DNA from: Branchiostoma floridae
Taxonomy: Eukaryota; Chordata; Leptocardii; Amphioxiformes; Branchiostomatidae
Assembly (NCBI RefSeq): GCF_000003815.2
Contig: NC_049983.1
Span: 5,513,042-5,577,041 of the forward strand
Length of the DNA stretch: 64,000 nucleotides
Direction: 5' to 3'
Positions 1-64,000 of the stretch are shown piece by piece; the stretch's first letter is position 1, and each line of letters begins with the position of its first letter. Under the pieces are notes generated by a model. It ran no database searches and was not told the DNA's origin. It worked only from the letters and a program-made list of their open reading frames with translations. The position numbers were made by a program, and so were the translations under genes.

Positions 1-1422
1 TGTATTGTTGCGTATTTTCTTCTAGCATGCCTGGAATTTCTGAGTACCGGCTGTTCGTTCTAATTTGCATTTCTATCGCCTATTCGTATGTATGAGCTTC
101 TGAGCGGCGGGGCAGGAAAGATCCTGGTGCAGAGGACGGCTGCTTTACACCTTTTTTCTCGTTTTACAGTTTCTTCCCTTTTATCCTAGGCCTGGTCGAG
201 TTTAGGACGCTTTTAGTTCACGTTGGCGTTTTGGCTCCGCGTGGAGCTGAGTGATTGTTGTGTGATTTCGTGACCTTGTGTATGTTTTCCGAGCAGGGCC
301 CGACAGCCACTCCAAGCAGATAATTGGTGCCCACATGGCGAGCTGGTGATTCTCCGGAATTCTTTTGTCCTCGCTATGTTTTGGTATCCACTAGCACTCT
401 AATCCTCTGCGCAAGAAAGCTGTGGGTGTTGGCATTTAATGCTGAGGCGTGGAGCAGAACGAGTTTCCAGATTTTTATGTCATTTTCTGATTTCCGTGAA
501 TTTTTCAGGCAGGAACAGAGGACGACAATGGCATGATCCAGGAGGCAAGATGGCGACCCCCCTTGGTTTCTTTGTTTTAGGATTACATGTCACCCTTCTG
601 GGAGAGCCTGGCGTGGCGTTCAGCCAATCCATCTGAGCTTGGAAGGCTGCAGTTGGTACGATTTGGGTGTCATTTTCCGTTTTTGTGGCCAGGTAGAATT
701 TTTCTTTTGCTTTCCTAGTTTGAACGTCGAGGCTGTGTATGGGGTTTCCTGCTACCATTTGTTTTAGTTTGCATGTGTATGAGTGTGCACCTGTAAGGCG
801 TGTGGTGACTGAGTTGTGGACACGCGTGGCCCACGACTACTCCACGTAACGCGGCTCGCTCGCATGTGGGATCTGGGCGGTGTGGAAGTTGCGTATGTTT
901 TAGACTCGTCTGTCTGGGACCGGACCTGTTGCCGGGCGCCCGTCCCTCCCCACCATCTCATGATTCACGTGTTGTTCATACAGGTCTGACGCTCTCCCCC
1001 TCCGACAGCAGGGATGCGCGGGACACACCACTGCCAGCTACGGGACACGCCGCCATCAACCTCGCCAGATGTGCGGCCATGGGACCCGTCGGTGGCATGC
1101 ACAAGCTACAGCAGCAGAGAGGGGACAAGACGCGCCAGGGAACCTGTTAGGCTGTGATGTTTTTCTTTGTGAACCTTGTTTCTTTCACCGATTAGAGTTG
1201 TTGAAAACAGATACCAAAGTCCGAGGAGGTGGCTTCAGGGCGCAGCGCTATGAGGAACAGCAGTTTGAGGATCAGGCCCGGCTGGCGTTCCGGTCCCCAA
1301 CACCACTCAGCCCGCCAGTTCATCCAACTTCACCGGCAGCTCAAGGAACGGACTGTGAGTCTTTTGGTTTCCTTTGTTAGGCAGGTTTCCCCCCCTCATT
1401 TCTTAATTTGTGAAATTCGTTT
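1..1422. other. No recognised gene; possible spliced transcript on + strand
   Basis: I recognise no protein family here. The stretch is GC-richer than the DNA to its right. One exon-like piece is visible on the plus strand: an acceptor-like tract ends in AG just before 1196 and a GTGAGT donor lies at 1355-1360, with open frames between them. None of its translations resembles a family I know, and nothing downstream clearly continues it. It could be part of an unknown gene, a noncoding RNA or an old element. Confidence 0.2.
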
Positions 1423-1879
1423 TCCAGTGCGATGGGGTGCCGCGGAATGCTGGATTGTTCGGAATTATTCGAGTAACCCTGTGTTAGCCTGACGTCCTTG
1501 TGAATAACACGTCGAGTTACTCGTTTGTTTCTAACGTTATTCCAGTGCGGGGATCCGAGAAGGTGTAGGACGGTGTATCCTTTCTCAGTACGGTGGAATA
1601 TCATTCAGTGCGACGGGGTGCCGCGGAAAGCTGAATGATTCGGAAAGTATGCAGTTGTTTTAGCCGGTGTGGCATTATCCAGCGCGAAGGGTTTCCGCGG
1701 AAAGCTGGGCGATCCAAAAAAAAAACAAAAAAAAAATTGTGCACGTTTTTCGTGACACACTGTGACGACATCCAGTGCGAAGGGGTTCCGCGGAAAGCTG
1801 GACGATCCGAGAAGTCTTGTACGATTTATCTCCTTTTGTGACTTAATCCAGTGCGATGGGTTCCCGCGGAAGGCTGGAT
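1423..1879 (+). repeat. Array of six spaced hairpin repeats
   Basis: A 32-34 bp unit recurs at 1423-1454, 1603-1636, 1678-1709, 1771-1802 and 1846-1879, with a shortened relative at about 1541. Each full unit opens with a TCCAG-like arm, holds a central CCGCGG, and closes with a CTGGA-like arm that pairs with the opening arm. Unit 3 has ATTCAG and CTGAAT where the others have TCCAG and CTGGA, so both arms changed together and pairing is kept. Spacers are about 40-150 bp and differ in sequence. Several units are followed by GATCCGAGAAG or a close variant. The function is unknown. It could be a run of structured RNA elements, transposase-binding repeats of a mobile element, or promoter monomers. 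Confidence 0.7.
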
Positions 1880-2420
1880 GATTTGTTAAGCGGAAGTGCG
1901 TAAGGACCTGGGCCGGACTGAGGCCTGGCTAAGGAGTGTGCGCGGGAAACGGGCTGTGTGGACAGAAGTGAGCAGCATGACGTGCGTTTGTGCACAAATG
2001 ATTTTGTATCGCACAGCGCTGATTTACCAGATGCAGTGCAGAGCACGGTTCAGTTATGTTTGGTTTTCTCTTCATGGTTTGACCGATGTGTAAGATTAGA
2101 GTGGGTTGATTAGCGTTGGGTAAACGAGAGAGAATACTTAGGAATGTGTGGTTTTACGTAGCGATAAAGTCTAGAGAAGGGCAAGATGAAGTGAGGGTGA
2201 CAAGTCGACAGGAATAAGAAAGGGATAAGATGAGTAAGGGGAGAAGAAAGGTGAAAGAGCGAAGATAAGGATGGGAAGTTGAGAGAGGGACAAGATAGGA
2301 GATGATTTGAAAGAGTGAACAGGAAAAGGAGTGAGAAGATATCTTAGGAGAGTGTCTTCGGAGGAAGATACTAGGTGACAGGAAAGGAAAGGCTCTGAAG
2401 CCAGAAAGGGCAAAGGCGGA
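1880..2420. other. No gene; purine-rich stretch from about 2160
   Basis: From about 2160 to 2420 the plus strand is very rich in A and G, with irregular GAAGGGATAAGATGAG-like runs. The long minus-strand reading frame across it is low-complexity Ser/Pro/Leu and is not credible as a gene. I see nothing else. Confidence 0.4.
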
Positions 2421-2771
2421 AGACGACGATTCCCCATCACTTTATAACGGAGGGCGGATAGATGACCAGGACAAATAGGATACTATTTATTCTGGTCGCC
2501 TATTCGCCCGGATGTTAGACACGTGATCCATCCATTGTATAAATATGCAGATTAGAGGCATCTCGTCACTCATCAGGCCGCCCTCCGACCACGTCTGGAG
2601 CCTGAAGCGACCCACCCGCCCAGCCCTCGGTAAGTTTTTCTGCTTTGCGCGGAATTAGACGCCCGCTTGTAGGCGGTCGTCTCAGCGCATAGGTGACTTT
2701 AGGCTCCAGACGACGATTCCCCATCACTTTATAACGGAGGGCGGATAGATGACCAGGACAAATAGGATACT
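2421..2771 (+). repeat. 64-bp direct repeats flanking a promoter-like cassette
   Basis: About 64 bp starting AGACGACGATTCCCC and running to GGATACT occur at 2421-2484 and again at 2708-2771, nearly identical. Between them is a unique 223-bp core. Inside the core a 16-bp inverted repeat (about 2598-2613 against 2697-2712, CGTCTGGAGCCT) marks off the right half. Short direct repeats round a unique core suggest a small terminal-repeat element or a local duplication. No family is recognised. Confidence 0.6.
2538..2635 (+). promoter_or_regulatory. Possible core promoter with leader and splice donor
   Basis: TATAAATAT lies at 2538-2546. About 25-30 bp downstream is a pyrimidine-rich start-like site (CTCGTCACTC). 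A GC-rich leader then runs to a consensus splice donor GTAAGT at 2630-2635. The order and spacing fit a TATA promoter with a first noncoding exon. No downstream coding exon was found, so this may serve an element or an RNA gene, or be chance. Confidence 0.3.
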
Positions 2772-3757
2772 GTTTGTACCGCACTACCAGAACAAACTCC
2801 TCTGGACTGCGTCTTTAGTCAGATTTTAGCATGCATGCTGCCGGTTCCACTTGAATCCAGTTTGAAATCTTAAAAGTTTGAATTAAACCCAAGCCAGGCA
2901 GTATCAAACAACGTTAACCTGGGGGGAATACAAGTCTCCAACATGCACCCCTCTTGACGGGACGGATTGTGTCACATTTGGACACTGGACACGGATTGGC
3001 TATTACTCGTGCGGCGCCCTTCTGTGATTGGCGTAGTGTGAAGTGTTGGGGAAGCCCCGGTTCATGCGCAAGAGAGGATCGGCTTTCGTGATACAGGCCA
3101 TACAGGTGGAGGGGGGAAAATCAGGTAAACGTTTTAGCAACTGTAAACAGTCGAGAGGAAACAATTGAGATAAATTATGCCGCTGCCGCGAACAGTCACA
3201 CGGAGCGTACCTTAGGTCACGATGGGCCGCTGACTTCAAATAACTACAGACAACAAACATCACACAAGCATGGCGCTAAAATCCACTTTATCTCCGGCAT
3301 GGGACGTGGCAGCCAGATAGTATATTGATAGAACAGCCAATATGTTGAATACAATCGCCGGGCCGGTTTGACGATAAAATCGCGTAGACAGTCACTAGCT
3401 ACCGGTGTGTGTTGAGAACTTGGGGGAGGGGTTTCGCCATTAATTGGATAGGAACGTTAGATAACGGTGTTGACATGAACTCGTGATGAAGTGGGACAAA
3501 CGTTAACACACTCAGCTGGGAGTAAGGTTTTAGACCTCGGCATTCTTCAAATGTAACACTGGGTAGGGACGAAATTAAAGTTCCCACAGCGTTCAAGTTC
3601 TGATGTCAGCAATATTCAACACAAAGCACAACAGTATCATTTAATGAAAGACGTTTATACAAATTAAACGCTGACCTTATTGAACATCGAATATCACAAA
3701 CCATACTTAAGCTTCTAGCTCTTGATTCCTGCGGCCAGTTAAGGTAGAAGAACACAG
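2772..3757. other. Intergenic, nothing recognised
   Basis: Only short overlapping reading frames with no family resemblance occur here. No repeat pair was seen. Confidence 0.4.
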
Positions 3758-3985
3758 TACTGTGAAGGCAGTTACTGTGAAGGCATTTAACCTTTTAAGT
3801 TCGCGGGGATTTAATTTCGCAGTAGCGGGAAAATGGTGTATTCGCGGTGGTTTTAAGTTCGCAGTAGTGCCATACTCTGTAATCACATATTGTAATGGAA
3901 AAATGTTCGCGGTGGTTTTAAATTCGCGGTTAAGTGGCTACATAAAACCACCGCAAACATTTCTGTATTTAAGCATTGTACTGTT
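3758..3985. mobile_element. TA-flanked MITE, CTGTAAATGCA family, copy 1 (degenerate)
   Basis: This copy carries the family's internal blocks (GTTCGCGGTGGTTTTAA and its partner ACCACCGCAAACATT) between worn ends near 3758 and 3985. The cleaner copies at 39626-39746 and 41506-41711 show the TA target duplication and the CTGTAAATGCA inverted ends. Small size, inverted ends and TA duplication suggest a non-autonomous Tc1/mariner-type element. Confidence 0.6.
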
Positions 3986-6646
3986 TTCTTGTTGTCTTGC
4001 GGCCGCGATACGTCACATGGGACATGACATGTGGCAGCAGTCAGGCAAATTGACGATCGGCAGTGGAGTAAAGTGTTTGAAGTTTGCATCGACCTGAAAT
4101 GAAAACCTCTCTGGGCGAAGTGAGAGTCCCTATTGGGGGTGGAGGATGTTTTCCAGAAAAAGATATACAATGTATTACTCTACAAGTACTAGTAGGTGCA
4201 GTTTCCTCCAGGGCCGAATTGTGATTTTACAGAAAGGTCACCATGAGTAATTTAGACATTGTCAGTGTCCGCACACCTATACCCAGCCTCTCCATTCAAC
4301 GTCTGAGCGGTAAAACTTGACAGGATGATCCTGTCGATAACAAAGCACTGTTAGCAGGATCATCCTTCCAGCAGTTATGATATGACTGCCTCTTTGTGTC
4401 TGATTTTCAATTACAATAGTATTCAAATGCATTGGGGTTATGATTATGGTTAGGAGTGGCTTTTAGGAAAATTTGGCCCCTGGTGCGATGTTAGAAACGT
4501 AAACCTACCATTGCTAACTCAAAGTTACCAGTTGACAGTCGACTTTTTGAAAACGTCATTTTGTGAAAAACTTGCTACCAGAAGTATCTTTATAGCAACT
4601 ACGTGTAGACGTATTGTATTTCTTCTGTTACTGGAAACATTGTTACTATAACAGACATGTAGCCTGTCAATAATTGGGTAATGTCTTTTTCTAGCCTGTC
4701 AATAGCCTCTGTGTTGTTTTTATTCTCGGCCCAACATTAACTCCAACTAGAACTGGCACAACCTATTAAACAACACGGCCAGTTGTAATCTTATCTGTAT
4801 TCAATAGGGCTATCTTACCATGAACACTCACTTTCAATACACTTAGTACGTTCGCGGCAAGCTTTATCAAGTCCCAGAGCTAATAAAGATAAAGATTACC
4901 ACAATACAAGTACGCACGCGAACCGGTTGTATCCGGAAGAGGTTACTTAAGGTCAAGAGACACCCAATAGTATTTAGTTTTTGTCTGTGCCAATGTGTAG
5001 ACATAAGACACTTTTCTGCCTGCGATGATTGATCGTAATAGCCTATCAAAACAAGAGTTCAACGACCCAATACCTTCGCCGAATGATTTTAACCTTTATA
5101 ACTGGTGTATTAGTACCATTTGCATAAATCATATTAGTTGATCATCTCCTCCACCTAAATAACAGACTTACACAATCTATGTTAAGAAAAAAGGCTTCCG
5201 TCGCTTTTCCTGATAAGTTATGCGATTCAGGTATTCATTTGCATAATTAATATTCAGTACACAACTTCCAAATGTCACAAGTAAGAAATCCCAATCATTT
5301 ACCGCTAGGGGATTTTACTAGTAGCTTTTTCTCATTAATTATGCAATTGTTTTGCAAATTTGTATCATATTTATCTATAAATATTCTTCTCTTTCTCAGT
5401 TGCAAATGTCACATGTTGCAATAGTCCCATAATGGAACAGAGCGGGTTTTGACAATTTCGTCATTCAATTATGGAAAAAAAAGGCTATGTGTTGTATAAT
5501 GATATATTCATATCATTGACATCGACAGACACTACTTTTTTGGCATTTGATAAACAATCCAAAAATGCCCCGACCCCTGCCAAAACCGCATAGTATTAGA
5601 TACAGGCTATTTGAGTGACCACACCAAATGACCAGACGATTGACTGTGTCTCAACATTACAGAGTACACCTGAAAACCATCAAAACAATGTTCGTGAAAC
5701 GATGACCACGAAAGATAAGTAACACCAAACATGACTTACCCTCTAATATATATATATGTCGACTAATACCTGATATTATTGAAATTTGTCCTGGGCAAGA
5801 AACCTTCCTGGCCATAGAGCAGTAGTCACTGTGACACTGCGCCACATGTTGAAGTACACGTCAATATATAAGTCTGGACCGTACCAAAAAGTCAATCACA
5901 TGGGGATGACGAATCAACACAAACTTGAGTACAAGAACGCTTCCGTGTAGAGGCTAGAGCCTGTAAATATCACGTACTGTTCTTCTGACATGAAATATTC
6001 CTGGCTTTGAGCCTTTTTATTTCAGGTGTCTTATTATTTGTCATTATTTTGCCATATGAAAATGTTTTGAATTTCCCCCGACAACATGACCTCCGAGCCA
6101 TGACGCTACGGAATTGGGTCCATATGGTGAACCAGCGAGGAACCATGAGACACACCTCTCAGGCCAAAATTAAAGACTACATGTATGTACATAACAGTAC
6201 GTTGTATAATCTTGAAGTTGCCTTAAGGTGAAGGTTTTAACAGGCTATGGAATTACTAGGAGCCGATGAGCAGGTTAAAAAATAAGACGTTCTTGTAGAT
6301 TAGCCGTAAGATTTGGAGTTTCTCAGACGGGTCATTCCCCCGACGTCTGAGCCGTGGATGCCACACTACCATGTTCACAAAACAAAAAGCTGAACATACT
6401 GATACCGTATGATGCACGACATTTCATAGAAAAACTATTTACAAGACATAGACAGATATGACGAATACTAGCGGAGTGCTAAGCTAACATACAGAATCCA
6501 CTTCCATTCCCAAACAGGAAGGAACACGTACAAATCCCCGCACAGCAATGGCGAGTCATAAACTGTTGCTTCGAATATTTCACACAAAACGTGGTTCACC
6601 CATGTACGAGACAAAACCGGTGAGCAAAGGGTCGGACTTAGATTAC
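3986..6646. other. Intergenic, no gene recognised
   Basis: AT-rich DNA with scattered short frames, none resembling a known protein. If the exon candidate at 6647-6808 is real, later exons of that minus-strand gene would lie here, but I could not pick any out. Confidence 0.35.
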
Positions 6647-6808
6647 CTGCGTGTTGTGACTGCAACGGTACAGAGGGGCTGTCTCATACGCACTAGAAGA
6701 ACTCCTGCCCGCATGATGATCAACACTGGGACATCGGCCCTGTCTGTACTGTCCAACCATGATATTGTCGTGTTGATCCAGAGTTTCTTCCGTAACGAAA
6801 GCCTGCAT
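6647..6808 (-). CDS. Candidate first coding exon, unknown gene
   Basis: An ATG at 6808 (minus strand) opens 54 codons, beginning MQAFVTEETLDQHDN, and ends at a good splice donor (CAG then GTAATC) with a complete codon. A dense promoter-like stretch lies 150-290 bp upstream (6960-7095). The peptide is hydrophilic and has no motif I recognise. Downstream exons were not found, so this could also be a chance frame. Confidence 0.3.
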
Positions 6809-6959
6809 TGTGTCAAGATGTGTAGTAGACAGTAGAAGACAACAGTACGGTGGACGAAACGTAGAAAGCGCGGTGAACAAAGAATTCGTCTGTATGAAAA
6901 CTTCCCAGGCTCGGAGTCGCGTACAAAGTTTTGGGGACGCTATAGTTTCGCGCGCCAGT

Positions 6960-7095
6960 CAGCTCCTGTGACGTGATTGGTCGAGCCGCAAGCATTCCGG
7001 GGGAATCCCCTATTACGTCACATGGTCACATGGGGCAATGCAAATCACGATTAGTAGGTCAACCACCTCTCACCTCACGTCACCTCACCGGTCAA
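6960..7095. promoter_or_regulatory. Promoter-like cluster: kappaB-like, CRE-like and CCAAT motifs
   Basis: The near-palindrome GGGGGAATCCCC at 6999-7010 fits the kappaB consensus. CRE-like ACGTCA motifs occur at about 7014 and around 7078, and an inverted CCAAT (GATTGG) lies at 6975-6980 beside a GTGACGTG. This density within 130 bp is unusual for the neighbourhood and fits a regulated promoter, probably for the minus-strand exon candidate at 6647-6808. Confidence 0.4.
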
Positions 7096-7954
7096 CTAAG
7101 AAGGTTTGAATTCCATTGAATGGAATGAAAACACTAGGACAGAAGGTATTTATCCAGAAAATATATTCAATGTACTACCAAAGAAGGCGTTTAGTTTGCT
7201 GCCCGGCTGAATTTTTATTTCACAGAAAAGTCACCGTGAGCAAACAAAAGAAGTGTATTCTACACGGGAATTAGTATTTTACCAGGAGCTAAACAACGCG
7301 CAAGTTCAGTATCTTAGGGGGTGGAATGTTGTCATAATTGTGGTTCAGTTTTAAGAGCTTTGGATAGTACAATTTGTTTGAGGGCGTTCTTAAATCGCCC
7401 CTATATAGAGGGCCATGTATTGCACAAAACAGTCATACACGCATATTCAATGGATAGTGCTGGTGGGGCACTTTGAAGGAGCGTGGTATGTTCTTGTGTA
7501 ACAGTACCAAACACGGTGAATTAGAAAGGTCATATTGATTTGATTGTAAGGATTATATCCTCTGGGAACCCCAAATATGAAGCGAGCGTGCGAATAAAAG
7601 TTCGTCAAAAAGTTGCCTTTATCATGAAATCTAAAGTGGTCAGGAAGGTTGAACAAATGACTAGTTAGCTGCCTAGTGACCGCATTGTATTGCTTTTGTT
7701 GCAATTTCAATAAGGTTAAAGAAAAAATGACTGAACACACAGAGTATGGTATACCGAACAATAGATTCCTTTGTTCTTTCACATTTTCTTCATTGATTGT
7801 GAATCGACTTAGGTTTTCTACGACATTAATGCATGTAAAGATAAGAAACTACACTTTGCGTCAGTTCGCCATGAAAATGACCTATTATATTACTCATACC
7901 TGTCAATGTTATCATCGATACGAATACATAATGAATGTAATCCGCCGTCCTTAA
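7096..7954. other. Intergenic, nothing recognised
   Basis: AT-rich DNA without a recognisable gene or repeat pair. Confidence 0.35.
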
Positions 7955-8129
7955 ACCCCTGTCACATTTGGCGAAAATCGATCGGACGACGATTCTGCGG
8001 CAATCGCCCGAGCCTCGCTTATAATCATAACTTTATTGCACAACAACTGTACAAGGTAGAAAGTATGGCTTATATGTGACACGATCTTCCATCGATACGC
8101 CCGAAGATCGTGGATAATGTGACAGGGGT
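7955..8129. mobile_element. Small inverted-repeat element, ACCCCTGTCACATT ends
   Basis: ACCCCTGTCACATT at 7955-7968 is mirrored by AATGTGACAGGGGT ending at 8129, giving a 175-bp non-autonomous element. Matching GATCG-rich stretches lie just inside both ends. The centre (about 8025-8070) resembles the 3' tails of LINE fragments elsewhere in the window (ACTTTATTGCACA...TGTACAAGG). The flanks show no clear target duplication, so no superfamily is assigned. Confidence 0.65.
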
Positions 8130-8229
8130 AGTAGGAAGACCATAGAACATTCCACCCATCGATCATTCAACATACCGCAGACCATTGAAATTGTGATCGG
8201 GCTCGCTTACCTTTTTCCTGGGCCTGTAC

Positions 8230-8472
8230 TTATAGTCCGGTTAGGTATCCATGTACACGATTTTCAGTCTTTCGGTCTAGACTAGCGGATGAAAGGGATT
8301 CTTTCCTCGGCACTACTAAAGTAGCTTCCACCGACGGCGGCTTCGCCAGCGCTCCGCTGTCGTTCGACGTGGACGTTCCGTCGGATGACGTCGTGACTTT
8401 AGAGTTGGAACTGACGTTGGAGTCAACACTGGACGAAGTTTGTAGGTCGAGTAGTCCGAGTTTGGCATCTAC
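8230..8472 (-). CDS. Candidate terminal exon, Ser/Thr-rich, unknown gene
   Basis: On the minus strand an acceptor (AAAGGTCAG) at 8473 is followed by 80 codons and a stop at 8230. The peptide is rich in Ser, Thr, Val and Asp (for example SSSVDSNVSSNSKVTTSS), with no domain visible. DNA upstream (8720-8840) carries CCAAT boxes in both orientations, which suits a nearby promoter, but no matching first exon could be fixed. This may be a short unknown gene or a chance frame. Confidence 0.25.
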   Translation of the reverse strand, partial: VDAKLGLLDLQTSSSVDSNVSSNSKVTTSSDGTSTSNDSGALAKPPSVEATLVVPRKESLSSASLDRKTENRVHGYLTGL

Positions 8473-9718
8473 CTGACCTTTGCTAGGCCACAATATAGGG
8501 TTTCCATTTCTCGCGCAGTTCTGGAGGGGGAAATGTTAACCCCGGTAGCAGGCCTGGTGGAGTACGTCCCTTCCTTGTGTGGTTCTTTTGTGTTGGTTGA
8601 CACGCTGCACAAGCGGATGATACTAGTACCACCAGCTTGGAAGACCTGGCTTTCTGGCTGTCCGAACCGAGAGCACGACCTTATCATCAACGATGAAGTC
8701 GTCATCGTGGCTAACCAATCACATCAGACGACTCGTGAAATTCGATTAGAGTGACAGCCAATCGCGCCGTGGTAATTTGAACACAAGCCCCGCCACCTGT
8801 ACTGCCATTGGTCCAACAATGTAAACATGAAAAGTGATAGTTTCCCCAAGAGAAGGCCACCTGTCCTTAGCGGCTCACTATGGTCTGGGGTTGTCATAGG
8901 GCCATGTTGAGTTGATTATATGGATGGTATCCAGGCGCGCATCAATTTTTGGACGTTTAAAAAAAACGTTTTCGAGCTTACTGTAAATCGTATTTACCAC
9001 AGCCACTGCAAAATGAGCAGATTTATGATAAGAATTTAAAAAATAGTTTATTAATGTTGTAGAAATAGTATGAGTCAGTTCCAAAGTCAAAGAAGAAGTT
9101 ATGATTTAAAGGACAAAAATAATTGTTCGATATACCATACACTGTACACTGTGTATTCAGTCATTTGTTCAACCTTCCTGTCCACTCAGTCTCAGATCTC
9201 ATAATGCCAAGCCGGCAAACGTTTTTTTTTTTTATTTTCACGCATGCAGTTTTGGAGTTTCCAGAGAATACATTTATTGTTCTTTCACATATTCGTCTTT
9301 TACTTTGGGACTGACTTTGGCATTCTATGACATCAGAACATGTATAAAAGGATTTTTCAATATTTTTTTTGCTATTTATGCTCACTTTGCAGCTGCTTTA
9401 TACGATTCATAGTATGGGCGAAAACTTCCGTTTTGTTTGGAAACGGCCGAAAGTTAATGCGTGTGGATGTCATCCATATGATTATATCAACATGGCCTTA
9501 TGTCAGATTATAGCATCCTCCCCAGTTTATTTGAAGTCTACCGACCATCTCTTCCAGAAAACACACAAGAGAAGTGTGCGAAAATAAAGGATACCTCCTT
9601 AGTCTTAAGACCAAAGGAGTTATTGATTCTTCAGGCTTTCAAGTTTCATCAAAAAGAAAAATTGGACAATTGGACATTTTAACGTGGAATTGGAACCACC
9701 ACCTAGATTTTTCATACC
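8473..9718. other. Intergenic; CCAAT boxes near 8755-8820
   Basis: CCAAT/ATTGG motifs cluster at about 8713-8815, which is promoter-like. The rest is AT-rich with only short frames. No gene is recognised. Confidence 0.35.
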
Positions 9719-9916
9719 CTCCAAGCAGAGGTTGGGCGCCTCCGACTGTTTTTTTAACGTTTTTTAGTCGTTTTTATCGGGCTCTCTATTTTGTCATTTT
9801 TCTGAAGTACGCCAGCTAGGTTTTGACACAGCAACATAAAATACAAAATAGAAAGCCCGATAAAAATGACTAAAAAACGTTAAAAAAACAGCTGGAGCCT
9901 AACCTCTGCTTGGAGA
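9719..9916. mobile_element. Long-inverted-repeat MITE, CCAAGCAGAGGTT family
   Basis: The left arm from 9719 (CCAAGCAGAGGTTGGGCGCC) and the right arm ending near 9916 pair over roughly 70 bp, including ACGTTTTTTAGTCGTTTTTA against its complement, leaving a loop of about 50 bp. The outer CCAAGCAGA matches the ends of another family at 29200-29324, so the two share termini but not interiors. Confidence 0.75.
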
Positions 9917-10192
9917 GTAGGTTTTTCATACAAATGGATGATTTTGTCGGAAAGAGAAAACTCTTTGATATATAATCAAACGAATTATATTTATAGGCAA
10001 ACCACAAAATAAAAACAACATAAAGCACACAGCGGTACATCACAAATCATGTTTATTTATTTGAATCCATTCCATGAAATCAGGTACAGCATTTCAGCAA
10101 TGATAGCTAATCGATTTGTGTAAAATTCTACATTTAAAAAAAAAAAAATTCTTAAGTCTCGCATTTTGTTTTGCATTCTATACAATAGCCAG

Positions 10193-13100
10193 TTAAACTT
10201 GTGGCTCTGTTTGGGTTTGGGCGTCCCTCTTACCACAACCATTATCAGTCTTCACACCCCCTCCCTTCAACATCCTCAGAAGTGCAAGTCTACATCTGTA
10301 CAGTACGTACACAACCAAATGAAAAGCGGGCACCACAAAAATTATCATCGCTACGATCATATAAGCCGTTCTCTTCGTCTTCCCCGCAAAGTCTAAGAAA
10401 GCGTACACCTGGCCGTATTTCTTGAATCCGTCCAAGGACGAGATCCAATACACAAAGAGCAGATACGTCACCATATACAGTAGTGGGTAGATGACGTGTG
10501 CAATTCGTGTGGGGATTCCACAGATGAGTACATCCGTTACAACTATGACTGAGTTCATGATGTGTAACAACCAACTGTTGTTAGTGGACGTATCACCGCC
10601 CATGGCGGAGTAATACAAAATGGAAATAGTCAGTGCGTGTGTGCATGAGATATCGTACAGTGCCCAGTCTAACTTTATGTACCAAGGGAGTGAGTTTCTA
10701 TTTTGTTGGCGATGTCTACTAGTAGGAAGACTTCTTTCGCTAGTTAGGAGGCTTTGTTCCATCTCGTCGTTCGGCCCATTTCGGTAAAAGTCGTCGTCTT
10801 CTCGGGCGCCTTCGGCTGAGTCGTCGTAGAAGTCGTCGTGGTTGTCCCTGCCGCCTTTGACGTGCTCGCGAAGACATATGGCGGCGGAGACGCACATGTG
10901 CGCGGTCAGGGCCACGAAACCCCAGTGTGTGAACTTCAGGAACCTGTAAAAAAATGTAAAATGCGTTAATGAATGAATGAAGACCTTTATTGTACATTCA
11001 TACCCACTGGGTTTAGTACAGGTCACAACAAATGATACAACATGATATAATGATACAATGAATCTACACTACTCAAGGATCGTATTCTACTGCGTACATT
11101 CGGCTACTTCTCGTTTCTTTGTGATATTGAAAATGTAAGAACAGATATGCTTTATAAGTAAAGGTTTGTCTAGATTCATAAGGAATATAAATTTGTCTAT
11201 ATTACTTAGTTGTATGAAGTGGGGGAACATGGGTTCTATTAGTCTGTAGAGTTCAGCTCTCTCTTTCTTGTACAAACTACATTCTACTACAAAATGATGT
11301 TCGTCTTCTAACTTATCTAGATTGCAGTATCTACATATTCGGTGTTCTAGAGGAGTGCGGTTATGTCTTCCGGTTAATGGATACGTAAGAACTAGAACGG
11401 AATAGAAGGACAAATGCGGCTTTTAGTGCCTCAAGAAAGTTTAAAGTGAAAGTGATATCGATCTTGTTTAGCTTCATGAAGAGAGAATCTTCCACTGGAC
11501 GCGAAAGCGAAGATAGACGCTATGCCATAACTGTATAGTATGTACTTACATGTACAATGTGCCNNNNNNNNNNNNNNNNNNNNNNNNNNNNNNNNNNNNN
11601 NNNNNNNNNNNNNNNNNNNNNNNNNNNNNNNNNNNNNNNNNNNNNNNNNNNNNNNNNNNNNNNNNNNNNNNNNNNNNNNNNNNNNNNNNNNNNNNNNNNN
11701 NNNNNNNNNNNNNNNNNNNNNNNNNNNNNNNNNNNNNNNNNNNNNNNNNNNNNNNNNNNNNNNNNNNNNNNNNNNNNNNNNNNNNNNNNNNNNNNNNNNN
11801 NNNNNNNNNNNNNTAGATATTAGATCAGGCGGACACTTCCTGCATGTGTAATTGATGACAAGCATAATACGTAATGCGTGACGTCATATATCAGTACGTA
11901 CCAGCCGAAGTTGGAGGTGATGTTCAGTACCACCATGTTCCCCTGCAGTACCAGGAAAGTAAAGATGGCGGCCAGACCTCGGTATACCACGAAAGGAGTC
12001 TGGTCCTCAAACCACTGCAAAACAAAACGGGCGTAAAAAGATGAGAATCCTACAATTGTAATGAATGACTACCTTTATTGCACATTTTTGCCATAACGGC
12101 TAAGGTACAGGTCACAACAACCCAAAACCTAAGGATCGACTCATTGTCTGTTTTACACGATTTTACGTTTTTGAAACATTTCGTACGGATTTCTTGTATC
12201 AATATTGCTGTTGCAAAGAGAGCGAGGGAGAGAGAGACAAAGGGAGAGAGAGGGAAAGGGGGGGGGGGAGACAGGGAGGGACAGACAGGGAGAGGGGGAG
12301 CGAGAGGGAGAGAAATTGAGGGAGAGGGGAAGAGAGAAAAAAGGGAAACGGTGGAGTGAGAGAGATGGGAGAGACGGGAGTGCGAGGGAGCGAGAGAGAA
12401 GGAGAGAGAAACAATGGGCAGCAGTAAACAGTGGGGTTCAAATAAACACAAAATTAGCAGAACACCATGAAAATCGTTGGAGACAACAATAAATTATGAA
12501 GATGATATGTGTGCAAGCGTGGTTCTTGGTCACTTCTTGGTCATATCAATATCACGGACGCAGGGTTGACACGCAGAGCCAAAATTACCACTATAAAGTC
12601 CCTTTAGAGTTTAATCTATTATGACACGAACACAGCAGATAGTCATATTGTGGAAAACAGCCCTGCTAGACCGTCCATACAAGATTCTAGTGACCCGGAA
12701 GTGACATTACAAAAGCGGTTGGACAACTTTTACTTGTCATTATACCATTACTCACCGATGTACATACTCACTGACTCAGTCATTTTGGAAACAAGGGAAT
12801 GTATTTTTTTTTACTGAATCGTGAATAACTCAATAAGATAAAATCTACATTGTACATACAGATTTTTGGACACTGAAATTAGTAACATATGAACCGTAGT
12901 AAAGTCTGTCACAGCTTGTTTAGTAATTTTCTACTCGCTCGTAAAATTCCAGAGCTACACAATACAAAATAAACACTGAAATAGTCGGACTTTTCATGTA
13001 CTATCAACTCACGGTCTAAATGACAGTTGACATATATCATTCACAAGCGTCATATATGGAATGTTAGTGAATCCTATATATATATCTGAAACCATTGGCT

Positions 13101-13505
13101 GTTTAGAGAATGTACCCAGTTGCTGAATTTGTTTTGTATTACGTAACGTTCTTTTGTGTATTACGTAACGTCCTGAATGTCATTTTCATAGACATTTCAA
13201 AGTAGCCCCCTACTAGTAGGCCTTATCCTACGGGGGTATGGCCGTAGCAGAATTCGACTAAAATTCGACTGAACACTAAACATTACTGCACGGGCAAGTG
13301 CTTCCTCTGGCATAAAACGTGCCTAGTGAATTATTTTCCCTAAAGTTATACCGTAGTTAGTCTGTAAGAGACTGAATTCGAACTTCGAAGAGACATTTTG
13401 TTAACATACCGGAGAAGTGTAGAAGACGCTCTTGTCGGTGTGACTCAGTAACATTGTAGCTAGTTTGCAGATTCGGCGACACATTTTCGTCAAGATTTCG
13501 GCCAT
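10193..13505 (-). CDS. Rolling-stone-like multipass membrane protein
   Basis: Three exons on the minus strand: 13410-13505 (ATG at 13505), 11902-12014 and 10193-10943 (stop TAA). All junctions have AG/GT signals and agreeing phase, giving 319 residues. The protein has several hydrophobic segments. Family-like landmarks include FLKFTHWGFVALTAHM near residue 71, WYIKLDWALYDIS before a membrane span, and NSVIVVTDVLICGIPTRIAH followed by YPLLYMVTYLLFVYW. These match the Rolling stone family, named for a fly protein needed for myoblast fusion. The role in this animal is not shown. The loop between the second and third spans is unusually acidic (DDFYDDSAEGAREDDDF). A LINE fragment and an assembly gap sit in intron 2. 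An inverted CCAAT box lies 80 bp upstream of the ATG. Confidence 0.85.
10978..11426 (-). mobile_element. 5'-truncated LINE fragment in intron 2 of the Rolling-stone-like gene
   Basis: A minus-strand frame (11087-11413) ends with a Cys/His cluster, RICRYCNLDKLEDEHHF followed by C, as seen at the C-terminus of many non-LTR retrotransposon polymerases. The 3' tail (ACCTTTATTGTACATTC on the plus strand) matches the tail fragment at 12063-12190. It abuts a short AATGAATG run at about 10967-10978, a likely insertion point. The reverse transcriptase core is missing. Confidence 0.7.
11437..11535. repeat. Fragment of the SINE also seen at 25905-26315
   Basis: AAAGTGAAAGTGATATCGATC and then CTTCCACTGGACGCGAAAGCG...GACGCTATG parallel the block at about 25907-25995 in order and spacing. 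The copy runs up to the assembly gap. Confidence 0.5.
11564..11813. other. Assembly gap (250 N)
   Basis: A run of N lies inside intron 2 of the Rolling-stone-like gene. Flanking exons join in phase without it. Confidence 1.
12063..12190 (-). mobile_element. LINE 3'-tail fragment
   Basis: The block (ACCTTTATTGCACATTTTTG, then AAGGTACAGGTCACAACAA) matches the tail of the LINE piece at 10978-11426 in order. Only the 3' end is present, in intron 1 of the Rolling-stone-like gene. Confidence 0.6.
12215..12410. repeat. GA-rich low-complexity tract
   Basis: About 200 bp of imperfect GAGAGG/GGGAGA repeats, including a run of ten G. The long frames on both strands here are composition artefacts. Confidence 0.9.
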
Positions 13506-13640
13506 ACTTTCCGCCACTGTTGTTTCACAGGTTGCCGGTTGAACAAGTGTGAATTTTGAGCACGAAATATGTCAGAGGTCATTTGATTGGCTTGGTGTCT
13601 CTTAGGTTCTCTCATGGGACTGTACCATTAACAAGTTCAG
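13506..13640 (-). promoter_or_regulatory. Likely promoter/leader of the Rolling-stone-like gene
   Basis: This lies immediately upstream of the ATG at 13505. An inverted CCAAT box (GATTGG at 13585-13590 on the plus strand) sits 80 bp away. No TATA box is seen. Confidence 0.35.
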
Positions 13641-16055
13641 GGGCGGTCATTTTTCTTTCCAACAAAATCCGTACGTAACTTTTTTCTAGTATGTAATTAC
13701 GTGGCTTGAAACTCCTACAACTATCAAGCTAAAAGGCGAATTTTTCACAAATTCAATCCGTATCTATTTGTGATCTAGTTTCAAAGGACTTTCATTCAAC
13801 TTTTGCAATACATACATCTACAGTTTAGGGCATGCAACAGCGACTCCCGTAGACCATTTCTGGTACTGCACATCACCATCATAACAGTAGTTTGATATAT
13901 CTAATACCATCTCTTAAGCTGTGACAAAATGCTTTCATAGACTTCCTAGTATAATATCATACCATACAGGTTTGCTAGTATCATATTTTGTCATACCAAA
14001 CAGGTTTACAAATTCGAGGACTGGATAAATGTCACTCTTAAAATGTAAACCATGTGTGCAGTGTGTCTGGTGCATGATACATGAATAGGAAGGTGGAGCC
14101 CATCCCCCTCCTTTCAGCCTTTTACCTCCCCCAAACCTCCAGTCCTTTGGCCGCACATGGGGCAATTGCTGTTGTATTGAGGTCACTTAAGTTAGCTCTG
14201 AATGGCAGCTGCTCCAGACCCTTGCAATTTAGACCCCCCCATTGTAAGCTCCTGCAAATAGAGTAGTCGACCCACCCAATAACAAAGTCAGAAGTCATGT
14301 ACCCATTGTTACACTAGAGTTAAGTGAGGAAAGTCCCAAAGACGAAACATTGACGGCATGTCAGGGAACTCAACCCCAGGCCTATGGGCCAAACACCCTA
14401 ACTATTAGGCTAACACAACACACACACAGCACCAAGTGAAAGTTACAAAATCCTTGTAAAATAATCACTTGACACAAGGATTTGAGATACTCATCTCATT
14501 TAATGTCATCATTCCTATAATATCAGCAGTAACTGGACTAAGTGCAGTATTAACACTAGTAAAGATGTGTGTTTCAAATAAAAAAAGTTTCAAAATATTA
14601 CCGATATCAACAAAAATAATACTGTTAAATCTGATCTAAATGTTAATTTGGAGGTTCTAAATTAATCTAATAGCTTTATACAGCTTCTATATGTCTTAGA
14701 AAGTGGCTTAAAAAAAAAGAAGAAAAGAATATATTTCCTCTACACCCTATACAAGGTATAGTGAGAGAAATATAATAATAATATCTACGTGAAAGTTCAG
14801 TACATAGTCTAGAATGTAGCATTGTTATTACCAGTATCACATATTGATATATACAGGGGAAGGAATGCGTAAAAAAAGCTGCACCAACAGACAAACTCTG
14901 TATCATATCATATGTGTAAAAACACGTCAAGTTCCTTATAGTATTTACAAGATACAAAAAATGGGTATATCTTTTCATTTCGCAACGGATCAAACCATTT
15001 TCTAAAGATCGAATGTAGAGAATTCATCTGTACGTTTTGACTAGAAGAAATGGATTCTAAGTCTTGTTTTTGTTACTGTTAGCCTCTGTGTTATCAAAAT
15101 TGACAGTTGTCTAACAAAGATGTGTACAATTTATTATCCAACGTGGAAAATACTCCACTGGAGTACTGAAGTTGGACTTTTTAAACATTCTCTTATAATG
15201 TTACGGCATTCACTGATAAGCAAACAAATGGCAGTCAGAACAATGCTCTGTGCCTTATATGTCCATACAAATAAAATCAAACCTACTGACAGAAAAAAAA
15301 ATGCAACCTTCTCTGTTATCTAACATTAGCAACAGAGACTGTGATAAATGAAAAAAAAATCTACAATTTACTATTGAGGTACAGCAAAATTCATTCAAAC
15401 TGTTTACGAAATGCGATCATTAAGTTGGCAGCCTCACACAGAAATAAGGTGCAATACTCAAATCATTGGGCATAATCATAAAGTATAATACCTTTTAATA
15501 AAGTTTTATGAATGTCTACCAAAATTCAAATCATTGTGATCATGAATACGCAGGCGACACCCACGTTAGGTGAGAGAGAAGGAAAAAAACATGGACAATT
15601 GAGCTGTGACCTGAGTTGTGTGGGTCAACTTGTGCTACTGAAAGTTAGATACCCACTTCTTTCACTTTCAAATATGAAGGAAATCCTCATCCAACATTTT
15701 GACAATCTTCGTAGATTTCACGGCATGAAAAACTCGACCCACAAAACTCTGGTCACCGCTCACCCTTGTTCTTCTCACCACTTACCTAATGATTTTTAAA
15801 AGGATGTCGACTGGAAAGTAATGACCACAATGGTTTGAAATTTGGTGGATGTTAATACAAGACTTCATACTATAAAACTATGTCCTATAATTAAATTTGG
15901 GTTGTGTAGCTTCTTTAAGGTGAGGCCGAGAACTTATTGATCAATCTTCGTAGGTTTTGGACTCTATACAGGTGTGGTATAGCCAAACAGGTGTGCAGCG
16001 ATGGAGAGTTTTTTTGCAGATTCTGTGTGATGAAGTTAGTGAAGACTTGTTGCGC
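13641..16055. other. Between genes; 3' side of NF-YB
   Basis: No protein family is recognised. The right part probably includes the 3' untranslated region of NF-YB, whose stop is at 16056-16058. A short tRNA-SINE remnant lies at 14345-14430. Confidence 0.5.
14345..14430 (-). repeat. tRNA-derived SINE remnant
   Basis: On the minus strand TTAGCCTAATAGTTAGGGTG is followed by GGGGTTGAGTTCCC, resembling box A and box B spacing of a tRNA promoter (box B consensus GGTTCGANTCC). Only the head is clear. Confidence 0.4.
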
Positions 16056-19000
16056 TCAACTGGACATCCCTGTGAACTGAAGTTGTTGGCCCATCTGTGG
16101 AGACAAACAACAGTTAAAACACTTTGAAAGTAAGCAATGTTCAGTACATAACACCAGCTACAAGTCCTGATACTAGTGAAAGTACAGTACAGTACAGTAC
16201 AAGATAAAAGCAAATTATGATCACCGGGGGTGCCTAAGTATCCAGACGAATCTTGCAGAATTCATACAAGTTTTACGAAATGCATAAAAATTGTACAAAA
16301 TTCAAAAGATCCAATACTAAGAAACATAACCAATTTTATGTATTTTATGAAATCCACAGAGTTTCATGGAATTTATACAAGTATCACGGAATACAAATGA
16401 TCCTTACTCTTAGGAAAACTCGTGTGCATTCTGTAAAACTTGTGTGTTTTGAAATAGTGGATAAATTCTAAAATATCTAAAAAAAGTAGTCTATCAAACT
16501 CGTACGAATTATGTAAAATTTGTACGGATACTTAAGGAATTTTGATCAAGTACTTGTAATAACCATGTCATGATGTATTAATTTCATAGCTTTACTGTTA
16601 CATGAGAGTATTGTTTTATTTTGCAGAACAAAGTCTGTTTTATTTTCTGGCAACAGGACCATACCTCAGTGGCATGTTCTAGCCCAAAAATTACTTTGAG
16701 AACCAGGGAAGGAAAAAGCATTAAAAACAGGCAGAGGACTATCCTAGAAGTATGGGATGAAACTCCTGTGATGTCCATGAGTCAACAGCGCAGGTTCTGA
16801 TGAGTGTAAAAAGAGATAGAGAGAAGACTTACATCCAGTACAGGAATCATACCCACCTGAACCTGTGTGGGGTATGTGTAAGTCATCGTTGTCTGGCCGT
16901 CTGTGGAGATGATGTTGGCAGCTACAACAGACAAGTGCAGAAGTGTTAAGATTGTTAAGAAATCCATAGGCAATTCATTGACATTGCAACGTCCAACCCT
17001 TACAAGACAGGGAACAACGGACACTTAACCGGATAGTTGTGAGTGTGACATACTTTTCTTTAAGTCCTCTTTGCTGAATTTAAATCATATACCAGTATGA
17101 GGAGAGGAAACATGTATTTTGTAACCTTTGAATTGTTTCACCAGGTTGGCATAACACTGAATAAAGAGACTCTTTGTGGTTGTTTAAAAAGAATCTCTTA
17201 AGTTTATTCATGATTGTATTTTGTAAGTTGCTATTTGTGAATTGTTTGACAAGATGTCAAACATGGTGAATTTTTACTTACAACAACAGTATCATAGTGA
17301 CTGTGATGCAAAAATTGTACATACTTGTTTATAAAATCTTCATTAGGGAATCTGCAATTATTCAAAGCCGTTGCTACTTTATCTAGAACCTACTTTACAA
17401 CAAAAATTTGTGCAATGCACTTTTGCAAAAGGACGAAAACCTGTCAACTGTCACATAATCTAAAATGGGTCACCTGCACAAGGCAACACACTAATTATGG
17501 TTACAATTTATCTTTCTGCAATAAATATTGTTTCAATTACATAGATTGTAGGGATGTGTACATGTGTAAGTTGATATGAAGTCTAAAAGTAGAAGGAACA
17601 AAAGTAGAAGACTTACTGAAAGAATCATCGGCCCCCAGGTCTGACGCTAGGCTCTCGTCCCCTGCACCTGTAGTGGATGTGTTCATCCCTCCCTTCTCAC
17701 CTTTCATGGACTGGAAAAGAAGGAATGGACATGTTTTATCAAAATGAAATTGTAGAATTTAAAGATTCAACAACAAACAGATTGTACAATCTGTACAGTA
17801 TATTGATATATTATAAAAACCTTAACATATTTTTCTGGCTTTATATTTTAACACAAAACCTTCATACAACTTGTAAGATTAGGACAAACCGTTGCTTATA
17901 CTAAAGCAAGATTGTCCTACTGTGGAAAAAGCTAAGCAATCACTATTTTTTTGTTGAACAAAAAAGATTTTGAAGATACCACCCCTGCAGCTCCAGAGCA
18001 AGCTTTCAAGTGACCCCAACTGTTTTTTTCTTACATTAAAAGTTATGTGTCAACACAAAATCACGACCACAGCATGTCCAAAACAAAAGATATAAAAACC
18101 AGAGGTCCTGCTGCAGTACCAAGGTCAACCACCAGGAGGCCCAAAATCAAACTTGGCCCACCTACCAAATATGTTAAGAATCCATCCAAGGTATTCATAA
18201 GATATCCTAGGCCTGCTTGACATAAATTCCTCCATACAAACAGAGTAACAATACACTGTTCTAGATAGGAGACAGATATGTCAGACAACAGTTATAAGCT
18301 CTTCCAGAAGGATTCTTACCTCTCTGTACTTCTGTAGGTACAGTTTGAGTGGTTCCACATAGCTGTCGAACCCCAGAGTGGACATGGCAAACAGGATGTC
18401 CTCCCCGTTAATGGTCTTCCTCTTCTCCTGGTGACACCTGTCACTGGCTCTACAGGAGTGGTTAGGGATCATTTCATCATGTCAATCACAGCTCTCACAC
18501 TCAGAGCCTGTTTGAATGTTATTAACCTCTTGCTTGCTGATTTTTCTATTGTGACCTACATTCGTTTACGGCATAATGGTCAACCTATAGCAGAGTTTAG
18601 ATTTAAGTAAGATGTTGCTATTTACCTTGTTGGCACATACTATAGGGCAGTAAGTTTCCTTGCTGTTTCTGTAGCAGGGTATATCTTTGCAGGGAGGGGT
18701 TGATAGTCCTTAAGGGCCAAGTGCTTGTTTGAGAAACAAAATGTAGTTGGCAAGTCCTATGGGACTCTACATGTAAATGTAAGATACAAAAAAAATACAT
18801 TTAATCAAATTGATTACCTAGGACAAAAACACAAACTTGGGTTCACATTAGGGGTGGGTATCGGTACAACAAGTACGGTTCCGGTGTAGATGATCAGGTC
18901 CAGATCCGGACCTGAACCTAACTAGTAGTAGTTGTCTGAAAACTTGCTGCTGGTCGGATGTTGGACGGGTTGCTACAAGCAAGATCTAATCAGGCTAGTT

Positions 19001-22000
19001 CTGTTTCAGTTCACAAATAACAGAAAGTCACAACAATCCCCTGATGACATGTCAAGCTAGCACAAAGCTGTTGAAAGGATACTCGCTTGTGATGAAACTG
19101 ATGAACTCTGACACACACTCCTGTACACACTCTTTAGCATCCTTGGCAATCTGTCAAGGAAAACACAAAGCATTTTAAACAAGAGTAATCAACTTACTTA
19201 AACATGGACATTTTTACATAGAAAATAGTTCTTTGACAAAAATATTACATCTACTAGTGACCTAGCAAACTTTTATCTCAGTCTTTATAATTCTTATACA
19301 ATATCAAATTTGTTCAAGACAGAGAATGACGTTGCTTTTTATGATGTATCACAAACAGAGCTTATTTCATATCCTTACATGATACAATGGCCAAAGGAAC
19401 TTCTGAAATTAAAGTGCAGTAATCACTAGAAAGATATTGTTTACAAAACAACCTACTTAAACAATGTGAACAAAATATACCACATTAAAAGAAATATTTT
19501 CTTAAAACAATGAAAAAATAATAATTTAACACTACATTCTACAGACTTTCTATACTATACTACAGGGAGGACTGTTTGAATGTGCATGTGATGGTATGAT
19601 ATTACTGTAAATGTGGGTTAGTTTCCACATACATTTTGTATTTACCATTTCCGCAATATTGTGTACTAGAATCTAGCGCTGCATTCTACATGAATCTTTT
19701 TCACTTCACAAATGGAGATACTAGTACTATAAGAGGGTCTGCATGGGGTTTGTGACAATCAAGACAGACATTTACACAAAATTTGGTCACCTTGCTACAA
19801 ATAATGTGAACAAGACAGTTTTCCATACAATAATGGGAAATCAAATAGGCTGCCTACGCCTTACCGAAAAGAGCATGCAGACCCTCTTATTTCTTAAAAA
19901 TATTTGAGATCTTGTATCTTGGTAACAGTGGTCTAATACATCTACAAATTACAAGATATAGTCCAAAGAAAATTTTTACTGTTCTTCCAAATGCCTTCAC
20001 AAAAACACAATGCAATATGAATACGTCTCATTTTCTCATTTTTACCCAGGTCCCCTTCCCTTAAGAATAAGATGACATAGCATGCAAATGTTCACACATA
20101 CAAAAACCACTCAAACATGCAGATCTACACATATATGGAGAATGTAGGTAGGTGTAACGACAACATTACCTTTTCTTTTTTGGGTATAGCCTTTCTCATA
20201 ATGCGACTAATATTGTGAATGGGCAAAAACCGGTCCTGGGATTGAGCAGAAAAGAAGTGAAAACACAAAGTTAAAAACTTGCTAGGCAGGCAGATATGTA
20301 TAATATACTGAAACGTGGAAAACATTACCTTTGCCATTTTGGGGATAGAGTTTTTCATGATGCGACTGACATTGGCTATAGGCAGGAATCGGTCCTATGT
20401 GAGGTGGCAGGCGTAAAAAGGAAGAAGGGCAGAGAACGTAACACACTTTTAGGTGTCAGGAAAAGTGGGGAGGGCACACTCTTTAGGTGCAGTATGGAAC
20501 TGTCTAGCTACTTCTAGCTCAGAAGCCATCTATTTCTACAATGTAGCTATTACATATTAGACGTAGAAAGGTTGAGCATCATACGTGATAGTACAGCCAA
20601 AAGTTAGGACACATCATGACAATAGATACTAGCATTGTGCTTGCGGAAAGCTCTATCATACACAAATCACAACAACCTTAATCGTAAAAGCTGTACTATC
20701 AAGAAACAAAACATCAATGCTATTTGTGATTTGCAAAGAGTCTGAAACACTGTAAGGCCATGTTGACTTGATTATGTGGACAACATCCTCTGGGAAGCCA
20801 AAAACTGAGGCGAGCATTCGAAGGAAAAAAAGATTTGCAAAAAGTTGCATTCACTATGGAATCTAAGTGGTCACAAATGGCTAAAACACATAGTGTATGG
20901 TATACCATATAACAAATTCTTCATTTTTGTTCTTTCACATCTTTGACTTTCGATTGCCCTCAGAATTCTACAAGATTAGTCTCCTTTTTTTTCAATCTAG
21001 TCTCCTTTTTTTTCAATCTGTGACACATATTTGCTCCTTTTGAATCTACTTAGCACAAATAACAGCATGGTGAGGTGAGAAAACCTTCTTTTGGAAACAG
21101 AGGGAAAATGATATGTGCACTGATGTCATCCATATTTTTTACTATCATTATTGAATCAACATGGCCCAAGCAGGAAATACACGTATATTCATAACCTACA
21201 ATATTAACAGGGAAAAAAAAAACAACTTTGCATACAAAATAATGTCTTTGGTAGATGGTTAAGTAAGATAGGATTGACATGTAGAAATAAGGGAAACAGA
21301 AGACTTTATCTCAAACTCCATACACATAATTTTGAAAGTGAAAGTGAAACCATCCCAGAAGAGATGGTTTTACTTTCACTTTCAGGAGAGTCACCTGTTC
21401 CTGTAGTGGCTCCACGCCCACGTGTTCGCGGAGGCTGTCACCGTCTTTGTGTCCTCCGTCATCATCCCCGCCGCTCGCTATACTGTCATTGGCCGACGCA
21501 CCCGTCGCACCTGGGAGCATCAAGAGACGATTGGATCTACCTTTCAGTATAACTCAATTTACAGCAATTTTACATTTTTCGTCAGGTCCTTATGACAAGC
21601 CAATGCAACTTATCTCATGCAATTTATCTCATTTTTATTCAGTACTTTTCATCTGATCATGAATGTGTCAAAGACAACATGATATACAAGTGTTCACACA
21701 CAAAGTAAACATTGTAGGAGGTCCTCGGTTCCCTTCTTCTGATGAATTGTTTGTTTTTTTTGGGTTTGGAAATTTTTCATCGGCAAGGCACAGAAATTCT
21801 GAATAATTGATGGTTTTAAGAAAAGTAGTAGAGGCGTCATATACTGCGACTGAGTGTTTTTGAGAGCTTGAAGGACAAAATGGATGAAACAATTTAAAGG
21901 CATTTTAACAGTAATGTCATTCAGAATGAATACAAAAAATGTACTAGTAGTAGTTAAAGTAGGTATACTTACTGTCATCTAGGACATAGCTGTAGTCGTT

Positions 22001-22334
22001 GGTCAGGAGACCCTGTGTGCCATCAGCTCCCTGTGGGGTACCTTCTAAGTGAACAGCCATACTGGAAAACAAAGTGGTAACATGAATCAATGTTGGTCAA
22101 TTTGCTTGTAAGAACTTTCAGTAAAACCTCAGAACATGCAGGCTCTCATGTGAGTTGGGTCATCAGCATCAACAGTTGGGATTCAAACTTGCACTTAAGT
22201 CAAAGATGCTGTATAAAGTCTAGAAGAGAAAGCAACGCAATGAGTTTTTAATATTAGTATTACCTGAGGGTGCCACTGTCATCTGCTGTGTGATCTGTGC
22301 TCTGATCCATCTGTCCCTCTCCACCACCATCCAT
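16056..22334 (-). CDS. NFYB: Nuclear transcription factor Y subunit beta (NF-YB)
   Basis: NF-YB pairs with NF-YC as a histone-fold dimer and, with NF-YA, binds CCAAT boxes. Coding exons on the minus strand: 22264-22334 (ATG at 22334), 21973-22061, 21395-21510, 20329-20394 or 20170-20235, 19083-19150, 18320-18449, 17617-17710, 16857-16921 and 16056-16094 (TGA). All phases agree. Using the first helix exon and the shorter exon-8 form gives 245 residues; the human protein is 207. The histone fold spans about residues 93-180 and is nearly identical to vertebrate [23 protein letters not shown], then [20 protein letters not shown] and [13 protein letters not shown]. The N-terminus is acidic and Gly/Asp-rich. 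The C-terminus is a Thr/Gln-rich activation-type tail ending [12 protein letters not shown]. The oddity is the tandem pair of 66-nt exons for helix 1, described separately. Confidence 0.95.
18851..18985. repeat. Fragments of two dispersed repeats in an NF-YB intron
   Basis: GGGTGGGTATCGGTACAACA and ATCAGGTCCAGATCCGGACC resemble the left part of the hAT-type element at 22729-23148. The next block (CGGATGTTGGACGGG...TAATCAGGCTAG) matches one at about 27572-27620. Confidence 0.5.
19731..19888. mobile_element. Small inverted-repeat element, AAGAGGGTCTGCATG ends
   Basis: AAGAGGGTCTGCATG at 19731 is mirrored by CATGCAGACCCTCTT ending at 19888, in an NF-YB intron. The subterminal block GCCTACGCCTTACCGAAAAG recurs inverted at about 34608-34635 in a second copy. 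Confidence 0.75.
20170..20235 (-). CDS. NFYB: NF-YB exon 4b, diverged duplicate of the helix-1 exon
   Basis: Also 22 codons (starting [15 protein letters not shown]), phase 0 at both ends, with its own acceptor (CAATCCCAG) and the same donor GTAATG. It lies 93 bp downstream of exon 4a in the transcript. It keeps DRFLPI, N, SRIM and IPK but changes Ala to His, Val to Ile, Lys-Asn to Arg-Lys and the tail to KKEK. Including both copies would stay in frame but repeat helix 1, so one-or-the-other use is expected. The frame is open and shows no damage. Confidence 0.75.
20329..20394 (-). CDS. NFYB: NF-YB exon 4a, canonical helix-1 exon
   Basis: These 22 codons (starting [15 protein letters not shown]) are flanked by AG at the 5' side and GTAATG at the 3' side, phase 0 at both ends. 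[16 protein letters not shown] matches the invariant start of the NF-YB histone fold. This is the conserved version of the duplicated pair. Confidence 0.9.
21334..21383. repeat. 21-bp inverted repeat beside the NF-YB exon-3 donor
   Basis: The arms at 21334-21354 (GAAAGTGAAAGTGAAACCATC is the first) and 21363-21383 pair at 20 of 21 positions with an 8-nt loop. The hairpin begins 10 nt past the exon-3 splice donor in the NF-YB transcript. Its GTGAAAGTGAAAG motif also occurs at the ends of SINE copies, so it may have arisen from two opposed element ends. Confidence 0.8.
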
Positions 22335-22449
22335 GGATCTGCAAGTTTGGAACACACTGCAGTTTAAGTAATGATCACCTAGGGTTCACAGTAGGGTGGT
22401 GGGTGGTGGGGTGACGACATTTTGTGAGTGTTTGCCAGTTTTGCAACAG

Positions 22450-22700
22450 TGGGAATCAAGCACCGCCAAACTGACCATGCCAAATATGACTGTCCCTTTT
22501 GGCGTAACGGTTTAGCGGTTTGTGGTCTGGCAGCCCAGATTCAAGGGAGCCAGGAGACTGTTTCTACTCTACTATTCCTTACAATTGTTCCCATGCTAAC
22601 CCTTTGAGTCACAGGCTAGAAGATGTGCCACACAGGGACTCAGAGATTCGAGGACAAATCTTGAAAAGAAAAGGGGGAGAAGTTACAAGTATAACAGTGG
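22450..22700 (+). repeat. tRNA-derived SINE-like repeat, copy 1
   Basis: AAGCACCGCCAAACTGACCA, then TTTTGGCGTAACGGTTTAGC and a box-B-like AGATTCAAGGG, parallel the second copy starting near 22705 and resuming at 23149. The two copies lie head to tail. Confidence 0.5.
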
Positions 22701-22704
22701 GGTT

Positions 22705-23330
22705 CAAGCACCGCCAAACTGACCATGCTAGGGCTGGGTACCGGTACAGAAAATTCAGGTCCAGGTCCGGGTCCAAAAGATCAGGTCCAGGTCCGGACCT
22801 GAACCTGATGCAGTATGACTCATACCAATGGTCCATTTTACATAGAGATCTGTTTGGTGGAGTATTAGACTTACACTGGCGTTCTAAAAATCCTTCAACG
22901 CTAACTGCACCTGTACGATTGGCTGTAAAACTTGGTAGAAATTACTATAAACTCTACTTTACTTCACTCTTGTTATTTTCTTCCACCTGCAAGCGACCAA
23001 ACGTGTGAATGCCTGATGAAATAATCTGTTAATCTTCTAATCGGTCCAACATCCGGTACACCTTATTTTTTCAGGTCCGGTTTTTCTGGACCGGTCCAAT
23101 AAGAAAAACCGGTTTTGTACCGGTACGCTGTACCGATACCCAGCCCTAGACCATGCCAAACAGGACTGTACCTTCTAGCGTAATTGGTTTAACTTTAACA
23201 GTTCGGTTTGTGATCTGTCGGCCCGGGTTTGAATCCTGGGACCCAAGAGCCTTTCTTACAACAAGTGTACTTATAATACTAATAGTTATATCTAGCCTGA
23301 GTTTCAGCCTGGTTAGTTTCCCTACCCATA
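22705..23330 (+). repeat. tRNA-derived SINE-like repeat, copy 2, split by a DNA transposon
   Basis: The SINE head (AAGCACCGCCAAACTGACCATGC up to 22728) resumes after the transposon at 23149 with the rest of the copy, including box-B-like GGGTTTGAATCCTGGG at about 23224-23239. The interruption is the hAT-type element at 22729-23148. Confidence 0.6.
22729..23148. mobile_element. Non-autonomous hAT-type transposon with perfect 8-bp target duplication
   Basis: The ends TAGGGCTGGGTACCGGTAC and GTACCGATACCCAGCCCTA are inverted repeats. The 8-bp duplication GACCATGC flanks the 420-bp element at 22721-22728 and 23149-23156. An 8-bp duplication is the mark of hAT elements. No transposase is present. 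The interior repeats AGGTCCAGGTCCGG and related motifs. Remnants occur at 18851-18920 and about 54700-54765. Confidence 0.85.
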
Positions 23331-23510
23331 ATGGCCAAGAACATACTGCCTTATGCTGCTCTACTTTTCTGGGGAGATGTGTTTCCATAATTTTTAGTTT
23401 GAATGACAATGGATAATCATAAAATCATCATCATAAAAAAGATGAGGGGAAAAGTATGAAGTTATTTTAAATCTCCATTTATACTTCCTCTAAATCAATT
23501 AGCTATCAAA

Positions 23511-23720
23511 TAGCCTGGATGTCAGACCGTTTCCAAGGCCCACAGAGGCCAGCTCCTTGGCTCTATGGTCAACATACCCCCAAGGAAATTCTACCAGACA
23601 CCACTGAGCTGTTTCTCAGGGTCTAAGGCAACTGTGGCAAAATTTCATCGGGGGCATGTTGGACCTAGAACCGAGGAGATAGCCTGTGTGGGGCCTGGAA
23701 ACAATTAGGCACCTAGGCTA
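23511..23720. mobile_element. Small inverted-repeat element, TAGCCTGG ends
   Basis: TAGCCTGGATGTCAGACCGT at 23511 and the complement of the right end (TAGCCTAGGTGCCTAATTGT) align and continue as GTTTCCAAGGCCC against GTTTCCAGGCCCC. The element is 210 bp and non-coding. Confidence 0.6.
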
Positions 23721-25171
23721 ACTATTTGTACTACAATCACATACACGTATAGTAGAGAACTAGCACACGTACATTTAAAATTTGTACCTCACTTCACCCC
23801 TGTGTACCCCCTTCCCCTCCCCCTACCTATGGCTTCAGAATCAGACATGTTCTAAACAAAGGAACAGAGGTGGCGACAGATGGTCAAAACCTGCGTGCAG
23901 CCTTTTACAGAAACAGGTAAAGGTGACACAACAAACAGCTTACAAACATGCTCCTATGTCCACAAATAGTGGAGATTTTTACGTTCCTCGAAATCATAAA
24001 CCTATATATCATATACGTTGTATAAACGACGGAAAAACCCACGGCTTCAAACGGGGCTAGCTAGCCACAAAAAAAATTACAAATGGCGAATCTTCTATTC
24101 CACTATCCCCCCTCCCCACTTTTTCTCCAACGGTTTCTTTTTTGTGGGAGACCGTTTCTCGTGTGCGTCTCTATCACACAATTTGAAAGTGCAGCTAGAA
24201 AGACACCATTGGTGTACGGGAAGAACAAACCCGTGTTGGAGTGGGCGAACTGGTTGGCTGGCGAGCCGGGAGCCAGTGAGGAGGGAGCCCGCCCGGGTCT
24301 GTGGTTGGTAAAGCCTCAGCCAGTCGCCGCGCAGAACTGACAACCGCTACGTACAACAACCATTACTACCCCCTTCTGTAAACAAATCATTCTCAACATA
24401 TTTTCTCTAATGTATATTTTCATTGACTAAAATAGCATTCTACCAAACGAAAATAATATTACAAAAATATTTATATGAGATTTTGACTCTGTTTATCATT
24501 TGAAAGTGAAGAAAATTAGATATCAAAATAGAAAATTAGGACACAACAATAGAGGATGGAACAGCCAAATGCAAGGAATCTGGCTGTTCCCTACCTGGAC
24601 AAGCCCCCACTGGTCAGAAACAGAGCTGGTCTACCACTTCTTGAATATCATTCAAAATTTTATCCGCATTATTTTTAAGAATAGGTGGGATGTTAAGACA
24701 CGGTGGAGTTTGTGGTTTATTAAGTGGTCAGTGAAGAGAGGGATATCAATATTTTGGACGATGATGATGATGATGATAGTGTATAGAACAGCGGTAACCT
24801 TTAACCTGGCCGGACATCTGTCATAAATTTCCCCGTGTGAGTGCGCCGGTTCGGAACTATTTCTTATACATTCCAACACGTTTACAAGCAAAAAGTAACA
24901 AAGTCAGTCATTCATTTACAAAGAATTATGAATTAATAAATGTAGATTCGGTTTAGGTCATTTTATTACTGTTTTTCAGCTGTGTCCTCAAATAAACTTT
25001 GACTGAGGCAATGTTGTAAAAAAATCATATATCCCTCCGCGTCGCCATGTTTACAAATGTTCGAGTGAAAGTTTCACTTTAGGGTGGCATGCATGCTTTG
25101 TTTTTCCTAGAAAACAGGAAGTTTCGACATTTTAGGTGGACCCAGTGATCACGTATAGACTACAGGGAAAC
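23721..25171. promoter_or_regulatory. Divergent intergenic region between NF-YB and UBL4A
   Basis: NF-YB reads left and UBL4A reads right from this 1.45-kb stretch, which probably holds both promoters and 5' noncoding exons. About 24170-24340 is the most GC-rich part and includes a CCATTGG (CCAAT-type) motif. Close to UBL4A, AGTTTCACTTT at about 25069-25080 resembles an interferon-response core, though similar motifs occur in local repeats. Frames in this stretch are not credible genes. Confidence 0.45.
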
Positions 25172-27866
25172 ATGTTTATCACTGTGAAGATATTACAGGG
25201 CAGAGAATGTTGCATAGAAGTAAGTATATTTACAGAAAATTTGTCAAAAAGCTGTTTGTTGGGGGAGGGGGGCAAAGGTGTGCATGGTGTAAAAACGGGA
25301 AACAACATGTCGAACAGACTTCCTGTTTTATAGATAGTCTATCATTATAGAAACTGTTATGTAGTGACATTTAAACCTTTTGCTTTTTTAGAAATATTTC
25401 CACCAATATAACTGTGCTCACTTTGTAGATGCTGGACTAGAATTTTGACCAACCATTTTCTTTGACCTGATCAGGCCAGGCTTTTACACTTTGTTGTCAT
25501 ACAAAATACAAAAGTAACACAAGCAACTGGATGGTGCGGATGGTTCTGCGAACGGTCAGAAGTTTCAGGACATAGTGTCCACTACCTTTCGCCAGGAACT
25601 GACCATTTTCCTAAATCTGACCATTCAGTAATGATTTACAATTTATTTGAACTTGGCCTCAGTGGACTAAGAACTTTGGTACTTGGTCACAGTTGGTGTA
25701 TATACTTTCACCAGCATGAAATTACCGTATTTTAGATGAGCTAATTGTAGGGACAAGAGTAGAATGATCAAAGTCTTTTGTACAATATTACAGCTGTACC
25801 ATCAAACAATCTAGTGATCTAATCTATATTAATCATCATATTCATAATGGTTAGGTGTGACAGAGTCGTTCAGTGTTTAAAAAGCCAGCCGCTGCCATGC
25901 CGCCTGTGAAAGTGAAAGTAAAATTGATCTCAAATAAGTTAAGCTCACTAAAGAGCTAGTCTTCCACTGGTCGTGATAGAGAAGACAGGCGCTATGTACA
26001 GTATTAACAGCAATTACAGGTTCATTGTACCGGGGAAATTTCCCTAGCTGTCCAGTACTGTGGTGTTCATGTTGGGTGACCAACAACAGTAATCTCCAAG
26101 CAGATCCTACGGTGCCATAAGATAGTATCAAAGCTGGCCAAGGGGTATAGCCGGCCAAGGGAGTCAAACGGGCACCGGGGAAATTGATACTGTACATTAC
26201 GCACCGTGGATCTGGTTCGAGATTAAAACAACAGCTAGGATTCAAACCCACAGCTTCTTCATCCAGAGACGGGGCCACCAAATGACTAACCACAGGACTA
26301 GGCACACATGTCATGCCAAGCATCAGTTATCACAATTGTATCGGACATATTACATTATCTATGCTTTGACACTTTGTAAGTTACAGTTATGTTTGTCTCT
26401 ATACAGGTTGCAGATGCAGACTCGGTCATGTCAGTCAAACAGCTTGTAGCTAGAGAACTGGATGTACCAGTGGACCAGCAGAGATTAGTCTTCAGGGGGA
26501 AAACATTGGCAGGTAATAAACCATATATATAAAGATCACTGTTACTTTCATAGACATTATGAGGATTATCTTTGTTTTCCTTCTTGGAGTTTGTTTTCTC
26601 CAAGCAGATGGACAAATTCTTCTGACTCCCTCTGACAGCTACAGTGTATTTTGATCCCATTTGGAATGGTAGCTTTCAGAGAATTTTAGCAGTGAGAAAA
26701 TGTTACAATCTTGCACCCCAATATCTACTTTGTTTGAGATTAGAAATTTCTTCCAGTAATACCTGAGAAGCAGCCATTTTACATTTTGACATTTATGTAT
26801 TTAACCCAGATTGTGGCTGTGGTTAGAGTTTTAAAATTGACAGTGTACCTTATTGTACCTTAAGTTATTGTGTGCAAAACTTGGTACTTTTATAAACATT
26901 TATCTGTTAGTGACAATTGACAACCAACTAATAGAAACATGAAATGTCTGTGAACATTTAAATTTCATAGTTTATTTATTTATCTATTGAATCATTCATT
27001 TACTGTTTCCACAGATTCACAATCTCTGGGAGACTACAACATAGGACCAGATGCCAAAATACACCTCATGGTTCGTAAAGTAGAGAAACAGCAAAGCAGT
27101 ACAGACTCCACAGATAGGAAGGACACAACATTTCTCTGGGACGAGACAAAAAAATTGTTGTTAAAACATTTTAGTCCTGAAGACGCAGACAAGGTTATGC
27201 AGAATTTTAGAAGGGTGGGTAAAATATTATATCCAGATTGTATTACAACTATGTAGCACATTACTTGTATATTTATAGCATAAGATCAGTGTATAGTTTT
27301 GATGGGGTGTTTGGCCCTGTCCTGGGTTTGAATCTACCTTTCGTCAGTGACATTGACAATGAGTAGATCTGTTGAAGGGCAAGTTTTGTACCATAACTGT
27401 ATCAATAATATGCAAAGGAGATTCGGATAAATTGTCTCCACCTCATCTACAAAATTGAACTCTACACATCTCCTCAGTGTCACTAACAAAAGGTTGTGGA
27501 TACTAACAGAAATGCCCTAGTCTGTGTGACACAAATTCTGTTGTCCGGGCTGTAACTGGCCCCAAGGAGGCCGGCGGATGTTGGGCGGGCTGCTATAAGC
27601 GAGATTAAATCAGGCTAGAAATGTCCTACCACTTACAAAATCATATCCAGTTGCTTGAGTAACTGCTATTTGGTGTAAGGTATTGAAAAATTTCGAAAAC
27701 TGTATGTTCTGTAAATTATTGAACAGTATTTAACGTCTTGCTGTTTTCTCTTTCCTAGGAATTTGAATCTACAATAGCAAGCGTTAGCCTGGACGATCTA
27801 GAGAGAATGGCATCAGCGAACCTACAGAAACGACATTTCATTGGTGACCAGTCAACTTCGTCATAG
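25172..27866 (+). CDS. UBL4A: Ubiquitin-like protein 4A (GET5-type)
   Basis: Four exons: 25172-25219, 26407-26512, 27015-27214 and 27759-27866 (TAG). All splice signals and phases agree, giving 153 residues (human 157). The N-terminal ubiquitin-like fold covers about residues 1-73, starting MFITVKILQGRECCIEV and including LDVPVDQQRLVFRGKTLAD and YNIGPDAKIHLMV. The C-terminal helices (WDETKKLLLKHFSPEDADKV, then SLDDLERMASANL) match the TUGS region by which UBL4A binds BAG6. In animals UBL4A, BAG6 and GET4 hand tail-anchored membrane proteins from the ribosome to the GET/TRC insertion route and sort faulty proteins for degradation. There is no diglycine end, so it is not a conjugated modifier. 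The first ATG is used because the family begins at this point. A SINE sits in intron 1. Confidence 0.95.
25905..26315 (-). repeat. tRNA-derived SINE in UBL4A intron 1
   Basis: Read on the minus strand from 26315, a tRNA-like head shows box-A-like TGGTTAGTCATTTGG and box-B-like GGGTTTGAATCC with normal spacing. A long body follows and ends with the GTGAAAGTGAAAG-type block also seen at 11437. It contains a copy of ATCTCCAAGCAGATC near 26091, the end motif of the 29200-29324 element. Confidence 0.7.
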
Positions 27867-28952
27867 GACTCACTGTATGCCATTCATGGACATTTTGTTT
27901 CCCAGCTTGGTACTATCAGCATTATGAGAGGAAGGAAAAGAAAGGATATCAATGCATATTGTGTATGAACTTTTAAGAAGTGGTGCAGCATTTCAGTTTG
28001 CTGCCACTGTGATTCTGTTAGCCATATCAAGGAATACCATCTGTAGGTACAAGCGTGTATGCTAATTTCATGATTTTCAAATTAACAAACCCTGGGACTC
28101 TAAAAGGGGTGTGTCCAGCTTTGAATTTTTTTTGTGTCTGTCTTACTCTTTGTTTTGGAGCCCACTTTGTTATTTTTTGTTGTTGAATCTGTCAGTTTAA
28201 TATTATGAAAATGAATTGTCATCACCAGTACTCTCATGTTATGTTTTGATTGGGCTGTTGAAAATTCTGATTCCCTTCTTCAGGTCTCAACATTAACCCC
28301 ATTTTCCCCAGCATACGAAGGGATCTGTAAAATGGTCTATGGTACAGGGTATGCCATCGTTATGTACTATGGTACATGTTTATTGTATTTTATGTCATAA
28401 TAATCTTTGTTTTCTTATGCTAAATATGTTGAGTAACTTTCCCCTATTGTTGCTATGGTTATCATCTTGAACCCATCACTTATTGTTTAAGAAGAAATTT
28501 AGACACCAGAAATGTAAATTAGCTAGTTGTGAATGTAAATTTTATCTCTGACTACATTACACTTAGTCTATCAACTTATTTCTATGAATTACTATGTTAC
28601 AATGCAAATGCAAAAAATAGGTCCCAAATTAAAGTTGCTTTCCAAATTGCAACTATCAGCAGTGCTGTTACCGTCCTATCCTCACAAATGTCTCAAAATG
28701 TAGCCAATTGTATTTATTTGTAAATGAAGGGAAAAGTTACGACTGCTGCATTCTGTCATTTGTTCTACCTTGGTACATATAAGAATGGACAAAGGGAATG
28801 TGTCATCTCATGCCGTATGTTGGTAGATGTATTTAATAAGAAATCTGTACGATTTTCATTCAATGTATAAACACTCAACAATTGTGCTGAATACATTGTT
28901 GTACATAATCTTTGCAGGGCAATCTTTTTAACTGAGAGGGAAAGCTAGCCTC
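27867..28952. other. UBL4A 3' flank, probable 3' UTR
   Basis: AT-rich sequence downstream of the UBL4A stop, with no new gene seen. The first part is likely transcribed as 3' UTR; the poly(A) site could not be fixed. Confidence 0.4.
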
Positions 28953-29048
28953 TATACCAGACCTTCCTATGGGGGATACATATTTAATGTAAAATTTGGT
29001 AAAAAAGGGAATAGTTGACCAAGACTCCCCGTAGGGAGGTCTGGTATA
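28953..29048. mobile_element. 96-bp foldback element, TATACCAGACC ends
   Basis: TATACCAGACCTTCCTATGG at the left and CCGTAGGGAGGTCTGGTATA at the right are inverted repeats of about 22 bp with a few mismatches. The middle is only about 50 bp. The terminal TA pairs suit a TA target site. Confidence 0.75.
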
Positions 29049-29199
29049 TTTAACGTTCAACTGTGCTGGCCAATGAAACCCTGGCAAACTAGATGCATTC
29101 TCCTTTTGCCAGCATCATTAGTCTCATAGAGACTTGAGAAGAGCTGTGAAAAATAGCTTTGGTGCCATCTTACATTGTAGTTAGCTTACATGGGCTTAG

Positions 29200-29324
29200 T
29201 CTCCAAGCAGATCTATTGGGAGCAAAGGCAGTATTGTAAGGGTTTAGCTCACCTCCAAGCCAATAGGATACTGTTAAATAAACTTTTTGGCTTCTGTCTT
29301 GCTCCCGATAGATCTGCTTGGAGA
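29200..29324. mobile_element. Foldback MITE, TCTCCAAGCAGATCTAT ends
   Basis: TCTCCAAGCAGATCTATTGG at 29200 and CCGATAGATCTGCTTGGAGA ending at 29324 are inverted repeats that continue a few bases inward. The outer bases match the element at 9719-9916 and a motif at about 26091. Confidence 0.75.
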
Positions 29325-29787
29325 TTGCCCTCAACAAATTAGTTTGAAAGGGAGCAGTGTTTTTTATGTGAGTACTGGTGTGCTAGCTATTTATGCTATG
29401 ATAAGGCCACACCGATTTAATTTCTTGGTTCACGGATTCGCTCGCTCCTATTTTTTGGAAAAAAAAATAAAAATAAAAATTACCACTCAGCAAATTTTCA
29501 CCATTAATGAAACCATTCACCAACTTTCTGGTGTAGTAAATTGGTCTTTATATTATAAGCTCCTTAAATTGTGGGTACAGGTGCTGTTATTGTACAAAAA
29601 TAGTGTTTTTGGACGTAAATAAAGAGAAATGTTTATTTGTTTTTTAGTCCTAGCAGTAGTATTAGCGAACGGTCCCTCATATGCAGAGGGACAGGCGGTG
29701 CGTTAATTAGGAACAGACGGACTGGAGGTCAGCTAGCGTGCGGTCACTCCTTTCCAGATTCAAACTAGAGCGGCCACGGAAAAAGCG

Positions 29788-30735
29788 ATGTCGGACAGTT
29801 TTGACTTCTCAGCTTGGGCCAGCGAGGCCAAGCTGACGTCTCCAACCATTCAAAAGATGGAAAAAGCGGACCTCATCGAGGTAGAAGCCTTAAAGTGTGT
29901 AACAGCAGACATGCTGAGGGATTTGGACCTGACGATCGGGCAGTATGCCCTCCTGTGCAGCGCGACGGCCAAGCTGCAAGCGAAGAAGGGCCAAGCGCTA
30001 GCGCAGAAATCGGGCCTACCGAAGATCAGCCTAGAAGACCTGAAGACAAACCAGGGGCTTAACGAACTACTGGCGGAGGTAGAGGCGGCAGAAGACACAA
30101 AGGACGACGACCAGTCGTTCTACCTACACTCCCCAGCGCCGAAACCAGGTGAGAAACCTCTGTTAATCCCTGATTTTGTAGACTCATACACTCAGCCAGA
30201 GAGTGACCATGAGATTGCTCGAGATGGGCAGACGGCGATCATCTTGCGTACGAATAAGTCGAAACCGAAGCTGGAGTCCATTAAAGTGCCGGCCTGGTCC
30301 GCGGCTAACGCGAAGATTATGGATGCCCTGATCAAGGACAATAAACTTAAGACCAGGCAAGACATCTCTGACTACCTGAGCTACACCATCAAAGTGTCAG
30401 AGCTGTTCGAAGTATTCGATAGTGCATCAGTCATGCTGTACGATAACCAGTATCGGATCATCCAACACCGCAATGAGTTCCGCTGGGGGAAGGACTCAGA
30501 GCATCTGCATTCCCGCTTCCTGAGAAGCAAGGCAGCTTGCGCTCCCCCAGCGCGGACGCAGCAGCGCAGACCCATGACACCACGGTCCAAGACAGCGGAC
30601 GGGCATGAGATCTGTCTCAACTACCAGAATCCGTCTGGATGCCGCCGTGGCACCACGTGCAACTACGCCCACGTGTGCATCACACCCGGCTGCGGAGAAC
30701 CCCACCCGCAATGCGAGCACAAAAGGCAAAAATAG
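29788..30735 (+). CDS. Gag-like protein of the Ngaro element
   Basis: The frame starts just past repeat A1 and encodes about 315 residues. The end carries a CCCH-type zinc-finger-like motif (CLNYQNPSGCRRGTTCNYAH) and a second Cys/His group, suggesting nucleic-acid binding. It is the first part of the element in transcript order. Confidence 0.8.
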   Translation: MSDSFDFSAWASEAKLTSPTIQKMEKADLIEVEALKCVTADMLRDLDLTIGQYALLCSATAKLQAKKGQALAQKSGLPKISLEDLKTNQGLNELLAEVEAAEDTKDDDQSFYLHSPAPKPGEKPLLIPDFVDSYTQPESDHEIARDGQTAIILRTNKSKPKLESIKVPAWSAANAKIMDALIKDNKLKTRQDISDYLSYTIKVSELFEVFDSASVMLYDNQYRIIQHRNEFRWGKDSEHLHSRFLRSKAACAPPARTQQRRPMTPRSKTADGHEICLNYQNPSGCRRGTTCNYAHVCITPGCGEPHPQCEHKRQK

Positions 30736-30807
30736 CAATTCGCGGATTCGCCTCTACACTGCCAATCATGGATAAATGAACTTGCGAACGACCCCGACAA
30801 AGATTTC

Positions 30808-32376
30808 TTGCTGGACGGAGTGCAGAATGGATTTCGTATCCTTCCCGACAATAGTGTACTTTCCCCCGTGGAATGTCAGAACTACAAGTCAGCGACTGAC
30901 CCCACGGTGCGCGGGAAAGTTGAGGCACAGCTCTCTAGCGAACTGCATAAAGGCAACTATAGACGGAGTAGCACAAAACCGACGATAGTGAGCGCACTCG
31001 GTGCTATCCCTAAGGCAAATTCAGATGACGTAAGACTCATTCATGACTGCAGTCGCCCAGTAGGATCAGCGCTAAATGACTATGTAGAATCAGAACACTT
31101 CAGTTATCAAACCGTAGACGAGGCGGTACACATGTTAGAACCAGGCTATTTCATGGCGAAGATAGATCTGAAGTCAGCGTACAGGTCGGTACCGATACAC
31201 CCATCTAATTATAATGCCACCGGACTTAAGTGGAAGTTCGATAATGACCTTGAGTTCACTTATATTTTCGATACTAGATTACCTTTTGGCGCCAGGAAGT
31301 CTCCTGAAGTGTTTCATAGACTATCACAATCAGTGAGGCGCATGATGGAAAGACGTGGTTACAGAACCATTATTGCGTATTTGGACGATTTCCTTATCAT
31401 CGGAGCGACATATGAAGAATGCCGCCTAGCCTTCGAAACGTTGATCGAACTGTTGACGTGTTTAGGTTTCGAAATAAACTGGCGTAAGGTGGTTTATCCT
31501 ACACAACGGATAACCTTCCTCGGCATTGACATTGACGCGGTGGAGCGAACACTCTCATTGCCGAGCGGCAAACTGAGCGAAACGCGGACAGTACTGAGCG
31601 ACATGAGCGGGCGGAAGCGGATTTCGAAGCGGGAGCTGCTCAGCCTATTAGGCAAGCTAAACTGGGCGGCTCGAGTCGTCCGTGGCGGACGGACTTTCAT
31701 GCGGAGGCTAATTGACCTTTCCAAAACGTTGCGCCGCCCCCACCACTACGCCAGGCTTTCGGGGGAGGCGAGAGCAGATTTGGATTGGTGGACGAACTTC
31801 ATGGCGAAGTTCAACGGGACAGCGGTCTTCCTCGACAGAAACCCTGTCCCTCCTACAATATTCAACACAGATGCGTGCGATAGCGGAGGAGCGGCCTTCT
31901 ATAGCGGTGACTGGTTTTATGTTTCATGGCGTCATGACGACCCTGACATGTGCGATAGGCACATTAACGAGAAAGAACTCTACACTATCATATTGGCGGC
32001 GAGAAGATGGGGGTCCCTGTGGTCAGGCAAACGTCTCATCGTGTTCGCTGACAGTGACAGTTCAGTCTGTGCCATCAACAAGGGCACGTCCCCATCACCC
32101 CCCTTCATGCGATGTATCAGAGAACTATTCTGGATTTCGGCAGAAAACAACTTTTCCTTGCAGGCCCGCCACGTGAAGGGCAAGGAAAACACTCTGGCTG
32201 ACGCCCTGTCGAGACTTAATGATCCTGTGCATGCTGAGTTAGCCAGGAGCAGGGTAGAGCAGTGGAAACTTGAGAACGCGGACATCTCAGTTGACTGCCA
32301 CCAGCCCCATTTATCACACCACGCACGGTCGGCCCTGCCCACCCAGGCCACCTCCTGGATACCAACACTGCAGTAG
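30808..32376 (+). CDS. Reverse transcriptase-RNase H of the Ngaro element
   Basis: The polymerase palm motif AYLDDFLIIG is present, with upstream fingers-type motifs (AKIDLKSAYRSVPIHP, LPFGARKSPEVF). An RNase H-like region follows (FNTDACDSGGAAFYSG, then FADSDSSVCAINKG). The order is that of DIRS-like elements. Confidence 0.85.
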   Translation: MLDGVQNGFRILPDNSVLSPVECQNYKSATDPTVRGKVEAQLSSELHKGNYRRSSTKPTIVSALGAIPKANSDDVRLIHDCSRPVGSALNDYVESEHFSYQTVDEAVHMLEPGYFMAKIDLKSAYRSVPIHPSNYNATGLKWKFDNDLEFTYIFDTRLPFGARKSPEVFHRLSQSVRRMMERRGYRTIIAYLDDFLIIGATYEECRLAFETLIELLTCLGFEINWRKVVYPTQRITFLGIDIDAVERTLSLPSGKLSETRTVLSDMSGRKRISKRELLSLLGKLNWAARVVRGGRTFMRRLIDLSKTLRRPHHYARLSGEARADLDWWTNFMAKFNGTAVFLDRNPVPPTIFNTDACDSGGAAFYSGDWFYVSWRHDDPDMCDRHINEKELYTIILAARRWGSLWSGKRLIVFADSDSSVCAINKGTSPSPPFMRCIRELFWISAENNFSLQARHVKGKENTLADALSRLNDPVHAELARSRVEQWKLENADISVDCHQPHLSHHARSALPTQATSWIPTLQ

Positions 32377-32384
32377 ACACAGAC

Positions 32385-33425
32385 ATGCGGCGTGAATCGT
32401 CCCTAACTGATGTTTGTATTGCCATTGCAGACCACATCCTGGACAGTGAAGCTTCGCTGGATGCAGACATCCGATACTACCGGGCCGGCACATACGCGGA
32501 GTCAACGAAGGCTACATACAGATCCCAGCGGAGGGCGTACCTACGGTTCTGTCTGTATCACCAGTACACCCCTGTGCCGGCAAATCCCAAGACCATAAGC
32601 AGATACGCGGTGTTCCTGGCAAGAACATTGCAGTATAGCAGCATAGTGAACTACATCAACATCATTCGTATCCTTCACCAGGAGGCGGGGTATGGAAATC
32701 CTATGCAGGACAACTGGCTCCTGCAAACTACACTACGCGGAATCCGCCGGATTAATGGTGCAAGCGTCAAGCAAAAGCTTCCGATCACACCGGACGTTTT
32801 GCGTGCCATCCATGAGCGACTGGACCTCGACCAAACCCAGGACGTAGTGTTCTGGGCAGCCTGTACGGTGGCTTTCTTTTCCTTCTTCAGGAAATCGAAC
32901 CTGTTACCGAAGACAACCAAAACATTCGATCCGAGCAAGCAGCTATGCAGGAAAGACTTTCGTATCTTTGACTGGGGCGCGATCATCACCGTGAGATGGA
33001 GTAAGACAATTCAGTTTAAAGAGCGGACATTACAAATCCCCATCCCGCGCATCCCCGGTTCGCCCCTGTGCCCTACTACAGCATTAGAAACCGCGTTCTC
33101 CAGGACCAGCACGGCAGCAGCGGACGGTCCCGCGTTTGTTCTACCCCAGGAAACGGGGCAGGGAGTACGATTCGCGGCGTTAACGCACCAGCCCTTCGTA
33201 AAAACATTGCGTCATCTATTAAAACAATGCGGCTACAAAGACTCTGATTACAGCGGCCACAGCTTTCGTCGCGGTGGAGCGACGTGGGCATCCGAGTGCG
33301 GGATATCCCCTGACCTGATAAAACTGCAGGGGGACTGGCGGTCAAACGCCTACCAGCGATATACGACAGTCACGTTGAAAGGACGTTTATGGACTGTAAA
33401 AACCATGGCTAACGCCTTAGTGTAG
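32385..33425 (+). CDS. Tyrosine recombinase of the Ngaro element
   Basis: About 346 residues with an N-terminal SAM-like core-binding region (TYAESTKATYRSQRRAYLRF) and a C-terminal catalytic region containing HSFRRGGATWASECGISPD and QRYTT. These fit the H-x-x-R and Tyr positions of tyrosine recombinases, which replace the DDE integrase of LTR elements in this order. Confidence 0.85.
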   Translation: MRRESSLTDVCIAIADHILDSEASLDADIRYYRAGTYAESTKATYRSQRRAYLRFCLYHQYTPVPANPKTISRYAVFLARTLQYSSIVNYINIIRILHQEAGYGNPMQDNWLLQTTLRGIRRINGASVKQKLPITPDVLRAIHERLDLDQTQDVVFWAACTVAFFSFFRKSNLLPKTTKTFDPSKQLCRKDFRIFDWGAIITVRWSKTIQFKERTLQIPIPRIPGSPLCPTTALETAFSRTSTAAADGPAFVLPQETGQGVRFAALTHQPFVKTLRHLLKQCGYKDSDYSGHSFRRGGATWASECGISPDLIKLQGDWRSNAYQRYTTVTLKGRLWTVKTMANALV

Positions 33426-34318
33426 CAACTTTAGCTTCTAGTCTATATACTGTACAGCGTCCCAACATGTCTAACTTGTTCACCTGACTGGGGGAGTTTG
33501 GAGAAATGTATAGTTATTTTTATGTACACTTCATTGGTTTTACAATAAAAATGACATTAACCCCCAGTCAGGCTCACTCCTATCTTAGCGTAGTAGATTA
33601 AAGACGTAAATAAAGAGAAATGTTTATTTGTTTTTTAGTCCTAGCAGTAGTATTAGCGAACGGTCCCTCATATGCAGAGGGACAGGCGGTGCGTTAATTA
33701 GGAACAGACGGACTGGAGGTCAGCTAGCGTGCGGTCACTCCTTTCCAGATTCAAACTAGAGCGGCCACGGAAAACCCGCCCACCCACACCTGTTATAACT
33801 AACGAAGCAGACCCGATTGTATATATGTTACTTCTCCTGTGGAGAAATGTATAGTTATTTTTATGTACACTTCATTGGTTTTACAATAAAAATGACATTA
33901 ACCCCCAGTCAGGCTCACTCCTATCTTAGCGTAGTAGATTAAATACTTTTTTCAAGCTGAAAACTTTTTTTCTTTATGTTTTGGATTAGCCGTTACCTTT
34001 ACCCCAACCATTTTACAACTTTTATTTTTATTTTTATTTCGCCCTCTCGCTCCATATTTTTTATGAAAAAATCCGTGAACCAAGAAATTAAATTGGTGTG
34101 GCCTAAGTCCAAATTTTAGCAAGAAAAAAGGGGCTTTTTGAATCTCAAACTAAACTTCTCAACCATGCACCTTCAGTTTGTATATGGTTATGAACATGAC
34201 AATGTTTTGCTGATTTTAAAGCACATTTATAACAACATTGTTACAAAGTGTAATAAAATGGACCACAAAACACTAAGTTTGTCCTCATTGAAAGAAAAGA
34301 AAAGTCTATTGTTAGCCA

Positions 34319-34398
34319 AGCTACCTAGTTTCGTCTACCTTTAATATGTGATATTTTGCTTACCTAGTTTCGTCTACCTTTAATATGTGATATTTTGC
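34319..34398. repeat. Perfect tandem duplication, 39-bp unit twice
   Basis: TACCTAGTTTCGTCTACCTT and the 19 bases after it occur twice in succession. A separate 24-bp unit (GTTTTATATTGCTGTATCAC...) is doubled at about 34830-34876. Confidence 0.85.
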
Positions 34399-34593
34399 TG
34401 CATGGCATTTAAAGCGGAAGACATATCATATGAGGGCTGCATGCGATCAATGTTTTTGTAATTGTAATTACCAGTACCTTTGTGTAATACTGTTCTGAAC
34501 TCAGTTTAAGATGTCGGGATCCCCCATACAGACCCTCTGATGATAAGTAGTGTGTTAATTTTTCATGTTGCAAGTTCACTGTACAATTCCTAT

Positions 34594-34799
34594 TGGGGGG
34601 TCTGCATGCTCTTTTCCGTAAGGCGTAGGCAGGCCTTTTTAATTTCCCGTACTTCGTAGGGAAGCTATTTCATTTGACGTAATTTGTAGTGGAATGAAGC
34701 GTAAAGCGTTGGTAGCCTTTGTGTATTTTACGTAAAGCGTAGTCAGCCATCCCAAATTTAGCGTAAAGCGTTGTCAGGACCCCCCATGCAGACCCTCCT
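34594..34799. mobile_element. Inverted-repeat element, GGGTCTGCATG family, copy 2
   Basis: The ends GGGGTCTGCATG and CATGCAGACCCTCC match the copy at 19731-19888, as does the subterminal TCTTTTCCGTAAGGCGTAGG. TATTGG stands at both flanks and may be the target duplication. The interior repeats GTAAAGCGTTG/AGTC motifs three times. A degenerate relative of the end lies at about 34520-34538. Confidence 0.6.
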
Positions 34800-34899
34800 A
34801 TTGGATGATGAAATGTATTGAAGTCCACATTGGTTTTATATTGCTGTATCACCGTTTTATATTGCTGTATCACCTTACACTAAGAAAGATCGAGAATCA

Positions 34900-35483
34900 T
34901 ACATACACCTCACTCAATGACTAGGCATAAATTGTTCATGCCCAGGATGAAGGAGTAACCCAGTTCTGAGTACTCATGTATTGCGTAATCTGTGACGTCA
35001 CGCTCTAGTCACTCACCCTCTCCCCACAGTAATACTCCCAGCATGCTAAAATACATTAAAAAATTTGCGTTGAAATATTTTTATCATCATCAGATGACAC
35101 TATATGATTGAAATATGTATATGATGGGATATACTTATGATATCTTTAGTTTTGAAGGAATAAATTGTCGAGTAGATCTAAAGAATGTGAGGTTAAAAGA
35201 GACATTGCAGACTGGGGTAAGAAATATCCCCTCGAAAAACTTGGCGCGCTGTGACCTGAGGTGTGCCGGAGGTGGTCGCAAGTTCCGCCGTAACACATCA
35301 TTGCGTCCTGTTGCTTCAACGTTTACAGTCTACAAAACCGTGTTCTAACAAGAAGAAACAGTTTATAAGAAGACTATCTCCTTAGCGAGACAGTGCGGTT
35401 GTCATCGTTCCGTCAAGATTAAGCGCACGTTGCCAGAGAGCTCGTCGGGCGAACCCGTGGTGAAAGCCCGAAGTCCCGCCAAC
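34900..35483 (+). promoter_or_regulatory. Upstream region and leader of the TGR gene, with a perfect CRE
   Basis: The palindrome TGACGTCA at 34993-35000 is a consensus CRE, 484 bp before the start codon. Nearer the gene the DNA turns GC-richer (35230-35480), as in a 5' leader. An in-frame stop at 35346-35348 and no earlier in-frame ATG support the start at 35484. No NRF2-type element could be called with confidence. Confidence 0.4.
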
Positions 35484-47014
<11,531 letters not shown>

Positions 47015-48041
47015 ACCCCGCTGTTGCCCGTCCCCTAAAGACCAAGAGCCACCTCTAAATAAGTAAAGACACAAACTGGAGCCAGTTTACTCCTAAGACT
47101 AGCAGAACTAAACTTACCTAGTGATACATATATCTTTAAAGCTTAAGCTTTCGTTTCAACAAAAGTAATGCACACTTAACAGATTATCAACTGATCTCTA
47201 TAGGTGTACATTACTTGTGTTGGAACAAAGGATAAAACTTTTCAATTGCAGGACTTGTCAATGAATGAAAGTACAATTGAATGATACTGTCATGTCCATG
47301 TTATGAAGTATTAGAATCAAAGACAGTCTATTTCTTTGATCTAAACTTGAAATTTCCTCTGTAATTTATCTTCTCTAAAGCTTAAGCAAAAATCTGGCTC
47401 CAGTTACATACTTGTAAGAGGTGGTAGCGATGTTGGTCTGCAAGAAAAGGGGACATAAGCAATAGCGGGGGTAAAACTCCAAACTCGCCAAAGGTGGTGA
47501 CACACAGCACAGCACGTTCCTATCATAAAACTCAGCAATCTGTTCAACAATTTCCTACCATCAGGACAGTCAAAACTATTCAAGAACGGATTTGACCCAA
47601 GACTACTTTTAAATGGTAATTTGATAGAGGTCTTTGTGACAAACCTGTATGACATCATAATGCTATGGTCCCATTTGCACTGGTACCCCCGGACAGAATC
47701 TGAAGCCACAAATTTGTCCCGTTGGAGTACTGTCTTTTCATGATTAGCTCATGGCATCTATTTGTTGCCGGGTCCTAGTTTGATTTTAACTCTGAGTAAA
47801 AAAATGCAGAGGCCCAGCCGTGCCCCAAAATAGCCTAAAGTCTCAGGGTGTCCCATGCCTGAAAGTGAAGAAAAACAGTCAGTAAACAGCCTCAAAGGGG
47901 CCCCTATTTCCAAATGGGACCGTAGCATCCATTCTGATAGTTGCTAACAGAAAGTGCATGCTGTTTGCAACTTTTGTCAAACTGGTAGTCAAACATTCTT
48001 GATGGTCAGGACAGTTGTGTCATAACAGTTGATGAGTTTTT
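47015..48041 (+). other. TGR 3' untranslated region before the SECIS
   Basis: No coding potential. The SECIS position requires the transcript to extend through this stretch. CTTTAAAGCTTAAGCTTTCG and CTCTAAAGCTTAAGC are shared words at about 47136 and 47375, and GGAGCCAGTTTACT at 47079 pairs with CTGGCTCCAG at 47394, suggesting a small inverted element inside the UTR. Confidence 0.6.
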
Positions 48042-48119
48042 TGGTGACGTGCATTTATGACAGTCTCCTCTTCAAACCCAACTTTGGGCTAGAGGAGACT
48101 CGAAACTGCTGTGTTCACC
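48042..48119 (+). promoter_or_regulatory. SECIS element candidate for TGR selenocysteine insertion
   Basis: The core ATGA at 48057-48060 is followed by a 10-bp perfect stem (AGTCTCCTCT at 48062-48071 with AGAGGAGACT at 48091-48100). The apical part holds the expected unpaired AAA (48074-48076) and a CCC/GGG mini-stem, a type-2 form. The 3' partner is CGAA just after the stem. An outer GGTGA/TCACC helix closes the base. Order and spacing match eukaryotic SECIS elements, which recruit SBP2 and the Sec tRNA complex. It lies about 1.0 kb past the TAA. Confidence 0.85.
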
Positions 48120-48120
48120 A

Positions 48121-49279
48121 CCTGGCAAATTTATAATGTAAGATAAAGACGAAATGATACCATGTATCTTAAACATTGCACCTGTGTAAATGACTAGAAG
48201 CTCTTCCAGTAAAACACTTTGAATGAATTTGAAATGGTTTGTCTGTTAAAGATTGGTGAATACTGTTACAATATAGTACACTGTTTGGAAAAGTGGATCG
48301 AAGTCACAATTCATTCTTCAATCATATCATGTTGAATGTAAACTTTCTGTGATTTAAGAATTAATGGTTTCAGAAGTAATGCAAACTTTGTGTAGAAAAG
48401 TTACAGCCTTTGTGGAATTCTGGTTTTAGACTATTATTAGGGAATGTGTGAAATGGACTATGCCACTTTCCTATGCATAATGACTACAGGTAATTTGAAA
48501 ATGTGTTTTCTTCCTACACTTATTGTCGGTACTGTTTTCAAGTCTGTCAGTAATAAGATTGCCATTTGCTTGGTTAAAGTTATAAAAAAATTATTGACTA
48601 TTGAGTACTTCTCAGTCAAGGTTTGTAGAAATGACAAAATTATAAAGTTGAACATGTTTATTGTAGAATTGCAATTATTTTCAATTCACCATGAACATAA
48701 ACATACCTAACACTTGTAAACAATAATCATATAATATTTACCTCCACAATGCATAGCAAATAACGTGTCTAAGAACATTGTAAGATCATGATACAATATC
48801 ATATTGAATATGCTTTTTGGGCACTAATAGGACTCTGCCTACGCAGGTTGTCTTACTGAAATTAAACAAAGATTTACCACAATTTCTTCATTCTTTTGTA
48901 CCCTGCGTTTATCTTTTTATCACACAGCAGTTACAACTAATACTTTTCACAAGGATCAATACATTACAATGTAGGTTACATACTCGAGTACTAGTCACAA
49001 AAGTATGTATTACAGTTAAAGTCGTGTGTNNNNNNNNNNNNNNNNNNNNNNNNNNNNNNNNNNNNNNNNNNNNNNNNNNNNNNNNNNNNNNNNNNNNNNN
49101 NNNNNNNNNNNNNNNNNNNNNNNNNNNNNATGCTGCTGATCCTGTGCCTTAAAGAAAGTCACTACATGACGTTCCCAACTCCGCCCACAAAAAAATAGCC
49201 CATAAAGGCAGGGCCCCTTTCTTCAATTGTGACGCTAGCACAAGATATCAACAGTGAAGGTAAACTACAATCAGATTTA
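48121..49279. other. Intergenic, with assembly gap 49030-49129
   Basis: AT-rich DNA between TGR and the transporter's repeat array. No gene is recognised. One hundred N lie at 49030-49129. Confidence 0.5.
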
Positions 49280-50515
49280 GTCGGTTGACAGGGCTATCTA
49301 ACCAATGCTCCAGGCAGATCTTGTCGTGTAGACACAGCTCGACAGATACAGAAGGTTGCTATGAGTGAGACGATGATCATGAAGTTTAGTACAGTCAGAT
49401 GATTTGACAGGGCTATCTAACCAACGCTCGAGGCAGATCTTGTCGTGTAGACACAGCTCGACAGATACAGAAGGTTGCTATGAGTGAGACGATGATCATG
49501 AAGTAGAACAGTCAGACTGGCTAGTTGACGGCTATCTAACCAAGGCTCCAGGCAGATCTTGTCGTGTAGACACAGCTCGACAGATACAGAAGGTTGCTAT
49601 GAGTGAGACGATGATCATGAAGTAGAACAGTCAGACTGGCTAGTTGACGGCTATCTAACCAAGGCTCCAGGCAGATCTTGTCGTGTAGACACAGCTCGAC
49701 AGATACAGAAGGTTGCTATGAGTGAGACGATGATCATGAAGTAGAACAGTCAGACTGGCTAGTTGACTGGGCTATCTAACCAATGCTCCAGGCAGATCTT
49801 GTCGTGTAGACACAGCTCGACAGATACAGAAAGTTGCTATGAGTGAGACGATGATCATGAAGTAGAACAGTCAGAAGGTTTGGCTAGTTCACTGGGCTAT
49901 CTAACCAAGGCTCCAGGTAGATCCTGCCGTGTAGACACAGCTCGACAGATACAGAAGGTTGCTATGAGTGAGACGATGATCATGAAGTAGAACAGTCAGA
50001 AGGTTTGGCTAGTTCACTGGGCTATCTAACCAAGGCTCCAGGTAGATCCTGCCGTGTAGACACAGCTCGACAGATACAGAAGGTTGCTATGAGTGAGACG
50101 ATGATCATGAAGTAGAACAGTCAGATGGTTTGGCTAGTTGACTGGGCTATCTAACCAATGTTCCAGGGAGATCTTGTCGTGTAGACACAGCTCGACAGAT
50201 ACAGAAGGTTGCTATGAGTGAGACGATGATCATGAAGTTTAGTACAGTCAGATGATTTGACAGGGCTATCTAACCAATACTCCAGACAGACCCTGCCGTG
50301 TATACACAGCTTGACAGATACAGAAGGTTGCTATGAGTGAGACGATGATCATGAAGTAGAACAGTCATACGGTTTGGCTAGTTGACTGGGCTATCTAACC
50401 AAGGCTCCAAGGAGATCTTACCGTGTAGACACAGCTCGACAGATACAGAAAGTTGCTATGAGTGAGACGATGATCATGAAGTATAGAACAGTCCGATGGT
50501 TTGGCTAGTTGACGG
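49280..50515 (-). repeat. Minisatellite made of the transporter's last-exon end, about 10 extra copies
   Basis: A unit of about 119-125 bp recurs ten times, then an eleventh time as the true last exon (50516-50688). Each copy spans the codons for FYFMIIVSLIATFCICRAV to the stop plus about 30 bp of 3' flank. Copies near the middle differ by few bases. Some copies carry amino-acid changes and one (near 50415) an internal stop that also forms a GTAAGA donor, so protein constraint is doubtful. The array lies just downstream of the gene's stop and would be in the 3' UTR if transcription runs on. Confidence 0.9.
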
Positions 50516-53500
50516 CTATCTAACCAATGCTCCAGGGAGATCTTGCCGTGTTGACACAGCCCGACAGATACAGAAGGTTGCTATGAGTGAGACGATGATC
50601 ATGAAGTAGAAGGTGCCCTCCCAGCCGTACCACTCTGCTATGGCTCCGATGATGGGGCCCTGCAACACGGTACCCACACTGCCAAAACCTGGGGGGAAAC
50701 AAGCATAAGAAAATTCTGTAATTCCAAAAATAAAGAAAACATATTGTCAGATATAGAACAAATAATTTGCTAACATTCCTGTGACTTCTCCAGTCACTGT
50801 CACTAAACTGCTTTGCACCAGCTCAGTGCCTATGACCTTTGAAAGTTTGTAGGTTGGTTCATCCAAGCCACTCCATGTTTTTGTTACCAAAAATATATAT
50901 GCACATGGCATATACAAAAAAAAAGACTGAAAGGTTTTTCAAACGTAGATACATACAGAATCCATCCTGTACTTGTAAAGCCCTCACCCATAACACACCA
51001 CAACAGCAATCGATGCACACTGTATCTGTCACAGTTTGGTTTAATATATAGGAAATGCAGTAGAAAATTTGAAAACAAAGCAAAAATGTATGGTTGAAAC
51101 CATACCATTGATAAACCCTGAGATGGCAGCGTGTGCGTTCCTCCCATCCTTGTCACCCAGCTGGGTGGGTAGCGACCCAGTCAGGATGGCATCAGGCCCA
51201 CAGTTGAACATCCCAGTCAGCAGCATACACATGACATTAAAGGTGGTATAAGACTATAAGGTGGTACAGTACACGACTTACCATTGATAAACCCTGAGAT
51301 GGCAGCGTGTGCGTTCCTCCCATCCTTGTCACCCAGCTGGGTGGGTAGCGACCCAGTCAGGATGGCGTCAGGCCCACAGTTAAACATCCCAGTCAGCAGC
51401 ATACAACATTAAAGATGGCAATACTATACTATTCTTACCATTAATGAACCCTGAGATGGCAGCGTGTGCATTTCTCCCATCCTTGTCACCCAGTTGGGTG
51501 GGTAGCGACCCAGTCAGGATGGCGTCAGGCCCACAGTTGAACATCCCAGTCAGCAGCATACACATGACGTTGAAAGGTATCCCCCAGCTACTGGTGAGGA
51601 GGAACATGATGAGGGACAGGGTGCTGAACATGATGACAGTGGATGTACCCTGGAGGCTGTCGCCATGGAACAATCTGTAAGAAATAGAAAATAAGGTCTC
51701 ATTGATGAGTTTTTTTCTTCCCATAGACTTCTATGTTATAATTTGTGGTTCACATGGGCGCGTTTATAATTCGCTGTTAGTGTACAACCGCACCACTCAG
51801 AACCCACGACTGTGTACCTCCGACCTAGCGCGCGGCTGCAAAACTTTACCTGCTAACTTCTTCAGTTACAAACAATCTTTCACCAATCTTACTTTTGAGA
51901 TCAGTTCCGCTGGCTAAAAGGGAATTTCTCACCGCTAAAAACATGCATCCAGGCAGCAGTTTATTTTTGGGTTTGGATCTCTTTTAGGGTACCCACAAAG
52001 AGACCAAAAAGGAGATTAGCAGAATACCTTAAACTAGGAAAGACACTGCATAAAATAACTTTATACAGTAAGTCAAATGAGCTGTAAGAACATTACTATA
52101 ATCAAGGAAGAAACTAGAAAGGCCGACATTTGCTTGAGAGCAAATACAGCATATTTCAGCCATCTCCCTCCCCATGCAACAATAGACTATTTCAAAATCA
52201 CCCATTTGAAAAATCACTTTTACTAATGGCGGTTTAACCCAAAAATGAATCTTACAAAATTCCCCCGTTCAACTTCAAGAATGGACTCCAGTGCACCCTA
52301 TGTGAATTTGCACAATAGACCAGTCCAGAAATACTCCCACTGAAACCTTGGCCTTTTGAATAAGAAACCAAATCCAAAATTGAATTCAGCAAAAAAGGTC
52401 CCAGTGCATGAAAAGGTATAATAGACCAGTCTAAAAACACTTCCACTAAAAATTGAATTTTGAATCATCACCACCCGTCCAAACTGAATTTGAAAAAATC
52501 CCCCTTCCGTGTGCAAAAAATGGATTCTTCCATGTAAAGTAGAGCAGTCCAAAAATACATCCGCTAAAATAGGACTTTGACATAATCACTGAAGTCCCAA
52601 AAATGGATTTAAAAAAAAGCCAATAGATTTTTAAAAAATCCCCCCTCCATGCAAGAATGGACTCTTCCAGCACACCCATTTAAAATTGCAAATTAGACCA
52701 GTCCAAAATAACCCTGCTGAAAGACTTTGACAAACTAGAAGTCACCAAAGTCCAAAATATGAATTTAAAAAAATCCCCCCTCCGTGCGAGAATAGACTCT
52801 TCCAGCACACCTTCTGTAAAACTGCAAAATAGACCTGTCCAAAAATACACCCACTGAAAGACTTCACCAGTCCGAGGATGAATTTTAAAAAAAATGAACC
52901 CCTCCGTGTAAGAATGGACTCTTCCAGATAACACCGGACTCGCTGATTGGCTGTCACCCTCCCCCCCCCCTCTTTAGGATATAGATTCAGGCTAAGTGAT
53001 TGGTTACCTATCTAATTAGATTAAATAGACATATATGCCAGAAGGTGCAATCTGCAGCTGGGGTCAACGACCTTAAGGTCATTGACCCCTGTGGCTATTG
53101 GAAAAAAAATCCCCAAATCTATCATTTTGACGTAGTCTATGACAAAAATTATACATGTGTCATTTGAATGAATATCTGGTGCACCATTTTACCAAAATTT
53201 AGGTCATTTGGTTTTAAAACCAGAGCACAAGAGCCAAAAGTGTACTTTTTGGTCATAAAATGGCCAAATAATCGTAAAATTAAGCATTTTGTTGTACTGT
53301 ATGCCTCAACTGTTAATGAATCCATGTGCGCATATGTCTAGGGCACTCCTATACTAAATTTCAGGTCATCCGGTTCTAAAACCAAGGTACAGGAGCCAAA
53401 AGTGTCCTTTTTTGGTCAAAAAATGACCAAAAAATCGCAAAAATAAGCATTTCGTTATACTGTACACCAAAAGTGGTATTGAATTTGTATGGGGGAATTA

Positions 53501-56500
53501 TCAAAGCACATCTGTGACAAATTTCAGCTCATTCGGTTATAATACCAGGGTACAGGGGGCCCAAATATACAGTTTTGGTCTTAAGATGACCAAAAAACCT
53601 TAATAAAATCATTTTAAAGGTAGATATGAAAAAAATGAAAAAAACGTCTGGGGATATTGACCCACTCTACCCTTGTGTCAAATTTCAAGTCAATCGGTTC
53701 AGGAACAACGGAGATACCGTGTTCCGAAGATTTGACAGGAGAAAGAAAGAAAGAAGAAAGAAAGAAACATTACGAATACAATATATTTCACCATACCTAT
53801 GGTATGGCTGAAATATAATAAAGATGCCAGTACAATTATTGATCTAATGGCACGTTAAGTTATCAACAGATTGTTGGCTGGTGAAAGTACCATTTTATCT
53901 AATTTACAAAACTGGCAAATGAAAATATAAAGTGTCACACAAAATAATACGCATTGTTCATATTCATATTCATAACAACAGTATTCAATGTGAACTACAT
54001 TGCCAAATAATGGTTTTCTAGAAATGTACTAAAAACAGCATAGAACATATTCAAAAATACATCTCAGAGCTACACGTCAACAAACAATTCACAGCAAGAC
54101 TCATTTATACTAGTTCATACTGAATATTACTCACTTGTCAATAAACACCCCCAGCGTTGCACTTCCCAAAACTCCACCAATCTCAAATGATGTGGACAGC
54201 AAGCCTGCTTGAGCCTTTGTGTAGTGAAGCTGGAAAATTTTATAAAAAATTGTTACAGAGGTTAAAGTGAAACAAGGCTCTCTTAAGTGCTTCTAAAATG
54301 CAAAAATGAACAACAAAAACTCAAGACAAGTATCTGTGCAGTTATTACAGCTTGTCTTACCTCCTGAAACAGGTACATAGGCAGCCACATCAGCAGACAG
54401 TACCTGACAATTTTTACAAAGAAGACTGTAGCAGCCAGCTCTGGTAACATTCTGGGAAAGATACAAAACAAGATAAACATCAAGCCACTGTCATGGCACC
54501 TCTGAACTGTTTAGTCAACTACCTGTTAGTAAGAATTATTGAAGATACCAAAAAGTATGGTTGTTGAATGTAGTTTTTCCCTGTCCTTGGTACTGAACTG
54601 ACATCATATTAGAATACAGTATGGATTCCTAATAATTATCTCAAATACCTTTACCTAAAACTCAATACTTTATTTTGAAGAGTATTCTGGGTGGAACTGA
54701 AGTACATTTTGGGTACCAGTACAGACAATTCAGGTACAGGTACAGTTTAGGTCCAGATCTGTGAAAACTTGTGAATGGGCAATATTCAAAACCATTGTTC
54801 AATTTTCTACAAAGGAATCTGTTCGGAGAATATCCGACTCCCACTGGCGACTTTTAAAATCCTGTCTTCCTATAAACTTTGACTGTAGATAGAAATGACG
54901 GTATAAACTCTACTCTACTTTGCTCATTTTTTTTTTACTGGTAAGCAGCAAAATGTGTCAATCCCTGCCAATATCTATCATTTTTTTTACAAGGTCCCAA
55001 ATCCAGTCTGCTAATTTTTTTCAGGTCTGTTTTTTTAACAGGCCAACAAGATAATTGCATTCATAAAACTTCAGAAACTAATTTCATAAACAGATAAGTT
55101 AAACAAAATCATCACTTTGAAGACAACAAAACTACCACCTACTTTATTCCCAACAGCTGCCAGAATTTGAGGGAGTTGCCATTTCCTCCTTTGGTCACTG
55201 GCTCTGGATCTGACAAATTATGGAGTACATGTAGGTATTAAAAATAGTTTGGCAGGTATAAACACATACGATATAATTCGGTAAAAATTGGACAGTAAAA
55301 ATATGTTGTAGGGCACATGCAGTTACAGGATGTTCAAGCCGACAATACAAATACAAATGTATGTAGCATCCAATAGTTTTGAGTTTTATTCAAAACAAAG
55401 ACATGCGTAAAAGTCCAACCCAATCTAATTAGTAAATACTGCTAGATTGCCTGGGATTTTTTGTAGGTTTCTTTTAAGTAGTGTTTGGTATATAAAAAGC
55501 TTTGCCACAAGTATGCGGTGTTTTACTGTAATAAAAAGTTTTTTGTTTCTTTTGCATAACCAGTAATTTAGTAATTACATTTGGCCCTACCAGTGTTTTA
55601 CACTAGCTACAAGCTTTGTAAGTCCAGACTGTAGGGTCTGATCTCACACTGGGATGAATCCTACTTTTTTGTTAGGCGTGTTTGCAGGAGGAATCATGCA
55701 GAGACTGCCCTGTTACTTCTACTTTATTCCTAGCAGATTCTGAAGCCACTCTGAGCAACTCAACTCATTCCGTGTGCTATTGTTAGAATGATGTGGTCCA
55801 TTTCACCCTGCATTCCCAATGCCAACATCTTGCAGACACTAACTACAACCACACATCTCTTACGTATGACATGATTAGCCTGTGTGAGTAAGTTGCTAGC
55901 AAAAACTTCAGGCAGTTCACACTCAGAAAGACCTTACTACCAGCATATAGAACAGGAGTCCTGTGTGATCTCTGGGCCTGCAGTGTTCTCATACTCTCCC
56001 CATATGGGGTGGACACCATGGGACGGGTATAGGAGGGGGATGACTTGGCAGCTGACACAGGGATTGGTAGAAAACTTGAATGGCATTGCGTTTGAATACA
56101 TGGGTATGCTAGCATGGGTACCATCCGGTAGTACATGTAGTTCGCTTCTGCTATCCGTCTGAAGATGACAACAAGCCCTCCGTCCCGCAAGCGGACATAG
56201 GGCATTTTGGGTGTTGGAACACCTGTTTGAACAAGCACGTGAACCTAGTCCTTTATCCGCAGATGTGTAGGGACCAATCAGCACCCTCGTATAAATTTGG
56301 ATGATTCCAGACGTTAGAGATGTCAGGGTTACCAGACAGAAAAGCAGAGAAGTGACTGTAAACAGTGTATATAAAAGTGGGAGGGAGAAGCAACTGTATA
56401 CAGTGACTGTGTATAATAAACGTCGGAGCAAACTACTGACCGGATGGTGCTCAGGCTATGGGTATGCATAATACATAGAATGAACAATGTGGAAAAAAGA

Positions 56501-58764
56501 TTTTGTTTCTATTCAAACCTGACAAAGAAGACTGCTCAGGGGACTGATAAAATGTCTTTGTTCATTGAATAATGCATGCACTGATGATGTTTGTTTGTAA
56601 TCAGAAACTGTTGTGTTTTGTGTTATTCACGGTGGTCACGTTGCTAGGGTATTATCCGCGTTGCTAGGCCAGAGTGCTCCGCCCCCAAGCCGGCCCGCGC
56701 GAGCCGTGGCGGTGTGAAAAAACGACACAAATTTCATCCAACATAACGCACGATATGATTATCACATCAGGAAAAAAATATATGCACACGAAAATTACAT
56801 TAGTTCGCCTTAAAAATATCTCAATTATTTGGGATGACCATGTGCAAAACGCTTCAAATCGCCCGCTGTTCCATGTGCGTTTTGGAGGTCGTTTTGGGTC
56901 ACTGAACTTTGAACTTTGAATTTAATGCTCTATTTTACGCACCAGGCAAAGCTTTGACCTATGCTTTAGACTTTAGGACCTCTAAGAATATTTCACCTTA
57001 TGCAGTTTTAAGTGTCTACGACATTTTAGCTAATTTTGTCACATTTTCACTACGTTTTGTCCCATAGTTCCACAGCGATGGAAGAGAATCGATTGATTTT
57101 TCTCCAAGATGGCGGCGATAGTTTTTTCTTCACGATGGAGTTTTTTTGGTCAGCTTAAGTGTTAACTACCGGGAGATATGGCTCAAAATACGAATTGTAC
57201 GTTTGGTTCAGATTTTCACGTGGAAGAATAGCTATGCTCTTGACTTATAATTAGGTTGTCGGCGAACATCAGAGCGGTTTGTTCTTGCCTCCTTACTTTC
57301 TTACAACAACAACTTACCTGGGACGGCAGTGATATGGAAATGAGCTGGCGTGGCCCCATTGTTGTCGTCCCGGGCGCGAAATTTGAGAGAGAATTGGCTG
57401 TAGCAAATTATTTGTACAGTTTGTTGTGTCTGCAAGAAGCTACCATTAATTCTACAAGATCTTTAGTGCACTTTCGCAGCTGCACTTTCTCCCATAGTTA
57501 AGATTATTTCAGAAATTTTGAACGTCAGGTCCCAAATAGTAAAATGGCGTCTTTTCGACTTTTGTAAACAAAAGAGAAAACCGGTTTCATCCGGTTCCGC
57601 TGTCAGGTAACAACACTACATATCTGACCCCCTACTTCACAAAAGTTAGATCTAACTACTGTGCTTCTTTGATAGTTAAGTCTAAATCTTTTTCTTTGTA
57701 GTAATGAACCGTTTTCATTTTTCTACCAAGGGCGCCAAAAGTTGAGTTTTTTCGTCTAGTGTATGCAAGGAGGTGTATGCAAGCCGATAGCACATCAAAC
57801 GCTTGGGTGTGTAATGTTACAAAGCTTAGTGAATTGCGAACTGCAGATTCTGTTACAAAATTCACGGGAATATAAAATTGTTTCTACAAATAGCGGAGAA
57901 CGAAGTTTTTTCTTCATTTTTTTAGTTATTTTTTAGGACAGGACTAGACACGCCGGTTCGTGAATCTTGATTTGAAGACGCACTTTGTCGTGAGGTCGGT
58001 GTGCATAGCATTCTCCGTGTGCGGTAAGCTTCCGTGCAAATGTTCAAAATATGAATTTCACTTCACCAAGAAACTAAACTGGTGTTGTGTCGTTCAATTG
58101 TGTGTCTGTATGTCTATGTGTGCGTGTGGAGTGAGAGAGAGAGGGGGAGAATATTAGACTTCCGTAGGAAAGGCCGGCCGGTTGTGTTTATATTACGGGC
58201 GGGCGGTCTTTACGCCGCCCCCGCTGAATCTTGCAGCTGCGCCCGGCAGTCACGGTCACGGTAAGTTGGGTGAATTTTCATGGTGTTGCGGTTGCTATGC
58301 TTTCGTCTGTGTTACCATGCGTTTTATTACTACTTCAAATCCATTCTATAGTATAAGATATAATTTAAACAAAGAAAATTGCGGGGCAAAGGACGCCAGT
58401 TTGAAGTTTACCATGTGATGTAATGCCCAGCGTATTACCGATATCGATACATTCGCCACGTCAAGCGCTGGTATGGACCTAGTTCATTTACAGAATGACG
58501 AGAATATAAGGAGTTTGTTATTTGAGAGAACACGTTTATCAAAAAAACGTAGGTTGCAATTATTGTCTTATATTTAAATTGAGTCGTTGTGTATACAGGA
58601 CAGGAACAGACACGCCGGGATCCGGACTTTGGTCAAAGACGCAATATATCAAGGGGTTCGTTACGTTTGGGTCTAAGTATACTAGTATGGTGAGCTTTCA
58701 TGTTCTAGATATATAGATACTCATCTTCGCCGAAAAACTACTGAATTTCTATCACTCAACTTTT

Positions 58765-58801
<37 letters not shown>

Positions 58802-61009
58802 AAGGCACGGATAATTTTCCGGGTTGTGTCTGTAAACGACGCCCACTGCTCCGTCCCAAGCGGTGACCCGGGAGTGACGGTAACTCCTTCGATCTTTGCT
58901 CACCTAAGGTTTAGTTTTAGCATGTTGGGTAATCTATAGACAAATATATAGCTCAGAAAGAATTAAAACGGTGATTTCAATGCCGAGCTCCAGCGTGAGA
59001 ATGACCGATAGAAAAGCTCAGGTATTGTTAACTTGGTAAGTGGAGAACAATGGGGGCGGAGAAAAGACGCGCATATCAAAGGAGCAAGTTCGCGTCAAAA
59101 ACATAGCTCCACTTGGAGCGACCAAAACAAATGTAATCCCCGCCTACAACGGCGTAAACCAATCAGCTATTGTTGCCAGTAGTGAAATGGATGATTGACA
59201 TTGATTTCCTCATCCATATGCATGATTTGCGAGTGAGGATTTTTGAGGGCCTTTTTGACCACCGTGTATTGGTGACATTGGCACTTGCATGTCAATGGAA
59301 AAAGCAATCAAAAAAGGACGAACAAAAAGTGGTCACATTCGTTAGGTGGTCCTCCTTTAGAGATGTTCACTTGCACAGGCTTGACTGTAGTTCAAAACCT
59401 CCAATGTACATACAGTGCTTGATACACAATCATGTCTGTACATGTACTTTAAAGGTCCAGCACATTAATTGCTAACCTACCTTTACCCGGTATATCCAGC
59501 CCCACCTCCCATGGAGTGTACAGGAAGATGAAGACTAGTGCACCCACAGCAGCCTTACAGAAAAACAAAAGTGTTTGCAAAATTTCTACAAGTTTTCTGT
59601 ATCAAGTTGTTAACTGTAAAAATAGTTGGGCGTGTCTCACTCAGACTGAGGCATCATGCAACTAGTAGTGCATAACAGCCTGTTGTAAGTAGTGTTTTTA
59701 AGTAGTAGTAGCATTAGTAGTTGTAGTAGTAGTAGTAATAGTTGTAGAAGTGGTAGTAGCAGACTAAGTAGCAGTCAAGGTAGTAGCATTTATTTAGTAG
59801 ATGTAGTAGCAGTAGCAGTAGTAGTAGTAGTAGCAGTAGTAATGGTAGTGGTAGCGGCAGTAGCATATAAGTAGTAGTCATGGTAGTAGTACTAGTAGAC
59901 ATGGTGCCCTAACGACCCACTAGAAGGTCAAGGGATAGGTGAGGTGAGGGGAGTACTAGTGGAAGTAGCATTAGAAGTAGTAGTAGTAGAAGTAGTAGCA
60001 GCAGTAGTGGTAGTGACAGTGGTATTAGTAGTGAGAGCAGTAATATTAGTTGCAGTAGTAGTAAAAGCTACTGTAGTAGTTGAATGCATGCACAAATGAA
60101 AATGTAAGATCCTAACAACTCACCACCACCAGTGCTGGGTAGAAGAACACAGACCTCCATGAATACGCCCTCTGTATGTGTACCTGTGGGACAGTATACT
60201 AATTCACTCATCAACCATCAATTAAACATTCAACAATGCAGTCAGTCATTGAATAAATAGAAACAAAACGCCTTAATTTTCTAAACAAAATGCAGGAATG
60301 ATCCTTGAATGCAGCTTTGACAGCTGTGCCAGTTAGGCAGTAGTACCTAACAAGAGTAAATAAGGGAAGTTAGCATTGATAATCTAAATAGTCATAACTT
60401 CCTTCCTTTCTTTTTTCCTTCTCTTTTGTAACTGTCCTTTACACCTGGGCAATGATAATGTTTGATACAGGTGTTACAGACTGGGTGATAACTTGGGTTA
60501 TCACATGGAGTTCTACTATCATCATACTGGTTTCCATTGAATAATTCGGATGCAATTCGAGTTCACCAAGTGCGGCACTGTCAAAATTTTTTACTCCGGA
60601 TATTTTTGAATTTTTGTTCAAGAACGGAAAATTTCCCCAAATTCTGGCACATTTTGCATTGAAACATATGTTTTCCTGGGGTATGACATAAATAAAACAC
60701 AATGCAGTGTATTCTGCATCACCCTCAGTCCCAGCCTTCCAGCAGGTCGGATCGCCCTTGGTTCCAGCCATCCCATTGGTTGGTCAACCCTCAGTCCTTC
60801 GGCCATTGGGTGATCCTAACTGCGTTCGAGCTGTTACTTTGGGTGACACAGAATATACCGTATGGTATTCTACATATACTCACTGCTAGGCCAGTTCCTA
60901 TGATACCTCCAGCAAAGGTACAGGTTCCCCAGATCCCAAATATGGCGTTACGCTGCCTGTCAGGGTACCAGGCACCCAGTGCCTTCACACAGCACGGCCA
61001 GGTCTGCGC
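50516..61009 (-). CDS. MFS transporter, SLC37-like (sugar-phosphate exchanger), 3' part
   Basis: Eight exons on the minus strand: 60884-61009, 60124-60183, 59487-59553, 55143-55209, 54361-54451, 54135-54229, 51439-51674 and 50516-50688 (TAG). All phases agree, giving the last 304 residues. The 5' exons were not found; they lie above 61009 or beyond the window. Landmarks: WPCCVKALGAWYPDRQRNAI near the start matches the central loop of the organophosphate:phosphate antiporter branch of MFS. VRYCLLMWLPMYLFQE is a membrane span. GPDAILTGSLPTQLGDKDG, later FINGFGSVGTVLQGPIIG, parallels the SLC37 stretch before helix 11. Known family members exchange glucose-6-phosphate or other sugar phosphates for phosphate at the ER; the substrate here is not shown. 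The exact SLC37 subtype is uncertain. Several tandem duplications lie in and behind this gene. Confidence 0.85.
51106..51420 (-). repeat. Two partial copies of the penultimate transporter exon
   Basis: The 3' part of exon 51439-51674 (from about NVMCMLLTGMFN to the donor) is repeated at 51106-51243 and 51282-51419, with good splice donors but without the exon's own 5' part and acceptor. The sequences are nearly identical at base level, so the duplications look recent. They sit in the last intron and probably are skipped. Confidence 0.85.
52255..52945. repeat. Degenerate tandem repeats, about 110-140 bp, about six units
   Basis: Each unit carries AGAATGGACTCTTCCAGCAC, a TAAAATTGCAAAATAGACCA block, CAGTCCAAAAATACACCC and a run of A with CCCCCCTCC. 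The units start near 52281, 52400, 52510, 52650, 52785 and 52905. Minus-strand frames here (GVLEESILARRGDF repeated) are by-products. It lies in a transporter intron. Confidence 0.8.
53080..53820 (+). repeat. 162-bp tandem units, four copies, with GAAA-rich tail
   Basis: The anchor AGGTCATCCGGTTCTAAAAC or its variants lies at 53201, 53363, 53526 and 53687, spacing 161-163 bp. Each unit then has GAGCCAAAAGTGTACTTTTT, TGACCAAAAAATCG and AAGCATTTCGTTATACTGTA. The last unit ends with a GAAAGAAAGAAAG tail, as at LINE 3' ends. This may be the tail of a non-LTR element or a satellite. Confidence 0.8.
54700..55080. repeat. Degenerate copy of the hAT-type element
   Basis: GGGTACCAGTACAGACAATT, then AGGTACAGGTACAG and TTTAGGTCCAGATCTG at the left, CACTGGCGACTTTTAAAATCC in the middle, and CAGGTCTGTTTTTTTAACAG at the right, follow the order of the copy at 22729-23148. 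Confidence 0.5.
55210..56211. other. Transporter intron; unassigned frames
   Basis: Two overlapping minus-strand frames (55843-56238 and 55937-56431) are longer than most background frames, but neither shows a motif I recognise. They may come from the internal part of an old element beside the LTR-like segment at 56212. Confidence 0.3.
56212..56446 (+). mobile_element. LTR-like segment (possible solo LTR fossil)
   Basis: The segment begins TGTTGGAACACC and contains a TATA-type motif (TATATAAAAG at about 56368) and AATAAA at 56415, some 45 bp apart, the compact order seen in LTRs. No reverse transcriptase is present nearby and no partner repeat was found, so the family is not assigned. Confidence 0.3.
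56640..57130 (+). promoter_or_regulatory. Possible promoter inside the transporter intron
   Basis: There are two GTTGCTAGG words, a CCGCCCCC GC box and a GC-rich core at about 56640-56715, then a perfect YY1-type motif AAGATGGCGGC at 57106-57116. This cluster is typical of a promoter/first-exon region. It could drive a plus-strand RNA that includes the exon-like modules at 57936 and 58598, or an internal start of another gene. Confidence 0.35.
57936..58260 (+). repeat. Exon-like GC-rich module, copy 1
   Basis: The module opens after an acceptor-like tract (TTATTTTTTAG then GACAGGACTAGACACGCCGG). It has a donor GTAAGC at 58023 and a second exon-like end CACG-GTAAGT at 58261. Copy 2 at 58598-58879 repeats the same order of blocks. 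No protein family is recognised. Confidence 0.5.
58598..58879 (+). repeat. Exon-like GC-rich module, copy 2
   Basis: It opens after GTATACAG with GACAGGAACAGACACGCCGG. It has a donor GTGAGC at 58690 and a second end GACG-GTAACT at 58880. The internal order (AAAGACGCA, GT repeat, GGTTGTGT, GACCCGGGAGTGACGG) parallels copy 1 some 660 bp upstream. Confidence 0.5.
58765..58796. repeat. (GT)n microsatellite
   Basis: About fifteen GT units inside module copy 2. The matching place in copy 1 has a broken GT-rich run. Confidence 0.95.
59695..60090. repeat. Imperfect (GTA)n trinucleotide tract
   Basis: About 400 bp dominated by GTA/GCA/GTG triplets with a short break at about 59895-59950. Ser- or Val-rich frames here are artefacts. 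Confidence 0.9.
60440..60875. repeat. Dispersed repeat beside a transporter exon, copy 1
   Basis: It begins CACCTGGGCAATGATAATGT, contains the palindrome GTGATAACTTGGGTTATCAC, and ends near CCGTATGGTATTCTAC, nine bases from the donor of exon 60884-61009. Copy 2 is at 61386-61632. Its middle matches the repeat at 36420-36745. Confidence 0.7.
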
Positions 61010-61385
61010 CTGCAGATTTGAAACAAGTTGCCAGAGGGCTCTCATAACAATGTCACAAATCAAGTTCCCCTATTGATTTTATAACATATTATTATACAGG
61101 GAATTAATATATATATATAATAATATATAGGGAAATTTTAACAAATGAATATAACCGTGTGATACACAAAATGTAACTTCAAACCATGTGATTTGTACAG
61201 ACATTACATTTAACATCAGGAAATAAAAAATGTAAATACTATGAAATATGTATGTGACACATATTACTCTGTATATACTGTACTGCAATGTCTGCAAGTA
61301 TACTTGTAAAAGGTAAAAAATCTCAACATGTCCAATTACTTCCAAATATCTTTCCTCACAAGAAGGAATATCAATAATGTTTATG

Positions 61386-61632
61386 TCACACCTGGGCTAT
61401 GATAACGTTTGATACAGGTGCTCCAGACCAGGTGATAACTTGGGTTATCACATGAGCTTCTACATGTACAGTAACTTATATCAAAATTCAGATGCACTTT
61501 GAGTGTGCCTAGTGCACAGTTAAATGCCAGATTTGCTTCCAGCCCTCCCTCCGGTCGGATCACCTTAAGGCGATCCTACCCACGTTTGGGCTGATACCTC
61601 GGTGCTACGGAAACCACCGTGCGGTATTCTCT
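61386..61632. repeat. Dispersed repeat, copy 2
   Basis: CACACCTGGGCTATGATAACGTTTG, the same GTGATAAC palindrome and an end at CCGTGCGGTATTCT match copy 1. The LINE starts directly after it. Confidence 0.7.
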
Positions 61633-61686
61633 ATTTCTTTCTTTATTTCTTTATTTGAATTTACCACATGCAAAAACAAGTGGAAG

Positions 61687-61730
61687 GGAGGACAAAACAG
61701 GTGTATCAACACCTTTACAAGTTGTCCTCC
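61687..61730 (-). repeat. 3' UTR hairpin of the LINE
   Basis: GGAGGACAA at 61687-61695 pairs with TTGTCCTCC at 61722-61730, and AGGTGT with ACACCT inside it, round an ATCA loop. Stem-loops at LINE 3' ends are known recognition sites for their reverse transcriptases. Confidence 0.75.
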
Positions 61731-61902
61731 CAAACCTGAAATGATAACAGAAAACAATACGAAACCAAAATCAAACAATAAACATTAGACATCAAAAGTC
61801 AGTAGACATGAATATACAATTCGGAAACAATTATACACAGAATTGATTATATACAAAATTATCAAATATCATTATGTACAGAGTAAAAAGCTAATTACAA
61901 TA

Positions 61903-63873
61903 CTAATGTAGCCTTAAAGCAGTGCAAGAGGCACACCCACAAGATGTGGACCAAGAGCAGGGAACGTCGATATTGAACTGGGAGTCAAATCTCACAAACG
62001 TGGCTCTCACAAGCGATCGCTTGAATGTCAAGATGTTAGACTTTTCAGTGGCTTGAACCCCAATATTACGGAGGACAGGACTCAGCTGATTCCAGATGGT
62101 GACCAGCCTTGGTATGTAAGAAGAGCTGAAGGCTGATGTCCTTACTCTAATGGGGGTAAGCATGTGAGATCTGAGATATCTAGAGGGTCTGGAAGGGAAG
62201 GATACATACTTGTGAACAATTGGTTTAGACTTGATATACACCATGACGTCGCATACTTCGCGCCTGTGCGTAAGAGGCAACAGACCAAGGGTGGAGAGAC
62301 GTTCCTTGTAGGTCAGGGTGTTCGAGTGGGCTCCTAGAATGAATTTAGTCGCCCGCCGTTGCACCCCTTCTACAAGGGACATGAGTTTGCGGGACTGTGG
62401 GGACCACAAAGGTGAGCAGTATTCTAAGATGCTTCTCACCAGTGTGGTGTAGAGTGCCTTGCGTACATCAGTGCTAGAGTTGAACCCGATTGTTCTTTTG
62501 ATGAAACCAGTCATAGAATTGGCCCTGGCTACCATCTTTAAGATGTGTCTGTTCCACTGAAGGTCCGACTGGACAATGACCCCAAGGTCAGGCATACTGT
62601 CTACAGATGTTATTGTAGTACCAGACATGTGATAAGAGTACACAATAGGACTCTTAGAGCGAGTTAAACGGATAAGTTTACACTTGGAAGGATGAAAAGA
62701 CATCTTCCAACTAAGACTCCAGTTGTACATGGCAGTGATGTCATTTTGCAGCTTAACACAGTCATTTAGCTTGCTGACTTCCCTAAAACATTTAGAGTCG
62801 TCAGCGAAGAGTGCTACAGTAGATTGAGTTGCTGCACAAGGTAAGTCATTGATAAACAGAAGGAAGAGAAAGGGCCCAAGAATGGAGCCCTGAGGAACAC
62901 CTGAAGTCACCGGGAGCCATTTGGACTGGCAACCTTCCACTACCACACGCTGTCGACGATCGGTTAGGTAGGAGGTAAACCACGCCAGGAGGTTACCACC
63001 GAAACCAAACATCTGCAGTTTGTGGATTAGCAAAGTGTGGGAAACTGAATCAAACGCTTTCGCGAAATCCAGAAATAACATATCTACCTGCCCCCCCTTA
63101 TCGAGTATGGATCCTACTTGATGGTAGGTTTCTACTAGTTGAGTTGTAGTAGAACGGCCGGCAATAAACCCGTGTTGGAATTCGTGAAGCGACCCTCTCA
63201 AAAATGGAATCAACTGATTGTACATACAGCGCTCCATCAACTTGCTTACAAGGGATAACAGAGATACTGGCCTATAATTGGCCACATTCTCTTTGTCTCC
63301 CTTCTTATGCACTGGTAGTACGTTTGCATCCTTCCATCTACTCGGTACACAACCAGCGGATAGTGATCTATTGAACAACAAGGTCAAGGAAGGAGCAAGA
63401 ACCTTGGCACAGCCCTTAAGAACATGAGCAGAGATGTTATCCGGACCCACAGCCTTGCTAGTGTTGAGATTAACTAACACATTTTCCACGGATTCTACAG
63501 CAAGTAGCAAGTTACACAATCTTTCATCAACTATCACGTCGATGTCGGGCTTGATAACATTAGGGTCAGGTGCAGAAAAGGTGGAGAAAAAGTAGTCATT
63601 GAACAAATTGGCCTTATCGGGTGCAGACTGAACGACCGTGCCGTTGAGATGAACGTCAGTCGGAAGAGACCTGGATTTTGACTTAGCTCGTACAAAAGCC
63701 CAAAATCTCTTCGGCGACTCCTGTAAAGTGGAAGAGAGGCTAACAAGATATTTGTTATACTTAGCTGATAACAAGTTCTTCAGTTTGTTTCTTAGTTTAC
63801 GGAACTTCTCCCAGTGAGAGGGGGAGTCGGAACGCTTCGCCCTTTTCCACGCTGTCCGCTTTTTGTTCTGCAA
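61903..63873 (-). CDS. LINE reverse transcriptase, N-terminally truncated
   Basis: The frame has no natural ATG at its start; it opens from an upstream TAG through a TTG-initiated stretch (QNKKRTAWKRAKRSDSPSHW). All reverse-transcriptase motifs from the fingers to the FADD palm are present without internal stops, so the copy is young or was mobile until recently. No apurinic endonuclease or gag-like ORF1 is in the window. Confidence 0.9.
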   Translation of the reverse strand: MQNKKRTAWKRAKRSDSPSHWEKFRKLRNKLKNLLSAKYNKYLVSLSSTLQESPKRFWAFVRAKSKSRSLPTDVHLNGTVVQSAPDKANLFNDYFFSTFSAPDPNVIKPDIDVIVDERLCNLLLAVESVENVLVNLNTSKAVGPDNISAHVLKGCAKVLAPSLTLLFNRSLSAGCVPSRWKDANVLPVHKKGDKENVANYRPVSLLSLVSKLMERCMYNQLIPFLRGSLHEFQHGFIAGRSTTTQLVETYHQVGSILDKGGQVDMLFLDFAKAFDSVSHTLLIHKLQMFGFGGNLLAWFTSYLTDRRQRVVVEGCQSKWLPVTSGVPQGSILGPFLFLLFINDLPCAATQSTVALFADDSKCFREVSKLNDCVKLQNDITAMYNWSLSWKMSFHPSKCKLIRLTRSKSPIVYSYHMSGTTITSVDSMPDLGVIVQSDLQWNRHILKMVARANSMTGFIKRTIGFNSSTDVRKALYTTLVRSILEYCSPLWSPQSRKLMSLVEGVQRRATKFILGAHSNTLTYKERLSTLGLLPLTHRREVCDVMVYIKSKPIVHKYVSFPSRPSRYLRSHMLTPIRVRTSAFSSSYIPRLVTIWNQLSPVLRNIGVQATEKSNILTFKRSLVRATFVRFDSQFNIDVPCSWSTSCGCASCTALRLH

Positions 63874-63890
63874 GTTGTACTTTTCATTCC

Positions 63891-64000
63891 CAAACTAATT
63901 CAATCCATGAACATCTGTGCCCTTCAAATTGGTCAGTACCAACTGGGATTCAGGTATTGAGAATCAGTCAACCTCCCTTCAACCTAGTATTAACCCTACT
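63891..64000. other. Right edge, nothing recognised
   Basis: The sequence upstream of the LINE breakpoint shows no feature. Confidence 0.4.

Follow-up and report, generated by a model that had tools for sequence, protein, structure and literature searches.

Does a lancelet NF-YB gene carry two alternative exons for the same part of its histone fold, and could the animal make two versions of this protein by choosing between them? The CCAAT-binding factor NF-Y occurs widely among eukaryotes, and a preliminary description of the locus proposed that two neighbouring NF-YB exons encode interchangeable versions of the first histone-fold helix. We analysed these exons within a stretch of 64,000 nucleotides of Branchiostoma floridae DNA (the window; positions 5513042-5577041 of contig C5), and genome searches covered 513,431,437 bases in 431 contigs.

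Results

Two copies of exon 4 in a lancelet NF-YB gene

NF-YB is a minus-strand gene in the window, and its histone fold is split over exon 4, present in two copies (4a and 4b), exon 5 and exon 6. The features considered here are:

21395-21510, minus strand: NF-YB exon 3, 116 nt, ending in ...EPLQEQ, 3' end at phase 0, AG before and GT after
20329-20394, minus strand: exon 4a, 66 nt, coding for helix 1 in its canonical form and for most of loop L1
20236-20328, minus strand: intron between 4a and 4b, 93 nt, yUnAy candidates at +58 (20271) and +71 (20258)
20170-20235, minus strand: exon 4b, 66 nt, coding for helix 1 in a divergent form and for most of loop L1
20116-20121, minus strand: TGCATG, +49 past the 4b donor, possible Rbfox-type site
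20081-20086, minus strand: TGCATG, +84 past the 4b donor, possible Rbfox-type site
19083-19150, minus strand: NF-YB exon 5, 68 nt, 22 residues and GA
18320-18449, minus strand: NF-YB exon 6, 130 nt, remaining histone fold up to ...LQKYRE

Exons 3, 4a, 4b, 5 and 6 all have AG/GT borders and matching phases, and the frame of exon 3 runs on into either 4a or 4b. In-frame splicing of exons 3, 5 and 6 with 4a or 4b gives a complete NF-YB histone fold. With either exon, positions 2-65 of the 65 positions of PF00808 (CBFD_NFYB_HMF) were matched, at 98.0 bits for 4a and 94.6 bits for 4b (cut-off 21.4 bits), and the top PDB matches were human NF-YB chains, at 175.4 bits (4a) and 168.6 bits (4b). In the profile and PDB queries the last residue, which lies outside the histone fold, was V instead of the gene's S. 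Coverage of nearly the whole family profile, together with human NF-YB chains as best hits, confirmed the earlier identification of the gene as NF-YB.

Exons 4a and 4b each have 22 codons and phase 0-0, with AG before them and a common donor, GTAATGTT, after them. Their starts lie 159 nt apart, with a gap of 93 nt, so that the two tandem exons with splice borders of their own in the preliminary description are both present. Each encodes helix 1, as proposed there, and also most of loop L1, so the exons are not confined to the helix. Identity amounts to 49/66 bases and 15/22 residues, and the pair is the longest among 10 direct-repeat families in 19070-21530 (79 nt, 77%), which rules out chance resemblance: 4a and 4b are homologous and tandem duplicates. 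As adjacent homologous exons of one gene they are tandem duplicated exons, and they also share the similar length, preserved splice sites and frame, and homology by which mutually exclusive exons are recognised in the available text of PMC3228551 (66 nt, phase 0-0, AG/GT).

A 78-nt query of 4b DNA with its flanks had a single match in the genome, itself, and an 89-aa NF-YB query had two genome matches at E 0.001 or better, both inside the NF-YB gene. These results reject an extra genomic copy, a retrocopy or a second haplotype behind 4b. PF00808 itself was matched at least 31 times across the genome (150 of 158 candidates scored), once in the NF-YB gene. Many of the other matches cluster closely on C13, C15, C12, C11 and C19, and these clusters were taken for histone genes.

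Coding constraint on exon 4b

The 17 base differences between 4a and 4b are distributed over the three codon positions as 4/4/9, leaving 8 codons identical, 7 silently different and 7 with a replaced residue. Estimates for the pair, which rest on few codons (n=22), were dN 0.18 and dS 1.37 by NG86, dN 0.20 and dS 0.72 by LWL85, and dN 0.27 and dS 0.47 by YN00, the last a weak signal. When 17 changes were placed randomly on 4a, seven or fewer residue changes resulted in 1.8% of 100,000 trials, and in 0.18% of 100,000 trials the exon was free of stops and its BLOSUM62 sum at least as good as the observed one. A stop-free outcome alone arose in 75% of placements and is not evidence by itself. The spread over codon positions and the random-placement trials support a coding pattern of change in 4b.

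Neutral drift was simulated with 4a as the ancestor, a reasonable choice because five NF-YB segments from the PDB alignments all resemble 4a more than 4b (15, 17, 18, 14 and 15 identities for 4a; 12, 15, 13, 12 and 12 for 4b in the same order). At 0.2 substitutions per site, 21% of 20,000 trials still had frame and borders intact and an identity of 15/22 or more. Retention fell to 3.9% at 0.3, 0.44% at 0.4 and 0.065% at 0.5 substitutions per site, and to 0 at 0.7 and 1.0 (20,000 trials each). With at least 17 differences required in addition, the fraction was at most 0.075% at any tried rate. Simulated neutral decay seldom yields the pattern of 4b, which therefore argues that 4b was coding-constrained for much of its history.

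Compared in register, the introns beside 4a and 4b agree at 28/80 positions on the acceptor side and at 34/80 on the donor side. The local-alignment score of the 93 nt downstream of each exon was reached by 23/300 shuffles (46/300 without the first 8 nt), and that of the 93 nt upstream by 171/300 (168/300 without the last 4). The exons are far more alike than these flanking introns, and were thus conserved while their surroundings drifted. A long-dead duplicate is disfavoured by the silent/replacement pattern and the neutral-drift simulations, and by these tests, which are blind to a recent loss of function, 4b has very probably been a working exon at least until recently.

Residues that distinguish the two copies

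In what we take to be human NF-YB numbering, 4a and 4b differ at seven residues: 62 (Ala/His), 64 (Val/Ile), 69 (Lys/Arg), 70 (Asn/Lys), 71 (Ser/Ala), 75 (Met/Lys) and 76 (Ala/Glu). Position 62 is Ala and position 64 Val in all five compared NF-YB segments. Residues of the 4b type occur elsewhere as Arg69 in NF-YB6, Lys70 in NF-YB2/3, and Ala71 in human NF-YB, NF-YB2/3 and HapC; Lys75 and Glu76 are found in none of the five. Judged by these segments, the changes that stand out are His62 and the Lys-Glu pair in L1, with Ile64 being mild. The net count of K+R minus D+E rises from +4 in 4a to +5 in 4b, with one Glu gained too. Of the earlier claim that 4b adds a His and basic residues, the His in place of Ala62 therefore stands, and the basic gain proves to be only mild.

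According to the part of a review available to us (PMC5222873), the putative DNA-binding region of NF-YB lies in helix 1, which also makes stabilising backbone contacts next to CCAAT, a placement that agrees with the earlier proposal of a swap within a DNA-contacting element. Since the 4a/4b segment would lie near the DNA backbone, the two forms are likely to differ in how they grip DNA non-specifically or in their flank preference, features that 4b may alter. Reading of CCAAT itself, being the work of NF-YA, would be less likely to be affected.

Possible routes to exclusive splicing

Mutual exclusion of 4a and 4b is an interpretation, the more so in its strict form, and we compared the pair with the routes by which exclusion could be enforced. 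Inclusion of both exons and skipping of both stay in frame, and NMD would thus be unable to remove either product; with 66 nt and phase 0-0 in each exon, the pair provides no frame-shift/NMD route. Consensus sequences of U12-type donors and branch sites served as a reference for incompatibility between U2- and U12-type splice sites. The shared donor GTAATGTT matches the U12-type GTATCCTT at 5/8 positions, and the U12-like branch sites upstream of 4a and 4b reach only 6/9 and 5/9, so that the two exons share a donor without U12 features and no U2/U12 incompatibility was seen between them.

In the 93-nt intron, a branch A in a yUnAy context occurs only at +58 and +71 from the 4a donor, as predicted from the motif, and the final AG ahead of the 4b acceptor lies at +50. 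Because the branch-point candidates exceed the steric donor-to-branch-point limit of about 50 nt given in the available portions of PMC7969005 and PMC5740500, steric hindrance is borderline at best. Among three inverted repeats of at least 14 nt in 19070-21530, none connects one intron flanking 4a or 4b with another, and the fold of the 401-nt region around the exons was less stable than that of 100/100 shuffles; pairings that are shorter or reach further may escape this search. Steric hindrance, NMD, U2/U12 incompatibility and RNA pairing were each considered as enforcers of exclusion, and none found clear support. In the human set of mutually exclusive exons, as far as described in the accessible text of PMC5740500, steric interference is compatible with 57/629 clusters and U2/U12 incompatibility with 5, and 377/629 (60%) hold exons with a length not divisible by three. 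As 4a and 4b follow none of these three routes, regulated choice or imperfect exclusion remains.

The two TGCATG motifs behind 4b would offer one means of regulation, as a downstream Rbfox site favours exon inclusion. TGCATG is absent from the 93-nt intron and from the intron preceding 4a. Two or more TGCATG occur in 0.47% of 100-nt stretches on the NF-YB strand, with the 4b site counted, and in 0.13% on the other strand. Because the motif was picked after the fact from ten motifs counted, it is a lead only, and the pair is no more than suggestive of Rbfox-type control. A third TGCATG at +291 after 4b was discounted as a regulatory site, since it sits in an arm of a repeated element.

Other features of the NF-YB introns

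The element that contributes this third motif is a stretch at 19729-19890, in the intron after 4b, bounded by perfect 17-bp inverted repeats. For its inner part (about 37-170 of a 194-nt query), scoring of 40 among 876 candidates gave at least 39 other genome matches of 82-84% identity, and the element is probably MITE-like. A further stretch at 22727-23148, whose two ends by eye carry GGGCTGGGTACCGGTAC... and ...GTACCGATACCCAGCCC, looks like another inverted-repeat element, and a region at about 18845-18960, in the intron after exon 5, has a similar start, likewise by eye. Just downstream of the exon 3 donor, at 21333-21384, lies an inverted repeat of 22 nt, with 95% complementary arms separated by 8 nt, that could form a hairpin near this splice site. 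The intron preceding 4a contains a 21-nt unit in two exact head-to-tail copies (20977-21018).

The intron between exons 5 and 6 (18450-19082, minus strand) resembles a U12-type intron of the minor spliceosome. Its donor GTATCCTT agrees at 8/8 positions with the U12 consensus, and ATCCCTAAC, which ends 11 nt ahead of the acceptor, agrees at 7/9 with TTCCTTAAC. A U12-type donor alone is not rare, since the 8-mer class RTATCCTT occurs four times on each strand of the window.

Discussion

Taken together, we consider it fairly likely, from the arrangement and change pattern of the exons, that NF-YB 4a and 4b are constrained tandem copies that serve as alternatives, with mostly just one of them entering a given transcript. 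An ancestral 66-nt exon for helix 1 and most of L1 was duplicated in tandem, as the homology of the copies shows; 4a remained canonical and 4b diverged under coding constraint, a course supported by the pattern of changes. The pre-mRNA would then be spliced mainly as 3-4a-5 or 3-4b-5, and the animal can probably make two NF-YB proteins through exon choice, differing at seven positions. The 4b form would carry His for Ala62, Arg-Lys for Lys-Asn at 69-70 and Lys-Glu for Met-Ala at 75-76. Both forms should pair with NF-YC in the histone fold, with the family-profile scores as the one line of evidence. Speculatively, 4a may be the default form and 4b would be subject to regulation, perhaps by an Rbfox-type factor that acts through the two TGCATG sites to promote its inclusion.

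Three other accounts share the tandem duplication and differ in how 4b is used. One holds that 4b enters transcripts rarely or to a varying extent, tolerated but without a distinct function. In line with it, four of the seven changes (V/I, K/R, N/K and S/A) are mild or are seen, or nearly so, in other NF-YB segments; the His where all five segments have Ala, the Lys-Glu in L1 and the constraint pattern point instead to a copy kept for a different role, which leaves this account unlikely. We regard as improbable that both exons are included together (3-4a-4b-5), which would set a second 22-residue helix 1 ahead of the fold. Such a joint product would be in frame owing to the phase 0-0 exons, splicing of the 93-nt intron is quite plausible given its branch-point candidates at +58 and +71, and a precedent exists in the COE helix exon of vertebrates (PMC2394523, in the part available). 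However, the alignments shown for NF-YB chains from human, plants and Aspergillus are gap-free in the 4a/4b segment, so that double inclusion would lengthen the fold with an unusual extra helix, and no protein of this kind was found in the searches made.

It is also conceivable that 4b, as a duplicate now dead or dying, escaped constraint only recently. His at an otherwise invariant Ala could mark early decay, and recent death would escape the sequence tests used. Yet the frame is open, the AG/GT borders are intact and the acceptor of 4b is pyrimidine-rich (13/16, compared with 11/16 for 4a), while silent changes equal replacements in number and long neutral decay is disfavoured. We therefore hold a dead or dying 4b to be very improbable, and prefer the reading in which transcripts mostly take one exon or the other.

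A bolder form of this preferred reading is a regulated lancelet splice switch in the NF-YB histone fold, shared among lancelets, in which an Rbfox-type factor drives 4b and two CCAAT-binding trimers grip DNA or nucleosomal DNA differently by cell; we put this forward tentatively and regard it as rather doubtful. If true, such a switch would be the first reported splicing swap of an NF-YB core element. Two helix-1/L1 versions of one gene, identical in the rest of the protein, would be a natural pair for studying DNA grip, flank preference and nucleosome access.

As to novelty, our search by titles and abstract starts, with most subscription journals outside it, showed no report of an NF-YB histone-fold swap by splicing among the papers listed, consistent within that reach with the earlier statement that no helix-1 splice swap is known. 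In the literature joining NF-YB and amphioxus, amphioxus appeared only in a reference title, and the main texts of PMC9741552 and PMC5740500, in their available parts, do not mention NFY or NFYB. Counting against novelty, NF-Y subunit genes of yeast and mammals have multiple splicing isoforms in general (PMC5222873, in part). Tandem alternative exons in transcription factors are already known, and the NF-YB histone fold is the unexpected place for them.

Among such known cases, E12 and E47 of TCF3 arise by a swap of bHLH exons, in the DNA-binding and dimerization part of the protein. Both TCF3 and CUX1 are listed with mutually exclusive exons in the accessible text of PMC5740500; they resemble NF-YB as transcription factors with alternative exons, but are bHLH or cut-like proteins and not histone-fold subunits of NF-Y. 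The human exons of that set share with 4a and 4b the adjacent homologous copies of equal length and phase, the same part of the fold and splice sites of their own, whereas exclusive use is only proposed for the lancelet pair and no steric, frame or U2/U12 enforcement is evident there. COE/EBF likewise has a tandem copy of a helix exon in the dimerization motif of a transcription factor, but in vertebrates the duplicate is always included beside the original (PMC2394523, in part), while use of either one is proposed for NF-YB. Splice variants of the same CCAAT-binding complex are known for NF-YA and NF-YC, where they differ in activation domains according to the available part of a 2024 review (PMC11802806); in contrast, the 4a/4b change falls in the NF-YB histone fold. 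Another comparison is offered by the plant LEC1/L1L-type NF-YB (PMC6652802, in the part available), a divergent form used alongside the canonical one, in which a Lys/Arg-to-Asp change at the DNA face is said to matter for CCAAT-flank selectivity. NF-YB6 reads RIMRR, near the RIMRK of 4b; the LEC1/L1L-type forms, unlike 4b, come from separate genes, and their Asp is not at any 4b position. If the regulated switch between 4a and 4b is true, one gene would do in lancelets what LEC1-type paralogues do in plants.
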